Shown here: in pieces, positions 1-64,000 of the stretch
Numbering within the stretch: position 1 is the stretch's first letter
How the letters are laid out: each line of letters starts with the position of its first letter
NCBI GenBank assembly: GCA_000196815.1
Contig: FP929003.1
Location: 2,627,501-2,691,500, forward strand
From: Nitrospira defluvii
GTDB taxonomy: Bacteria > Nitrospirota > Nitrospiria > Nitrospirales > Nitrospiraceae
Reading direction: 5' to 3'
DNA: 64,000 nt
Translations under genes and position numbers: made by a program
Notes under the pieces: model-generated
What the model saw: the letters and a program-made list of their open reading frames with translations, nothing else
What the model was told of the DNA's origin: nothing
The model's database searches: none

Positions 1-647
1 ACCGGATCCTTCCCATAATCACGCATCGACCGTATGCGCTCGGCGATGCCGGCGTCGTTCGTCGTCAATATACCGGCTTCAATGGCAGTCACCACCTTCG
101 TGGGGCTGAGCGAAAACACTTCGCAAACCCCGAACTGCCCGAGTGGCTGGCCCTTGTAGGTGGCCCCCAGGCCCTGCGCGCTGTCGAAATAGACGGGGAT
201 CCCCCGCCTGCGGCCAATCTCCAGCAAGGCGTCAACGTCCGGCGGCAACCCGTACACCGAGACCCCGCAAATGGCGCCGGTGTTGGGGGTGATGTTGCGT
301 TCCACATCCGCGGGATCCAATGTGCAGGTCCCCGGAAGGCAATCGCAAAAGACCGGCACGAGGCGATTCCAGAGCAACGCCTGAGCGGTGGCCGCAAAGG
401 TGAACGATGGCACAATGACCTCGGTGCCTGGGCGTAATCCGAGCGCTTGCGGCACCAGCATGAGGCCCGCAGTACAAGAGGAGAGCGCAATCGCATACCG
501 CGCCCCGGTGACGCGACAGGCCTGCTCTTCCAAACTTCGCACGACCGGACCGACGGTCACGATTCCCGTTTCCCACCCGTCGTGCATCATGGTGAGAATG
601 GTCTCCAAGGCAGGGAGCGTGGGTCTGATGATCGGCATTGTGGTCAC
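1..647 (-). CDS. DegT/DnrJ/EryC1/StrS-type aminotransferase, 3' end outside window
   Basis: PLP-dependent sugar aminotransferase family, which typically adds an amino group to a nucleotide keto-sugar. The product begins with PIIRPTLPALETILTMM and shows the family features: the SSCTAGLMLVPQAL helix, the PSFTFAATAQAL segment, the PVYFDSAQGLGA aspartate that pairs with the PLP ring, and the Schiff-base lysine in SLSPTKVVT. The C-terminal third lies before base 1. A GTG at 647 has GGAGG five bases upstream and is preferred; an in-frame ATG at 638 is the alternative. It is the last visible gene of the polysaccharide/amino-acid tailoring block. The 275 bases upstream (648-922) show no convincing gene. 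The substrate is unknown. Confidence 0.85.
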   Translation of the reverse strand, partial: MTTMPIIRPTLPALETILTMMHDGWETGIVTVGPVVRSLEEQACRVTGARYAIALSSCTAGLMLVPQALGLRPGTEVIVPSFTFAATAQALLWNRLVPVFCDCLPGTCTLDPADVERNITPNTGAICGVSVYGLPPDVDALLEIGRRRGIPVYFDSAQGLGATYKGQPLGQFGVCEVFSLSPTKVVTAIEAGILTTNDAGIAERIRSMRDYGKDP

Positions 648-922
648 GGTATCCTCCGTAATGTAGGTGAAGCAGGTATCGGATGATGCTGGGCGAAGAT
701 TCCGAATAGTCGGGTGCGGCGCAATCGAGACAGGCGAAGGTCAGCGGTTCCGGCGCGCTCCTCGTGAAGAGGCAGAGACCGGACTTCGTATTGCGAATGG
801 AGCCGAGGAGGCCCCCTCAGTCTAGAGTTTCTGGAAACATGGCTGCGGCAAGGCTCTGCGAAACCGGGGAAAGACATCGAGCACCCGGATGGGCGTCGAC
901 ACGGAGGCGAGAAAATCCGTAT

Positions 923-1402
923 TCAGCCGCCATACTCCCACGGTGTGTCGGCCATTGTGAGTGGTTTGACCCGTTCCCGACAGACTGCCTCGAGGACTTC
1001 CAGAATAACCACGGCATGATCACTCCCTTGGTCGACGATCTGGCGGACGGCACATTCCAGATACGCAGGCGCATTACTAAGAATGGGCGCGAGGGTGGTG
1101 CCTTCGGAAAAGGGTTCGCCGTTGATCGTTCCGTCTTGAACGGCCGTCGGCGTAAAGAACTTTTTTGCCATCTCGGTTTGTTCGTGGCTCAGTACGTGAA
1201 GTGCCGCCACGGAACTTTTGGCAAGACAACGAAATACGCTGTTGGTCGGGCGAACGGCGACCGTCAGCAGCGGCGGGGTGAAGGACGCCTGCGACACCCA
1301 GGTGACGGTCGCGGCGCCGAAACCGTCATCGCTGCGGGAGGTCAGAATATAGACCCCGTTGGTGAACATACGGAGCGCGTGTTTCTTATCGGTGACATTC
1401 AT
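923..1402 (-). CDS. Flavin reductase-like protein
   Basis: A 159-residue protein of the flavin reductase-like (FMN-binding split barrel) family. Members reduce free FMN or FAD with NAD(P)H and supply it to a partner monooxygenase. Typical features are the N-terminal ALRMFTNGVYILTS strand, SQASFTPPLLTVAV, and a central region with SVAALHVLSHEQ. The start at 1402 has GGAG seven bases upstream. A luciferase-like monooxygenase lies at 6913-7935 in the same run of genes, so I infer a two-component FMNH2-dependent oxygenase pair. The partnership is inferred from context. Confidence in the family is high. Confidence 0.85.
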   Translation of the reverse strand: MNVTDKKHALRMFTNGVYILTSRSDDGFGAATVTWVSQASFTPPLLTVAVRPTNSVFRCLAKSSVAALHVLSHEQTEMAKKFFTPTAVQDGTINGEPFSEGTTLAPILSNAPAYLECAVRQIVDQGSDHAVVILEVLEAVCRERVKPLTMADTPWEYGG

Positions 1403-1438
1403 GCGTGATCTCCACAAACTGAAGCCATCTCGATCGAC

Positions 1439-2257
1439 TCAACGGCCTGCTTCCGGCAGCGTCTTTGTGAAACGCGCGGCCAGCTGTTCTACGGGTATCG
1501 TGAGCCGTATCGTTCGCCCAAGGAGCACCGCCCCTCGACCGGCTATCGCTTCCCACCGGTCCGGCGCATCGAAACAGAGCAGCCGGCGCCGAGGGTCCAA
1601 CCGATGGAGCGCGGCCAAGGCCGCCTCATCGTCCAGCAGCACCGATGAGGCAATACGGAAGAAGTCTGTCCCCAACCGACCGATCGTATAGGCGGCCCGC
1701 TGGGTGCTGAGCGCGAACTGGGAGAATCCGTATTGACTGTAGTCGTGGTCTGCAGGACCAAGAAAAGTCGATGACCAGGCTTGGCCCGCGGAGGGCGACA
1801 CCGAAGGAATCGGCACTGCCGTCACGATGCGCTGCGCGACCGGCTCCAGGCCCAATGAGCGATACCAGGCGGCGGCTCGCGTATTGTCCTCGTAGACGTC
1901 CAGCGAAAGGGTGCGCGCCGCGCCGGTATTGAGCCCGGCCAGCCCGCGAGCCCACAACCAGGTGCCGACCCGACGGCCCTGTACCGACGGATGCACGAAC
2001 AAGTGGTTGAGGAACAGCTCCTCGCCCTCGTACCGCCAGGCCGACATCCCCACGATGTGCCCTCCGACCTCGGCCACCAGAAACCGGTTTGCCGACGCCG
2101 ACGCAATCTGATCGCGAATGAATCGATCCAGCCCGGTGCCACCCAGAATCGTCGTCTCTCGCATGAGCGGGCTTGCAGCCGCGCGAACGACTTCTGCCAT
2201 GGCGATACTATCGTCCGGTGATGCCGCCCTGATGATGGGAGATGAGGCGCTGGCCAT
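1439..2257 (-). CDS. GNAT-family N-acyltransferase
   Basis: 272 residues. The N-terminal half is a GNAT domain: IIRAASPDDSIAMAEVV, the central HIVGMSAWRYEGEELFLNHL strands, the acyl-CoA loop in VQGRRVGTWLW, and a late AAAWYRSLGLEPV helix. The C-terminal half looks like a second degenerate GNAT-like or unrelated domain. The ATG at 2257 is chosen because the longer frame runs into the upstream FemAB-like gene; the ribosome-binding site is weak. The neighbours (FemAB-like, NeuD-like, carrier protein) suggest acyl or aminoacyl transfer to a sugar amine. The substrate is unknown. Confidence 0.75.
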   Translation of the reverse strand: MASASSPIIRAASPDDSIAMAEVVRAAASPLMRETTILGGTGLDRFIRDQIASASANRFLVAEVGGHIVGMSAWRYEGEELFLNHLFVHPSVQGRRVGTWLWARGLAGLNTGAARTLSLDVYEDNTRAAAWYRSLGLEPVAQRIVTAVPIPSVSPSAGQAWSSTFLGPADHDYSQYGFSQFALSTQRAAYTIGRLGTDFFRIASSVLLDDEAALAALHRLDPRRRLLCFDAPDRWEAIAGRGAVLLGRTIRLTIPVEQLAARFTKTLPEAGR

Positions 2258-2312
2258 CGATACACCGCTGTCTCGCGAGGGTGATGGATTATTCAAGTCA
2301 GCCGTCTGGAAG

Positions 2313-3428
2313 TCAGGCGTCCACACCAGGCTCGGATGTGACCACCGACGCCGCCGGGACCGGCGGCAGATGGGGTGCATGGGGTACGGCCCTGCGATAG
2401 GCGGGAAAAAAATTCGTCGGAATCGAGTGATCTCCCCCGGCTTGCGTCGCTGCCACCTGCGACAGATTTTCATACCTGGATTGATCCACGATCAGGCGGT
2501 AAGAGTAGAAATCCGCCCGGGCATCTGAAAATCCTGCCTTGAAGTGGAACAACGAATCGTACGCGCCTCCGACTCCACCGCCCAGATGCAAGACCCGGTT
2601 CAACCGCTCCTGCGCCCAGGCCCGCATGAAGGGAATAATGAGCTTATTCGGTCCCAGGCGCAGATACTCCGTCGCCGTCGCCGACAGGTGATAATGCACC
2701 AATCCTCCCATCTCGACGAAGATGCCCCCTGCCACCACCGATCCGCTTGGGGAGCGAACGCAACAGAGATGCATGGCAGGACCGAGAATGGTCTTTAGAT
2801 CGGTGAAATATTGCTCCGAATACAGACACGTCACTGCCCCCACCCGCTGCATCGTGGCACGATAGAGCGACGCGAATTCTCCCAAACGCCCCCAATCGTC
2901 GACCGACACGTCAAAGCCATCCTGGACTAGCCGCTGATAGTTCTGTTTGTGATTTCTTCGCACCTGCTTCCAGAACTCATCCTCCGTGAGGGACAAGTCG
3001 AGATAAATGGTCGGCCCATGGTGCACCAGCTGCCCGAATCGGCACAGATCTCCCTTGTTGAGCTCTGAGAAGGGATGGAGGCGAAAAAATGCCGCCACCA
3101 TGTTCCGTTCCTTTGCCAGCGCGACAAAGGCCTCGATAAACGCCGGCAACTGCTCCTGCGTGGGAGCCACCAGCGGGGTGGAATACCCGTAGGGCGAGAC
3201 GCAATCACACCATCCCGGAGACGCATTCAGCGACTCCGGCAGGGGGCGAATGATCAGGGGGACTAAAAACGACGCGCCTCGATACTGGGCGTAGAACGCT
3301 ATGGGGATCCCGCCCTCATGATAGGCGCACAACTTCACATAATCCGGTAGATGGTAGAAGTCGTGCCAGTTTGATTCGAGATACCGCTGCCACCGTGGAT
3401 CATCGGGCGAAATAAATTCCGCATGCAT
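2313..3428 (-). CDS. FemAB-like aminoacyl/acyl transferase
   Basis: 371 residues that read as the double-GNAT fold of FemAB/FemX-like enzymes, which transfer amino acids to cell-wall or sugar amines. Supporting segments are WHDFYHLPDYVKLC near the N-terminus, FWKQVRRNHKQNYQRL in the first half, and the C-terminal NKLIIPFMRAWAQERL followed by LHLGGGVGG and SLFHFKAGFS, a layout seen in FemAB-like proteins of polysaccharide loci. ATG 3428 follows GGGGAGG at five bases. It lies 49 bases after the NeuD-like gene. In this context it may move the product of the adenylation/carrier pair onto an aminosugar; that is inference. Confidence 0.7.
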   Translation of the reverse strand: MHAEFISPDDPRWQRYLESNWHDFYHLPDYVKLCAYHEGGIPIAFYAQYRGASFLVPLIIRPLPESLNASPGWCDCVSPYGYSTPLVAPTQEQLPAFIEAFVALAKERNMVAAFFRLHPFSELNKGDLCRFGQLVHHGPTIYLDLSLTEDEFWKQVRRNHKQNYQRLVQDGFDVSVDDWGRLGEFASLYRATMQRVGAVTCLYSEQYFTDLKTILGPAMHLCCVRSPSGSVVAGGIFVEMGGLVHYHLSATATEYLRLGPNKLIIPFMRAWAQERLNRVLHLGGGVGGAYDSLFHFKAGFSDARADFYSYRLIVDQSRYENLSQVAATQAGGDHSIPTNFFPAYRRAVPHAPHLPPVPAASVVTSEPGVDA

Positions 3429-3477
3429 CGCAACCTCCCCGTCCAGCCTAACAAAGATGACGGAACGCCGAAGGGCC

Positions 3478-4185
3478 CTATGGCGCCACCGGCGCCGAAT
3501 TCGTCGAGGTCCCAGCAGCCAGGCCGGCCGCTTCATTCTTCTTGCGCAGGACCGGGAGAGCCCTGGCCGGGTTTCCCAGCACGGTTGTGCCGTTCTCCAC
3601 GGCTGCATAGACGGCCGCCCCCATGCCGACCGTGGCCCAATCCCCGACCGGCGTATTCAAGAGAATGGAAGCCCCGGCTCCCACGAGGGTGCCCTCCCCC
3701 ACCTTGGCCCCACCGGACAACATCGCGCCTCCCCCGATGACGGCATAGGGTCCGATCACGACGTCATGCCCCACGAGCACCCCCGGATTGATCACGACGT
3801 GAGCGCCGATCACGCTCTGGGAACTCACGAAGGCCCGTGCCCCGACAATGACGCCGGGGCCCAGAACCACCGACGGTCGGATCAGAGCCGAAGCATCCAC
3901 GATCGCCGGGAGCGACAACCCCCAGCTTTCGATCTCTCCGATCAGGTCGCGGCGGACCGCCGGACTGCCGATGGCCACGCACACCGCCGATTGCTCGGGA
4001 TCGACGGCTCTCAGGAAGGCCCGAGAGCCGACGACCTCGACCCCATGCACGATGGTCCCTGGCGCGACGGTGTCATCGATAAACGCCAGCGCATACTGCG
4101 CCGCGAGGGGAGACGACTGGACGATGTCCACGACTTCCTTCCCTAATCCGCCTGCGCCCACAATGAAGAGTGTTCTCATGGTCAT
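3478..4185 (-). CDS. NeuD/PglD-like sugar O/N-acyltransferase (left-handed beta-helix)
   Basis: 235 residues with the two-part NeuD/PglD architecture. An N-terminal nucleotide-sugar-binding Rossmann-like domain starts TLFIVGAGGLGKEVVDIV. A C-terminal left-handed beta-helix of hexapeptide repeats follows (for example SVVLGPGVIVGARAFVS, HVVINPGVLVGHDVVIG, GAKVGEGTLVGAGASI). Family members acetylate amino sugars or sialic acid-like sugars. ATG at 4185 or in-frame ATG at 4179 are both possible. The gene sits 17 bases downstream of the methyltransferase in the tailoring block. Acyl donor and acceptor are unknown. Confidence 0.85.
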   Translation of the reverse strand: MTMRTLFIVGAGGLGKEVVDIVQSSPLAAQYALAFIDDTVAPGTIVHGVEVVGSRAFLRAVDPEQSAVCVAIGSPAVRRDLIGEIESWGLSLPAIVDASALIRPSVVLGPGVIVGARAFVSSQSVIGAHVVINPGVLVGHDVVIGPYAVIGGGAMLSGGAKVGEGTLVGAGASILLNTPVGDWATVGMGAAVYAAVENGTTVLGNPARALPVLRKKNEAAGLAAGTSTNSAPVAP

Positions 4186-4202
4186 GTATCCGATCTCTGG
4201 AC

Positions 4203-5018
4203 CTACGCGCCCGCCTGGTTTCGGACTTTCACGCGCAACATGTGAATCGTGTAGGGGATGCCTTCAGGACTCTGAAGAGTAGCGATCGAGTCTTTCACCG
4301 CACGGTCGCAATCGGCGCGCTTCTCGGCCGGAATGTCGACCAGCTGGCCCTCGATACGCACCCACCACGTCCAATGCCCCTCCAGGGTATCGAAGTACGT
4401 GTCGTGGGACTCCTCAACCGTCACCGCGCGTCCCGCAAAGGCTTTGCCGAACAGCTGTTGGGCCTCATCCTTTGTCAACTGCTGGCGCATCCCCGCCGAC
4501 CGCAATAGCGCCGCCGGTCCCATGTATTTGAGAAACACAGGGGTCGTCTTGCGGATGAATTCATGACCGTTGTTGCGGCCGATGAAGAACAGATCCATGT
4601 CCCCGTCGTCCTTCAGCACACGCGCCAACTCCTCCGCCGACCGGGTGAGGTTCGTCGTCCAATGAAACGCCAAGATGCTGTAGAGATAGTCGATGCTCTT
4701 CGACTCCAGCGGAATCTGCTCGAACGACCCGTTGAACAGGCGGATGTTGGCCTGCCCGCGCGCCAATTCCGCGGCCAGGGCCCGCATGTTATCGGCCGGT
4801 TCTACACCGATGAAACGGCGATCGCCCCCTTCGTGAGACGCCAACTCGCAGAGGGCCCGTCCGGTCCCGCAGCCGATATCGGCGACCGTGCGATACCGCT
4901 CCTTGAGTTCGATCGCAGCCAAGGCTTTTTCCGCAGCCAGATACCAACAGGATTGCGACTCCTCGTCCCGACGGTATTCATCCGCCAGGCGCGAATATGT
5001 TTCGACGATTTTATTCAT
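4203..5018 (-). CDS. Class I SAM-dependent methyltransferase
   Basis: 271 residues. The SAM-binding motif I is YRTVADIGCGTGRALCEL, followed by an acidic loop in FIGVEPADNMRALA and motif IV/V around SIDYLYSILAFHWTTN. ATG 5018 follows AAGGA at about nine bases and excludes a 25-codon upstream extension without coding character. It starts 13 bases after the carrier-protein stop, so the two are likely co-translated. A plausible target is the carrier-bound or free amino-acid intermediate of the module, but nothing in the sequence fixes the substrate. Confidence 0.8.
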   Translation of the reverse strand: MNKIVETYSRLADEYRRDEESQSCWYLAAEKALAAIELKERYRTVADIGCGTGRALCELASHEGGDRRFIGVEPADNMRALAAELARGQANIRLFNGSFEQIPLESKSIDYLYSILAFHWTTNLTRSAEELARVLKDDGDMDLFFIGRNNGHEFIRKTTPVFLKYMGPAALLRSAGMRQQLTKDEAQQLFGKAFAGRAVTVEESHDTYFDTLEGHWTWWVRIEGQLVDIPAEKRADCDRAVKDSIATLQSPEGIPYTIHMLRVKVRNQAGA

Positions 5019-5031
5019 GAGTGTATTCCTT

Positions 5032-5304
5032 TCAACAGGGTGACGCTTGCGACATGGCACATCGACAGAGGCCCTTGATCGTGGTGAACTCACTCGGATC
5101 TATGTCGTTTAAATCAATGCGATTTCCCGTCTGTTGCTCAACCTCGAGCATCATTTCGATGAATCCCCGCGAATCCAGAATCCCGGCCGCGATCAGATCC
5201 GTGTCCTCTGAAAAGTCCGGTACATCCACACCGTTCGTGCTTCGGCCCCGCTTGACCCACTCGGTGATATGTTTCGCCAATGCTGTTTCCTGTGCTGTCC
5301 TCAT
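5032..5304 (-). CDS. Acyl/peptidyl carrier protein
   Basis: A 90-residue stand-alone carrier protein. The phosphopantetheine site is Ser45 in DLIAAGILDSRGFIEMM, followed by the expected helix II/III pattern EVEQQTGNRIDLNDID. ATG 5304 overlaps the stop of the adenylation gene by four bases (ATGA) and has GGAGG upstream, the classic arrangement for a paired ligase and carrier. The protein should hold an activated amino acid as a thioester for the neighbouring oxygenase, methyltransferase or transferases. Its C-terminus has two extra cysteines (CRC and a terminal Cys). Confidence 0.88.
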   Translation of the reverse strand: MRTAQETALAKHITEWVKRGRSTNGVDVPDFSEDTDLIAAGILDSRGFIEMMLEVEQQTGNRIDLNDIDPSEFTTIKGLCRCAMSQASPC

Positions 5305-6908
5305 TGCTGTTCCTCCTTCAATAATTCCCGCAACTTCATTCGATCCGTCTTCCCATGCACGTTCAACGGCATGTGTTCCAGAAACCTGATGCGGCTCGGC
5401 ACCATGTAATCGGGCAAAACGCGCCGGCAATGTTGCAGGATAGGCCCGACCTCCTGCGCGGCGTCTCCGGCGATGAACGCGACGATTCCCTCGGCCAGGC
5501 CTTCCTTCACCGGCCAGGCCAGCGCCGCGACTTGCTGGGATCCCGAGGCTTCCCGCAAGGTGAACTCGACTTCAGGCAATTCAACCCGATGCCCCCGGAT
5601 TTTCACTTGATGATCGATTCGTCCGAGATACTGCAGGCAGCCGTCTCGATCCTCCATCACCAGATCGCCTGTCCGGTACCAGAGTTCGTCGCCTGCTCCG
5701 GGCAAGGTGACGAACTGTTTCTTGGTCTGTTCGGGGTTATTCCAATACCCCTGCGTCACCTGGGAACCGGAGAGACACAACTCCCCGCTGTCTCCCGCGG
5801 CGACCGAATGGAACGTGGAGTCGATCACGCAGGTCTTCTGGCCCGTGAACGCGCGGCCGATCGGCGTGATTCCCGACTTGCAGATATCGGGCGAAATTTC
5901 GGAATTCCAACGATAGTGAGTAATCGCGATGGTGGTTTCGGTCGGACCATAGAGATTCTCGACCAACGAATTCGGCGCGGCCTCCTGCCAGACCTGGGCA
6001 TGCCGACCGAGCAACGGTTCTCCACAAAACAGGCTCGCCCGCAACGTGGGAAACAGTCCGGGTTTGAGCATCCCGAGTTTTTCCATGACCCCGATGACCG
6101 ACGGAACCGAGAACCACATGGTAATGGCATGGTCGCGGATGAACTTGGCGGGCGCCATGACAGTATGGTCCGGCATGGCATAGAGGCAGGCGCCTCCTTC
6201 CCAGCAGACGAACATGTCGTGCACGCTCAGGTCGAAGCTCATCTCAAACATCTGCGAGAAGCGGTCTTCGTCGTTCACCGCATATCGGTCGGCGATATAC
6301 CGGACATAGGCCGCGAGGTTGCTTTGTCGAACCGGCACGCCTTTCGGGTCGCCGGTACTGCCCGACGTGAATAATAAATAGGCGATCGGATCGTCGCCTT
6401 CCCGGGGATCGGCAGCGAGAAGTGCTCCCTCTGCCATGGCGCTGCCGGGAACGAACTGGTGCTGTGGAAATGAGGCGCTGAGTCCGTCGAGATCCTCCAT
6501 ATCGGGGCAGATCAAGACGGTTCGCTGTGGAAGTTTCGGAAGCAGCAGTTCCAGATGCCTCCGCGCCTCTTTCCCGACGATCAGAATGTCCGGACCGGCC
6601 AGGGTGAGAATCCGCAGCAACCGTTCGGTCGGCAGCTTGGGATTCAACGGTACGTAGCCCTTCCCCGCTCCGAGGATGCCCAGTACCCCCGCGTAAGCCG
6701 TGAGGCTCCGATGGGCCAGCAAGGCGACCAGCGGCATGGGCGGCGGAGACGTTTTTCGAATCGTGGCCGCGATCCTCCCGGCCAGACGGCCCAACTCCTC
6801 ATAGGAGTGAACCTTGCCGTCGACGTACAGGGCCGGCCGTGATCCGACCCTGCGCATGGATTCCATGAACCCCCTCAAGGGGCCGCGTATCGGTTGCTGT
6901 ATCCCCAT
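5301..6908 (-). CDS. Stand-alone amino-acid adenylation (AMP-ligase) protein
   Basis: 535 residues, a single NRPS-type adenylation domain with no fused carrier. Visible core motifs are A3 TSGSTGDPKG (181-190), A4 FDLSVHDMF (225-233), A5 YGPTETT (320-326), A7 YRTGD (411-415), A8 GRIDHQVKIRGHRVEL (429-444) and the catalytic A10 lysine at about 520 in NVHGKTDR. It should make an aminoacyl adenylate and load the carrier protein encoded immediately downstream. The aspartate in A4 at the position of GrsA Asp235 points to an alpha-amino acid. ATG 6908 follows AAGGGG and starts four bases after the monooxygenase stop; a 79-codon longer frame lacks homologous character. Confidence 0.9.
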   Translation of the reverse strand: MGIQQPIRGPLRGFMESMRRVGSRPALYVDGKVHSYEELGRLAGRIAATIRKTSPPPMPLVALLAHRSLTAYAGVLGILGAGKGYVPLNPKLPTERLLRILTLAGPDILIVGKEARRHLELLLPKLPQRTVLICPDMEDLDGLSASFPQHQFVPGSAMAEGALLAADPREGDDPIAYLLFTSGSTGDPKGVPVRQSNLAAYVRYIADRYAVNDEDRFSQMFEMSFDLSVHDMFVCWEGGACLYAMPDHTVMAPAKFIRDHAITMWFSVPSVIGVMEKLGMLKPGLFPTLRASLFCGEPLLGRHAQVWQEAAPNSLVENLYGPTETTIAITHYRWNSEISPDICKSGITPIGRAFTGQKTCVIDSTFHSVAAGDSGELCLSGSQVTQGYWNNPEQTKKQFVTLPGAGDELWYRTGDLVMEDRDGCLQYLGRIDHQVKIRGHRVELPEVEFTLREASGSQQVAALAWPVKEGLAEGIVAFIAGDAAQEVGPILQHCRRVLPDYMVPSRIRFLEHMPLNVHGKTDRMKLRELLKEEQQ

Positions 6909-6912
6909 ATGG

Positions 6913-7935
6913 TCACCCCTTTTCAGCCATGGCCCAGGCCTGTTGGAACGCCACGCCCGTGTGCCGCAGTTCTTCCTTGTCCGGTGGAATATCGAGAATG
7001 AAACTCCGATACCCCGCGCCGATATAGCGGGCGATCTCCCGTGCCACGGTCTCGTACCCGCCCACGAGATAAGGACAGAAGGTCTTGTAGTTCTGGAAAG
7101 GCACGAGCCAGTAAGGATTTCGATCCACCGTTGTGCTCTCGGCAAGGTCGGACAACTGCTTGTGCCAGAGGGAATCCGACACCTTCATCGTCAATTGGTG
7201 GGCCAACTGCCCTTTCCGGTCTTCCGGGAATCGTTTATAGGCCACGTTCCAGGCTACGTCTTCTTCGGGTCGTGCAATGACGCCGATCCTGATCCCGGCC
7301 TTCTCCAGTCCATCGAGAGCGTTCATTTCTTCGTTGGGTGCCTTGGGATATTTGATTGCGGTGGCGCCCAGAGCGCGGCAACAGTCGAGCCCCGCCTCGG
7401 ATGAACCGGACAAGAAAATTCCGGGAAAGAGCTCCGGCGGCAAGACAGGAGTCAGGCGGAGATTGTCCACCGCGTAATACTCGCCCTGAAACGTCACCGC
7501 CCCTCCGGAAAGCAGGGCTTTGATGATGTGGGTGTACTCACGCAACCGATCGTACCGCTTATCATGGGGCGTCGTGTCCTTCAGCGTTTTGAGATCGTAG
7601 GCGAACCCGCCGGCGACCATGTTCAGATACACCCGCCGCCCGTGGAGAAAGGCCAAGGTGCTGACCATCTTGGCTACCGCATAGGGGTGCATGTAGAGGG
7701 GCTGCACCGCCACGAGCGGACAGAGGGTCTTCGTATTCTGGAGAATGATCTGCGCGACCAGCCAGGGATCGGCCAACCGGTTATCCGTATAGACGAGGGT
7801 ACCGGTACAGCCCTCCTGCTCGCTCCATTGAGCGATCTCAATGACCTCCTTCAAATACGCATCCGTCGTGCTTTCTGCCGATTGGGGACTGGTGGCGAAC
7901 ACTTCGACTGCATCACCGAACGTGTGAGCTTTCAT
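6913..7935 (-). CDS. LLM-class flavin-dependent monooxygenase
   Basis: 340 residues of the luciferase-like (alkanesulfonate monooxygenase-type) family, which use FMNH2 from a separate reductase. Family-like stretches include the N-terminal EVIEIAQWSEQEGCTGTLVY, the LCPLVAVQPLYMHPYAVAKM strand/helix, RRVYLNMVAGG, and a C-terminal GYETVAREIARYIGAGYRSF. ATG 7935 has GGAAGG upstream. It is the first gene of the tailoring module and is followed after four bases by the adenylation gene. LLM enzymes are known to oxidise carrier-bound amino acids in natural-product pathways; that role here is inferred. Confidence 0.88.
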   Translation of the reverse strand: MKAHTFGDAVEVFATSPQSAESTTDAYLKEVIEIAQWSEQEGCTGTLVYTDNRLADPWLVAQIILQNTKTLCPLVAVQPLYMHPYAVAKMVSTLAFLHGRRVYLNMVAGGFAYDLKTLKDTTPHDKRYDRLREYTHIIKALLSGGAVTFQGEYYAVDNLRLTPVLPPELFPGIFLSGSSEAGLDCCRALGATAIKYPKAPNEEMNALDGLEKAGIRIGVIARPEEDVAWNVAYKRFPEDRKGQLAHQLTMKVSDSLWHKQLSDLAESTTVDRNPYWLVPFQNYKTFCPYLVGGYETVAREIARYIGAGYRSFILDIPPDKEELRHTGVAFQQAWAMAEKG

Positions 7936-8052
7936 AGCGACCTTCCTTTGCCGAAATGGATCTGTTGGCGCACTGCAGATTCACGGTGGACAGAACTGCG
8001 ATGGATCAGGCAGTCGGCGACGCAGGCCGCAGAGCGGATCCCCTGTCATGGC

Positions 8053-8090
8053 GACGTCCTTCGGAATGGTGTCAAACGGTGAAGGACGTC
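8053..8090. other. Perfect 10-bp inverted repeat between sugar transferase and tailoring module
   Basis: GACGTCCTTC at 8053-8062 is matched by its exact complement at 8081-8090, with an 18-base loop. It lies in the 191-base gap between the sugar transferase gene and the monooxygenase gene. There is no T-run on the minus side, so it is not a textbook terminator. It could be an operator, a processing or attenuation hairpin, or the boundary between two transcripts. Confidence 0.5.
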
Positions 8091-8126
8091 TCTTACGAGG
8101 CTCGTGTGGTCGGGAGTGGAGCAGAC

Positions 8127-8771
8127 TCAGTTGCGGTAACCCTTGAACTCTTCCATGATCACCTGGCCAGGGTGTTGAATACCCTCGCGCCGGATTACCT
8201 TCCAGGCCGTCATGGCGAGGATCTTCAGATCGACCCAGAGGGAATGGTTGGCTACGTACCAGAGGTCGAGATCGAATTTTTCTTCCCAGGTCAGGGCGTT
8301 CCGACCATTCACTTGTGCCCAGCCCGTAATACCCGGCAAGACATCATGCCGGCGCTGTTGTTCGAGTGTGTAGCGATCGAGGTACTGCATGAGCAAGGGC
8401 CTGGGCCCTACCAGGCTCATATCGCCCTTGATGACGTTGATCAGTTCCGGCAATTCGTCGAGGCTCGTGCTCCGGAGCAACTTCCCGAACCTGGTCAGCC
8501 GCTCGCCGTCAGATTTCGCATCGGCCGCGACCCCGGGAGGAAGCTGGCGCATGGTGCGGAACTTATAGATGGTGAACGGCTTCCCCTCGATACCTGGCCT
8601 CCGCTGGCGGAATAACACGGGTGAGCCTTGCACGGCCCACGTCGCCAGCGCGAGTGTTGCCAGCAGCGGCAGCGCAACCGGCGCGGCCACAAGAATGAGG
8701 GTCAGGTCCAGCATCCGTTTGTCCCATCGCGTCCGGACAAACCCTTCGGAACACGACCGATCAACCGTCAC
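8127..8771 (-). CDS. Undecaprenyl-phosphate sugar-1-phosphate transferase (PglC/WcaJ C-terminal type)
   Basis: 214 residues, the size of minimal monotopic phosphoglycosyl transferases. It starts polysaccharide repeat-unit assembly by moving a sugar-1-phosphate to undecaprenyl phosphate at the inner membrane. An N-terminal re-entrant hydrophobic helix (about 20-48) precedes FRQRRPG, IYKFRTM, the catalytic-region motif DELPELINVIKGDMSLVG and GITGWAQVNGRN. The start is GTG at 8771, overlapping the SGNH stop (GTGA) with GGGAGG nine bases upstream. A much longer upstream frame in the same register is only antisense/out-of-frame sequence of the SGNH gene. Confidence 0.92.
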   Translation of the reverse strand: MTVDRSCSEGFVRTRWDKRMLDLTLILVAAPVALPLLATLALATWAVQGSPVLFRQRRPGIEGKPFTIYKFRTMRQLPPGVAADAKSDGERLTRFGKLLRSTSLDELPELINVIKGDMSLVGPRPLLMQYLDRYTLEQQRRHDVLPGITGWAQVNGRNALTWEEKFDLDLWYVANHSLWVDLKILAMTAWKVIRREGIQHPGQVIMEEFKGYRN

Positions 8772-10039
8772 GAGGTCCGGCCTCCCTTTTCCTTTTTTTC
8801 GATCGAGGCGGCAATGAGCGGCGCAATGCGATGCCCGATGTACTGCGCCACCGTCTCGTTCGCCGGCGGCGTCAAATGACAATCGTCCGTGAAGGCATCG
8901 TCTTTGATCTCGCCGAGGATGTCCGTCATGTCGATGAACGGCGCGCCCTGTGCCGTTGTCACCTGTTGCAGCTTGGCAGTCACGAAGGAACGCGCCCGAT
9001 TCTTGAACTGTCGGTAGTTGATCGGCTGGGCTTGATCGACTTCCGCCGACAAGCGCTGTTCGAATTCCGTCAGCACCTTTCGCTGTTCGAACAAAAGATC
9101 CGGCTGCAATGTAAAGACCGGAACGATTCCCTCGTGGTTGAGAATCAGCGCGTCCCGCTCCACCATGCGAAGAAAGTTGCCTTCCGCATTGAGCTCGAGA
9201 TTGTGCAGCGCCTCCTCCACATTGAGTTCTCGCCGTGGCTGCGGGCGCAAGTTTTGAATGGCCCACCAGAGCGGACGCAGCTTTTTCCCGGCCAGGTACA
9301 CGAAGTGGCTCTTCCGATAGAGCCAAAATCCCGTATAGCCGGCCCAAGCCTTGAGAGAAGGTTCATCGAGGTAGAGGTGCGACCATTGGCGGTAGGGGTA
9401 GTCACGAAACTGATCATAGTTTTGTTCCCAGGGGTAATAGTCGTTATACCCGTCGACAAACACCACCATATCAGGACGATACTTCAAGATCGTCTGATTC
9501 AAATAGATGAGATGGTGATGGCTGGAGTGGCTTGGAATAGCCGCATTGATCACCTCGATACGACGAGAGGGCAGCAGGTCCTTCAGGTAGCTTTCCAGAT
9601 AGTGATCGATGGTCTCCGAATTCTTGAGCACCGGATACTTCTGATGGCCCTGCGGAGACAACGACCCCAACCCGTAGGCGGTCGATCCACCCATGAGAAA
9701 AATCCTATAGGTGCCTGACGGCTTCGTCATGGCTACGTCTTCAGCCCGGCGAAAACCCTGGGCGTTGTGTATCACGCCTCGCGTGTCTTGATAACCAGGG
9801 GTCGGGTGAATGTTCTTGTAATCGTCGAACTGATGCATCATCAGATGCTGCCCGTCGTATCCCTCTGCCACACGCAAGTAGACATAGGAACACAGCTCCA
9901 GTAGGAGCGAACACGCAAGCACGGTCAACAGAAGCCCGGTGACAAGCGCCCGGCGTGAGATCCGACGCCCCGATCGAGTCGAGCCGGGTTCCCGATTTAT
10001 TGCTTCGCGAGATTCCATATCAGAGATGTGCCTGGCCAT
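8768..10039 (-). CDS. SGNH/GDSL-like membrane-anchored hydrolase
   Basis: 423 residues with one N-terminal membrane anchor (about 31-52) and a periplasmic SGNH-hydrolase-like domain. The nucleophile block is IFLMGGSTAYGLG (Ser about 119). The oxyanion region is AAIPSHSSHHHLI, the block III-like stretch is VVFVDGYNDYY, and the C-terminal Asp-His pair is in FTDDCHLTPPAN. Such proteins in polysaccharide loci often add or remove O-acetyl groups. ATG 10039 follows GGGGAA and is chosen over a longer frame. It overlaps the sugar transferase start by four bases. Confidence 0.75.
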   Translation of the reverse strand: MARHISDMESREAINREPGSTRSGRRISRRALVTGLLLTVLACSLLLELCSYVYLRVAEGYDGQHLMMHQFDDYKNIHPTPGYQDTRGVIHNAQGFRRAEDVAMTKPSGTYRIFLMGGSTAYGLGSLSPQGHQKYPVLKNSETIDHYLESYLKDLLPSRRIEVINAAIPSHSSHHHLIYLNQTILKYRPDMVVFVDGYNDYYPWEQNYDQFRDYPYRQWSHLYLDEPSLKAWAGYTGFWLYRKSHFVYLAGKKLRPLWWAIQNLRPQPRRELNVEEALHNLELNAEGNFLRMVERDALILNHEGIVPVFTLQPDLLFEQRKVLTEFEQRLSAEVDQAQPINYRQFKNRARSFVTAKLQQVTTAQGAPFIDMTDILGEIKDDAFTDDCHLTPPANETVAQYIGHRIAPLIAASIEKKEKGGRTS

Positions 10040-10319
10040 GCGTTTCCCCACACGATTGGAGCTCGCGGGTGAGCCGATCAACCGGAACACGAAGCACCAA
10101 TTGTTCCTCGACCATATCGAATCGATTCCACGGAATCTGCACCTGCTGTCCGCTGTTACGCAAAACAAGCAGGGCCGATACGATCCGCTTCGAGCAATGA
10201 CAGATCGTCAGGCTCTTGACGTGTCCCACGACGCCCCCTTGACGAGTCTTGACCAACCACTGCTGCGTCTGCATGATGAGCTCACAAGCATTGGGCACGG
10301 GAATGGTCGGACTCTGCAT
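10020..10319 (-). CDS. Small protein, possibly PRC-barrel-like
   Basis: A short frame between the GT4 gene and the SGNH gene. It overlaps the GT4 3' end by 38 bases if ATG 10319 is used (99 residues). Starting at ATG 10274 it gives 84 residues and no overlap. The segment GGVVGHVKSLTICHC, then IVSALLVL, then QVQIPWNRFDMVEEQLVLRV resembles the strand order of PRC-barrel proteins, which often bind partner proteins or RNA. It overlaps the SGNH start by 20 bases. Family assignment is tentative, but the clean fit between neighbours supports a real gene. Confidence 0.5.
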   Translation of the reverse strand: MQSPTIPVPNACELIMQTQQWLVKTRQGGVVGHVKSLTICHCSKRIVSALLVLRNSGQQVQIPWNRFDMVEEQLVLRVPVDRLTRELQSCGETHGQAHL

Positions 10320-11520
10320 TGCCCCGATTCTCGCGCCCGTGATCGTCCGCCGGTAGAAGGCCCTTGCCGCGCAAACAACGCACATATTCTTGATGAATGG
10401 CCTGCCAGATGCCTTGCGGGCGGAACTCCTGCAACACCCAGTCACGCGCCGCCGTTCCATGACGGCGACGAAGTTCCGGGTCGTTCAGGTACTCTTTGAC
10501 GGCGGCCGCCAGCCGGCCGGAATCGTAGGGTGGAACCAATTTCCCTGTCACGTCGTCCTGAACCGCATCGGTGCAACCTGGCACACGCGTCGCGACGACC
10601 GGTACCTTCATCCCGGCGGCTTCCAGCAGGACATTCGGAAAGCCTTCCCGGTAGGTCGGCAGCGCCAGCACGTCCATCGCGACATACAACGGCGGGGTAT
10701 TCCACTCCTCCCCGATCAGATGCACGCGCGCATCGCGCCGGAGCTCCTCATCCACCTCCGGTGATATGGGGTCCTGTGCTTCGTACGGCCCGACGAGCAG
10801 GAGATGCAGAGTCGGGAACTCAGCCCGCAATTGTTTCCAGGCCCCGGCCAACTCGATGATCCCCTTACTGCGGACAATGCGGCCGATGAATCCGAGCACC
10901 AGCGCATCACAAGGGATTCCGTAGCGCCGCCTGGTCTCCTCTCGTAGAGCGGGAGACAGATCCGCCCCGTTAAACCGCCGGACCGCATCGACCCCATTGC
11001 CGCTGCCTCGCGCAAGTACAGCGATTTTGTCCGGTCGGCAGAGCCCGTTCTCCAAGGCAACCTGACGGACCGATGAACTGACACAGAACACCTGGTCGGC
11101 AAGCCTGCAGGAGATCCGCTCGCTCCAGATGAGGAGCGCACGTTTCCAGCCGGAGGCGGTGGTAAAGGGCAATCCGCGCATGTGGTAGATCCGCACCGGG
11201 ATGCGGGCGAGCCAGGCGCTGACCATCCCCAGGACGCCGCCCTTCGGCGTGTGGGCATGGACGATCTGAGGGCGGACCTGTCGCAACACTTTCCAAATTC
11301 CCACGACCGCCGCAAGGTCTCGCATGGGAGTGATGCGCCGGGGCATCTCGACCGGATGCACGACCACACGCTCCTGTTCGGCGAAACGAGAGAGAAACTC
11401 CCCCGGCGACGAGAGCCCGTGAATGTCGAATCCGCGGTCCTTCATATAGCCGACCTGTCCCCTGAGAAAGAACAGCGACTGCGGCACAGTAGTGACGTGG
11501 ACGAGCTTGATGGACGCCAT
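10282..11520 (-). CDS. GT4-family glycosyltransferase
   Basis: 412 residues with a GT-B fold of the GT4 family. The N-terminal domain starts IKLVHVTTVPQSLFFLRGQV, resembling undecaprenyl-linked sugar transferases such as PglA/WbnK-like enzymes. It contains the VHAHTPKGGVLGMVSAW segment. The C-terminal nucleotide-sugar site has LGFIGRIVRSKG, the catalytic-region REGFPNVLLEAAGMKVPVVA (EX7E-like) and TDAVQDDVTG. ATG 11520 is preferred over a TTG fifteen bases upstream. It acts on the cytoplasmic face, adding one sugar of the repeat unit. Confidence 0.9.
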   Translation of the reverse strand: MASIKLVHVTTVPQSLFFLRGQVGYMKDRGFDIHGLSSPGEFLSRFAEQERVVVHPVEMPRRITPMRDLAAVVGIWKVLRQVRPQIVHAHTPKGGVLGMVSAWLARIPVRIYHMRGLPFTTASGWKRALLIWSERISCRLADQVFCVSSSVRQVALENGLCRPDKIAVLARGSGNGVDAVRRFNGADLSPALREETRRRYGIPCDALVLGFIGRIVRSKGIIELAGAWKQLRAEFPTLHLLLVGPYEAQDPISPEVDEELRRDARVHLIGEEWNTPPLYVAMDVLALPTYREGFPNVLLEAAGMKVPVVATRVPGCTDAVQDDVTGKLVPPYDSGRLAAAVKEYLNDPELRRRHGTAARDWVLQEFRPQGIWQAIHQEYVRCLRGKGLLPADDHGRENRGNAESDHSRAQCL

Positions 11521-11569
11521 ATCCGCCTGAGACAATCAGCACTGAGGATAGAAAAGAAGATGGTGTGCT

Positions 11570-12577
11570 CTATGCAAAGGCCTCGGTCGGTAGCGCGCCG
11601 ACGGCTTCGCCGGCGCCCGCGGCCAAATGAGTTCGATAGTCATCCATGCTGTAAATGTCTAGCACACCCTGCTCCCTCAACTTGTGGGCATAGGCAAATA
11701 TTTTCTCCAGCCCGGACAACATGGCGTCCGCATCCGCATTCAGATTGAAGGGGTGAAACCACAAGTGGTACAAGCTCCCGGTCCGAATGGCCTGCCGAAT
11801 CCCTTGCTTACCCTTCCAGACGCGGCTGGCCATCGGAATCATTTTCCGAACGCCGTTGCGCGCCATATAGAAATGATTCCCCGGAATGTTCCAGAGTCCC
11901 GGCATAACCTCTTCGGCACGCACAGCCTTGGGAGGCAACCCCAGCAGTTGGTCAAGAAAGCTCAATGTCTTGTAGAGGACCCCTTTGGTCCGACGAAACC
12001 GAGTGGGGTCCGCCCCGCGATAGGCGCGGATGCCCTGTGCGCGCAACACGTCAAGATGTCCGACCTGATTCCGTGGGAACACGAAACTTCTCAGCAGGAC
12101 ATCGTGCTTGGAGGCGGCCGCCATGGCGGCTGTGAGATCGGCCCGGGCTGCCATGGCGCTGCACTCGGGGTCGCCGTAATAAATGTGGGCGAATGAATGC
12201 GACGCGATTTCATGCCGCACTCGTGTTCCCCTGATCCACTCCAAGATATCCGGAGCATACCAACCAGGTGATTGAATCGCGCTCGTACAAGGGTCGTGGA
12301 CGTACCAGTCCTTCGGAAACCAGGAATAGTCCGGACGCGGCATCACCTCTGCATGAACAGCTCCGTCGTGCCTCGTGCAACCTTCAAGCATCAAATGTCC
12401 CACTGTCGCCCAGGTCGCAGGGATTTCGTATCGATCGAGCAGCGCCAGCAAGCGCTTGATCTGAATCCGTTCCTCCGCGGCATCAGCCTCGAGTACGGGC
12501 ACCGGCACCTTGTCGAACCGCCCCCAGCAGAGTTCGAGATCCAGACTGACTACCATGGTACCGCGCTGTCCGTTCAT
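11570..12577 (-). CDS. Polysaccharide deacetylase (NodB-like)
   Basis: 335 residues. The NodB-homology features are the metal aspartate in VVSLDLELCWGRFD (Asp13), the paired histidines in HEIASHSFAHIYY, and a later WFHPFNL motif. It should remove N-acetyl groups from an aminosugar in the polysaccharide or its precursor. No signal peptide is seen, so it probably works in the cytoplasm on a lipid-linked or nucleotide-linked substrate. ATG 12577 overlaps the stop of the asparagine synthase gene by four bases. Confidence 0.88.
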   Translation of the reverse strand: MNGQRGTMVVSLDLELCWGRFDKVPVPVLEADAAEERIQIKRLLALLDRYEIPATWATVGHLMLEGCTRHDGAVHAEVMPRPDYSWFPKDWYVHDPCTSAIQSPGWYAPDILEWIRGTRVRHEIASHSFAHIYYGDPECSAMAARADLTAAMAAASKHDVLLRSFVFPRNQVGHLDVLRAQGIRAYRGADPTRFRRTKGVLYKTLSFLDQLLGLPPKAVRAEEVMPGLWNIPGNHFYMARNGVRKMIPMASRVWKGKQGIRQAIRTGSLYHLWFHPFNLNADADAMLSGLEKIFAYAHKLREQGVLDIYSMDDYRTHLAAGAGEAVGALPTEAFA

Positions 12578-14580
12578 GCAAGAAAGGTCCCCTGTTCGAC
12601 AGAATTAGTAGAATTGACGTCTCCTGTCTTTCGCTCCTCATCTAACCAAGCCTGAAACATGAGCACATCCCATAGATAGTAGTGCCAATTGCATGTGCCT
12701 GATAGATGTTCGCTCCACTGCTTGCGTATGGGATCAGGATTAAAGATGCCCTCATCGAGTAGCCGTTTTTCGTCTAAGAGAGACTCAGCCCATTCTTTCA
12801 AGGGTTCGCGCAGCCAGCTGTCGATGGGAACCCCGAAGCCCATTTTGGGACGATCAAACAGCGTGGCAGGAACATATCGGTTCAAGACTTGTCGCAGGAT
12901 CCATTTACCTTGCCCTTCATGAATTTTCATCGAAACGGGCAATTTCCAGGCAAACTCGACGACGCGATGATCCAACAACGGTACACGTGCTTCTAGACTC
13001 ACAGCCATACTGGCACGATCCACTTTTGTGAGAATGTCATCAGGTAAATACGACAGCATATCCAAATGCATCATGTGATCGAAGATCTCCGCCGAGCGAG
13101 ACCAGCGAGCATGATCGGTCAGCACTGTCAACGGCTCCGTGGAGTCAAGGACGACCTTAGTCGGGCTTTGCCAATGAGACACGATCGACAGATAAAGGGT
13201 TTCAAGGGATTCGGTTGTCAGGATTTCTGCCAGCTTGTGAGGCTTGTCTCCAGGATTGCGAAACCGCAGACGCTTCGGGAATATCGGTGCAATTCCACGG
13301 AACAGCGCCGTCCAAGTTCTCGGTGAGAGCCTTGTGAGGCTACGCGCTATAAGTTTCCTTAAAAATGGTGGGATCGCATCTACTTTGCCCCAGAGATTCG
13401 CCGCCCAAAAATAGCGCCCATATCCAGCAAACAACTCGTCGCCACCGTCCCCCGACAAGGCCACTGTAACCTGTCGCCTTGTCAGCTCGGAGACCAGGTA
13501 GGTCGGGATCTGAGACGAATCGGAAAAAGGCTCGTCATAAATGGCCGGCAACCTGGGTATGACCTCCATCGCTTCGGCAGGCGACACGTACAGCTCGGTG
13601 TGGTTAGTTCCTAGATGTTCAGCCACCGCTTTTGCATGATGGGCTTCATTGTAGGCCGCTTCATGAAAACCAATCGAAAAGGTCTGAACCGGCCTGCTAC
13701 TTTGCGCCTGCATGAGCGCCACAATCGTTGAAGAGTCTATGCCGCCAGACAGGAAGGCTCCTAAGGGCACATCCGACTCCATGCGAAGTTTAACCGCATC
13801 CCTCAATAGCTCATCCAGGCACCTGATTGCCTCGGCAACAGTCCCCTTAAATGGTTCGTCTCGTCCTTGTTCCGCAGCGGAGGCTACCGACCAATAGGGA
13901 TGGGTCTGCGAGGCAACGGCCGGATCTGGCGCGATGGTGACAATCTCGCCGGGGACTACCTTGGCAATTCCTGTATAGATGGAATAGGGGGCTGGAATGT
14001 AATTGTGTCGCATGAACAGAGCGACAGCCCCGCGGTCGATCACCCCTTCAAAACGTGGATGGGCGCGGATCGCTTTCAATTCGGACGCGAACAGGAACGT
14101 CTTGCCGGCCCACCCGTAATAAAGTGGCTTCTCCCCCATCCGATCCCGGATTAAATGCAACAGACGTGTTTCACGATCCCATACTGCGATGGCAAACATC
14201 CCATTGAAGCGCCTTACAGCCGAGTCCAGCCCCCACTGCGAAAGGCCCGCCAGCATGACTTCAGTATCCGAGTGCCCTCGAAAACTGTGCCCCTTCCCTT
14301 CTAGTTCCTCACGGAGAGCTCTGAAATTATAGATCTCGCCGTTAAAACTTGTGACGTATCGCCCGCAAACGGACCGCATCGGTTGATGACCCAATGGAGA
14401 CAAGTCAAGAATCGATAGTCGACGGTGTCCGAGGGCAACGCCAGTAGCAGGATCTACCCAGGTACCCACGTCATCTGGCCCTCTATGGCGAAGGGTTCTG
14501 GCCATACGCAGAACTGTCTGCGTGAGGTCACGCTCACCCTGCACTCTCGCCGTATCAATGTATCCGCTAATCCCACACAT
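12574..14580 (-). CDS. asnB: Asparagine synthase-like glutamine amidotransferase
   Basis: 668 residues. The N-terminal Ntn-type glutaminase starts MCGISGYID with catalytic Cys2, then RHRGPDDVG and FNGEIYNF. The C-terminal synthetase domain carries the PP-loop GAFLSGGIDSSTIVA and ALSGDGGDELFAGYGRYF. AsnB-type genes are frequent in exopolysaccharide loci, where the target may be a carboxylate (for example a uronic acid) rather than aspartate. The stop overlaps the deacetylase start by four bases, and the gene starts two bases after the upstream glycosyltransferase ends. The true substrate is unknown. Confidence 0.9.
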   Translation of the reverse strand: MCGISGYIDTARVQGERDLTQTVLRMARTLRHRGPDDVGTWVDPATGVALGHRRLSILDLSPLGHQPMRSVCGRYVTSFNGEIYNFRALREELEGKGHSFRGHSDTEVMLAGLSQWGLDSAVRRFNGMFAIAVWDRETRLLHLIRDRMGEKPLYYGWAGKTFLFASELKAIRAHPRFEGVIDRGAVALFMRHNYIPAPYSIYTGIAKVVPGEIVTIAPDPAVASQTHPYWSVASAAEQGRDEPFKGTVAEAIRCLDELLRDAVKLRMESDVPLGAFLSGGIDSSTIVALMQAQSSRPVQTFSIGFHEAAYNEAHHAKAVAEHLGTNHTELYVSPAEAMEVIPRLPAIYDEPFSDSSQIPTYLVSELTRRQVTVALSGDGGDELFAGYGRYFWAANLWGKVDAIPPFLRKLIARSLTRLSPRTWTALFRGIAPIFPKRLRFRNPGDKPHKLAEILTTESLETLYLSIVSHWQSPTKVVLDSTEPLTVLTDHARWSRSAEIFDHMMHLDMLSYLPDDILTKVDRASMAVSLEARVPLLDHRVVEFAWKLPVSMKIHEGQGKWILRQVLNRYVPATLFDRPKMGFGVPIDSWLREPLKEWAESLLDEKRLLDEGIFNPDPIRKQWSEHLSGTCNWHYYLWDVLMFQAWLDEERKTGDVNSTNSVEQGTFLA

Positions 14581-14582
14581 AC

Positions 14583-15797
14583 TTACCCCCAGCGAACCAA
14601 TGAGTCTGACATTGACGGCCGCCCTGCTAATTCTTCAAAGAGCTGCTCATACCGCGACACGATTTCCGGCAAGTTATACCGCTCTGTCACACGCTGTCTG
14701 GCGGCCGATCCAAGCTGCTCGCGCACCTGAATATCCAAGTCGAGCAAGCGCCGCCATCCTGCCGCTAATGCGGCAGGGTCCTTGGTCGGGACGACCACCC
14801 CGGTTTCCCCGACAATCAGCGCCGCATCCCCGACATCTGTGACCACACAAGGAACGCCACAACTCATCGCCTCGCTGACGACGTTGGGGAATGCTTCCCC
14901 GAAGGAAGACGAGAGGGCGGCAACATCAAATGCGGCGGTCAACCGAGGAATATCATCGCGACGGCCCAGCAGATGACAGCAATCATGAAGGCCCATTTCG
15001 TCTACCCAGGCCATCAGCGTCTGGTTCTGAGGGGTGATCTCCTCCCCGCATAAAATGAAACGCACATCGGGTTTATCCCGATGGAAGAGCCCGGCTGCTT
15101 TGAGAAACGTGCGATGATCCTTCTGAGGGTCGAAGCGCCCCACGAGACCGATCACCGGAGCCGATTCCGGAATATCCAATTCCCTCCTGATGGCCTGGCG
15201 GGCTACGTTGTCTGGCCGAAAGGTATCGAGATCATATCCATTGGGAATGACCACCATTTTCTCAGCCGCATACCCTAAGTCCGCATGAACCTTCCTCGCG
15301 GATTCTGAACAACAGACGATTTTCTGAGGAGCCCAGCGTGAGAGGGGTGCGCAAAGCCTGGCAGTGAGATGAGTGAGTCGCTTGGACTCCTTGCCGCTGA
15401 GATCGCTATGACGGATATTCCAGGAAATCGCGATATTCCCGACCAGCTTCGCTGCCAGACTGCCTAACAAATCGGCATGATACATCCAGGTCTGAATGAC
15501 ATCTGGTTTGTCTCTTTTCAACCATTGAGCTAGTCTGGCTAGCGCAAGCGGGCTGGGTTTTCCCTGCTGCATACCGAGGGACCGAACCGGCACTCCCAAC
15601 GTACGGATCTTCTCTCCCACAGGCCCCAATTCCATCATGGAAACAACTTGGGCATTGAACTTCGTACGATTCAGACGGGACAGCAGCCGGTACAACATCA
15701 TCTCCGCCCCACCGCCCGTGAGGGCCGTGATGAGGCAGAGCACAGAAATCTGCTTGTCTCGACTCTGTCTTCCTGGCTCTTTGGTTATACTCATCAT
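14583..15797 (-). CDS. GT4-family glycosyltransferase
   Basis: 404 residues. The N-terminal half has ISVLCLITALTGGGAEMMLY. The C-terminal half has VIGLVGRFDPQKDHRTFLKA, then FGEAFPNVVSEAMSCGVPCV, the usual GT4 EX7E-type site. It resembles the GT4 protein at 18978-20102 throughout (shared MVVIPNG, GLVGR.DP.KDH and CVVTDVGD patterns), so the two are probably related paralogues. It is the first gene of the segment downstream of the plus-strand beta-helix gene and must be read either through an antisense gene or from its own promoter in 15798-16015. Confidence 0.9.
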   Translation of the reverse strand: MMSITKEPGRQSRDKQISVLCLITALTGGGAEMMLYRLLSRLNRTKFNAQVVSMMELGPVGEKIRTLGVPVRSLGMQQGKPSPLALARLAQWLKRDKPDVIQTWMYHADLLGSLAAKLVGNIAISWNIRHSDLSGKESKRLTHLTARLCAPLSRWAPQKIVCCSESARKVHADLGYAAEKMVVIPNGYDLDTFRPDNVARQAIRRELDIPESAPVIGLVGRFDPQKDHRTFLKAAGLFHRDKPDVRFILCGEEITPQNQTLMAWVDEMGLHDCCHLLGRRDDIPRLTAAFDVAALSSSFGEAFPNVVSEAMSCGVPCVVTDVGDAALIVGETGVVVPTKDPAALAAGWRRLLDLDIQVREQLGSAARQRVTERYNLPEIVSRYEQLFEELAGRPSMSDSLVRWG

Positions 15798-16014
15798 GCA
15801 ACTCAGGGGGGGCTATTTTGCCTTTTCGTAGCTCGGCGGGAAGTGGTTATCCCCTCTTACCAAGGTATTTGCCGGAGAGTAACCGTAGGCTCTTTCCTGC
15901 ACAGTGTACGGCCCTCGTCGGCACAAAGTCGTTCAGGAGGCCAGCCGTCCTTGGAAAGTCACTGAAATCATAGGACTCTCAAATATCGTCTTGCTTACAG
16001 GGCTGTGGGTATCC

Positions 16015-16030
16015 AGGCACGTTCATTGCT
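16015..16030 (+). promoter_or_regulatory. Sigma-54-type promoter candidate for the beta-helix gene
   Basis: AGGCACGTTCATTGCT matches the -24/-12 consensus (TGGCACG, N4, TTGCW) at all but the first base, with the invariant GG-N10-GC spacing (GG 16016-16017, GC 16028-16029). The expected start of transcription is near 16041, about 39 bases before the beta-helix ATG at 16080. A GCACAAA motif lies about 90 bases upstream (15921-15927) and could belong to an enhancer site. Confidence 0.55.
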
Positions 16031-16079
16031 CCATCAGGTCACAGCGCGATACCTAAAAAAGAACCCGGAGGCAGTCAAG

Positions 16080-17459
16080 ATGTCTACCTTTACCCACGTT
16101 ACTAAGGTCAAAAGGATGACTTGTGTTCTGGCGACAATTTCGATTCTGACATTTCCAGGCCCATTTATGAGTACCTCACCCGCTGCTGCGGAGCGTCTCT
16201 TCTACGTTTCACCGAGTGGCGATGATTCCAACCCAGGAATAGAGGAAGCGCCTTGGAAAACCATCGGCAAAGCCGCTCGCACACTGGTTTCAGGAGATAC
16301 GGCAATCGTAATGGATGGGACTTACACCGAAGGAGAAATCGTGTTTCGGAATTCTGGCACAGCATCAGAACCGATCACACTTCGGGCACAAAATAAACAC
16401 TTGGCAATTTTAAGTTCAACATCCGGATGCAGCCCCAATATCAGCATATCCGCAAGCCATGTCACCATCGAAGGTTTACGTTCGAGCATTTCAGCATCAA
16501 ATGTTCCTTGTTCATCCGTCAATAGCGCCTCTGGAACTGCGGTAAGATGTTGGTCGGCAAGTACACCTAGCACATCGAATCAGTCTAGCGGCCATGTAGG
16601 ATGCAAGGTTCGAGGAATGCTGATCGACGCAAGTCCTGCTCGTGGACACGGTGTCAAGACCAACCAGGATTTTAGTCTCGTTGAAAATTGCGTAAGCTAT
16701 TCAGGAATCGAAGCATTTAACAATACGGGAACCATTTTTAGAAACAACATTGTCCTTGGTAGCGATGCGTGGGGCACTAGTCTGGTAGCCAAAGGCGGAG
16801 TTCGAAACTTCCAAGCTTACAACAACCGTGTCCATATTCGATCTGCGTGGGGGTATGGGATTGTGTTGGGAGGTGCGTCCGGAAGTCAGTGGTTGTATGA
16901 TCCGCCATCAGGCCTCGAAGCATACAACTCAGTTGCCTACAATAATGTTGTTCTGAATGAAAATGGAAGTACTGCATATTCCATTGGAATGAGAGGTGCA
17001 AAGGACAGCGCGATTTTCAACAACGTCATGATTGGTGGTTATCTCTTCCTTTCGCCTGGATACTCAGGCTCCCCTTCAATGAATCCCACTATCAAGAATA
17101 ACATCTTCACATGTTTATCTGGCAATGTGTTGGGTCAATGGAATTACACCGGCACGTTAAGTGCGGACTATAATAATTTTTATAACTGTTCGGCATCCCC
17201 CACTCAGATACATCCCATCATAGGAAATCCCTTGTTTATCGATTCCCAATCCGATTGGCACCTGACATCCGGTAGCCCTGCGATAGGCAAAGGAACACCA
17301 ATCCAGATGAATGGTTTCAACGGAGAAATAATCACAGTGAACATGGACAGAGACGGAAAGGTACGCACAGTGCCATGGGATCTTGGCATCTATGCTATGA
17401 ATGCAGCTATCGCTGATACCACTGCCCCTGCAAGGCCGATTATCGTAAGAATTGAGTAG
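16080..17459 (+). CDS. Secreted right-handed parallel beta-helix protein
   Basis: 459 residues. A signal peptide is visible (hydrophobic CVLATISILTFPGPFM, with a likely cut after SPAAA). The mature part begins LFYVSPSGDDSNPG and EAPWKTIGKAA, a start typical of secreted beta-helix (pectate-lyase-like) proteins. Repeated N-N-x-V/I rungs follow (FRNNIVL, YNNRVHI, YNNVVLN, FNNVMIG, IKNNIFT). Such proteins often cut, epimerise or bind polysaccharide. ATG 16080 follows GGAGG at eight bases. It is the only plus-strand gene inside 30 kb of minus-strand polysaccharide genes, converges on the polymerase gene, and has its own sigma-54-like promoter. Enzyme activity is not shown by the sequence. Confidence 0.85.
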   Translation: MSTFTHVTKVKRMTCVLATISILTFPGPFMSTSPAAAERLFYVSPSGDDSNPGIEEAPWKTIGKAARTLVSGDTAIVMDGTYTEGEIVFRNSGTASEPITLRAQNKHLAILSSTSGCSPNISISASHVTIEGLRSSISASNVPCSSVNSASGTAVRCWSASTPSTSNQSSGHVGCKVRGMLIDASPARGHGVKTNQDFSLVENCVSYSGIEAFNNTGTIFRNNIVLGSDAWGTSLVAKGGVRNFQAYNNRVHIRSAWGYGIVLGGASGSQWLYDPPSGLEAYNSVAYNNVVLNENGSTAYSIGMRGAKDSAIFNNVMIGGYLFLSPGYSGSPSMNPTIKNNIFTCLSGNVLGQWNYTGTLSADYNNFYNCSASPTQIHPIIGNPLFIDSQSDWHLTSGSPAIGKGTPIQMNGFNGEIITVNMDRDGKVRTVPWDLGIYAMNAAIADTTAPARPIIVRIE

Positions 17460-17509
17460 AGAACAAGCCTTACACTAATAAATCAGGCCTCATTTGGAAC
17501 TCCCTCTGT

Positions 17510-18703
17510 TCAAACGGGGGTTATAGGCCTGACAGATTCCGATAGATGAGAGTGTTTATCATCCGTCATCGTAGCTACCAACGCCAATAAAAGGATAGTG
17601 TGTCTGGCACTTAGAACATCATGCGAGAAGAAACTGAGAAACATGACCGTAGCGCTGAAAACGATTGCCGTTCGTTGGTTTCCACCCTTGGCGCTTATTA
17701 TTACTGCCAGAAGCAACAGTGGCAAAATCAAGACACCCAGCACACCATGGTCTTGCATAAAGGCAAGTGATTGATTGTGTGGCGCAAGTTCATCTTCGAA
17801 CGAGGATCCGGTACCACTGCCCCAGAATGGACTTTCTTCAATCCTATCCCATGCACGTTTAGCCAGGTATATGCGCGACCAGCTAGACGCATCTGAGACG
17901 CCAGAAGGGTCAGTTAACCACGCCAGCCTCTCCTCCACATTTTTATTACTAGAACCGCTACGATCAAGAGCAGATGCGATCTCATCCCATCGTGGTATTA
18001 AGATGAGGGTAGCGCATACAAGAGCGATAGCGCCGCTAAACACAAAGTCTCTAAATCGCACACGACGAATGGCCATAAGCCCTAGCACCGCAATCCCCCA
18101 GCTTAAGATACTAGCCCTAGAGACGCTGGCCATAACACCTACCCCAGCCAACAATAGAAAGCCAGATCGGTATTGCAACGGCAAGACGGTAACAGCGCAA
18201 ACCATTCCTGTCACCAGAGCCATTCCAGCAGCATTGGGATTCATATACAATCCTGCCGAACGCCCCGGTATCTCACTAAATGACATCGGAAAAAATATTT
18301 CATAGATTTGCAAAACAACACCCGTAAGAACAGCTATGACAAGGGCTTGCCTCGCAACCCGATTTGCTTGTTGGTCTGAAAAGATACCAATAAACATGAA
18401 CAGTTCTATGATACTCAGAAATCGAGAACGTACGGCTTGCCATCCCACATCAGACTGCGAAGATCCCAAGAACCACATAATTGTCAGCCACGCATATCCA
18501 AAACACCAGATCAGCACAGGGGACTTCAAAATATCCGGCTCTACGACCTTCCTAATTAGCAATGGGAGAGCTAAAACACCTACTCCCCCTACCCACAAGT
18601 TTGGATAAAGAAAACCCAGCCGAACATGTGCATAGTCTGGCAGATTACAGAAAAATACACCGATGGAAATCAGGGCAAATATTTTGTGAATGCTCGAGAA
18701 CAT
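17510..18703 (-). CDS. O-antigen ligase/Wzy-like polymerase
   Basis: 397 residues, almost entirely membrane segments (about ten), with the large periplasmic loop typical of the Wzy/O-antigen ligase family. The loop holds SSWSRIYLAKRAWDRIEESP, then FWGSGTGSS and APHNQSLAFMQDHGVLG, the conserved histidine region of the family. It should join lipid-linked repeat units in the periplasm. The gene is visibly more AT-rich than most neighbours. A short inverted repeat (AACTAT 18710-18715, ATAGTT 18722-18727) sits just before the ATG, which has no clear ribosome-binding site. Confidence 0.88.
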   Translation of the reverse strand: MFSSIHKIFALISIGVFFCNLPDYAHVRLGFLYPNLWVGGVGVLALPLLIRKVVEPDILKSPVLIWCFGYAWLTIMWFLGSSQSDVGWQAVRSRFLSIIELFMFIGIFSDQQANRVARQALVIAVLTGVVLQIYEIFFPMSFSEIPGRSAGLYMNPNAAGMALVTGMVCAVTVLPLQYRSGFLLLAGVGVMASVSRASILSWGIAVLGLMAIRRVRFRDFVFSGAIALVCATLILIPRWDEIASALDRSGSSNKNVEERLAWLTDPSGVSDASSWSRIYLAKRAWDRIEESPFWGSGTGSSFEDELAPHNQSLAFMQDHGVLGVLILPLLLLAVIISAKGGNQRTAIVFSATVMFLSFFSHDVLSARHTILLLALVATMTDDKHSHLSESVRPITPV

Positions 18704-18977
18704 TTTAGAAACTATCTCAAAATAGTTGATTCAGAGTGAGAGGTGGCTTCGCTTGCTTAGACAGTTTCTGCCCGTTCATAAGTAGTGCCTCTCAGCTAAG
18801 TCCTACACGAGGGCAGGTCGTCCAGCCCGGTTCTCCCCGTACACGCAAGTAGTATAAGTTCAAACAACCATATAGGCACTAGGAGTCCTGCAGTGATAGA
18901 TATCGAATAAAAGCTGTTGTTCTAAGCAGGATCAAATGCGTCCTCAGTGCCAGCATCCGCAAGAAGAATCTCGTCAA

Positions 18978-20102
18978 TTATAGGGAATTTTTACCTGGTC
19001 GAAGGAATAGATCCAGGAGTTCCCGCTCCGTCTTCAAGATAAGAGCCTCCAGTGAGAATCGATCAACTATGCGCTTGCGGACCTCCGCGGAGGCCATCCG
19101 GTGGTCTAATAGTCGCTGAATACCCCTTGCAAGGGCCGATGAATCCTTCGGAGGAATTAACTCCCCTAAAGAGCCAATAACCAGTCTGGAATCTCCCACG
19201 TCGGTAACCACGCACGGAATGCCGCAGGCCATGGCCTCCGCAATCACATTGGAGAATCCTTCTCCAGACGAGCAGCTCACCAGAGTATCGAGAGCACTAT
19301 AAACATCGACCACATCAGTTCTCGTCCCTGCCCAGAGTATGCGATCCCCCAGCCCCATCGAGCGGGCCCGATCTTGTAACATTGCCCGATAGTCCGGGTG
19401 TCCATCTCCAACGCAGACAAATCGGACACTTTGTCGAGATTGCGAGAGCGCAAATGCAGCCTCCAGAAACGTCTCATGGTCCTTCATCGGATCAAGTCGT
19501 CCGACAAGGCCAACCAATTCCTCATCCTCCGTTACCCCCCATTCTGCACGAATCCTTACACGTGCCTCTTGGTTGGGGCGGAACCGATCCGTATCGATAC
19601 CATTCGGAATCACGACCATCTTCTTTTCCGGATACCCATCGGCGACGTGGTCTCGTCGTCCAGCATGGGAATTGGCAATGATCAAATCAGCTGAGTGAGA
19701 CAGCCGGCAGGCCAACCCGTAACTGACACGGAAAAGCCAATCATATCGGCTGAAATCCATATAGGAACTCCGCACCCCCCACACGATCTTGGTCGACGTC
19801 AGGAACGGCTGCACGACTACCGTAACGAGGTTGCTGATATAGCTATGCAGGACGTCGGGTCTATAGGATCGCACCATGTGAATCAACCTCAGCAGGAACC
19901 CCACGACATCCCAACGTCCGCGTTTCGCCAATGAGAGGATGGGAATGCCGGCCTCCTTCAGTTCTCCCTCCAACACACCGTCCGGATAAAACACCGCCAC
20001 CGCCACCTCGTGTCCTCGTTTCAGGAGACCTAGTGCCAGAGCGACCAACTGGCGTTCCGCGCCCCCGACATTGAGCGCTCGCGTCAAGAATAGAATTTTC
20101 AC
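18978..20102 (-). CDS. GT4-family glycosyltransferase
   Basis: 374 residues. It begins VKILFLTRALNVGGAERQLV, a common GT4 opening, and contains NSHAGRRDHVADGYPEKKM, LVGLVGRLDPMKDHETFLEA and the site region SSGEGFSNVIAEAMACGIPC. GTG 20102 is preceded by GAGGA and fits the family start; the longer frame to 20237 adds sequence without family resemblance. The 189-base gap upstream contains a seven-base-pair hairpin (20185-20205) that may be a weak terminator. The 275-base gap downstream (18704-18977) shows no gene. Confidence 0.9.
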   Translation of the reverse strand: MKILFLTRALNVGGAERQLVALALGLLKRGHEVAVAVFYPDGVLEGELKEAGIPILSLAKRGRWDVVGFLLRLIHMVRSYRPDVLHSYISNLVTVVVQPFLTSTKIVWGVRSSYMDFSRYDWLFRVSYGLACRLSHSADLIIANSHAGRRDHVADGYPEKKMVVIPNGIDTDRFRPNQEARVRIRAEWGVTEDEELVGLVGRLDPMKDHETFLEAAFALSQSRQSVRFVCVGDGHPDYRAMLQDRARSMGLGDRILWAGTRTDVVDVYSALDTLVSCSSGEGFSNVIAEAMACGIPCVVTDVGDSRLVIGSLGELIPPKDSSALARGIQRLLDHRMASAEVRKRIVDRFSLEALILKTERELLDLFLRPGKNSL

Positions 20103-20291
20103 CAAATCCTCAATCTTCTGAAAGGTTGAGATTAGAGGGGGCTCCGGAAATTCGGACAGGGTCCTACGTGGCAGCCTGGGTTCAACCACCCTACCGAGGG
20201 GTGGTAGACAAAAGGAGCGGGGCGCGGTGAAACGCACGCGACGGAGTCACGGCCCCACATTACGACGGGGCGCATCGCTTCGGAGAGGTAC

Positions 20292-21416
20292 TCAGACAAA
20301 TATATCAATAAGATTGTCCCAGAGCCTCATAACACGATCGGAACCAAACCGCTCAACCACTTCAACAGCCTTTTCCCCCATCCGTTGACGATCCGTTGCA
20401 CTCTTCATCAAGAATTCTAATGCAGCAACCAACGCACCACGGTCATTCGGTGGCACAAGAATGCCATCCACACCATCTCTAATTATTTCCCTAGGCCCGC
20501 TTGGACAGTCACATGCAATCACAGGCAACCCACAGGCCATTGCTTCTATCAATGCGTTAGGAAATCCTTCGTATTCTGAAGTCATAACAAAAAGATCTGC
20601 AGATCTGAGAAGCACGGAGGGATCTCGAGCCTTTCCAGCAAATGTAGTGTTCTTGGCGACACCCAATTCGTAGGAGAGTGCCTCCAAACGCTGACGCTCA
20701 GTGCCGTCTCCGATTAGCAGCAAGGACCAATCTGGGTTGTCGCCAATACACTGGGCGAAGGCTTCCAGGAGAATATCGAATCGTTTTGATGGCGTCAGTC
20801 GTCCCATCCCAACAAGTACATACTTGGAACCTCGTTTCTTCTCGACACCATGAACGGCCACGATCTGTGGATCTATCGGATTGGGTATAACGTGAGATAT
20901 GTGGGTCAGGCTCAGTTGACGAACCCAATCTAGAACTGAATTTGATTGCAAAACAATGCCAGCAGCATGCCGGTACATTCTAGTCCTAAGCACATTCCAA
21001 CCCCGTCCTATTGTATGATGTCGTGGATCTGTACGCTCACACACAATGACGGGGACCCTTCCCCCCCAAGCGGCTATAAGAGTCAAGACGTTTGTTCGAT
21101 CCATGAAACTTATTATCACATCAGGCTGCGATCTCCGCATGGCGGCTCGTAGCCGTAGTACCCTTATTACATTACAGAGAATTGCATGTGCTACGTGCCT
21201 CGAAGGCGACAATAGATCCAGCGCGACGCGCGTAATAGAAGGGTGTAGAGCATACCAGTCAGACTCACTGGCACTCAGAGTTATGACGGTCACTATGTAT
21301 CCGCTTTCAGTCCAATGCTTGGCCAACATTGAAAGGACTTTTTCCGCGCCTCCGAGTGATAGAGAAGAAATCACCAGAGTGATCTGCGCTCGGCGGCCTT
21401 TAAGATAGCTGTGCAT
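20292..21416 (-). CDS. GT4-family glycosyltransferase
   Basis: 374 residues. GT4 features are ITLVISSLSLGGAEKVLSML at the start, VLVGMGRLTPSKRFDILLEA, SLLLIGDGTER, and EYEGFPNALIEAMACGLPVI near the C-terminus. ATG 21416 is chosen because the frame upstream of it runs into the dead IS3 element. The 5' end lies only 30 bases from the element's boundary, so its original promoter or upstream neighbour may have been displaced by the insertion. Confidence 0.9.
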   Translation of the reverse strand: MHSYLKGRRAQITLVISSLSLGGAEKVLSMLAKHWTESGYIVTVITLSASESDWYALHPSITRVALDLLSPSRHVAHAILCNVIRVLRLRAAMRRSQPDVIISFMDRTNVLTLIAAWGGRVPVIVCERTDPRHHTIGRGWNVLRTRMYRHAAGIVLQSNSVLDWVRQLSLTHISHVIPNPIDPQIVAVHGVEKKRGSKYVLVGMGRLTPSKRFDILLEAFAQCIGDNPDWSLLLIGDGTERQRLEALSYELGVAKNTTFAGKARDPSVLLRSADLFVMTSEYEGFPNALIEAMACGLPVIACDCPSGPREIIRDGVDGILVPPNDRGALVAALEFLMKSATDRQRMGEKAVEVVERFGSDRVMRLWDNLIDIFV

Positions 21417-21445
21417 TTTGCCTTGTGCAGATGTAAGCGCCCCTG

Positions 21446-22270
21446 TCAACGAGACCGTATGAGAGGAGAACTTCCGGCTTTCAATTGAGCCAGGCAAATG
21501 GCTGGCGGCAGGCCCGCCAGCGCAGCATGGGGGCGCTCTTCGTCGTAGCGCTGTAACCACGCGGCACTGATTTCGCCCACCTGGTCTAACGACTCGACGA
21601 CATAGGCATTCAGCACTTCTGTGCGATACGTGCGATTGAACTGCTCGATGAAGGCATTCTGCTCCGATTTGCCAGGTTGGATCTCGCGCAATTCGATGCC
21701 TCGCTCCGCACATCAGGTCATGAAGCAATCGGCGATCAGTTCTGGTCTATTATCGAGCCGAATCGCTTGGGGCTGCCCCCGCCAGGCCACGACCTGCTCC
21801 AACACGCGGATCACGCGATCCGCCGGGAGCGATGTATCAATCTCAATCGCCAAGCCTTCTCGCACCCCTTCATCCCAAATTTTGAAGGTCCGGAATCGGC
21901 GACTGCCGTACAGGGTGTCACTCATGAAGTCCACGGCCCACACCGCATTCGATTGCGGGAGCACCGTCAGCGGCTGCGGGGAGCCGCTTCTTCGTCCGTC
22001 AGGGGAGATTCAACCCCAGACCGCAATATATCTACCAGGCGCGTTTTGCATTCCACGGCTGCCGATCAAGCCGTAGCCGGTCGTAGCATTTCAAAAAACC
22101 CCAGCGTGAGTATGTGGTGACCACCGCCGTCAGCACCGCGATCACCGGCGCGCCGCGCCCAGTCCAGGAGCGGCCGATAGTACGTCACCCGCCCTACCCC
22201 CAGCGCGCGACAGGCCCGAGGCCATGTACGGCCACAAGATGCGTGACCACCTCCTGTCGCTCAGCAGGCC
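21446..22270 (-). pseudogene. IS3-type transposase orfB, frameshifted
   Basis: The 3' half is one register from 21964 to 21446, interrupted by a TGA where the family has a Trp codon (just after CFMT near 21713). It reads WAVDFMSDTL, EIDTSLPADRVIRVLEQVVA, then QNAFIEQFNRTYRTEVLNAY. The 5' half (about 21965-22270) is scattered over all three frames, with fragments such as CRALGVGRVTYYRPL. It cannot give an active integrase-type transposase. Confidence 0.75.
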
Positions 22271-22537
22271 TTAGAGCTTTCTTGTAATGACATCCTTCAG
22301 CGCTTCACTCTCGAGCGATAGGTCGGCATACATCCGCTTGAGGCGCTTGTTCTCGTGCGCCAGTTCCTTCAACCGCTTCACATCGGACGCTTCCTAGCCG
22401 CCGTACTTGGCTTTCCACTTGCAGTAGGTGGCAAAGCTGATGCTCTAGTGCCGCCAGATCTCATTAACCGGGCAGCCAGCATCGGCCTCTTTGAGAATGG
22501 ATACAATGTGGGTCTCGGTAAACTTCAATTGCCGCAT
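22271..22537 (-). pseudogene. IS3-type transposase orfA, two internal stops
   Basis: The frame starts MRQLKFTETHIVSILKEADA, a standard helix-turn-helix start of IS3 OrfA. It is interrupted by TAG at 22445-22447 and TAG at 22394-22396, continues with the leucine-zipper-like region KRLKELAHENKRLKRMYADL, and ends at TAA 22271-22273. The 89-codon register is otherwise intact, so the damage is two point mutations. Confidence 0.8.
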
Positions 22538-22694
22538 GGGAACCTCCTGGCTAGGGTGATTATTCTGCCGGATGTTCTTCATTTGACTGCCTCGATTGAC
22601 GGGGAGCTTACATCTGCTCTTTGGAGAATTTCGACCGCTTCATCGATCCACTCCTCTCGCAAGGTACCACCGAAGCTGCCAGTCTATTCTCGTT

Positions 22695-23819
22695 TTAGAT
22701 TGCCGTCGTTTTCGAGGGAGATGTCAGACGGTGAGCTTGCACCTGACCTAGCGGTGGTCTCAGTTTCAAGGGGAGCAGTGTATTAGCGAATGCGGTTTTC
22801 ACCATCGGCTCATATTTAGCCAAAACAACAGAAACACAAAGAACCAATATTAAGGACAACAATGGGTATAGCGAAACCCAAAGCCCATCATATACACGAA
22901 AGAGTTCAATGGCCAACCCCGTCACAAAGTTTTGGTGAACGAGGTAGAGAGGGTAACTTACCAAACCCAACCCCGTGATGAGTCGACTGGACATCGCCTT
23001 CGAAAAATGTTTTGAAGAAAAGGAGAGCCAAAAAATAACCACCACAAGAGAGGAATGCAGGAATACCTCATATCCCTTGCCAATCGATGCCTCAATTACC
23101 GCCAGACATCCAAATAATAAGGAAAAATAGGCGTTCGAAGAAACACCTGTTCTCCAATAGCGAAAGAAGAAAATGCCCACTAAAAACCAGCCATAATACT
23201 GAACACCAATAAATGTAAACACACTCAAAGCAGACAAGACCAAGTGCACTTCTTTAAATAGAAGACTAGATGCAAAAAACAACAGATATATGAGATATAA
23301 CAATGCAATACCAACAGCCTTCTTGTCGCGGATGGTGTAATAGGAAAGCGCCGCAATCAAATAAAACTTAACCTCAACATAAAGAGACCAGAACGCTTCA
23401 TCAAGACTACGAAAGCCAGCACCAACCAACTTATTCCAGACTGAAGGTTCAATAAAAGTTAATCCAGGGATCAGGTCTGAGAGAAGCGGAGGCCCTAGCG
23501 GTCTGTTAGGAATAAAGAACCCCGTTAGAAATATAAAGATCGAACCCAAAAGCATCGCAGGGAAAAGACGCAACCACCGCTTTACCGCAAACTGACACAG
23601 CCCAGGACACTTGTCCAAAGTCCAGTAGATAACGAAACCAGAAATGATAAAAAAGAGATCGACCCCAAGCCACCCATTACTAAACACCTTCTTTGTGAAA
23701 TCATTCACCTCCCAAGGTTCAATGTGATTCCAGCGAGAGTACGCGTGAAAGAGTATGACACTTAGTATGGCCAAGCCACGCAGCCCATCCAAATGGAGAA
23801 TCCGTTCATCTTTTTGCAT
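22695..23819 (-). CDS. Acyltransferase 3 family membrane protein (OafA/YrhL type)
   Basis: 374 residues with about ten membrane segments. The family signature is at the N-terminus: LHLDGLRGLAILSVILFHAY, with Arg14 and catalytic His25. WLGVDLFFIISGFVIYW and SLYVEVKFYLIAALSY follow. It probably O-acylates the polysaccharide or its lipid-linked precursor at the membrane. The coding sequence is AT-richer than its neighbours and lies directly next to the dead IS element, which hints at acquisition from elsewhere. Confidence 0.9.
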   Translation of the reverse strand: MQKDERILHLDGLRGLAILSVILFHAYSRWNHIEPWEVNDFTKKVFSNGWLGVDLFFIISGFVIYWTLDKCPGLCQFAVKRWLRLFPAMLLGSIFIFLTGFFIPNRPLGPPLLSDLIPGLTFIEPSVWNKLVGAGFRSLDEAFWSLYVEVKFYLIAALSYYTIRDKKAVGIALLYLIYLLFFASSLLFKEVHLVLSALSVFTFIGVQYYGWFLVGIFFFRYWRTGVSSNAYFSLLFGCLAVIEASIGKGYEVFLHSSLVVVIFWLSFSSKHFSKAMSSRLITGLGLVSYPLYLVHQNFVTGLAIELFRVYDGLWVSLYPLLSLILVLCVSVVLAKYEPMVKTAFANTLLPLKLRPPLGQVQAHRLTSPSKTTAI

Positions 23820-23921
23820 TGATGTTTCTGCCTATTAAAGCGCGCGTAGAGCCGATCGTTGGATACGGTTCCGTCCAAGCCCACAGCCACTCCTATCGGA
23901 CTTGCATAAGGAAGTACTCAT

Positions 23922-25301
23922 TTATTTCCTTTGGCGAACCGCTGTCTTAGTTGCCAAACAACGCACCGACACTATCCAGAGAAAGCAAAATGAAACCATG
24001 TACATAGCACTTGTGGCAAGAGCGATACCCACAACTCCAAACTGCCGCATCAAGAAGTAGGTCAAAACAACGCACATCAAAATATTGAGGGTGTTTCCCC
24101 ACAGCATAATGTGAGTTGATTTCATTGCCGCGATAAGCCGAACCGCGAGCATTCCTGCAATGCAGGGCGGGACTTGCAGTAAATACATAATCTGCACCTC
24201 ACCAACTATTTTGGTATCGGACTCCGTGAAGGCACCCCGCTGAAAAAGCAATGCGATTACTGGCTCGGACATATACATTAAGAACGCCGTGACGGGAACT
24301 GTTACCGCCAAGAGTAGCCCTGTATAACTGAACAGCGTATCTCGAATTCCGTTCCAATCATTCAGGGCTACCATCCTGGAGAAATGCGGTAGAAACGCTG
24401 TCCCGACCGCAGTTGCCCCGATGCCGAGCAGGACCGCCGTCACTTTATTCCCATAACCCAACGCCGACACGCTACCCGGATCCAGCATGGCAGCCATCCC
24501 TTGACTGATGAGGTGCGTACTACCCATTAGAAATGCAGCCGCGACCATGGGCCAGTACTGTCCGAGCACCTCTCTGGTCGCCGGAGTGACTCCATACCAA
24601 CGCGGCAACAATGAGATCCCCAACCGTTTCAATTGCCAGCCCAAGAGAGCCGCTTCGATGAAGGCACCGGTCACGGCAGCCAATGCTAAGGCATACACCG
24701 ACCAGGAGCGAGCCAACCACAGCACGGCCAGCATGGTGGTGAGCGACGTCACCAGGGGAACGGCCGCGGCCAATGCAAACCGATTCCCGGCGTTTAATAC
24801 TGCACCCCAGGTCGTTCCGATTCCGCTGAACAAAATCGTGCTCAAGAGCACAGCGTACAACGCCTTCGCTAAGGAGAGCTTCTCGGTAGCATACCCCCCG
24901 GCCAAGAGCGGCATCAGCCATGGGGCGGAAAGCATCAGAATGAGACAAGTGAGGACAAGAAAGCCGCTGGTCAGCAGCGTAACCGTCGAAAACACTCGTT
25001 GCGCAGCTTCCGGCCCTTCCTGCTCCCGGACTTGAATGTAGGTCGGAATCAATGCTGCATTCAGCGATCCGCCGAGCAATGTAATGGTGAATTGGGGAAT
25101 GACCAGCGCGATGAGGAACGCGTCCAACTCGTCGCCACGCCCGAATTGATACGCAACGACCGCATCCTTGGCGAAGGCCGAAACCTTGCCGAGAAGCGAA
25201 CACCCCCCTACCGTGAACAGAGCTGCTAACACCCGTCGATTGGATGCTTGACGCTGCCATGTGGCCCACCACTTTAACCCGATCCGAAGACTGTGATTCA
25301 T
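23922..25301 (-). CDS. MurJ/MVF-family lipid flippase
   Basis: 459 residues, about 12-14 membrane segments, resembling the MurJ (MviN) family more than classical Wzx. Supporting segments are GKVSAFAKDAVVAYQFGRGD, LGGSLNAALIPTYIQVREQE, and PHFSRMVALNDWNGIRDTL. It probably flips the undecaprenyl-linked repeat unit of this locus. ATG 25301 is chosen; upstream sequence in the frame overlaps the kinase gene out of register. There is no strong ribosome-binding site, and the spacing to the upstream kinase stop is 55 bases. A housekeeping MurJ role cannot be excluded. Confidence 0.85.
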   Translation of the reverse strand: MNHSLRIGLKWWATWQRQASNRRVLAALFTVGGCSLLGKVSAFAKDAVVAYQFGRGDELDAFLIALVIPQFTITLLGGSLNAALIPTYIQVREQEGPEAAQRVFSTVTLLTSGFLVLTCLILMLSAPWLMPLLAGGYATEKLSLAKALYAVLLSTILFSGIGTTWGAVLNAGNRFALAAAVPLVTSLTTMLAVLWLARSWSVYALALAAVTGAFIEAALLGWQLKRLGISLLPRWYGVTPATREVLGQYWPMVAAAFLMGSTHLISQGMAAMLDPGSVSALGYGNKVTAVLLGIGATAVGTAFLPHFSRMVALNDWNGIRDTLFSYTGLLLAVTVPVTAFLMYMSEPVIALLFQRGAFTESDTKIVGEVQIMYLLQVPPCIAGMLAVRLIAAMKSTHIMLWGNTLNILMCVVLTYFLMRQFGVVGIALATSAMYMVSFCFLWIVSVRCLATKTAVRQRK

Positions 25302-25356
25302 ATTTTTGCAGGACGCGGCGGACCAGGCCTCACGCCGAGTAACACTCCCGCGATAT

Positions 25357-27552
25357 TCAACGCTGTTGCTGGTAGGCTCCGTAGTAGTAGGATGACTCCG
25401 CCACGGGTGCTTTCTGCATAACGACCCCCAACAGTCGCCCACCAGCTTGCTTAATGCGTTGTACGGCGAGGTGACAGGCATCACGCGTGGTTTCCCCCGC
25501 ACTGACGACCAACAAAACGCCATCCACCTTGGAAGCCAATACCGCAGCATCGGCGATGGGAAGAACCGGGGGACAGTCCAGGATGATGTGATAGCGATTT
25601 GTCGCACCCCATTTCAGCAATTGGGCCATGGATTTGGAGTGTAGCAACTCCGTCGGATTCGCGGGACGCCCTCCGTGTGGAATGACGGAGAGGTTCTTGA
25701 CGAACGTCTGGTGCACCACCTCGTCCAATCCCGCCTCGCCTCGCAACAGATGCCCCAATCCCTTTGGCGGTTGCTCCGGACTCCCGACATCGTAGAGAGG
25801 ATGGATGTGCTGGTTGCGAAAATCCACATCGATCAACACGACCAGCGTATCCTCCAACTGAGCCATCGCCATCGCCAGGTTGACTGCAAGCGTGGTCTTG
25901 CCTTCGTTCTCTCCCGGACTCGTGATGAGGATACGCGAGGGCAACATGTCAGGGTTGGATAAGAGGAGACTGGTTCGAATAATGCGGAAGCTTTCGGCAA
26001 CGGGTGTCAACGCATTGGGCGGTGCCAACGCCTTCTCCTGAGCTGCAGATTTGGAGAGCAGCGGCACAACCCCGAGTAAGGACACGTTCGGAAGATAGCG
26101 TTCGACATCGGCCGGCGCCATGAGTTTCTTGCTTCGGCCTTCGACGAAAATCGCCAACCCAACGCCACTCATCAATCCGGCCAGAAGTCCCAGCATGATG
26201 TTGAGCTTGGTCCGCGGCTTGGAAGGCACCGAACTTGGGGCAGCAGGATCGGCCAAGTACACGTTGTTCGCCCGCAACCCCGACGACAGATCTGTTTCCT
26301 TCGTCGCCTTGAGAAACACATCGTACAGATGTTGGCTCGTTTCTGCATCGCGCTCCAACATGCTGTGCTCGATTTCGTTCTGCTCCAGACGGATCTTATC
26401 GGAGCTATATCGGGTGATCGCCTCCTTGACGGCTTTGTCCTGCGCCAAGGCCATATCATACTGATGCTTCACGGAATCGTAGATTTTCTGTACTTCCTGC
26501 TGGATGCGCTGCCGAAGGTCCTGCAACTCCGCTTTCATGTGAGCCAATTTAGGATGGAGCGCCCCATACTTTTCCGACAGTTCCGCCACCTGTGCCGACA
26601 CGGTGATTTCCTGCGCTCGGAGGGTCTGAATCAAGGGCGAATTCAGGACCTGAATCTGAGAGTCCAACTTCGACCAATCTACCCCTGCCGTTCCCGCGCC
26701 TTGCGGATTCAGAACGGCTCGAATCTGCAGGAACCGCGAGTGGGCCTCCGCCTTGGCCATCTCTGTTTTGACCAGTTGTGAATTCAACTCCGCCAGGGTG
26801 TGGGCCGCCACAGTTTTTCGTTCTTCCCCGGTCAACAACCCATGCTTCGCGCGAAACAAATACAGTGCCTGCTGGGAGTTTTGCACCTTTTGTCGCAACT
26901 CTTCGAGGTGTCCGGTGAACCACTGTGCGGCCTGCTCCTTAGAATTGGTGCTGAGTTCCTGATTCCGCTCGATGTACACCGACACAAGCGTGTTTGCGAT
27001 CTGAGCGGCTAGCTCCGGATCAATGGCATTCGCGGTGACATGCGCTAACCGCGCCCCCCGAATCGGCATGATTTCGATATCCTGAGCAAACTGCTTGATT
27101 AAAGCTTCCTCTGCGTCGTCGACGGAATCGACAGCTTCTTTTTTTACCGGCTTCACAAACGCAAGCACCGAGTCTGGCAGCAGGGACTTGAGAAACTGCT
27201 TGATCGCAGAGGGCTTCGGTTGATACTCGGGTCGCTCTGCCAAATCGAGCAGTCTGGCCGTCCGCTGCAGCACAAAATGACTCTTCATCAATTCAAAATG
27301 GGTTTGGAAGTATTCCGGGCTATTGTCCGGATAAAACGACTTGTCTTTGTCCAGCCCTCCGGGAGTTGGATTATCGATGACGACGGTCGCCTTAGCCTGA
27401 AAGACCGGCACCTGCAAGAACGACCACACGGCCGCCCCAATTCCGAAACATCCGACAACGAGCACGATCAACCAGCGGTGTCGCCAGCAGGCGGTCGCAT
27501 ACTCACTGAGGGTGTGCTCGGATTCGTCCGACATAACGGCTTTTGCGTTCAC
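25357..27552 (-). CDS. Polysaccharide co-polymerase / BY-kinase (Wzc-like)
   Basis: 731 residues. The order is a first membrane helix (about 27-47), a Wzz domain, a long periplasmic coiled coil (about 180-430), a GNVR-type segment and second membrane helix near 450-470, then a cytoplasmic bacterial tyrosine kinase. The kinase has Walker A SPGENEGKTT (about 545-554), Walker A' VVLIDVDFR, Walker B HIILDCPP and a short tyrosine cluster at the end (SSYYYGAY). It controls chain length and export. GTG 27552 follows GGAGAG. No cognate phosphatase and no Wza is visible in the window. Confidence 0.92.
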   Translation of the reverse strand: MNAKAVMSDESEHTLSEYATACWRHRWLIVLVVGCFGIGAAVWSFLQVPVFQAKATVVIDNPTPGGLDKDKSFYPDNSPEYFQTHFELMKSHFVLQRTARLLDLAERPEYQPKPSAIKQFLKSLLPDSVLAFVKPVKKEAVDSVDDAEEALIKQFAQDIEIMPIRGARLAHVTANAIDPELAAQIANTLVSVYIERNQELSTNSKEQAAQWFTGHLEELRQKVQNSQQALYLFRAKHGLLTGEERKTVAAHTLAELNSQLVKTEMAKAEAHSRFLQIRAVLNPQGAGTAGVDWSKLDSQIQVLNSPLIQTLRAQEITVSAQVAELSEKYGALHPKLAHMKAELQDLRQRIQQEVQKIYDSVKHQYDMALAQDKAVKEAITRYSSDKIRLEQNEIEHSMLERDAETSQHLYDVFLKATKETDLSSGLRANNVYLADPAAPSSVPSKPRTKLNIMLGLLAGLMSGVGLAIFVEGRSKKLMAPADVERYLPNVSLLGVVPLLSKSAAQEKALAPPNALTPVAESFRIIRTSLLLSNPDMLPSRILITSPGENEGKTTLAVNLAMAMAQLEDTLVVLIDVDFRNQHIHPLYDVGSPEQPPKGLGHLLRGEAGLDEVVHQTFVKNLSVIPHGGRPANPTELLHSKSMAQLLKWGATNRYHIILDCPPVLPIADAAVLASKVDGVLLVVSAGETTRDACHLAVQRIKQAGGRLLGVVMQKAPVAESSYYYGAYQQQR

Positions 27553-27714
27553 AGTCTCTCCTTTGGCAATACCGTCCCATTTGAGCCATCGATCGTTCTG
27601 TTGCTATACATTCTCTGGAGCGCATGGTCTGAGCTCATCGGCTGGACGCATCCGTGAGGCCCAGAAGACGCTGAATCCGCCCGCTTGAAGCAGAGGGCTG
27701 GCAACCGCACTGTG

Positions 27715-29160
27715 CTAGAACGTGGTTTGAAGCGACAGCATGACCGAATTTGCATAATAATTGAAGCGATCCACGTTCGAGCTTCGATCTTCGAAAATAT
27801 ACTGCAGTGCTACGCCAGCCCATTTGACGGTTCGGTATCGAACCCCGACTGCGACATTCTTGATCAGGTCGACCCGATTGGGATTGTCGGGCGTCGGTGC
27901 TGGATTTTCGAAACTGTCATTTTCGATGCCCATATTCAGCGTCAACGCGGTGCTGTCCGTCAAGGTATGAATGGCGGAAAAATTAGCTCCCGTCGACGTA
28001 AAGAACAGGGTATTCAGCACGACGGACTGTTGAAAGCTTCGATACCCCTGAAGGTACAGCGTGAGGAACGGCGTCGGCTTCCAAGACAGATTACCTACGA
28101 AAAAGAAATTGCCGTACGAGTCGCTACTTCTCGGAAATTGAAGCCCAGCCACGGTCTGGCCGGACTCGGCATTAGCGAATTTGAGATGTTGATAGCCAGC
28201 CAAGATTTCACCCGAAGTCTTTTCCGTCACATTCCACTGAAGCCCGGTACTCGCGCTGTACGTGGTGCTATTAAGGGTCTTGCTCTCATCGTAAACCTCT
28301 TGATTGGCCGCCACATTGGCCACCAGCGCCGTCTTGCTCGTAATGTTGCCGAAGAGCGTAACCCCAGCGTAGTTGCTCAAGCGATTACGGAACAGGCTCT
28401 GCCCGTTGTTCAGGTATGTCCAGCGAGTGGATGAGAGGTTAAGCCGGACGCCAGCCATAGTCCCCACATAGGTCAGGTGGCCAAGCACGCTATTGGCAGT
28501 CCATTTATTGACCTCCACGTTTTGGGTATCCAAAGCCGAACCTCGCGGATCGTGTCCCAATTTATGCTCCCCCTGCAGATCAAGTCGCAAACCGCCGGGA
28601 AAATCGAAATTGAATCGGCCTGACGCGGTTTGATCCTGCACATTGTTCGAAGGGTTCTGATGAAACAATTGGATGTTGCTGCGATAGTCGGCCACAAAGG
28701 TGTGGCGGCCCGCAAAGGGCAATTCGGCTTGAATTCCAGGTGCCAGCGTCGTCGCAAAGTCACTGCGTCGATTGGTATTCGTTCGGAACACGTTGTCCGT
28801 ATAAATTTCAGCCACGCCGATCATCGGATGGAGTCGGGCAGACCCGATTGCAATGCCCTCCTCTCCGGTCAGCCTGGAAAAGGAGCCCGGATAGATGGGA
28901 TAGTAGCCGGTCTTAGGCCAATCCGGCGTCATGTAGAGAGCACCCACCAAGGCTGGGTTTGCAAACTGAGAGAACCACGCCCATCCCATCCCGCCAAACG
29001 AAAGGCTGCGAGTGCCTGTCGGTAGCGGCGAAGACACCTGCTGACTGAAACCTGATGAAGGAAGAACGGTCAGAGCCACCACGAGCGCAACGCAGATCGT
29101 GCCGTAGGGAATCGCCTTCTCGGCTATCCGACATAACATACTGTGGAAAGACACGTTCAC
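27715..29160 (-). CDS. Outer-membrane beta-barrel protein of the polysaccharide locus
   Basis: 481 residues: a signal peptide (about 1-39, ending SGFSQ) and then amphipathic beta strands to the C-terminal phenylalanine (VMLSLQTTF), the usual end of an outer-membrane barrel. It resembles the BBP2/EpsL-like barrels seen in exopolysaccharide loci with Wzc-type kinases. With no Wza here, this barrel is the best candidate for the outer-membrane export channel or part of it. It lies just upstream of the kinase gene, with a 162-base gap that holds no gene. Confidence 0.75.
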   Translation of the reverse strand: MNVSFHSMLCRIAEKAIPYGTICVALVVALTVLPSSGFSQQVSSPLPTGTRSLSFGGMGWAWFSQFANPALVGALYMTPDWPKTGYYPIYPGSFSRLTGEEGIAIGSARLHPMIGVAEIYTDNVFRTNTNRRSDFATTLAPGIQAELPFAGRHTFVADYRSNIQLFHQNPSNNVQDQTASGRFNFDFPGGLRLDLQGEHKLGHDPRGSALDTQNVEVNKWTANSVLGHLTYVGTMAGVRLNLSSTRWTYLNNGQSLFRNRLSNYAGVTLFGNITSKTALVANVAANQEVYDESKTLNSTTYSASTGLQWNVTEKTSGEILAGYQHLKFANAESGQTVAGLQFPRSSDSYGNFFFVGNLSWKPTPFLTLYLQGYRSFQQSVVLNTLFFTSTGANFSAIHTLTDSTALTLNMGIENDSFENPAPTPDNPNRVDLIKNVAVGVRYRTVKWAGVALQYIFEDRSSNVDRFNYYANSVMLSLQTTF

Positions 29161-29295
29161 CGATAAAACCTAACACCTGCACGCCAGCACAATTCACATC
29201 ACCCAGAGCAAACTTCCGTCAATATCCTCGGCAACACGACTGCAGAGCACCGCCTGAGAGGACGACGATTCTTTGGGAGACCGCAGCTTGGATTC

Positions 29296-29586
29296 TCAAC
29301 ATTCCCGCCCCTTGCCGTTGATGAGCGCATTCCTGAGACTGGTGTAGTCCAGCCATAACTCGGCCACCTGCCTCTTCAGCCGTCGATTCTCGGATTCAAG
29401 ATGATTCAAGCGGACACCTTCCTCACTCTTATGTGCGTCCACACTGGCTCTCCACCGGTAGAAGGTACTGAGGGAAATACCATACTCCTTACAGACCATC
29501 CTGACCGTGGAGTTGGTCCCCGCAGCAAGGATCCGCTGTCTCTCATCGTTGGTAAAATTAGAACGTTTTCGGGGTTTCACTCGCAT
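29296..29586 (-). CDS. Orphan IS3-type transposase orfA-like protein
   Basis: 96 residues: a helix-turn-helix part (NDERQRILAAG then MVCKEYGISLSTFYRWR) followed by a leucine-zipper region (LNHLESENRRLKRQVAEL), the layout of IS3-family OrfA. No orfB follows; the next 135 bases lead into the barrel gene and show no transposase-like sequence. It is either an insertion remnant or a domesticated DNA-binding protein. It is intact and lies between the NusG-like gene and the rest of the locus. Confidence 0.65.
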   Translation of the reverse strand: MRVKPRKRSNFTNDERQRILAAGTNSTVRMVCKEYGISLSTFYRWRASVDAHKSEEGVRLNHLESENRRLKRQVAELWLDYTSLRNALINGKGREC

Positions 29587-29639
29587 TCAGGACATCCAGA
29601 CGAGGGATCAGAGGAGAGAGGTTCGAACAGAGTGCGACG

Positions 29640-30203
29640 CTAGGCGAGGTTTCGGTTAATTGGCTGCACTTCACTCATATCGATATGGACAGTGGCCGCT
29701 TGCTGAATCAGATGCACACGGATAACCAGACAGTCCTGATTTGCCTTCCTAAGTAATTGTCCACGCAACCCTGTCAACGGGCCTCGCACCACTTCTACCC
29801 ATGCCCCTTCGGTCAGATAGTCGTGGCGCTCGAATGCACGCCGGCTTTCCGCTAGTTTCTGAATCGCCGCCACCTCCTCATCAGGAATGGATTCGGGAAT
29901 GAGCGATCCCACGATTCGGACAGTCCCAGGCGTTTGAAGCACGGCATGGCTGTTCATCAGCGAAAAGCGAGCGAAACAATAGCCTGAAAAGAGCGGGCTT
30001 TCGGTCCAAACCTTTCGATCCGTCCACTGGCTCAGTTTTTTCACCAACGGAAGAAACGGCTCAACACCGATGCCGGCCAGGCGATCCCGAACCAGCTTCT
30101 CGTGCCTGGAGCGTGTGCTGATAGCGTACCAGTGAAGATTTACTGCGGCATCGGCCGTCAGCGAATGCGGAGTGCGAGAACCAGATTGGATTGTGTTCAA
30201 CAT
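29640..30203 (-). CDS. NusG paralogue (RfaH/UpxY-like antiterminator)
   Basis: 187 residues. The NGN domain opens LHWYAISTRSRHEKLVRDRL and has VEPFLPLVKKL, SPLFSGYCFARFS and VRIVGSLIPE. The KOW region is GAWVEVVRGPLTGLRGQLL. Specialised NusG paralogues at the head of polysaccharide operons travel with RNA polymerase and prevent early termination over long operons. That fits its place as the first gene of a leftward run of almost 30 kb. ATG 30203 follows GAGGGCG. Confidence 0.9.
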   Translation of the reverse strand: MLNTIQSGSRTPHSLTADAAVNLHWYAISTRSRHEKLVRDRLAGIGVEPFLPLVKKLSQWTDRKVWTESPLFSGYCFARFSLMNSHAVLQTPGTVRIVGSLIPESIPDEEVAAIQKLAESRRAFERHDYLTEGAWVEVVRGPLTGLRGQLLRKANQDCLVIRVHLIQQAATVHIDMSEVQPINRNLA

Positions 30204-30300
30204 AGCTTCGCCCTCTGAGTCCCATCAGTGCGTGCATTCTTCTAAAGATTTCTGACTGTGTTTACATCGGACAATGGTGCTTTTCTTCTAGAGCGATCCG

Positions 30301-30365
30301 GTTGTGCACTCAGCACCTTTGTGCCAAAACGATGCAACGATGTGCGTGCACAAACGGAGCACAAC
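30301..30365. promoter_or_regulatory. Cluster of four TTGTGC-type motifs, possible operator/enhancer
   Basis: GTTGTGC at 30301-30307 and TTTGTGC at 30318-30324 point rightward. GCACAAA at 30348-30354 and GCACAAC at 30359-30365 are the same two heptamers in reverse order and orientation, giving an overall quasi-dyad. The cluster lies just upstream of the sigma-54-like site at 30372-30387. A further GCACAAA occurs upstream of the other sigma-54-like site (15921-15927). Confidence 0.4.
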
Positions 30366-30371
30366 GAATAC

Positions 30372-30387
30372 TGGCATTTATTTCGCT
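30372..30387 (+). promoter_or_regulatory. Sigma-54-like promoter candidate toward the LuxR-type gene
   Basis: TGGCATTTATTTCGCT keeps the TGGCA of the -24 box and the GG-N10-GC spacing (GG 30373-30374, GC 30385-30386), but the -12 box is TCGCT, not TTGCW. The leader to the ATG at 30736 would be about 340 bases, which is long. It is weaker than the site at 16015. Confidence 0.3.
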
Positions 30388-30735
30388 TCGTTTTCGCATC
30401 CCTATCTAGTGATACTCGTCATGAGAACCTAGAAAAATCACTAGCTGTCACACCCGTAGAAGCACACATGCACAATCTTGAACATCTCGACCGTTCCATA
30501 AATGAAGGATGCCCAATCCCGGCAAACCGAATCCCGGCAATGCTTTGCGGCGAACAATCTAATGAGATTTGCTCATTGCCTGAAGAGGAAGCGATGTGCG
30601 AATATGCGCCATGTAGGCACACTCCATCACACATTCGACCTAGTACTCGTTGCGTAGCTGTTTGATGAACTACGTAGAGACCTTTCGGATGTGTACCCTG
30701 CGACTCGCTGGGGCGCGTTTCACTCGGGAGGATCG

Positions 30736-31443
30736 ATGAGCAGAATCGTAGAAATACAAACCACCACCGTGGTCGCCATAGTCACGAACAACTATCTGCT
30801 CCGGCTCGGCCTGCAGAAGATCGTGGATGACGCGAAATGGATCCGGTTGGTTGGGCAGACTGCTCACGCAGGCAATCTTGACGAGATACTGACCAGCGAG
30901 CAGCCTCACATTGTCATTCTCGATACCGAAATCGGCGGCGCGGCGCCGGACTTGATTCAGCAGATCAAGCGAGTGGCACCGGGGGTCAAAACCATCCTGC
31001 TCAGCGGGTTCGATGATACTGAATGCACCCGGCAGGCGCTTGCTTCCGGAGTCGATGGCATTGTCCTCAAAGTGCAGCCATCCGCCGTACTCATTGCAAC
31101 CATCACCTATCTTGCCGACTCAGGCGGGGAAGTCGTATTGCCGATCGGCAACAGACCGACTCCGTTGAAATTGAGTCACACCCCGGCTCTCTCAACCGCA
31201 CCTCTCCCACCTCCCGCTCCCACTAAATGGTCGGACGGTTTGACGGAACGGGAACGTGAGGTGGTGCGATTAATCAGTGAAGGCCTTTCCAATAAAGACA
31301 TTGCAGATCGCCTGTGCATCTCCAGCATTACAGTCCGGCATCACCTTACCAGTATTTTCGACAAACTCGGCGTCTCCAACCGCCAGAAGCTCCTTATCAG
31401 AGCGCACCAGCAGGGGCTGGTAGGATCGCCTGCTCTGGCGTAA
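30736..31443 (+). CDS. NarL/LuxR-family response regulator with degenerate receiver
   Basis: 235 residues: a receiver domain (about 10-125), a proline-rich linker, and a LuxR-type helix-turn-helix near the C-terminus (LTEREREVVRLISEGLSNKD then HHLTSIFDKLGVSNRQKL). The phosphoacceptor Asp63 (VILDTEIGG), Ser90 and Lys112 are present. The acidic pair that binds Mg2+ at the N-terminal end of strand 1 is replaced by Thr17-Asn18 (VAIVTNN), so normal phosphorylation is doubtful. ATG 30736 follows GGGAGG. It is divergent from the NusG-like gene and probably regulates the polysaccharide locus, the export locus, or both. The following 273 bases (31444-31716) hold no gene. Confidence 0.88.
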   Translation: MSRIVEIQTTTVVAIVTNNYLLRLGLQKIVDDAKWIRLVGQTAHAGNLDEILTSEQPHIVILDTEIGGAAPDLIQQIKRVAPGVKTILLSGFDDTECTRQALASGVDGIVLKVQPSAVLIATITYLADSGGEVVLPIGNRPTPLKLSHTPALSTAPLPPPAPTKWSDGLTEREREVVRLISEGLSNKDIADRLCISSITVRHHLTSIFDKLGVSNRQKLLIRAHQQGLVGSPALA

Positions 31444-31716
31444 CAGCCCTCCCCTCTCGCGTCACCGCCCCCCGGACGGAAGTTCTTCCCTGTCCGATTC
31501 AACACCAGGGACTCGCGGGGTCTCTGGGCACACTCAGCATTCCTTCTCCGGAATGGCTTGCAGTGCTGTATTCTCTTGCCCTACGGTTTGAGCTGCACCA
31601 GTGCTTTCTCTTCCCGACTTTCGCAGGCCTCAATTTTTCGCTACCTCCCCTGCAGGAACGGCGCTGACCTTCCTATCAAAGGAGTGGTTTGCTGTATGAA
31701 CACTGTCCCCGCGAGG

Positions 31717-33054
31717 TCAGCTGAGTTTATCAAGCTCTCCTAATGCCCGCGCGAGGTTCACGCGGGCACCATTGAGCCGAAACATTGCATCCACCGTATT
31801 GTCCCTCGCCCGGGAGAGGCTATACAAAGCATTCGTCACTTCGAAATTGCTGCCGGCGGTGAGAACCGTAAACCGCTCCTTCGCGAGGGCCAACTCTTTC
31901 ATTGCTGCCTGCAGACCGACCTGAGAAATCGCCAACTGTTCCTTCGCAGACGACAAGGTCACAAGGGCTTCCCGAACGTCCAACACGACTTGGTTGCTGA
32001 CGACCCGCATGCGAATGGTTTCCTGGTTGACTTGACTCCGCGACTCGCTGATTCGGCCTTCGCGCGCGCCGTCGAAGAGGGGAACCGTGAGGAACAACCC
32101 GATGTTATACGTATCCAGCGTATTGTGCATCCGGTTCCCGATGAGTCCGTAATCCCCTTGCGCCGCCAGGGAGGGGATGCGTTCGGTTTCCGTTGAATTC
32201 AAAGTTAAGGAGGCCGTCTTAATGCGTTGCTGTTGCGCTTTGACTTCCATCCGCTGATTCATCGCGACGGTCACGGCTTCATCAATGGTCGGTGGTTCCA
32301 ACACTTCCAGCTTCAATGCATCAGTGAGCGTCAAACGGACATCGAAAGCAAACCCCAACCCATGTAGAATGTTCACCTTGAGTCGCTCTACTTCGTAGCG
32401 AGCGGCAGCCAATTGTTGACGCTCATTTTCCAACTGCGCCTCAAGTCTGGCCGTATCAAGTCCCGTCCCCATGCCGCCCCCGCGTCTGCTCCGCGCCAGC
32501 TCCAGCAGCTCCTCAAAGAGACGCATATTCGCGTTCCTGGTATTCACGGTCGCTTCGGCCTTGAGAGTCTCGATATACAGCAGCCCGACTGCGGACATGG
32601 TGTCAAATTTGGTCGTTTCCGACTCCAGCTCAGCCACCTTGAGAGCTTCTCGAGAGGCGCGCCACCGTTGGATCAAACTCAGACTGAACAGCGACTGGGA
32701 GACATTCGCCCGGGCATCAAAGATACTGAAAGGATCTGTGCGGACGGGCGCCAAACCAATCGTCCCGAGAAATATGTTCTGCCTCGTCTGGCGCACGTTG
32801 GTCGAGAGATTAGGCAACAGCGCACCCAATTGTGTCTTGCTCGCGGCGCGCGCGGTTTCGATCCGCTCTTTGAGCAATCGCACATTTGGATTGTTGTCGA
32901 CGGCGGCCTCCATAGCCTCCCTAAGGCTGAGGCGCAATTCCGGCAAGGGATCCGGTACCGAGCCTCCCGGTTGCGCCTGTGCAGAAACTCCGCTGAGCAA
33001 CAGAATCGAGAAAATCATCGCCATCACGTCTCGCCGCTTCTCATACATCTTCAT
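31717..33054 (-). CDS. TolC-family outer-membrane factor
   Basis: 445 residues: a signal peptide (about 1-27, ending SAQAQ) and two outer-membrane-efflux-protein repeats. These include LSLREAMEAAVDNNPNVRLL, ASKTQLGALLPNLST and, in the second half, AQGDYGLIGNRMHNT and NIGLFLTVPLFDG, the usual TolC beta/alpha pattern. It should form the outer-membrane channel of the export system encoded upstream. ATG 33054 follows GGTGG. It is the last gene of the block and ends facing the LuxR-type gene. An eight-base inverted repeat (31663-31670 with 31714-31721) spans its stop codon. Confidence 0.9.
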   Translation of the reverse strand: MKMYEKRRDVMAMIFSILLLSGVSAQAQPGGSVPDPLPELRLSLREAMEAAVDNNPNVRLLKERIETARAASKTQLGALLPNLSTNVRQTRQNIFLGTIGLAPVRTDPFSIFDARANVSQSLFSLSLIQRWRASREALKVAELESETTKFDTMSAVGLLYIETLKAEATVNTRNANMRLFEELLELARSRRGGGMGTGLDTARLEAQLENERQQLAAARYEVERLKVNILHGLGFAFDVRLTLTDALKLEVLEPPTIDEAVTVAMNQRMEVKAQQQRIKTASLTLNSTETERIPSLAAQGDYGLIGNRMHNTLDTYNIGLFLTVPLFDGAREGRISESRSQVNQETIRMRVVSNQVVLDVREALVTLSSAKEQLAISQVGLQAAMKELALAKERFTVLTAGSNFEVTNALYSLSRARDNTVDAMFRLNGARVNLARALGELDKLS

Positions 33055-33196
33055 ACGATCCACCTTTCTCCTTGCCTCATGAACGCGGAGCCCTGACATA
33101 CGAGTACAGGTATAAGCCTCATTCGGACAGCCTACTCCGCCGCCGTTGATGTTGTCTTGCTTAAGGAAGCGGAAAGGTGACTGATGAGGCGGGGAA

Positions 33197-34042
33197 CTAA
33201 TGCACGGCAAACCGGACTGTGCAGGAAAGCCCAGCCGGTATCTTATAGTCCGGGTTTGGAAGTTCAAGCAGCACTTCAAAGGTACCGCTGGCACTGTTGA
33301 TGACCGGATTGACTACCGTCACGCGAGCCCGATGCAGGTCCGGTGAGGCCCATTCCAATCGCACGTCTCCCTCCATCCCGGCAGTAATTTTTCCAAGCCA
33401 GGATACAGGGGCAAGTACCTCCACGATCAACGGATCGAGCCGGGCCAACTTCATGATCGGAGCCTGCTTGACCAACTCACCGGGAGAGAGAAACCGCTCC
33501 ACCACCACTCCTGTAATGGGACTACGGACGGTCCGCAACTCCAGCGCCGCCTTCGCACGATCCAATTCAAGTTGCGCGACCCGCTTATTCTCCAACGCCT
33601 CGATATGGGCAACTTGCGCAAGTCGTTCATCTGTTTCGGCTTCATCCACTTCGTGGTGCGCCATAGCGGATGTCTTGCCCAAATCTTTTGCACGGACAGA
33701 CTTCCTCAGACTGAACTCGGCTTTCATTTGGGTGCTTTTCTCTGCCGCATCCATCTCGGCCTTCGCCTTGGCCAACGCAACTTCGGCCTGCTCCAAACTT
33801 GATTCAATCGTGGCCAGGACATCACCTTCCTTGACCACATCCCCCTGATTCACCGCCACGCTGCTCAGCACACCGACGACCGGTGTTCCCACGGTGAGCG
33901 TGACCTGCGGCACTACGAGACACGATAGCTCGGACTTTGCTTCAACCAATCCTGCAGAAAACCCGAGTAGTACGACGCAGAGGAATCGAACCATGGACAC
34001 GGCTAATCGACTGGTCGCGCGTTTGTTTCCAATAAAGATCAT
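33197..34042 (-). CDS. Small HlyD/RND-type periplasmic adaptor
   Basis: 281 residues: a signal peptide (about 1-35), a barrel-sandwich half-motif (VGVLSSVAVNQGDVVKEGDV), an alpha-helical hairpin (about 75-145), the returning half (VRSPITGVVVERFLSPGELV) and a beta-barrel. This is the layout of periplasmic adaptors that link an inner-membrane machine to TolC. It shares its design and the odd motif LSCLV-x-P (Cys41) with the adaptor at 36199. The start is uncertain: ATG 34042 is used, with GTG 34078 or ATG 33994 as alternatives. No pump of the RND or ABC type is nearby. Confidence 0.85.
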   Translation of the reverse strand: MIFIGNKRATSRLAVSMVRFLCVVLLGFSAGLVEAKSELSCLVVPQVTLTVGTPVVGVLSSVAVNQGDVVKEGDVLATIESSLEQAEVALAKAKAEMDAAEKSTQMKAEFSLRKSVRAKDLGKTSAMAHHEVDEAETDERLAQVAHIEALENKRVAQLELDRAKAALELRTVRSPITGVVVERFLSPGELVKQAPIMKLARLDPLIVEVLAPVSWLGKITAGMEGDVRLEWASPDLHRARVTVVNPVINSASGTFEVLLELPNPDYKIPAGLSCTVRFAVH

Positions 34043-34126
34043 GTGTTCTTTGTCGCCATGTTCTTGTTTTGGGTCCACCTGAGGAGCGGCAAGCCGGCAC
34101 TCCGGCCGCTTGCCGCTCCCTGCCCG

Positions 34127-36136
34127 TTAGATCATCGGGGCCGGCGGAACTTTGACGATATACACATCGCGTCGTCCACTGGCATTACCCCAGTTGCTGG
34201 TAAAGGCGATAAACTGCCCGTCGCGACTGATATTCGCCTTGGGCTGATCGTAATAATCGTTTACCACACTTCGGTGATGCGCGAGCCGTCTCACCTGATT
34301 GCTGCCGTTAGTGGCCACTAACACGATTTCATTGTCAAACGTTTTGGCAACTCCACTCCCGGTCGTGGAATAGCGGCTGGCCAGTCCCCACCCTTCATTG
34401 TCGGCCAACATCGAGAAATGGTCCTGCTGGTTGTTCGGACCATACCACCAGTAGCCAGGAACGAGGGCGTTCATGACCGTAGGCGAGGACAATTGCCGAA
34501 ATTGTAGTGCGCCGCCCCCGTTTGCTGTAAGGAGGTTCCCAAATCCTGCATCACGGTGAAAAAATCCCAGGCTCCCCGTCAGAGTAGCAGTGAGCTTTGG
34601 ACCCCCTTGAAGGTCCCAAATCTCATCGTGACCATCTCGATAGACAGCCATAAAGTAACGGCCAGATTTGTCGACGTTTACCTCATCAAGATTGCTTACA
34701 AGATTCCGGAGCAAAACCGTATCAGTACTCCTTTTGTACACGACATACCCGACCGTGGATCCGCCACTGTTCACGATAGAGGCGGAAAATACATCATCGT
34801 TCAGGCTCTTCGACATCTGTGTGATATAGCCTCCGGCCCCGTAGGACGTCAGATCCTTAACAAGCGTCGCCTGTTGAGTCGAAACGTCGATCTGCCAGAT
34901 CTTGTTCTGGCCAACCCCGAATGTCACTTGGGAATTGACGCCGCTCCAAACCAAACCATACTCCTGCAATCCAGATGGGGGCTTGCTCAGAACAAATCCA
35001 CCACTAGACGAAAAATTCACCGGATCAAACGCATAGAACTTTGCCCGTTTTGGTCCAAGCGTTTCAACCGCCATGACATAGGTGTTGTTTTTGTTAAAGG
35101 AAGGGACGGTGCTGTATTGAACTGAAGCATCCGTGCTGCCGTCCCGACCGTCGGTTAGACGCAAAATCGTCGTGCCGAAGGTCGGATCAATGATTTTTGA
35201 ACCAGAAGAAGGCAAAGATGGCAACGCTGGCTCCTTATACACACCAAAATCGGTTTTGATGCTGCCACTGGTGGTAGTCGTCGTAGGGGTTGTTGTCGTC
35301 GGGGTCGTCGTTGTTGAGGTGCTCCCATCCGTATACACCCGATAGGTGTAGGAGCGGCCATTCGTCAACGGATTGGAGTTGTCTGACGCGGAGAAATAGA
35401 GCGCATTTCCCCAGTGGCTGAATCGACCACCACCCTGTGTTCGAATATCTGCATGCACTGAATGCGCCGGTCCCAGTTCCTGCCCGTTTTCATAAATCCG
35501 TAATTTCGACACGGTCGGTGCGGCATTCGAGTCCCCGGTGGTCCCGAAATTCTGTGACACATAGTAGGCATACCCTGAATTATGGGACGCCTGTCCAATG
35601 TTAATCGCGCCCTGCACATAGGAAGACGTCGTCGTCGAGGTACTCCCATCCGTATACACCCGATAGGTGTAGGAGCGGCCATTCGTCAACGGATTGGAGT
35701 TGTCTGACGCGGAGAAATAGAGCTCATTTCCCCAGTGGCTAAATCGACCATCACCCTGTGTTCGAATATCCGCATGCAGTGAATGCGCCGGCCCCAGTTC
35801 CTGCCCGTTCTCATAAATCCGCAATTTCGACACGGTCGGTGCAGCATTCGAGTCCCCGGTGGTCCCGAAATTCTGTGACACATAGTAGGCATACCCCGAA
35901 TTATGGGACGCCTGCCCAATGTTAATCGCCCCTTCTGTATACTGTTCCTGCACGACCGCCGCCTGCAGTGTCACACTTGCCAGGTCACCGGCCAACAGCA
36001 CCCGCGCTTCGAGCTGCTCCATCCTGAAGGGAGAGGCGCGCTTCGTGCGCCGCCGTTTGGAGAGAGCCTCTTTGCGTCCTCTTCTCTCGTTCGATAAAAA
36101 CTCGCGCAACTTCGAGAAATATCCGCTATCCCTCAT
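34127..36136 (-). CDS. LEPR-XLL-like surface/secreted protein with tandem repeats and TolB-like propeller
   Basis: 669 residues. A very basic N-terminus (RRGRKEALSKRRRTKRA) leads to RMEQLEARVLLAGD (about 38-51), which matches the LEPR-XLL motif of large surface proteins with Ala for Pro. No classical signal peptide is seen. Two 107-residue repeats follow (69-175 and 176-about 282), then a threonine/proline-rich linker, then a beta-propeller (about 300-669) ending in a TolB-like blade (SRDGQFIAFTSNWG, then DVYIVKVP). ATG 36136 follows GGGGAGG. It is embedded between adaptor genes of the export block and is probably the cargo. Function is unknown. Confidence 0.8.
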   Translation of the reverse strand: MRDSGYFSKLREFLSNERRGRKEALSKRRRTKRASPFRMEQLEARVLLAGDLASVTLQAAVVQEQYTEGAINIGQASHNSGYAYYVSQNFGTTGDSNAAPTVSKLRIYENGQELGPAHSLHADIRTQGDGRFSHWGNELYFSASDNSNPLTNGRSYTYRVYTDGSTSTTTSSYVQGAINIGQASHNSGYAYYVSQNFGTTGDSNAAPTVSKLRIYENGQELGPAHSVHADIRTQGGGRFSHWGNALYFSASDNSNPLTNGRSYTYRVYTDGSTSTTTTPTTTTPTTTTTSGSIKTDFGVYKEPALPSLPSSGSKIIDPTFGTTILRLTDGRDGSTDASVQYSTVPSFNKNNTYVMAVETLGPKRAKFYAFDPVNFSSSGGFVLSKPPSGLQEYGLVWSGVNSQVTFGVGQNKIWQIDVSTQQATLVKDLTSYGAGGYITQMSKSLNDDVFSASIVNSGGSTVGYVVYKRSTDTVLLRNLVSNLDEVNVDKSGRYFMAVYRDGHDEIWDLQGGPKLTATLTGSLGFFHRDAGFGNLLTANGGGALQFRQLSSPTVMNALVPGYWWYGPNNQQDHFSMLADNEGWGLASRYSTTGSGVAKTFDNEIVLVATNGSNQVRRLAHHRSVVNDYYDQPKANISRDGQFIAFTSNWGNASGRRDVYIVKVPPAPMI
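35291..35932 (-). repeat. Two tandem 321-bp coding repeats
   Basis: Unit 1 is 35612-35932 and unit 2 about 35291-35611, each encoding a 107-residue block that begins GAINIGQASHNSGYAYYVSQ. By eye the two differ by only a handful of bases (for example Leu/Val, Asp/Gly and Glu/Ala changes), apart from the last few codons, so the duplication is recent or kept uniform by recombination. The units are in frame, so copy number can change without breaking the gene. Confidence 0.9.
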
Positions 36137-36198
36137 CACTGACCTCCCCTCTTGGTAAAGAAAATGTGACTCTATTGCATTGACACCGACACGCTGCA

Positions 36199-36870
36199 CT
36201 ACTTACTGCCCGGCACAACCATGGAACACTTCAGCCCGGCCGCCAACTTCAAGTCCGGATTGGGCAATTCCAGGCGGACACCAAATGTCCCGCTGGCGGC
36301 ATCCACGACACGATCCACCACTGTCACGACGGCTTTATACGTCCCGCTGACCGGCGCTTCAGGCTTCACGTGCATTTCCATGCCGACGGTAATCTTTCCA
36401 AGTAAGGACACGGGCACATAGGCCTCGACGCGAAGCGGGTTAATCTGAGCCAGTCGCATGATGCGCTCCTGCTTCGGGAATTCCCCCGGCGACATGTAGC
36501 GTTCGACTACGACCCCGTTGATCGGGCTTCGAATCGTCCTCAACCCAACTTCAGCCGAAGTCCGCTGCAATTCAAGATCCGCCAGCCGTCGATTCGTCAA
36601 CTCGGCCTGAGCATGCGCGACGGCACCGGTCGCCCGTTCCAAACTCGTATCGAGAACGGCGAGAATTTGCCCCTCCTTCACGAGATCCCCTCGATCCACG
36701 GCCACCGTTTCCAGCAACCCCCCGACCGGACTGGTGATGGTAATGACGACGTACGGCTGGATCAGACAGCTCAACTCGGCCGCCTGTGAGACGCCGGGGG
36801 CCGACAGCAGAAGAAGGCTTCCAATCCAAGCGGCGGACAGACTGTATGACGTAAATGTTTTTACACGCAT
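36199..36870 (-). CDS. Short HlyD/RND-type periplasmic adaptor
   Basis: 223 residues: a signal peptide (cut near SQA, residue 30), barrel-sandwich halves VGGLLETVAVDRGDLVKEGQ and IRSPINGVVVERYMSPGEF, and a beta-barrel with VSLLGKITVGMEMHVKPEA. The helical hairpin is much shorter than in the paralogue at 33197, so the two may take different positions in one complex. Both carry a Cys in the mature N-terminus (ELSCLI-x-P). The gene begins nine bases after the SecA-like stop and is followed by the cargo-like gene after 62 bases. Confidence 0.85.
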   Translation of the reverse strand: MRVKTFTSYSLSAAWIGSLLLLSAPGVSQAAELSCLIQPYVVITITSPVGGLLETVAVDRGDLVKEGQILAVLDTSLERATGAVAHAQAELTNRRLADLELQRTSAEVGLRTIRSPINGVVVERYMSPGEFPKQERIMRLAQINPLRVEAYVPVSLLGKITVGMEMHVKPEAPVSGTYKAVVTVVDRVVDAASGTFGVRLELPNPDLKLAAGLKCSMVVPGSK

Positions 36871-36879
36871 GGCATGTTC

Positions 36880-38871
36880 CTATTCCGAACGACCGGTGAA
36901 TGCGAGGGTGGAATCCAACTGCTCATCCATTTTCATGACCGCTCGACGCATCCGAGCCTGCAGCCGCTCCGCACGCTGCTGAGCTCGCCAACAAAAGAAG
37001 TTCCCGAGCCATTGAGGAATGCGGGCGCCGAGGCAACCGAGCATCCCCCTGAGTCTCCGTCCGACCGATCCACCATGGTCGACGAACAACTGATCGTCCA
37101 GGGAGAGAATCGTTTGATAGGTCCCCGGATCGCCCTGACGTCCACAGCGTCCGAACAGTTGGCGATCGATACGACCGGAGTCATGGCGTTCCGTCGCAAT
37201 GACATGGAGTCCACCCCGCGCAACCACATCCGGATCGAGACGGATATCAGTTCCTCGCCCTGCCATGTTCGTCGCCACGGTAATACGCCCCGACTCGGCG
37301 GCCCGACTGATGACGGCAGCCTCGTCCCGATCCTGCCGAGCATTGAGGACCTGATGCTCAAGCCCTGCGCCACCCAGCAAGCGGCTGAGATGCTCTGAAG
37401 CCGCGACCGTCCGCGTGCCGACGAGCACCGGTCTGCCCTGCTGTGTCATGTCTGCGATAGATCGGACGACCGCCTGCCACTTGTCGTCGGCCCTGACATA
37501 GACCTGATCCACGATCCTTCGCCGCCTCAGAGGGCGATTCGATGGAACACGGACCACTCCGAGGCGATAGACAGACCATAGTTCACGCGCCACCTCCTGC
37601 GCGGTTCCGGTCATCCCCGCGAGACGCAAATAGCGGCGGAAGAATCGCTGATAGCTGATTCGGGCCAGGGTGCTCTGATGATTGTCCAGCGGGCAGGCTT
37701 CTTTGGTCTGAATCATCTGGTGGAGACCGTGTTCCCAAGACCGATCAGGCATCAGGCGACCGGTGTACTCATCGATGATCTGCACCTTGGATTCCTGTAC
37801 CAGATACTGCTGGTCGCGGTGAAACAGATGGAGTGCGATCAACGCCTGGTGCACGAGGGCCTCACGACGACGACGCCCGCGCCACAACCCGCCAAAGGCA
37901 GTGGCAAGTTCCGTCGTGCGCGTCTCCCCTGACGGCTGTACTCGTACGGTCCGCTCTCCGCGGTCGACGATGAAATCACGTCCCTCTACCAACTGCCGGG
38001 CCATGTGCAACGCCTGCTCGTACGCCTTATGTTCAGCGGCATTGTCTGTACAACGCGCAATGACCAGCGGTGTCTTGGCTTCGTCGATCAGCACGCTGTC
38101 CGCCTCATCGACGATCGCATACTGCAGGCCCCGCAGCAGAAAATCAGTCGATCGCGTGTGACTCCGGTGGAGACGGTCGAGATGCACCTGCAGCCGATTC
38201 GACGCTGTCCCGACAAGAATCCGGTCTTTCAAATAATCGAACACCAACTCTTTGCCGGTACAGTAGGTGATGTCGCAGGCATACGCGGCCTGTCGTTCCG
38301 ACGGTGTCATCCCCTGCACTATCGTTCCCACTGAAAGGCCCAATGACTCGTAGACGGGCCTCATCAGATCCGCATCGCGGGCCGCCAGATAGTCGTTGAC
38401 CGTGACGATATGAACCGGGAGACCGGCGAGTGCCGCAGTGCAGGCCGGGAGCGTCGCGGTCAACGTCTTGCCCTCGCCGGTTTCCATCTCCGCCACTCGA
38501 CCGGTCAACAAGATCCACCCTCCGACGAGTTGCACATCGAAATGGCGCATTCCGATCGTCCGCGCGGCGACTTCACGCACCAGCGCGAATGCTTTCGCTG
38601 CCAGCGCGGGGCGAAATCCTGTCTTGGTCAAGGACGCGCGCAGGTCCTGCGCCATGGACTTCACACCCTCTTCGCGCAGCCGGGCACATTCGACGCCGGC
38701 CGCGGCGACCTGCTGCACCCAGTGCTCCCGCCGGACGACCGACGCACGCAGACGGCGAAGAACCGGAGCCACGGCGGCTTGCGCCCAACGATCCAACTTT
38801 CCTGCCTGAGCGGCCGAGCGCTCAGGGTACGCCAGTCCTCGTATGGTCGACAGTCCCAATGATCTAGACAT
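36880..38871 (-). CDS. Short SecA-family ATPase paralogue
   Basis: 663 residues. SecA DEAD-motor motifs are all present: Walker A region AEMETGEGKTL (Lys135), VDEADSVLIDEA (DEAD 255-258), a preprotein-binding-domain-like segment between the motor halves, LAGMTGTAQE (about 418-426), TNMAGRGTDIRL (about 534-545) and GRCGRQGDPG (574-583). It stops soon after the second motor domain, so the scaffold/wing end, C-terminal linker and zinc finger of housekeeping SecA (usually 800-900 residues) are reduced or missing. ATG 38871 overlaps the stop of the M50 gene by eight bases. It is the only ATPase in the block and probably drives export of the LEPR-XLL-like protein. Confidence 0.85.
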   Translation of the reverse strand: MSRSLGLSTIRGLAYPERSAAQAGKLDRWAQAAVAPVLRRLRASVVRREHWVQQVAAAGVECARLREEGVKSMAQDLRASLTKTGFRPALAAKAFALVREVAARTIGMRHFDVQLVGGWILLTGRVAEMETGEGKTLTATLPACTAALAGLPVHIVTVNDYLAARDADLMRPVYESLGLSVGTIVQGMTPSERQAAYACDITYCTGKELVFDYLKDRILVGTASNRLQVHLDRLHRSHTRSTDFLLRGLQYAIVDEADSVLIDEAKTPLVIARCTDNAAEHKAYEQALHMARQLVEGRDFIVDRGERTVRVQPSGETRTTELATAFGGLWRGRRRREALVHQALIALHLFHRDQQYLVQESKVQIIDEYTGRLMPDRSWEHGLHQMIQTKEACPLDNHQSTLARISYQRFFRRYLRLAGMTGTAQEVARELWSVYRLGVVRVPSNRPLRRRRIVDQVYVRADDKWQAVVRSIADMTQQGRPVLVGTRTVAASEHLSRLLGGAGLEHQVLNARQDRDEAAVISRAAESGRITVATNMAGRGTDIRLDPDVVARGGLHVIATERHDSGRIDRQLFGRCGRQGDPGTYQTILSLDDQLFVDHGGSVGRRLRGMLGCLGARIPQWLGNFFCWRAQQRAERLQARMRRAVMKMDEQLDSTLAFTGRSE

Positions 38872-41011
38872 TGAATCGCGCCAAAAAGAGTTGCCGGACC
38901 TGCCGAGTCCACTGCGCAGACAGGGGCATCCATCCGTGATGAAACCGCACATAGGCTCGACCGCCGGCATCCATCAATCCCATGGAGTTGGCCAGGGTGA
39001 GATCAGCCTGAAAAAACCGGCCCATCGCCGTGAGCCCTTTCTCGTCCGACGGCTCCAGCGGAACTTGTCCTCCGCCCTGACTTCCCAGCGCCGCACTAGG
39101 CAGTTGCTTCGTCGCCGCCGGCACGAGGCGGACAAGAGCCGCCGGCTGGGTCGCCGGCAACCGTTCGGCCAGACGCACATCGACTGATTCGAGCTGGTAC
39201 CGGACCAGATCGATTTCTCCCTGTGGCACCACGGTCCGTACGGTGACGGTGCGCAGATCCAACACCTGTCCCATGAGATCACCTTGGCGGACATATTTAC
39301 CGGGGAAATCCTCAGCACGTGTCGTGACGAAGGTCCCGGCTTGTTTGCTCCGTACGACCAGGCGATCCACACGTTCGCGAATACGGTCACGTTCTTGGGT
39401 CACGTACTTCGTCTCTTCTTCAATGATGGCAGCCTTTGTCCTATCGTTCGGTTCCTGCTCCGTGTGACGCGCCTTGAGTTCTTGAAGCCGGGAGTTTAAT
39501 ACGTTCAGCTGCGCACGCAGGTCGGCGTTCCGGCAGATGAACAGCACGTCGCCGGCCCGCACCTGGGAACCCGGTGTCGCCACCACTTGCGTCACGAATC
39601 CCTCGGTTTCCGCCCGGACCATCGCATCATCGGACAGCCAGACGATGCCCTCCGTCACGGTACGGAACGGCACGGGAACAAACCCGACCGCTCCCACCAA
39701 CGCCGCACCCAGACAGACCACCGTGACTACGGCCCGTGCACGAACGAGATGCAGTCGCGGACTCGTGAACAGATAGGTCGCGCCCTTGACCACCGGCACC
39801 ACCACCATCATGACCCCGGTAGATATTGCGAAGAGGATGGCCACCGGCGGAAACTGATCGCCCAAAAACAGGAGAATGCCGACGACCACCAGGATGCGAT
39901 AGAGGGACGAGGCGGTCCCGTACAGCACAAACCAGACCCGTTCACCGGCGGTTGCATGCGGCATTTCCGCCTCTGGCTGCCACAGGAGATAGCGCTCCGC
40001 CAGGTAGGAAAAATACCGGCCGGCCCGATGCTTCATGTTCGGAATTTCCACATAGTCCATGAGCATGTAGTAGCCATCAAACCGCAGCAAGGGATTGGCA
40101 TTGAACAACACGGTGGAGATGCCGGCAATCAGGATCGTGTTATACGCCAGCACCCGCACGATGCCGGGCTCCGCATTAATCCACACGATCAGCGCCAGGG
40201 AAGCCAGCGCCAGTTCGACCATCATGCCGGCCGCGCTCACAAGAATACGTTGCCACTTGCTCCGGAATCCCCACGCCCCGGTGGTTTCAACATAGGGGAC
40301 GGGGGTAAAGACCAGCAGCATCACTCCGAGTTCATGCACTTCCGCGCCGAACGCCTTCGCCATGAAGCCGTGTCCCAACTCATGGCACAGCTTTAACAGA
40401 GGGAACAACAGCCACAACAACACCAGATTCTGCGGCGCCAGCGCCTGATCCGAGAAATCGTGGAACAGAGCCGTCCAGTATGTCCCGCCCCATAACAGTC
40501 CCATCCCGACGAGTGCCCCCCACAACAACAGCCCCGGCAGACTGATAAGAGGACGCACGAGGGGAAGGAATCGCGCCAGAAATCGGTCCGGGTCGCACAG
40601 GGGCATGCGCCAGGAGAATATGTTCGCCAGCCTGGTATATCGTTTTCGGCGCACCTGCGTAGCCGACCGCTTCGATAACTCGACCATGTCAGGCGGTGCA
40701 TCGAAGAACAGGGCATCGCTCGTATGAAGTTGACTGATCAGGCCGATGACATCGTTCTGGGTCGGTGCCTCGTCGCCCAACCGTTCGCTCGCCTGCTCCC
40801 AGATTTCCTGGACCGTGCGGCGTCCGTCCATCAAACCGATGAGACCGTACGCTTCGGGCGAGAAGCGGTGGAACTGATCGGTCGCGAGATCCTGCAGGAC
40901 GTACCAAGTCTGTCCACGGTATTGATGCCGATGCACGCGCAGGTGGCTGCGAAGTCTCGGTTTCAACCTTTCGACCCGGTACCACGATGGACTGAAAAAC
41001 GATTCCGCCAC
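38864..41011 (-). CDS. PqqD-like / M50 site-2 protease / HlyD adaptor fusion
   Basis: 715 residues with three parts. Residues about 20-105 look like a PqqD domain (VLQDLATDQFHRFSPEAYGL, then LMDGRRTVQEIWEQ). Residues about 145-430 are a polytopic M50 metalloprotease with HELGH at 210-214 and the third ligand Asp312 in NANPLLRFDGYYMLMDY. Residues about 430-715 are a HlyD-type barrel-sandwich with coiled coil (VRAETEGFVTQVVATPGSQV, then EETKYVTQERDRIRERV). It sits between the GAF-HlyD and SecA-like genes. PqqD-like domains bind leader peptides in other systems, so it may recognise and cut the cargo's N-terminus; that is inference. Confidence 0.85.
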   Translation of the reverse strand: MAESFFSPSWYRVERLKPRLRSHLRVHRHQYRGQTWYVLQDLATDQFHRFSPEAYGLIGLMDGRRTVQEIWEQASERLGDEAPTQNDVIGLISQLHTSDALFFDAPPDMVELSKRSATQVRRKRYTRLANIFSWRMPLCDPDRFLARFLPLVRPLISLPGLLLWGALVGMGLLWGGTYWTALFHDFSDQALAPQNLVLLWLLFPLLKLCHELGHGFMAKAFGAEVHELGVMLLVFTPVPYVETTGAWGFRSKWQRILVSAAGMMVELALASLALIVWINAEPGIVRVLAYNTILIAGISTVLFNANPLLRFDGYYMLMDYVEIPNMKHRAGRYFSYLAERYLLWQPEAEMPHATAGERVWFVLYGTASSLYRILVVVGILLFLGDQFPPVAILFAISTGVMMVVVPVVKGATYLFTSPRLHLVRARAVVTVVCLGAALVGAVGFVPVPFRTVTEGIVWLSDDAMVRAETEGFVTQVVATPGSQVRAGDVLFICRNADLRAQLNVLNSRLQELKARHTEQEPNDRTKAAIIEEETKYVTQERDRIRERVDRLVVRSKQAGTFVTTRAEDFPGKYVRQGDLMGQVLDLRTVTVRTVVPQGEIDLVRYQLESVDVRLAERLPATQPAALVRLVPAATKQLPSAALGSQGGGQVPLEPSDEKGLTAMGRFFQADLTLANSMGLMDAGGRAYVRFHHGWMPLSAQWTRQVRQLFLARFNV

Positions 41012-41023
41012 TACATCTCCTTG

Positions 41024-42490
41024 TCAGGGAAGCCACGCCCACAGTTTCAACCGCAGCCATTCCATCGCGTCATGTGTCCAGATCCAGGACAGAAGCCGCC
41101 GGTCGATGGTGATCTTGCCGACGCCTTCCATGGCGGGCCTGAGTTGCGAGGGCTTCGTCAGGAACCGGCCTTCGACACGAAAGAAATTTCTTCCCTCCTG
41201 AGCGGTCGATACCGGAGTGATCTTCGCGACCTCGAACGGGAGCAGCTCCTGCGGTAGTGCCGACAACCGAAGATCGCCGGACTGGCCGACCGCGACATGC
41301 CCGATGTCCCGCTCATCCACCTGCAGCACGATCCGATAGGTATCCAGCGGGGCCACCTCAAAGAGCACTTTGCCCTCTTCCACCGGCGCATCCAGTTGCT
41401 GACTCAAATCGCCGGAGACCACCACGCCCGCAAAAGGTGCGACGATCTGGGTCCGCGAGAGCTTATCCGCGGCGAGATCGAGTTGTGCCTGCACCTGCCG
41501 CAATTGAGCGCTGAGGATTTCGGCTTTCGGCGCATTGCGCTCAGCGAGTGCCTGCCGCTGCTCCTTCGCCAGTTGCTCGCGCTCGTTCAGGCGCTTCAGA
41601 CGTTCCAACTGGAGATCTCGATCCTGCAGCGTGGCCAACACCTGTCCGGCTTTCACGACATCACCGGCCCGGGCCGGTGCGGTGTGTATATAGCCCTGGA
41701 AGGGCGCTGCCGCCACCCGCTGCACCTCGCCCTCCAACACCGCTTTCGACGTCACGCGAAATTCACTCGCACTTGTGAGAAACCATGCGCCCAGGGCCGC
41801 GATCAGCAGAAGGGAGAGTTTCACCCCCAGATGGCCGGCCCCGATCACCGTGCCGATGTGTCGCCGGACGCTCTCCCAGATTTTGATCGGCAACGCACGA
41901 TCATGCTGGCGCTTTAAGTCGAGCGCGGGCCCGATCAATGCCGCCATGGCTTCGCACAACTCGACCGTGAACCTGTCAAATAATTGTTCGCCGCCGCGCT
42001 CGCAGGTCAAAACGCCGACGATCCTGCCGTGGGCCCATAGGGGAAACGAACAGACGGACGCCGCGCCGTAGCGCCGGCGAAGCTCGTCATGAGCGCGCGT
42101 GCTTTGCGCCGGCCATCCGACCGGGGCGGGCACAAGGACCGTCTGTTGCTGATCGACCGCTTCCTCCATCGAAGCAGTGATCGCATTCAGAAGATCCGTC
42201 TTGTGGTTGAACTGGGCGCTGTGCGACAGCGCTTGCACACGAAGTTCGTTACGAGTCGCGATGCCGAGACTGACTCGATCGCACGCTAATCGGCTGGCCA
42301 AGGCAGTCACCACTGCCGAGGTAGATCCGGTGAATCGTTCAGGCTCCAGGGCCAGGGCCGTCATGTCAAGCACGGCCTTGAGTGATTCAAGGGGCAACTT
42401 ATGTAGGTCGGCGGAAGACTCGCTCTCTAGGGGCGACGGACTTAGTACCGGAGCCCCTTCCGCGACGTTCTGCTTATTAAAATCAGTCAT
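41024..42490 (-). CDS. GAF-domain HlyD-family membrane fusion protein
   Basis: 488 residues. A cytoplasmic GAF-like domain (about 35-190, with DRVSLGIATRNELRVQALSH and ASVCSFPLWAHGRIVGVLTC) is followed by one membrane helix (about 222-241) and a periplasmic HlyD unit. The HlyD unit has the first lipoyl-like half VAAAPFQGYIHTAPARAGDV, a coiled coil (about 290-345), the second half IVAPFAGVVVSGDLSQQLD and a beta-barrel. It is the first gene of the export block, twelve bases before the M50 fusion gene. The GAF domain may sense a small ligand or hold another protein on the cytoplasmic side. No clear ribosome-binding site precedes the ATG. Confidence 0.88.
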   Translation of the reverse strand: MTDFNKQNVAEGAPVLSPSPLESESSADLHKLPLESLKAVLDMTALALEPERFTGSTSAVVTALASRLACDRVSLGIATRNELRVQALSHSAQFNHKTDLLNAITASMEEAVDQQQTVLVPAPVGWPAQSTRAHDELRRRYGAASVCSFPLWAHGRIVGVLTCERGGEQLFDRFTVELCEAMAALIGPALDLKRQHDRALPIKIWESVRRHIGTVIGAGHLGVKLSLLLIAALGAWFLTSASEFRVTSKAVLEGEVQRVAAAPFQGYIHTAPARAGDVVKAGQVLATLQDRDLQLERLKRLNEREQLAKEQRQALAERNAPKAEILSAQLRQVQAQLDLAADKLSRTQIVAPFAGVVVSGDLSQQLDAPVEEGKVLFEVAPLDTYRIVLQVDERDIGHVAVGQSGDLRLSALPQELLPFEVAKITPVSTAQEGRNFFRVEGRFLTKPSQLRPAMEGVGKITIDRRLLSWIWTHDAMEWLRLKLWAWLP

Positions 42491-42601
42491 TACGTATACG
42501 CGTGGGCCTTAATAGCTCCCTCGTGAATGGTTGTTGTTGAGTGCCGCGTGGGCCGTGAAAGAAGTGGCGAGATGAGCTGCCGAAGCGCAACTGCCACGTG
42601 C

Positions 42602-42630
42602 AGCATAACGACCTTGACAAACAGTTGCAA
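42602..42630 (-). promoter_or_regulatory. Sigma-70-like promoter candidate for the export block
   Basis: On the minus strand TTGCAA (42630-42625) and TATGCT (42607-42602) are spaced by exactly 17 bases, each matching four of six consensus positions. Transcription would begin near 42595, giving a leader of about 105 bases before the ATG at 42490. Confidence 0.35.
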
Positions 42631-43399
42631 GATGTAAAAATGGCCTAGGAGCGAAGGCTTACCTAGGTACGACTCCCAGTAACCACATATCCTACGTATT
42701 CCACCTCTATCGATTGACCGACCACAATGCACGGTACTGCGTGACCATCCGCGCACGGCCCAGTCCGTCGATCAACGGCCACGGGCACGGAGCGGAAACG
42801 AGCGAAGGCGCGCGAAACGTGTACACGCGGTTCTTGTTGGGGGCGGCGTGAATCGGGACGTGACAAACCCGGCGCCGCCGAACACTCGCACACCAAACGC
42901 GGGAGCTCGCAGGATGTTATGAGCACCGTGCTTGTCACTTGATCGCCGAGCGGCTTTCGAAAGCGGCGACGATAGACTTCACGTACATACGTTGTGAAGA
43001 TGATGCTCACCCGCCGAATACTGTCATACCCGCTTCGCGCAATCCCTGCCGTTCGATCCTCGCCAATTCCGCATGCTCCCGCACCATGGTCCCGCGGCCA
43101 TTCCGGCAACAACTCGCCAATGCCGCTCGACCTGATGCAACGTTTGGATCGAGGAGACACACGATCGTCAAGCGAGAATCAGTGGAGGACTATCCGATCG
43201 CTCGGGAGCAGTGATGAAGATCTTACGGCCGGAACAAGCAAGAGGATCGAAGACCGCCGAAGGTGTCTATCCGGCGGCAACCAGGGAAAGACCGCGTTCG
43301 AAAAGCCGCCCGTAGGCGCGAGGACGTACGAAAGAACGACTGAAGGGTTTACTCTTCCGCCAACAACAATGAAGGAGGCTCGTGATGGAGAAAGACTTG

Positions 43400-43426
43400 T
43401 TTGGAGCGGGCGATGGGATTTGAACC
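43400..43426. repeat. 27-bp direct copy of the tRNA-Gly 3' end (possible attachment-site remnant)
   Basis: 43400-43426 is identical to 43573-43599, which covers the acceptor 3' strand, CCA end and half of the T arm of the tRNA-Gly gene. The copies are 173 bases apart in the same orientation. Duplicated tRNA 3' ends are the usual trace of site-specific integration, but only about 150 bases lie between them here. Confidence 0.7.
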
Positions 43427-43474
43427 ACACTCCGTCGCCGGGTCGGCCCTGAGGCCTGCCTCCCGGCTCCCACT

Positions 43475-43525
43475 GAGGGGGCCAGCCCCCTCGTGTCTCC
43501 CCACGAAGGGAGCATACTCCCTTCG
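43475..43525. repeat. Paired perfect hairpins beside the tRNA gene
   Basis: Hairpin 1 (43475-43492) pairs GAGGGGGC with GCCCCCTC across a CA loop. Hairpin 2 (43504-43525) pairs CGAAGGGAG with CTCCCTTCG across a CATA loop. Right after them, 43534-43554 on the plus strand repeats most of the tRNA T arm in inverted orientation (TGTCGTGG then TTCAAATC, one mismatch). The layout recalls REP-like or MITE-like elements. Confidence 0.6.
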
Positions 43526-43574
43526 AAACCCTCTGTCGTGGATTCAAATCTACTGAATGTTGAATTGGAATTTT

Positions 43575-43649
43575 GGAGCGGGCGATGGGATTTGAACCCA
43601 CGACAACTTGCTTGGGAAGCAAGGACTCTACCACTGAGCTACGCCCGCC
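43575..43649 (-). tRNA. tRNA-Gly (anticodon CCC)
   Basis: A complete cloverleaf on the minus strand: acceptor GCGGGCG pairs with CGCCCGC, the D arm holds AGCTCAGTGGTAGAG, the anticodon stem CTTGC/GCAAG encloses TTCCCAA with anticodon CCC (43615-43617), and the T arm reads GTGGGTTCAAATCCCAT. Discriminator T and an encoded CCA end at 43575. It lies between the export block and tyrS. Confidence 0.95.
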
Positions 43650-43718
43650 CCTTCACGAAGAAGGAACTGAATCCTACGCCGGAGCCGCTGTTAAGTCAAG
43701 GCAACCGGCGAGAGCCGA

Positions 43719-44936
43719 CTACACCTTGTACTCGGCCACCGCGAACTTACGCCGACCGACGCGCATATGGAGCGGCTTACCGGCCGTTAACGGGATCGCG
43801 GCATTGGCATCGGTGAATTTCTGCTCGTTGATCTCAACCCCACCCTGCACGATCAAGCGCCTGGCTTCGCTTTTACTCGGCACCAGACCGGTTCTCGCAA
43901 CCAAATCGACGAGTCCGATTGAGGGAGCGACGACATCCTTCACATCGGAGGACGTCAGGGTCACACGGGCGTCCGGCTGGTCCGGAAACTCCCGCGATTG
44001 AAATTTCTGCTGAAACATGGCCCTGGCTTCTCGACCGGCCTCAACCCCGTGGTAGCGGGCCACGATCAGCTCCGCCAGCGATTGCTTGGCATCCATGGGG
44101 TGAGCCGTCTTCACGCGCTCTAAATCTTCAGTTGTCAGCAGTTCATAATATCGCTGCATCAGCGCATCGCTGATCGACATGACCTTGCCGAACATTTCGT
44201 CAGGCTTGTCCTCCAGCGCAATGTAATTGCCGAGGCTCTTGCTCATCTTCCGAACGCCGTCGGTTCCTTCCAGAAGCGGCATGGTGATGACGACCTGCGC
44301 ATCCTGCCCATAGTCACGCTGCAGGTCGCGCCCCATCAGGAGGTTGAATTTTTGATCGGTGCCGCCCAGTTCGACGTCGGCCTTGAGCGCAACGGAGTCA
44401 TACCCCTGGATCAAGGGATACATGAACTCGTGGATGCTGATCGGCTTCCCCTCTGTGTACCGCTTATGAAAGTCTTCCCGCTCCAACATGCGAGCCACGG
44501 TGTAGTGCGCGCTCAACTCGATCAACCCATCGGCGGTCATCGCGCTCATCCAACGACTGTTGAACTCCACCTGTGTCTTGTGAGGGTCCAGAATTTTGAA
44601 GATCTGGCGCTCGTACGTCTTCGCGTTTTCCAGCACCTTTTCCTTCGACAGCGCGACACGCGTCTCCGACCGACCCGTCGGATCGCCGATCATGCCGGTG
44701 AAGTCGCCGATCAGAAAGATGACCTGGTGTCCGAGGTCTTGAAAGTGTTTCAACTTGTGGATCAGGACGGTGTGACCGAGGTGCAGGTCCGGAGCCGTGG
44801 GATCGAAGCCCGCCTTGACCCGGAGAGGTCGCTGCTCCTTGAGGGAGCGAACCAGCCTTGATTCCAGTTCGTTCGGATTAATAACCTCAACAATTCCTCG
44901 AAGTATGAGATCCAACTGTTGCGCGACGGAAGTCAC
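43719..44936 (-). CDS. tyrS: Tyrosyl-tRNA synthetase
   Basis: 405 residues. Class I signatures are [11 protein letters not shown] (HIGH type) and [13 protein letters not shown] (KMSKS). The tyrosine pocket region [20 protein letters not shown] and a C-terminal S4-like RNA-binding domain ([20 protein letters not shown]) are also present. It charges tRNA-Tyr. The start is GTG 44936, overlapping the upstream stop (GTGA) with AAAGGAA before it. It ends a tight four-gene run lpd, HhH protein and tyrS downstream of gcvH. Confidence 0.97.
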
Positions 44937-45475
44937 AGAGTTCCTTTGTGTCTGGCCAGTGATCGGGTATTGGTGACGAGCACGTGGGGACGAAGCCGGT
45001 CGAACTTCTTCCGGCCGATGCCTTTCACCTGCTGAAGGTCTTCGACTTTTCCGAATGGCCCGCGTGCGGTCCGGTGATCGATCACCCGCTGGGCCAACTT
45101 GGGGCCGATACCGGGCAGAGCCTGTAAATCCGACGCGGTGGCGTGGTTGAGATCGACTTGCCTCGCCGCCTCGCGATGAACCGGACGCAGGCTGCTCGTC
45201 GGCTGCTCCTGTCGCACAGGAGCTTCGAATTCCTGGACTGTTGGAGCGACCGTGACATCGGGCACCTTGGCAACAAGGCTCGCTCCATCGGGAGGAGACA
45301 CCGCCTGCGGGGGCGCAATCGAGACCTGCCGTACGGTCGCCGGAGCCGGAACCTCAGCCGCGGGCCGAACCGGATGCGACGGTATCTGCCTGACCGGTGT
45401 GACGGAACCGATCCAGATCAGAGATCCCAAGGTCACCGCCAACATCGCCACCTTGATGAGAAGTGAGCGCAGCAT
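44933..45475 (-). CDS. Helix-hairpin-helix (ComEA-like) protein
   Basis: 180 residues: an N-terminal membrane helix or signal anchor (about 7-25), a proline/valine-rich spacer (about 30-100), and a C-terminal pair of helix-hairpin-helix motifs ([20 protein letters not shown], then [18 protein letters not shown]) of the ComEA type that bind DNA backbones. It may take part in DNA uptake with the ComEC protein encoded at 53650-56181. Its ATG shares a base with the lpd stop, and its own stop overlaps the tyrS start. Confidence 0.85.
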
Positions 45476-46896
45476 TATGACGAGGGTTTCCGTGCGAGAT
45501 GAATGGCATGGCCATGGACGTCTTCCATGGCCTCCATGAGGCCCTCGGCCAAGGTCGGGTGCGCGTGAATCATCTCCGCCACCCGCGAGACTGTGCCGCC
45601 CAGGTGCATCGCCAGCGCGGCTTCATGAATGAGATCGGTGGCATGAGCGCCGAGAATGTGCACTCCGAGAATCCGGTCACTCCCCGCATCGACAATCACC
45701 TTCAGTAATCCTTGAATATCGCCTGTGGCCTGCGCCTTGCCCAATCCGCCGTAGCGAAAGCGTCCGACCCGCACCGACTGTTGCGGATCTTTCCCGACGG
45801 CCAGGCACCGGTCACGGGCCTGCTGTTCCGTGAGCCCCACCCGCCCGATTTCAGGTAACGTAAAGATGCCCGTCGGGATGACATCGTAGTCGATCGTCCG
45901 GGGGTGGCCCATAAAATTTTCGACGGCTACCTTCCCTTGCGCCGACGCGACATGCGCCAGCATCGCCTTGCCGACCACATCGCCGATCGCATAGACGCCG
46001 GGCACGTTCGTCTCCATCCGGTCGTTGACCACGATTTCGCCGCGCGGACCGACCTGTACTCCGGCTTTCTCCAATCCAATGCCACGCGAGTTGAACCCAC
46101 GACCCACCGACACCAGTACCTGCTCCACATTGAGCGACAGGCCGTCGCGCAGATGGGCGGTGACGACCTCCGGCTGCCTGACGATCTGGTCCACCGTGAC
46201 ACCGGTCCGGATGTCCACGCCACGCTTCTTCAGCTCACGCTCCATCATCTGACTGATCTCTTCATCCTCCAGCGGCAGCAGACGCGGGACGAGTTCCACC
46301 AGCGTCACCTGCGTACCGAGCCCGCTGTAGAGCGAGGCGAATTCACAGCCCTCCACGCCCCCGCCGACAATCAACAGACTTGCGGGAATGCGGCTGAGTT
46401 CCAACGCCTGCTTGCTGGTGATGATTTGAGTCCCGTCAATGGGAAACAGCGGGAGATTCGGCCAGGACGAGCCGGTCGCAAGGATCAGGCCGTCGGCCTC
46501 AACCCGGATTTCGGCGCCATCCGGTTTCGTCACCCGGATCGTACGGGCATCGAGCAACTCACCCGTGCCCTCCAGGTGTTCGATGTTCCACGTTTTGAAC
46601 AACGTGGCGATGCCTTTCACCAGCGTGGAAACGACTTTATTTTTTCTGGCCACCATGACGGCGGGATCGTAGGTGGCAGGCCCGCTCAGCTGGATACCGA
46701 AGTCCTTGGCCTTCTTCGCCTTGTCGCCGAACTCCACGACCGACAACAACGCCTTGCTCGGGATGCAGCCCCAATTCAGGCAGACTCCGCCCAGCGCCTG
46801 GTTTTCGATGACGGTGACACGCGCCCCGAGCTGAGCCGCGCGAATCGCCGCCACGTATCCGCCAGGACCGGCACCAAGAATGGCAAGGTGGTTCAC
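45475..46896 (-). CDS. lpdA: Dihydrolipoyl dehydrogenase
   Basis: 473 residues. FAD-binding start LAILGAGPGGYVAAIRAAQL, redox disulfide in GGVCLNWGCIPSK, NAD-binding LLIVGGGVEGCEFASLYSG, and the C-terminal dimer-interface HAHPTLAEGLMEA with the catalytic His-Glu. It reoxidises dihydrolipoyl groups of 2-oxoacid dehydrogenase or glycine-cleavage complexes. It follows gcvH by seven bases, so the two products probably work together. No gcvT or gcvP is in the window. Confidence 0.96.
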   Translation of the reverse strand: MNHLAILGAGPGGYVAAIRAAQLGARVTVIENQALGGVCLNWGCIPSKALLSVVEFGDKAKKAKDFGIQLSGPATYDPAVMVARKNKVVSTLVKGIATLFKTWNIEHLEGTGELLDARTIRVTKPDGAEIRVEADGLILATGSSWPNLPLFPIDGTQIITSKQALELSRIPASLLIVGGGVEGCEFASLYSGLGTQVTLVELVPRLLPLEDEEISQMMERELKKRGVDIRTGVTVDQIVRQPEVVTAHLRDGLSLNVEQVLVSVGRGFNSRGIGLEKAGVQVGPRGEIVVNDRMETNVPGVYAIGDVVGKAMLAHVASAQGKVAVENFMGHPRTIDYDVIPTGIFTLPEIGRVGLTEQQARDRCLAVGKDPQQSVRVGRFRYGGLGKAQATGDIQGLLKVIVDAGSDRILGVHILGAHATDLIHEAALAMHLGGTVSRVAEMIHAHPTLAEGLMEAMEDVHGHAIHLARKPSS

Positions 46897-46903
46897 GACG
46901 CGC

Positions 46904-47290
46904 CTAATGTTTCTGTTTGCTCAGAAATGTTTCGTACTGGGCGGCCGTCATCAACTGATCCACTTCAGCCGGAGCCGTGAGGTCGATGACCGCCATCCAT
47001 CCCTTGCCGTACGGATCGGAGTTGACGACCTCAGGATGGTCCTTGAGATCGGCATTGATCTTCGCAATGGTTCCGCTGACCGGGGTATAGATCGTGGACG
47101 TGGTTTTGGTCGATTCCACTTCGCCGATCTGTTGGCCGGCGGTGACTTTGGCACCCACCTTCGGAAGGTCGATAAACACAATGTCGCCCAGCGCATCCTG
47201 GGCAAAGTGACTGATGCCGACTGTCGCCTGCGTACCTTCAGCACGGACCCATTCATGTTCCTGGTGGTAACGAAGATTGGACGGTATCAT
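46904..47290 (-). CDS. gcvH: Glycine cleavage system H protein
   Basis: 128 residues. It opens IPSNLRYHQEHEWVRAEG and has the lipoyl-lysine site GEVESTKTTSTIYTPVSG and NSDPYGKGWMAVIDL, all standard for GcvH. The lipoyl arm carries the aminomethyl group between glycine-cleavage enzymes. ATG 47290 follows GAGGA; a longer frame adds unrelated residues. In the absence of gcvT/gcvP nearby it may also act as a lipoyl carrier for other enzymes. Confidence 0.95.
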   Translation of the reverse strand: MIPSNLRYHQEHEWVRAEGTQATVGISHFAQDALGDIVFIDLPKVGAKVTAGQQIGEVESTKTTSTIYTPVSGTIAKINADLKDHPEVVNSDPYGKGWMAVIDLTAPAEVDQLMTAAQYETFLSKQKH

Positions 47291-47494
47291 GACTCTCCTC
47301 TTGGATAGGTCGCTGAAACCCCTCCCCAGCGGCGTTCTCAGCCTGCTACTCTCCTCACCGTACCACAACCGGAGTACGCCTCGGAGACTGGCAGGCCTGC
47401 GGCCTTGCTGGAAATGCGTTTGAGCGACCTAGTTGATAAGACGCTCCATCAAAATTTTAGTGCCGCCGGATCGTAAAAGCTGTGAAAAACTTTG

Positions 47495-49033
47495 TCAAGG
47501 AATCACCACGGGTGCGTCCGGCACGAACACCAGGTGACGAATGTCGGGCGTGCGGAGTTCATCCGCCTGCTGCGCGAGCCCCGTGAACATGCCACCCCCG
47601 TGCTCCGCCGGGGTGCGGAGCAACACCCATCCCTGCGGAAGGGTTTGTGGCTCGCCCTTCTCCGAGTGAACGACATCGCGACTCCATCCCTTGTATGAAC
47701 CGCCAAACGAGCGCACGTCCGACGCCTCACGAGACGGGCCACCCAGCAAGAGGTCGAACCCGCGGCGACGCGCTTCGGCCGCATCTTCCCCGTAGTTCAC
47801 CAGCGCGGACGTCGGATTCGACAAGGCTTCCGGATGAATTTCGATCACCATCCGCAGACGCGGGACAGCCTTCTGCAAGTATTTCTTGAAGCGGGCCAGC
47901 GTATCGAGCTCCTGGCGCGCCTTCCACCCGACCCACCGCCAGAGGGTCTTGTCGGAAACCGGAGCCGGCTCGTTCGGGCGAAGTGCCATGCGATCACGAA
48001 GGGCCTGGGCCACCTCGGACGAGGGCTGATGGACCTGCGTTTCGAACTGCCGCAACACGCCGTCGCTCACCTCATAGGCGAAACTATTCTCGGCGCGGCT
48101 GCGGAACACCAGGCCATCGATGCCGGTCTTCAGCAGATCCGCCAGCAGCTGCGCCATTTGTTGCTGGACGGCGGGAGCCAGAAGATCGAACTGCGTCCAG
48201 GGATGCACCTTGCGTCTCGTCGGGTCGTAGAGCAGCATCCTGGATTCCGGGCGATGATCGGACAGCGGCGCATGGTACAGATCGAGCACGGCATAGACGG
48301 AAATCCCCAACTCATGGGCCTGCGGCACCATGACCCCGTACCAGTCCGTGAGCACGGGCCCACGCGACGTGGCAAACAACGCACCCCCGGGCAGAGTCGG
48401 CAGCGGGCTGCTCGTGGGTGGGCTGGTGGGGATCAGTGGCCTCGTAAAGGATGACTCCAGGCTGGCATCCATCAGGATGGCACTGATGCCCTGCGCGCTC
48501 AGCTGCCTGACCCAGGCCTCAACCTGGGACATCGGCGGCAGATTGCTGAAAGAGACATACAACGCGGTATGACCGGATCTCGCGCCGGCCGGCGAAGCCG
48601 GTTGGTTGCGCAAGGCGTCGATTCGATGCTGGGCGCGTTCGGCGTAGGAGTTTTGCGCGGAGAGGGACGCGCCCTCCGGACCGGTCAACGTCCGGTACTC
48701 TTTGATCGCCGCCGTCACTTCACCCATTTGTTCATAGGCCTGCCCCAAGTCCCAATGGGCCTCCAACGCGCGACGGGATTTCGGATAGGTCGTGAGATAT
48801 CGTTCGTAGAGATGGATCGCGGCGGAATACCGTCCATCGGAAAACGCGGTGGAGGCTTGATACCAGAGGCTGGTCTCCGCCGCGACTGTCGGGGTTTCCG
48901 TCGGCGGCACGACAGCAGGCGTCGAGGTCGGCGGCGACCCGGCACAACCGGCCACAAAGACCATGAGCAGGAGGAGAGAGAAAAGTGGCGACCCGGCCCG
49001 ACGGCCCGGCAAGGACCGTCGAGCATGGATCAC
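47495..49033 (-). CDS. Lipoprotein with TPR-like repeats and glycoside-hydrolase-like domain
   Basis: About 512 residues. A lipoprotein signal ends at FVAGCAGS (Cys30). Residues about 55-130 hold tetratricopeptide-like repeats (SDGRYSAAIHLYERYLTTYP, then WDLGQAYEQMGEVTAAIKEY). The rest resembles the TIM-barrel glycosidase-like C-terminal part of PgaB-type proteins (SQVEAWVRQLSAQGISAIL, AHELGISVYAVLDLYHAP, DLLKTGIDGLVFRS). GTG 49033 is used; TTG 49054 is an alternative. A role in polysaccharide handling at the outer membrane is inferred. Catalytic residues were not identified. Confidence 0.7.
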   Translation of the reverse strand: MIHARRSLPGRRAGSPLFSLLLLMVFVAGCAGSPPTSTPAVVPPTETPTVAAETSLWYQASTAFSDGRYSAAIHLYERYLTTYPKSRRALEAHWDLGQAYEQMGEVTAAIKEYRTLTGPEGASLSAQNSYAERAQHRIDALRNQPASPAGARSGHTALYVSFSNLPPMSQVEAWVRQLSAQGISAILMDASLESSFTRPLIPTSPPTSSPLPTLPGGALFATSRGPVLTDWYGVMVPQAHELGISVYAVLDLYHAPLSDHRPESRMLLYDPTRRKVHPWTQFDLLAPAVQQQMAQLLADLLKTGIDGLVFRSRAENSFAYEVSDGVLRQFETQVHQPSSEVAQALRDRMALRPNEPAPVSDKTLWRWVGWKARQELDTLARFKKYLQKAVPRLRMVIEIHPEALSNPTSALVNYGEDAAEARRRGFDLLLGGPSREASDVRSFGGSYKGWSRDVVHSEKGEPQTLPQGWVLLRTPAEHGGGMFTGLAQQADELRTPDIRHLVFVPDAPVVIP

Positions 49034-49061
49034 ATAAGACTTGGCTGCGCTCAACGTGCGC

Positions 49062-49481
49062 CTACCCGACCAACTCCATTTCGGCGAAGAAATACCCGAT
49101 CTCGAACTTGGCCGTCTCCGGCGCGTCCGAACCGTGCACCGCATTAAATTCAATATTGGCTCCATGGGCCGCACGGATCGTCCCCTGTTCGGCCTTGGCC
49201 GGATCGGTTGCGCCCATCAGCTCGCGATTCTTCTTGATGGCATTGTCGCCCTGGAGCACCAACACCACACAGGGGCCGGACGACATGAACGTACAGAGGC
49301 TGTCGAAGAACGGACGCGCCTTGTGCACGGCATAAAATCCCTGGGCCGTGGCTTTCGACATATGCATCAGCCGCATCGCCACAGGCCGCAATCCCGCTTT
49401 TTCATACCGATTGATAATATCGCCGATCGCGTTCTTTTTCACGGCATCCGGTTTCACAATGGCAAGCGTTCGTTCACTCAT
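49062..49481 (-). CDS. ndk: Nucleoside diphosphate kinase
   Basis: 139 residues. It opens [20 protein letters not shown] and has the phosphohistidine site [16 protein letters not shown]. It balances NTP pools by phosphate transfer through that histidine. ATG 49481 is preceded by GGAG. The length is normal for the family. Confidence 0.97.
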
Positions 49482-49610
49482 GGATCGTCAGGCTCCTTCA
49501 GCTAAAAAATCGACATTCATTGAGGGGTCAGACACAGTCTCGCGGCATTATAAAGAAGCGGCGGAAGGGCTGGCAAGGTAAAGGACGAGCGGAAATGCCG
49601 GATGGCCATT

Positions 49611-49657
49611 CGCCGCTCCGACGACCCGCTCACGGTTATCGAGGCGGGAGAGCGGCG
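49611..49657. other. Compound inverted repeat between mtnA and ndk
   Basis: CGCCGCTC (49611-49618) pairs with GAGCGGCG (49650-49657), and inside it CCCGC (49625-49629) pairs with GCGGG (49644-49648). It lies just past the mtnA stop on the minus strand, so it may act as its terminator, though no T-run follows. Confidence 0.45.
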
Positions 49658-49668
49658 TAGCCGGCCTC

Positions 49669-50700
49669 TTACGATCGGAAATGCGCCGCCAGTTCTCCCG
49701 GCTTGAACACGCCCCGTTCGGTGATGATGCCGGTAATCAACTCCGCAGGAGTGACGTCAAAGGCAGGGTTGAACACCGCCACGCCGGGCGGAGCCACGGG
49801 ATGGCTGCCGTGAATGGCAGTGACTTCAAGCGGATTGCGCTCTTCGATGGGAATGTCGGCGCCCGATTGGGTTTTGAGGTCGATGGTGGAATAGGGCGCC
49901 GCCACATAGAAGGGAATGTTGTGCGCCCGCGCGAGGACGGCCACCGAATACGTGCCGATCTTATTGGCCACATCCCCGTTGGCGGCGATACGGTCAGCAC
50001 CCACGACACAGAGATGAATCTTCCCCTGGCGCATGAGCGCACCGGCCATGTTGTCCGTGATGAGCGTGACCGGGATTCGATCCTGCATCAACTCCCATGC
50101 CGTGAGCCTCGCACCCTGCAAGACCGGTCTGGTTTCATCGGCTATGACCTGGATCCGTTTCCCCTGCTCCCACGCCGCCCGAATGACACCCAGGGCCGTT
50201 CCATACCCGGCGGTCGCAAGGGCGCCCGCATTGCAGTGCGTCAGGACGGTCTGCCCACTCTGAATTAACGCGGCGCCATGCTGCCCCATGGCCTTGCAGA
50301 GGGCGATATCTTCTTCCAGAATCGTCTGCGATTCTGTGATGAGCTCGGCCTTGATCTCCGCGACCGATTTAGCGCTGAGCGCCACAAGCTTCTGTTTCAT
50401 CCGGCCGATGGCCCAAAACAGATTGACGGCCGTCGGGCGCGATGTCGCGACATGGTCGCAGATCTCTCCCACCTGCGTGGCGAAGTCGCGATACTGGGTG
50501 GACGTCACTGCCTGCGCGCCCAGCGCCACCCCCATGGCGGCCGTGACGCCGATCGCCGGGGCGCCACGGACTTTCAAGTCCCGGATCGCCTGCGCCACTG
50601 CGCGATAGTCCCGACAATCGATGAATTCGACGTGCATCGGAAGGCGGCTTTGATCAAGCAGACGAACCGCTCCATCTTTCCATTCGACGGTGGGCACCAT
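49669..50700 (-). CDS. mtnA: S-methyl-5-thioribose-1-phosphate isomerase
   Basis: 343 residues of the MtnA/eIF2B-like family: [39 protein letters not shown] (active-site Cys), [19 protein letters not shown] and [20 protein letters not shown]. It converts methylthioribose-1-phosphate to methylthioribulose-1-phosphate in methionine salvage. ATG 50700 is preferred over ATG 50706 because GGAGG then lies at a normal eight-base distance. Confidence 0.95.
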
Positions 50701-50813
50701 AGGCATATCCTCCGGTTACGCAAGGGGAAGGAATCTGCCGTCATCTCACGACGGCTCAAAATCGGGCCCATCATGACGATCAGGCAGGCGTGGGTCAAGG
50801 GTATGGGGCAGCG

Positions 50814-51881
50814 TTACCGGAGTTCCTCCTGCAGGATCCGCGATGCCAGCTTCACCTCCTCTTCGGTCAACGACGGATAGAGAGGCAGCGAAAGAGCGAC
50901 TTCGTCGGCCTCGTCGCTGGCAGGAAAATCAGCCAACTCAAGATACCGATGCAACGGCCGAAAGACAGGCTTGCGGCACTGCAGACCTCGATGCGCCATA
51001 CGCGAGAGATAGTCCGTGAATTCGTCCGGCGACTGCAGCCCTTTCTGTAGCCGCACGACATATCGATAGTAGACATGGGCTCGTCCCGATGGAACCGAGG
51101 GCGGAGTAAAGAGTTCGGCCGGCAGGCTGTCGCGATAGATCGCGGCCAACGCCGCCCGCTTCTCAAAAAACTCTCCGAGCTGGTTGAGTTGCGTGACGCC
51201 GATCGCGGCTTGCAGATCCGTCAGCTTGCAATTGAACGCCGCCGCATTGAGGGACGGCGCTTGATCGTACTCCCGAAGAGCCCGTACTCGCTCCAGGAGG
51301 GCCTCATCGTTCGACAGCACCATGCCGCCCTCGCCGGTGCAGAGCAGTTTCGTCGCATAGAATGAACAGACCGTGAGCAGACCGACACTGCCCACCGCGC
51401 GGCCCTGCTCCGTGGCACCGAGGGTCTGCGCGCAATCTTCGATCAGGGGAATCCCGAGGGACTGCAACGCCGTCAGATCGGCCGGTAATCCGAACAGGTG
51501 CGGAACGATCACCGCCCTTGTGCGTGACGTGCGGGCCTTGCGGACTTTGTGTGGATCCAGATTGTAGGTCACCGGGTCGATATCGACGATCCTGGCTTGT
51601 GCGCCGACTCGCTGAACCGCCAGCCAGGGCGCCGAACAGACATAACTGGGCAGGATGACATTGTCGCCATGTCCGACTCCCATGGCCCGCAACGCCAACT
51701 CCAGGGCCACCGTGCCTGAGCTGACAGCCACCCCGCCCTGCACGCCGATATAGGCGGCCATGCCGCGCTCGAATTGCCCGACGACCGGTCCCCCGGCGAT
51801 CAGCCCGGATCGGAGTACCTCGGTCGCCGCACGGATGTCATCTTGTCCCAGGGACGGTTTTGAATGCGGAATCGTCGTCAT
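50814..51881 (-). CDS. DegT/DnrJ/EryC1/StrS-family aminotransferase
   Basis: 355 residues. Features are GGVAVSSGTVALELALRAMG, NVILPSYVCSAPWLAVQRVG, the PLP-ring aspartate in IPLIEDCAQTLGA, the Schiff-base lysine in CSFYATKLLCTGEGG, and C-terminal HVYYRYVVRL. It should transaminate a nucleotide keto-sugar. It is separate from the polysaccharide locus at 1-30 kb but next to the glycosyltransferase at 52064-53245. The exact sugar is unknown. Confidence 0.9.
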   Translation of the reverse strand: MTTIPHSKPSLGQDDIRAATEVLRSGLIAGGPVVGQFERGMAAYIGVQGGVAVSSGTVALELALRAMGVGHGDNVILPSYVCSAPWLAVQRVGAQARIVDIDPVTYNLDPHKVRKARTSRTRAVIVPHLFGLPADLTALQSLGIPLIEDCAQTLGATEQGRAVGSVGLLTVCSFYATKLLCTGEGGMVLSNDEALLERVRALREYDQAPSLNAAAFNCKLTDLQAAIGVTQLNQLGEFFEKRAALAAIYRDSLPAELFTPPSVPSGRAHVYYRYVVRLQKGLQSPDEFTDYLSRMAHRGLQCRKPVFRPLHRYLELADFPASDEADEVALSLPLYPSLTEEEVKLASRILQEELR

Positions 51882-52063
51882 GGCGTCAGGAGCCGCTTGT
51901 CATGCCGGGGCGCAGGAAGCAGCCCGAAATCGTGCCGGCGGGAAATTTTACGTGGAGGGGCCGGCACAACACAACAGATTCCTCCAGTGCCGCGCCGAAC
52001 GATACGTGCAGCGAGACCGTTGAAATGTCACCTGCGTGATTCGCAGCAGGCCGGTAGCAGCAC

Positions 52064-53245
52064 TCAACAGGCCACGGCCTTGGGACTCAGAAGATTCTGG
52101 TAGAGCGGCTCCAACGGCCAAAGGCAACGACTCCAGTCGTACCAGATCTCGGCCATGTGGCGCGCGGCATGGCCGAACCGCTCGCGATCGGGTTGGCTCA
52201 TGAGCAACGTGTGGATCGATTCAATCATGTCGACCGGCTGATCGGCCACCAACAAATCTCTCCCCGGTTGTACCTTCATCCCCTCGATCCCGACTGACGT
52301 GGTGATGATGGGAAGTCCTGCCGCCATGGCCTCCAGTAGTCTTGTGCGCGTCACCGCTCCGGTAAACAGAGGCGCGACATACATTGTCGCCGCGCGCAGA
52401 TGCAGTCGCATGTCGGGAACCGCTCCGGTCACCTCGATGCCGGAGCCTGCCAAGCGGCGTACGCGGGGATCCGGGTTCCTCCCGACCAATCGCAGTTCGG
52501 CCTGGGGAAAATCCCGTCGAATAGCAGGAAACACTTCCGTGGCCAGAAAGAGCGCGGCTTCGACATTCGGTTCCGCCCCCATATCACCTGTGAACAGCAA
52601 CAGGGGCGACGTGGCGGCATGATCAGGCTTGGGCAGGATCATCCGGCAATCGACGCCGTTGGGAACCACCAGCACCCGCTGGCCCGGGTGGACACGTTCG
52701 CAACGAATTCGATCCTCGTCCGACACGACCGTCACACAATGTGTCATGGGCCAGCGGAACCGGTCGAAGATCCCCACCTTGATGAGCCGGACCAGTTGTC
52801 TCGACCGACCGGTAGCTCCGCCTCGGCTCCTGAGTATCCGCAACGGACTCGTGGAGCTATAGGACCAGACATCCAGCACCACCGGCACCGGCATCTGAGG
52901 CGGGAGATAGGGAATCATCGCGGGTTTTTCTAACTGCACGGCCCCATATTGGCCGCTCGCCAGGCGTTCATGAACGACCGCAGCCAACCCTCGATCTTTG
53001 ACATAGGGACTCACCTGGCCGATTCGATCGAGGAAACCGGGCCCTTGCGGTGGAACAAACATCATCTCCGCGCAGACATCCTTCAACAGTCGTTGCGCAT
53101 CCTCCGCCCCGTCGAGCGCCGGAGCGATCAGATCCACCTGAAAGCGACTCCCCAGGAACCGCAACAGATGCAACATGCGCAAGGCTCCCCCACCCTGCCG
53201 GTCGGACGGCGGCGCCGGAGCCAGAAACAAGAGACGCTTCGTCAT
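52064..53245 (-). CDS. GT4-type glycosyltransferase
   Basis: 393 residues resembling sugar transferases that start with KRLLFLAPAPPSDRQGGGAL and carry a DVWSYSS region in place of the usual acceptor loop. The C-terminal half has LLFTGDMGAEPNVEAALFLA, ELRLVGRNPDPRVRRLAGSG and TRTRLLEAMAAGLPIITTS. It is similar in outline to the TIGR03087-type enzymes of exosortase/polysaccharide loci, though that link is by impression only. ATG 53245 follows GGAAG. Confidence 0.82.
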   Translation of the reverse strand: MTKRLLFLAPAPPSDRQGGGALRMLHLLRFLGSRFQVDLIAPALDGAEDAQRLLKDVCAEMMFVPPQGPGFLDRIGQVSPYVKDRGLAAVVHERLASGQYGAVQLEKPAMIPYLPPQMPVPVVLDVWSYSSTSPLRILRSRGGATGRSRQLVRLIKVGIFDRFRWPMTHCVTVVSDEDRIRCERVHPGQRVLVVPNGVDCRMILPKPDHAATSPLLLFTGDMGAEPNVEAALFLATEVFPAIRRDFPQAELRLVGRNPDPRVRRLAGSGIEVTGAVPDMRLHLRAATMYVAPLFTGAVTRTRLLEAMAAGLPIITTSVGIEGMKVQPGRDLLVADQPVDMIESIHTLLMSQPDRERFGHAARHMAEIWYDWSRCLWPLEPLYQNLLSPKAVAC

Positions 53246-53649
53246 GGTCTTCCCGCTTTTTCTTTCCCACTCATCGGGATCAATCCCCCAACCTGATTGT
53301 ACCGCCCGCCGGGAACTGCGCGGAGAATGCTCCGAGCCCTGTAGTCCGATTGCCTCGGTGCATCACACGAGCCTTCACTTTGGCACGCACCGGAAGAACC
53401 GGACAAACGCCTTTCGGTCTGCTGGGCAGAGCTGCCGGACCGTGCAGAATGCCTGCATGTGCTATGCCTTGCAGGGGCTCCACCGCTCTCACGCAATATT
53501 GACGACTTATGCGGAGGCTATTTCTGACTTGTCGGCAAAATTGACAGTCCGCTGCCACCCGATTCGGCTAAACCTGCACAGGAAGGTCCGGGTTGATTGA
53601 TGCAACGATCTTCAGGCACGGGGTGGAGCTGAGGAGAGGCTCGCGGGTG
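53246..53649. other. Intergenic region between comEC and glycosyltransferase
   Basis: 404 bases. Open frames here are short or out-of-frame extensions of comEC and look non-coding. A TGGCACG on the plus strand (near 53381) lacks a matching -12 half. No promoter could be fixed with confidence. Confidence 0.4.
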
Positions 53650-56181
53650 CTACATCCAATTCCAGCGGCGCCATAAGCGGCGCAGATTGTCCTGCTCGAT
53701 AGACCACATCTTCGCCGTGGGCAGCGCGGGTTGTAGTATCCCTTCTCTAGTGCTGTGTATCGACAGTCGCTGTCGTCGAAGCTCGAGATCGGCCCAGATG
53801 GCGCCATCCCGGTCTGTTCTCCACAATTGTGTCCCCACCGCCTCATAGGCCGCCAGGACGTCTCCGGCCGGATGACCATAGGGATTGCGCCGACCGGCGG
53901 AGACGACCGCGACGGCCGGCCTGATCGTTTCAAGCCATCGGCGCTCCAGCGAACTCTTCGCCCCATGATGTGGAACTTTCAAGAGGGCAATGTGATCGGA
54001 AGTCCCGGAATCGGTGAGACGGGTCAAGGCTTCCCGTTCGATATCTCCCGTAAACAGGAGACGCTGCTCGCGACAGACCAATTCAGTGACGACCGACAGG
54101 TTGTTCAGCGACTCGCTCTTTGCGGAGGTCGACGACTCCGGCCTGGGCTGAGGATTGAGCACCACCATGCGGCAGGCAGATCCTTCGGAAATCAATCGGC
54201 CTTCCGTCGCCACCGTGGCTTCCAGCTTCCGCTGCACCATCGCTCGCTCGATCCTGCGCCAGAATTCTTCCTGCCGCGACGCCCCGTTGGTCCAAAAGTT
54301 CTCTACTTGGAAATGAGCCAGGATCCAGGCCAGGCCTCCGACGTGATCCAATTGCGGATGGGTCCCGATGACATGATCGATGCTTCGAATCCCTCGATTC
54401 CACAGAAAGGGCGCCACCACACTCCGCCCCATGTCAAACCGCTCATAGGTCGCCCCGCCATCGATCAGCGTGACCGTCCCATCGGGCAATTCAATGACCG
54501 CACTATCACCCTGCCCCACGTCGAGAAAGGTCACGCGCACCATCTCTTCCCCACCGAATGGACGTGGAGACCAGAGCCACCAGAGCAGGATACACGCAAG
54601 GCCCGAGGCCATGGACCTTCTGAGTAGCGGTGCAGCATGGGCCGGCCACCCTGCCAACAGCGCCCACCCCAGCAGATAGAACAGCAGCATCATGGGAATC
54701 GTCGGTGCAGCCACGAACCATTCCGCGCCCGGTAGACCGGCCAGCACATGCGTCGACGCAATCAGCCCTTGCCCCAACGAATCGATGAACGCAGCGCCAG
54801 GGAGCGTACTGCTGTGCGTCGCCATCACCCAGACGGCCGACAACAAACTGATCGGCAAGAAGACGAAACCGACGAAGGGCACCATGAGAAGATTCGCGAA
54901 CACACCCATCCATGACACTTGGTTGAAGTAACACGCGACCAGGGGCACAGTGGCAAGCGTCACCAACGACGTCAGGCGCAGCGACTCGTGAAACCAGTAC
55001 ACCATCCGTCCGGCAGGGGACTCCTGCGGAAGCGGCAATTCATCGACAGGCGTCTCGCGCGACAGTGCCAGGGCCAGCGCCCAGACCGAGACGTAAGACA
55101 GCTGAAAGGAAATGTCGAACAGCGCCGCGGGATGGACCAACAGCGTCAGGCCTGCGGCAGCAGCGAGGGCGTGAAGGAGATAATGCGGTGAACCGAGCCA
55201 CACGGTCACGAGCGCAACGGCGATCATGATGGCACTACGAATCGTGGCGGTCTCCGCACCCGCCAGCACCGTATAGGCCAGCACCGGAACCAGTGTCAGC
55301 AACGCGGCCAGTCTCGTGGCCGTGAGCCACCGCGAGAGGCTCAGCAGAAGTATGGACGGCAGCAACAGGCACGCCTTCCTGACCAATGCGAACGAGAGCA
55401 AGGCGATGAGACCGAGATGCGAACCGGAGATCGAGAGAATGTGCACCGTTCCGGTCGTCATGAACCATTCACGGACTTCCGGTGCAAGAAACCCCTGTTC
55501 ACCGATAGTCAGACTGAGAAACAGGCCTCGACTGGGCTGGGGAAGCGTCTCGGCGGCGGCTCTGACCCGGCCGCGCCATTCTTCGATGAGGGAGCCGAAC
55601 AGGTGAAGCGGCGCCTCCCGGTCTGGATCAAGCACCTCGATGACGCCGGCTCCTGAGACCGATCCGACGGCATCGACGCCCAATGCATCCAGATAGGCCG
55701 CATAATCGAATCCTCTCGGGTTCAGGGTTCCCGATGGCGCATGGACATGAATGCGGGTACGAATCTGCAACCCGCGGCGAAGATCGCGGTCCGGATCTCG
55801 CCAGGTCAGACGCAAGTGAAACGGTATCGACAACTGAGGGTCGTCGCTGCCCGTCACCTGCACCATAGCCGTGAGACGGCCCGGCGCATGGCGAACGGCC
55901 TCAACAATCGTTCCGGTCAACCGGACAGGAAGCGCATCGGAACGATCCTGCAGCAGCACGCGCGGAGTAAACGATGCACACAGGGTCCAATAGAGACATC
56001 CGCCGAACAGACAGGCCAGGAGCACATGGCTCTGTCGTGACGTGAGGCGATGCTGACGCTCCAGCCACACGCAGCCGGCAGTACAAGCCAGCAAGACGAT
56101 CGCGATGCTGAGTGGAAAATACGTGAGGTAGGAACCGAGAACGAGGCCGAGCACAAAGATGATCGTAAGAGTCGGTAACAT
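53650..56181 (-). CDS. comEC: ComEC/Rec2 DNA-uptake channel
   Basis: 843 residues in the full three-part layout: an N-terminal OB-like region (about 60-190), a competence membrane domain with many helices around ILSISGSHLGLIALLSFAL (about 240-530), and a C-terminal metallo-beta-lactamase-like domain (VTFLDVGQGDSAVIELPDG, THPQLDHVGGLAW, LLFTGDIEREAL, LLKVPHHGAKSSL). It forms the inner-membrane channel for incoming single-stranded DNA. The second histidine of the usual HxHxDH motif is Gln here (HPQLDH), as is common in this family. Together with the ComEA-like protein it suggests competence. Confidence 0.93.
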   Translation of the reverse strand: MLPTLTIIFVLGLVLGSYLTYFPLSIAIVLLACTAGCVWLERQHRLTSRQSHVLLACLFGGCLYWTLCASFTPRVLLQDRSDALPVRLTGTIVEAVRHAPGRLTAMVQVTGSDDPQLSIPFHLRLTWRDPDRDLRRGLQIRTRIHVHAPSGTLNPRGFDYAAYLDALGVDAVGSVSGAGVIEVLDPDREAPLHLFGSLIEEWRGRVRAAAETLPQPSRGLFLSLTIGEQGFLAPEVREWFMTTGTVHILSISGSHLGLIALLSFALVRKACLLLPSILLLSLSRWLTATRLAALLTLVPVLAYTVLAGAETATIRSAIMIAVALVTVWLGSPHYLLHALAAAAGLTLLVHPAALFDISFQLSYVSVWALALALSRETPVDELPLPQESPAGRMVYWFHESLRLTSLVTLATVPLVACYFNQVSWMGVFANLLMVPFVGFVFLPISLLSAVWVMATHSSTLPGAAFIDSLGQGLIASTHVLAGLPGAEWFVAAPTIPMMLLFYLLGWALLAGWPAHAAPLLRRSMASGLACILLWWLWSPRPFGGEEMVRVTFLDVGQGDSAVIELPDGTVTLIDGGATYERFDMGRSVVAPFLWNRGIRSIDHVIGTHPQLDHVGGLAWILAHFQVENFWTNGASRQEEFWRRIERAMVQRKLEATVATEGRLISEGSACRMVVLNPQPRPESSTSAKSESLNNLSVVTELVCREQRLLFTGDIEREALTRLTDSGTSDHIALLKVPHHGAKSSLERRWLETIRPAVAVVSAGRRNPYGHPAGDVLAAYEAVGTQLWRTDRDGAIWADLELRRQRLSIHSTREGILQPALPTAKMWSIEQDNLRRLWRRWNWM

Positions 56182-56207
56182 CCGGCGCCTACGGCATCGG
56201 CCCGATG

Positions 56208-57557
56208 TTATCCGATGCGGGCACGCACGATCTCCGCAAGATGATCGGCGACCTCACGGATGGTGGAATCACGTTCGCCTTCGACCATGATGCGGAGCAG
56301 AGATTCGGTGCCGGAATACCGCACCAGCACACGGCCGCTCCCGTTGAGGGTCACTTCGGCGGATTTAATGGCCTGCTGAATATCCGGGATTTGGTTGAGA
56401 TCCGGCTTATGCTTCACTTTCACGTTCAACAGAATCTGCGGGACGGCCGTCATCGCCTTCGCCAATTCAGACAGCGGCTTCCCGGTACGTTTCATCAGCG
56501 AGAGAATCTGCAACGCCGAGATCAAGCCATCGCCCGTGGTGTTGTGGTCCAGAAAAATAAAGTGGCCGGATTGCTCTCCTCCGAAGTTGTATCCGTCGGC
56601 CAGCATTCGCTCCATGAGATACCGGTCCCCCACGGGCGTGCGCATGAGCTGGATTCCGGCCTTCTTCATGGCAATTTCCAGTCCGAAATTACTCATGACG
56701 GTTCCCACCACGGTCTGGCAGGCAAGTTGGCCCTGCGCGTGCAAATCGAGTCCCAGCGCGGCCATGACATGGTCGCCATCGATAATTGTTCCCTGTTCAC
56801 AGACAAAAATGGCCCGGTCGGCGTCTCCGTCCAGCGCAATACCGATATGGGCACCATGTCGACGCACGGCCTCCTGCAGGCGCTCCGGATGCACGGCACC
56901 GCAGCCGTCATTGATGTTCATCCCGTCCGGTGTGTTAGCGATCACTTCAATCTCTGCGCCGAGTTCACGGAAAACGGCAGGAGCGACCTTATACGCGGCA
57001 CCGTTGGCGCAGTCCACCACCAGCTTGATCCCCTGAAAATCGAGATCCCTGGGAAGCGAGCGTTTGACGAATTCAATATACCGGCCTTCGGCATCATCGA
57101 TACGATAGGCCTTTCCGATCGCGTCCGCCGTCGGGCGAAGATGTTTGATCTCGTCGGAAATGATCAGCTGTTCGATGCGCGCCTCAAGCTCATCAGGCAG
57201 CTTGAATCCCTCGTTGGAGAAAAACTTGATACCGTTGTCCTGATAAGGATTATGCGACGCAGAGATCACGACTCCGGCGTCCGCCCGCAGACTTCGCGTG
57301 AGGAAGGCAATCGCCGGGGTGGGCAAGGGTCCGACCAGGAGGACGTCGACCCCCATGGAACAGATCCCGGATGTCAACGCCGACTCCAGCATGTATCCGG
57401 ATAAACGCGTGTCCTTTCCGATGACCACCTGGTGTCGGCCTGCGCGCCGCATGAACATATGGGCGGCCGCGCGCCCCAGCTGCATGGCGATTTCACTGGT
57501 CATCGGTTCGAGGTTAGCCACCCCGCGAACACCGTCTGTGCCGAACAATTTACGCAT
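56208..57557 (-). CDS. glmM: Phosphoglucosamine mutase
   Basis: 449 residues. It starts [14 protein letters not shown], has the phosphoserine loop [18 protein letters not shown] (Ser101), the Mg2+ loop [13 protein letters not shown], sugar loop [10 protein letters not shown], and phosphate-binding [19 protein letters not shown]. It makes glucosamine-1-phosphate for peptidoglycan and LPS precursors. Its ATG overlaps the folP 3' end by eight bases. Confidence 0.97.
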
Positions 57558-58440
57558 TGGATACCCCTACATGAGAACGCGCGTGACGGGAAATGGCTGA
57601 CACGACGGATACGGTATCTCGCATCGATCCTACGTCGTGGACACGAATGATCCGGGCCCCTTTGAGGACGGCCACTGCCACCGCGCCGGCGGTGCCGTAT
57701 CCTCGTTGCTGCACCGGCTGTTGAGTCAGGTTCCCGATAAACTGTTTACGGGAGACCCCTGCCAGAACCGGATAACCCAGCTTCGTAAAGGCATCAAACT
57801 CAGCGAGCAATTGAAGATTATGCTCTTGGAGCTTACCAAAACCGAAGCCGGGGTCAAGGACGATCTGACTTCCCTTGATGCCGTGAGCGATCGCAACCTG
57901 CACCCGTTCGCGCAGGAATGCAAGCACCTCTTCCACGACATGGCCGTACCGCGGCGCCTGCTGCATGGTCTGCGGAGTCCCCTGCATATGCATCAACACC
58001 ACGGCCGCACCGGTTTCGGCCACCAGCGAACCCATTAAGGGGTCGCCGCGCAATGCGCTGATGTCATTCACAATGGTGGCACCGGCACGAATCGCTCGAC
58101 GGGCCACAGCGGCTTTAGTCGTGTCAACGGAAATAGGCAGCGGCACTGCGTCATGGACCGCTTCCAGGATAGGAAGAAGGCGACGCAATTCTTCCGTTTC
58201 GTCGATCGGTTGTGCCCCCGGCCTGGAAGACTCGGCGCCGATGTCGATGATATCGGCACCTTCTGCCTCCATCTGTTTTGCATGCTGCAGGGCCTGCTCG
58301 ACTGTGAGAAAGGCACCGCCGTCTGAAAATGAATCGGGAGTGACGTTGAGGACCCCCATGAGGAGCGGACCTGATTCAAAACTAAACGTCCGGGATCCAG
58401 CAGTTAACCGGAGGGGGCTTGAGGAGGAGGCCGTGGTCAC
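57550..58440 (-). CDS. folP: Dihydropteroate synthase
   Basis: 296 residues. Signatures are [51 protein letters not shown] and [20 protein letters not shown]. It condenses the pterin pyrophosphate with p-aminobenzoate in folate synthesis. GTG 58440 is the start; its ribosome-binding site is weak. The stop overlaps glmM, a common neighbour pair in bacteria. Confidence 0.96.
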
Positions 58441-58583
58441 AGTCAGGCAGATCTTTCTCTGTTACGGACCAGGAACAAAAATCAGCCGGCGAAATGGCGC
58501 ACCGACGGGAAACAAATGAAACCGACGCCGGTCATGCGTAGGAGCTGCTTCCCGACCCGTGGCACGAATTTTATGGAAGCGCC

Positions 58584-58621
58584 ATCGTCGCAGGGGCCAC
58601 ACACGCAACCCCTGCGGCGAT
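58584..58621 (-). terminator. Hairpin downstream of ftsH, possible terminator
   Basis: CGCAGGGG (58589-58596) pairs perfectly with CCCCTGCG (58609-58616) across a 12-base loop, and the stem extends outward with one mismatch. It begins about 20 bases past the ftsH stop on the minus strand. No T-run follows, so any termination would be atypical. Confidence 0.4.
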
Positions 58622-58634
58622 AGCGATATGGAAC

Positions 58635-60449
<1,815 letters not shown>

Positions 60450-60537
60450 CCACCTCTCCTTTGAGGATATTAGGCAGACCGAAAAATTAGCTAACCCTGC
60501 AGAATGTTACCATACGTTCCGCAGGGGGAACAACCTT

Positions 60538-61089
60538 TCATGCGGACTCCTGCTCCTGTTCATCTCCCTGATCGAGCGCTGCAAGATACGGCAGGTTGCG
60601 ATACTCCTGTCGATAGTCGAGGCCGTACCCGACCACAAACTTATTCGGGATCTTGAATCCCACGTACTCAAGATCCACCTCGACGGTTCGACGATCAGGC
60701 TTGCTCAGCAGCGTGCAGACCTTCAACGACCGGGGCTTTCGACGGGATAATGTCTTCATGAGATATTGCACCGTCAGGCCGGAATCGACAATGTCCTCCA
60801 CCAGCAACACGTCCTTGCCGGCAATAGGCTCCGTCAAGTCAGACACCAGTTTCACCTTGCCGGAACTTTTCTTGCCGGCGCCATAACTGGTCACCACGAT
60901 AAACTCCACCCGCATCGGAATCCGGATGGCCCGCGCCAGATCGGCATAGAAGGCATACGCGCCCTTGAGCACCCCGACCAGCACGAGATCTTTTCCGGCA
61001 TAATCAGACGCAATTTGCCGGCCGAGTTCGCGGATGCGAGTCCGCATCTGTTCTTGCGTCACAATGGGGCGACCAAAAATGCGTTCCAT
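60538..61089 (-). CDS. hpt: Hypoxanthine phosphoribosyltransferase
   Basis: 183 residues. It has the flexible-loop region FIVVTSYGAGKKSSGKVKL, the PRPP motif VLLVEDIVDSGLTVQYLM and C-terminal YVGFKIPNKFVVGYGLDY. It recycles hypoxanthine and guanine to IMP and GMP. ATG 61089 starts two bases after the tilS stop, giving the common tilS-hpt-ftsH order. Confidence 0.96.
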   Translation of the reverse strand: MERIFGRPIVTQEQMRTRIRELGRQIASDYAGKDLVLVGVLKGAYAFYADLARAIRIPMRVEFIVVTSYGAGKKSSGKVKLVSDLTEPIAGKDVLLVEDIVDSGLTVQYLMKTLSRRKPRSLKVCTLLSKPDRRTVEVDLEYVGFKIPNKFVVGYGLDYRQEYRNLPYLAALDQGDEQEQESA

Positions 61090-61091
61090 TC

Positions 61092-62576
61092 CTAGAAGAC
61101 TCCTTTCCGGCGTAAAGGCTGCGTGACACGGACCAAGACAAATCGGGTGGTCGAACCGGTGGCGGCAAAGCGGGCATCGACCCGCTGCCCGACGATCCAG
61201 GCAATGCCCTCACCCGACAGCACCAGTGGGATCCGTTCTCGCATAGACCGACCCAGTTTTGCATCTGTGAAGTAATCTTGCAATTTCTTTCGTCGCCCCG
61301 CCATGCCGGTCGGAAAAAACCAATCCCCGTGGCGCCAGGGGCGAATCGTCAACGGCCACGACAATCGGTCGGCATCCAACAGCGCCAGGGAAGACGATGG
61401 CTTCTCCAGGAGGACCAATCCCCGCTCGCGCGTCACCGCGCGCAGACGAATCACCGCTCCCGTCAATGGCCAGGAAACGGCCGAAGGGAGATCGGCTATC
61501 GTCACCACATCGGGGGCTGAAGCCGCACTGAGCGGCTGGAGACCCTCCCCACCTATCGGAGGCAATGGAGAGACCGCCGTCAATCGCACCTGATCCTGTT
61601 CGCAGGCCACCATCGCAGCACCGGCGTTCCAGATGCCTCCCGAATGTGAGGCCAGTGATGCCAACATCGACAGCAAAACGTCACTTCGCGGCACGCCGGT
61701 TGACGGCGCCACCGCCTGGATCGCTTGGCGGAGAATCCGGCGCTGTAGCGCCGGCGGCTGTTTGAGCAACACGGTACGATCGAGCACGATCGTAGCCGAA
61801 TCGCGGCTCCGAATGGTCCGCTCGAGACGGTGTGCGGCCAACGCATCCAGCAGCCGATCATCGTCCCGTAGGAGATCAGCCTGGCGCGCCAGGATCCGGG
61901 CTGCAGCCGGGGCTAACGACTGCATCACCGGGAGCAATTCGTGCCGGACACGATTGCGAAGATAGATCGATTTGGCGTTGCTGGAGTCGGTCCGATAGGA
62001 CAATCCCACGGCCTGGAGATAGGCCAGGATCTCCTGACGCGAACGACTGAGGAGCGGCCGAACGAATAGGCTCTCCCGGATATGCGGCATGCCGGCCAAT
62101 CCTCGCAATCCAGTCCCGCGCAACATCCGCAAGAGCACGGTTTCGGCCTGGTCGTCCGCCGTATGTCCGAGCGCCACACGATCTGCGCCGAGTTCGACGA
62201 CCACGTCACGAAACAGCCGATAGCGAGCCTCCCTGGCTCTCGCCTGCAATGAGCTCGACTCCCCGGTCCCTCTACGGTCTACTGTGAGCCGTCTGATATG
62301 ACACGGAAGTTCGAGGCGACGACAGAGTGCCGCGACAAACGAGGCATCCCCGTCGGATTCGGCGCCCCGCAACCCGTAGTTGCAATGGACGACCGTCAGC
62401 AAAAGATTCCAGGCCGGTGCGAGCTGGTGCAGAATGGAGAGCAGCGCCACCGAGTCCGGCCCCCCGGACACGGCCACCAGGACCTTCTGCCCCGGTTGCA
62501 GGAGCCTTCTCGAATGAATAGCCCGGACGACCTGCTTATGAAGCGGGTGATGGAAATCTGACCGGGAACCTGTCAT
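61092..62576 (-). CDS. tilS: tRNA(Ile)-lysidine synthetase
   Basis: 494 residues. The PP-loop is VLVAVSGGPDSVALLSIL. It is followed by VVHCNYGLRGAESDGDASF, ALGHTADDQAETVLLRMLRG and the TilS-specific C-terminal domain around TGMAGRRKKLQDYFTDAK. It modifies C34 of the minor tRNA-Ile so that it reads AUA. The start lies three bases after the ribF stop. Confidence 0.96.
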   Translation of the reverse strand: MTGSRSDFHHPLHKQVVRAIHSRRLLQPGQKVLVAVSGGPDSVALLSILHQLAPAWNLLLTVVHCNYGLRGAESDGDASFVAALCRRLELPCHIRRLTVDRRGTGESSSLQARAREARYRLFRDVVVELGADRVALGHTADDQAETVLLRMLRGTGLRGLAGMPHIRESLFVRPLLSRSRQEILAYLQAVGLSYRTDSSNAKSIYLRNRVRHELLPVMQSLAPAAARILARQADLLRDDDRLLDALAAHRLERTIRSRDSATIVLDRTVLLKQPPALQRRILRQAIQAVAPSTGVPRSDVLLSMLASLASHSGGIWNAGAAMVACEQDQVRLTAVSPLPPIGGEGLQPLSAASAPDVVTIADLPSAVSWPLTGAVIRLRAVTRERGLVLLEKPSSSLALLDADRLSWPLTIRPWRHGDWFFPTGMAGRRKKLQDYFTDAKLGRSMRERIPLVLSGEGIAWIVGQRVDARFAATGSTTRFVLVRVTQPLRRKGVF

Positions 62577-62579
62577 GGC

Positions 62580-64000
<1,421 letters not shown>

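Follow-up and report, generated by a model that had tools for sequence, protein, structure and literature searches.

How a protein that bears the LEPR-XLL motif leaves the cell, when no hydrophobic signal core precedes that motif, is the question raised by a gene of Nitrospira defluvii (34127-36136, minus strand). It lies in the 64,000-nucleotide stretch of DNA analysed here, referred to as the window. LEPR-XLL marks very large proteins, with frames reaching ~15,000 aa among the genomes searched. An earlier note on this DNA described the export route of such proteins as unsettled, and this remains a fair description, as no stated route was found in open PubMed Central papers. In the portions of this literature that are accessible, LEPR-XLL receives only incidental mentions (PMC10868602, PMC9611531), and no paper was found that links it to an export system (including PMC6461901 and PMC11573180). 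The sole match for the combination of SecA, M50, HlyD, and TolC (PMC8277102) does not contain M50, LEPR, or PqqD as whole words within 300,000 characters of its text. A family name exists for each part and LEPR-XLL is a named motif; no paper bringing them together was found in open PubMed Central.

The cargo protein and its leader

The open minus-strand frame spans 34127..36199. The start is placed at the ATG at 36136, behind a strong ribosome-binding sequence (AGGGGAGGTCAGTG), which yields a protein of 669 aa (34127..36136) without cysteines. Its layout comprises a basic leader (residues 1-40; 36017..36136, minus strand), the motif QLEARVLLAGD (residues 41-51; 35984..36016, minus strand), two 106-aa repeats, a Thr-rich linker, and a C-terminal part. 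Both features that the earlier note had read from the letters were recovered. The motif follows an Arg/Lys-rich stretch, with 14 K/R against 5 D/E upstream of LEARVLL, and no hydrophobic signal core precedes it, the highest 12-residue Kyte-Doolittle mean being -0.23. Across residues 1-80 the peak rises to 1.82, so the motif and the residues downstream of it show mild hydrophobicity. The operon's HlyD and TolC proteins peak at 2.0-2.6 within their first 120 residues. Judged by hydropathy, the cargo lacks the signal-peptide core of a Sec substrate ahead of its motif.

Family assignment rests on NCBIfam NF012209 (LEPR-8K, LEPR-XLL), which residues 37-58 match at 19.2 bits against a cut-off of 17. 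The pattern LExRxLL[AS] occurs within the first 120 residues in one of the 163 window frames of at least 100 aa, with 0.01 expected from residue shuffling, and the motif therefore exceeds chance. Pfam PF07595 (planctomycete extracellular) matches the same residues below its gathering score (14.2 vs 25.5 bits). In the cargo ortholog of a same-genus genome (G143), residues 32-53 are identical and 10 of residues 1-31 differ. The two adjacent repeats (35303-35941) agree at 100 of 106 positions, which suggests a recent duplication or recombination. Searches with the cargo sequence gave neither a Pfam domain over cut-off nor a relative in the PDB, and a pattern search detected no GGxGxD repeats. An AlphaFold model built from a two-row alignment was unusable (pLDDT 36), and no fold is claimed.

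Organization of the operon

The cargo gene belongs to an operon that runs from 42490 to 31717 on the minus strand. It begins with a 488-aa GAF-HlyD adaptor (41024..42490; Pfam GAF and HlyD_3), followed by a 715-aa fusion of a PqqD/RRE-like domain, an M50 metalloprotease, and HlyD (38864..41011; assigned by Pfam, NCBIfam, profile search, and structure model), referred to below as M50-HlyD. The ATG of a 663-aa SecA paralogue (36880..38871; longest frame 36880-38970) overlaps the M50-HlyD stop. Next come a 223-aa HlyD adaptor with a hydrophobic, signal-like start (36199..36870; Pfam and hydropathy), the LEPR-XLL gene itself, a 293-aa HlyD adaptor (33197..34078; Pfam), and a TolC-type outer-membrane channel (31717..33294; Pfam OEP, 133.9 bits). 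The channel measures 525 aa in its longest frame; its start is uncertain, with 33054 being plausible. The operon thus contains the HlyD and TolC components of type I secretion (HlyD_3, HlyD_D23, and OEP), and a motif search found no ABC ATPase in the window.

Just beyond the TolC gene lie an UpxY-family antiterminator (29640-30203, minus strand) and a LuxR-type response regulator (30691-31443, plus strand), which may act as regulators of this long operon. Window frames 42663-43160 and 43179-43634 gave no Pfam match.

Similar neighborhoods occur on plasmids. NZ_CP049813.1 (PLSDB) carries a 31.8-kb gene annotated as 'LEPR-XLL domain-containing protein', DUF3467, an adaptor, 'PqqD family', a 'DEAD/DEAH box helicase', and a further adaptor, in the same gene order as in the cassette; by position, the helicase is the cassette SecA. 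Plasmid CP081100.1 encodes an adaptor, M50, and SecA, and no LEPR gene is annotated in the 36.9 kb shown. In two alphaproteobacterial plasmid cassettes, a DUF3467 gene (L196:17863-18144 and L197:17744-18064) separates the giant gene from the first adaptor. An extra frame of ~265-288 aa separates M50-HlyD from SecA in four alphaproteobacterial loci (L091, L092, L097, and L114). In two Sulfuritalea loci, the cassette SecA is followed on its own strand, after 2.3 kb, by an ABC-ATPase-like frame of ~595 aa (L063:16475-18271 and L065:11285-13072).

The M50-HlyD fusion

The protease part of the fusion carries HExxH at residue 210 and N.NPLLRFDG at residue 304, and it scores above the Pfam M50 threshold (PF02163, 29.8 vs 27.2 bits). 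Across 49 aligned M50-HlyD rows, HExxH and N.NP....D are unchanged. Its nearest named families, in both cassette types described below, are the daptide and YydH/LiaK metalloproteases of RiPP maturation, all under their cut-offs; for the daptide model NF041824, the window fusion reaches 154.2 of 300 bits.

The structure model of M50-HlyD (mean pLDDT 86) places a winged-helix-like domain at the N-terminus. Residues 17-102 match PqqD 3g2b by profile (E 0.0012), and the Pfam PqqD gathering score is just missed (22.7 vs 23.4 bits). Superposition of model residues 16-105 with TbiB1 in complex with its leader (5v1v) gives Z 10.3 and rmsd 2.8 over 86 residues of an 88-residue chain, although entries that are not RREs tie with this result (8hkr at Z 10.5 and GdmN entries at Z 10.2-10.3). 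The fold is accordingly of the PqqD/RRE winged-helix type, with the same tie attached, and the modeled domain looks similar to RiPP recognition elements (RREs), which bind leaders. A Foldseek search with the whole model returned adaptor-type chains among the 50 matches listed; RRE-like rows were present only in a second search, whose listed matches fell mostly on residues 445-702. Neither list includes an M50 structure, which carries no weight.

Co-occurrence of LEPR-XLL and M50-HlyD

The link between motif and cassette was examined in four samples totaling 864 genomes: Nitrospirota (158), Gammaproteobacteria (229), Alphaproteobacteria (220), and Desulfobacterota (257), to which Desulfoluna (G188) belongs. 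For LEPR, matches above the family cut-off were counted, at E <= 0.05 in Nitrospirota and E <= 0.01 elsewhere. For M50-HlyD, the threshold in Nitrospirota was E <= 1e-10, so that the 24 genomes counted include the weak G022 and G154; in Gammaproteobacteria it was set at E <= 1e-40 because the 80 obtained at 1e-10 include plain HlyD adaptors.

Nitrospirota yielded 17 genomes with LEPR, 24 with M50-HlyD, and 16 with both. The corresponding numbers were 20, 31, and 17 in Gammaproteobacteria, 5, 11, and 2 in Alphaproteobacteria, and 12, 15, and 9 in Desulfobacterota. Pooled, M50-HlyD is present in 44 of the 54 LEPR genomes, with 6.24 expected within samples. One-sided Fisher tests, which ignore relatedness among genomes that are not phylogenetically independent within samples, gave 3.6e-15, 1.2e-14, 0.02, and 8.8e-11 in the same order. 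At genus level in Nitrospirota, all four genera with LEPR over cut-off fall among the 6 of 77 that have M50-HlyD. In the converse direction, the search started from 50 of the 80 M50-HlyD loci kept from the contig scan described below; of the 48 genomes to which these led, 41 have LEPR-XLL over cut-off, with frames of up to 14,390 aa.

The two genes also lie close together. In Nitrospirota, 18 of 24 LEPR places share a contig with M50-HlyD, all 18 within 10 kb. Gammaproteobacteria likewise show 24 places, 11 of them sharing a contig: eight genes end less than 10 kb away, two are 13-15 kb distant, and one is 610 kb distant. Across both samples, 26 of the 29 places on a shared contig are thus within 10 kb.

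Two cassette types with matching motif flavours

The N. defluvii genome (one contig, 4,317,083 bases) contains only one other LEPR-XLL match over cut-off, a 2,063-aa DUF4347/cadherin protein with the motif LEQRLMFDAAA. Its gene adjoins another M50-HlyD, two HlyD-type proteins, and TolC (L004, C1:3092391-3104811). This second M50-HlyD shares 28% identity with the window copy over 466 positions, and SecA was not seen in the 20 kb examined.

The two loci exemplify two cassette types. Type A, to which the window belongs, has a SecA without wing/scaffold and a cargo motif of the form LExRxLL(S/A); type B is without SecA and its cargo motif is LExRLMFDAA. A contig scan with the M50-HlyD alignment detected at least 573 relatives, of which 80 loci were kept. 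A FastTree tree of 133 M50-HlyD rows separates clade A (103 rows) from clade B (30 rows). SecA adjoins M50-HlyD in 93 of 99 decidable clade A rows, four rows being undecidable, and in 0 of 30 clade B rows. Among the six clade A rows scored as SecA-less, one is a false miss in which the frame is present (L083), one is a real exception (L068), and L166, L169, L183, and L186 have only ~1.5 kb of flank each. The sample of G188 follows the same division, as its seven loci at E <= 1e-240 all have SecA and 11 weaker loci have none within ~1.5 kb. The 'SecA/M50-HlyD pair' with which the earlier note associated LEPR-XLL proteins hence holds for type A and fails for type B. SecA as a general cassette part is ruled out, since type B lacks a local copy.

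In 76 of the 80 loci kept from at least 573 matches, M50-HlyD is followed downstream by a SecA frame at a distance of ~1 kb or less; three of the other four loci have fewer than 400 bases of sequence remaining. Seven of the 158 Nitrospirota genomes encode two SecAs, and these are exactly the seven that have type A M50-HlyD; the second SecA adjoins M50-HlyD in all seven. The window protein has SecA_DEAD, PP_bind, and P-loop domains with an intact Walker A. The wing/scaffold SecA_SW (PF07516) found no match at E 0.01 in the 13 of 13 cassette SecAs scanned; the housekeeping SecA, by contrast, possesses this domain. Against B. subtilis SecA (chain 1m6n, 802 residues), the alignment of the cassette SecA extends only as far as residue 603. 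The nearest solved structures are SecA2 chains.

Leader sequences follow the same partition, with the type of each start assigned by the motif itself. The 42 non-redundant type A starts read LE(P)R-x-L-L/F-S/A; position 8 is S in 36 of them and position 10 is D in 32. LExRxxFD is present in 19 of 19 type B starts. Only one of the 42 type A leaders and none of the 19 type B leaders has a hydrophobic core before the motif (12-residue mean > 1.6). Motif flavour and cassette clade agree in all 33 loci that show both, 15 of them type A and 18 type B; most type A loci do not show the cargo start. Before counting, 18 duplicate loci, 24 ids of the flavour-versus-clade comparison, and the chance motifs of L100 and L166 were dropped; L002 was treated as a fragment of the type B locus of its own genome and not as type A.

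In four type B cargos (L004, L044, L047, and L050), a hydrophobic stretch near the C-terminus is followed by charged residues (such as TLSVGFVLWAVRKGRLL). Going by its sequence, this stretch is possibly a membrane stop that anchors the protein.

Exceptions to the association

M50-HlyD was not found in 10 of the 54 LEPR genomes (G073, G281, G325, G418, G489, G615, G634, G734, G742, and G787), four of which were searched twice (G073, G281, G325, and G418). Four of the ten may be chance matches, with frames of 32-115 aa (G634 32 aa, G073 40 aa, G325 99 aa, and G742 115 aa); these were kept in the counts. The longer exceptions are G734 (1,420 and 4,641 aa), G418 (7,373 aa), G281, G489, G615, and G787. 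In G418, no cassette was found in the 16 kb upstream of the LEPR frame, which itself reaches the contig end, so that the downstream side is unseen. The control genome, Deinobacterium chartae, also gives a LEPR-XLL match.

On the other side, 37 of the 81 M50-HlyD genomes are without LEPR over cut-off. Inspection of 23 of these revealed a low-scoring type B motif beside the cassette in nine (4 of 8 Nitrospirota and 5 of 15 elsewhere). Such variants (ALEPRMMFDAAG, ELEARIAFDAAG, and KLEQRVVLDAAA, beside type B cassettes L217, L218, L220, L225, and L230) fall below the NF012209 cut-off. In the other 14, the motif was not seen in the fetched stretch, including L227 and L231, where SecA is adjacent. 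Alphaproteobacteria back the association weakly, with M50-HlyD in two of five LEPR genomes, and adjacent SecA is missing in 10 of their 11 M50-HlyD loci within the flank available. Overall, the association between LEPR-XLL and the cassette is well supported. The suggestion of the earlier note that the LEPR-XLL protein is cargo of the export block is strengthened by the excess of genomes with both, with the ten LEPR genomes that have no M50-HlyD counting against it.

Proposed mechanism and alternative explanations

We propose, with a probability of roughly 0.7, that LEPR-XLL acts as an N-terminal leader by which a dedicated export cassette of the TolC type recognizes its protein cargo. As the motif usually accompanies one export gene set, the leader is probably an address label read by a little-studied secretion machine. 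The RRE-like fold with its PqqD match, the conserved M50 motifs, and the kinship with RiPP proteases lead us to propose leader binding and cleavage; SecA as motor and the TolC route are likewise inferred. The cargo would carry a basic leader that is not hydrophobic and ends in LExRxLL(S/A)A(D). This leader would be bound in the inner membrane by the PqqD-like (RRE) domain of M50-HlyD, as RREs do with RiPP leaders, and the zinc M50 site would probably cut the chain close to the motif. The SecA without wing/scaffold would push the chain in type A cassettes. In both types, the chain would exit through the HlyD adaptors and TolC. Confidence in this model is lowered by the ties in the RRE superposition and by the 14 loci without a visible motif.

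Other explanations draw on the same components. Under type I secretion, the cargo would be exported by ABC-HlyD-TolC through a C-terminal signal, and LEPR-XLL would serve as a retention or anchoring element. The operon does supply HlyD and TolC, yet motif flavour tracks the M50-HlyD clade, the window shows no ABC ATPase by motif, and an ABC-like frame occurs in only 3 of the 80 loci kept from at least 573 matches, outside the cassette genes. RTX repeats are common, not universal, in type I cargo, and the window cargo is without GGxGxD. In favour of type I secretion, at least two such repeats occur in 7 of 74 motif frames (a redundant set, cut at locus ends), L063 and L065 have an ABC-like frame at a distance of 2.3 kb from the cassette, and a Vibrio LEPR-XLL protein has a C-terminal RTX (PMC10868602). 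We consider this explanation unlikely.

A variant of the Sec pathway appears rather unlikely as well. Here, the cargo would pass through SecYEG, the truncated SecA would be a specialised SecA2, and M50-HlyD would act later as an RseP-like signal-peptide peptidase or in quality control. The SecA core domains with their intact Walker A and the SecA2 chains as nearest solved structures agree with it, and type B, having no local SecA, could employ the housekeeping Sec machinery. The S2P protease RseP removes signal peptides, according to the accessible part of one report (PMC8144685). Yet the hydrophobic core that this pathway would read is absent before the motif in the window cargo and in nearly all leaders of both types, and the wing/scaffold present in the housekeeping copy is missing from every cassette SecA scanned. 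Less probable still is a RiPP-like system whose true product is a small peptide, with the LEPR-XLL protein as a chance neighbor or regulator. The RRE-like, M50, and HlyD set resembles RiPP machinery, but the linked LEPR genes mostly encode hundreds to thousands of residues and the co-occurrence spans several phyla.

The export-leader reading extends to a wider one, for which the chances seem evenly balanced. The cassette would then be a distinct secretion system, widespread in Proteobacteria, Desulfobacterota, and Nitrospirota, for one-step TolC-dependent export of giant surface proteins, with a wing-less SecA supplying power in type A, an RRE domain reading the LEPR-XLL leader, and an intramembrane protease releasing it. 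If true, RiPP-style leader recognition would extend to proteins as long as ~15,000 residues, and joint divergence of motif and receptor would have produced two orthogonal channels. The model would also imply that export through TolC can dispense with an ABC, RND, or MFS pump. In practical terms, the link between motif and cassette makes the exit route of giant LEPR-XLL proteins testable, and it supplies a small cargo for this purpose.

Comparison with known systems

The cargo shares the N-terminal motif of NF012209 proteins over cut-off, and at 669 aa it contrasts with the frames of thousands of residues in many relatives. The same residues match PF07595, a related motif best known from Planctomycetes, under its cut-off; in the accessible parts of two papers, that motif is used as a planctomycete cell-surface signal (PMC8567305) and as a signal class (PMC10952558).

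Like an accessory SecA2, the cassette SecA is an additional copy that has the DEAD, preprotein-binding, and P-loop domains. It differs in stopping before the wing/scaffold, and its matches to four SecA2 models all stay under cut-off. The fusion aligns to the daptide model NF041824 over residues 18-410, covering the PqqD-like and M50 parts (154 of 300 cut-off bits), and to the YydH/LiaK model NF058609 over 194-327 (39 of 225). Unlike these proteases, it has an HlyD domain, and its cargo is a large protein. The link between motif and cassette suggests that a type of leader-reading domain familiar from peptide natural products also steers giant proteins.

With type I secretion, the cassette has HlyD adaptors and a TolC channel in common. 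In place of an ABC transporter, the operon has the M50-HlyD fusion with its PqqD-like domain as the inner-membrane part; the cassette adds a SecA paralogue in type A, and an N-terminal motif replaces the C-terminal signal. The cassette would work like a TolC-type exporter, yet by the ABC criterion it is not a type I system.
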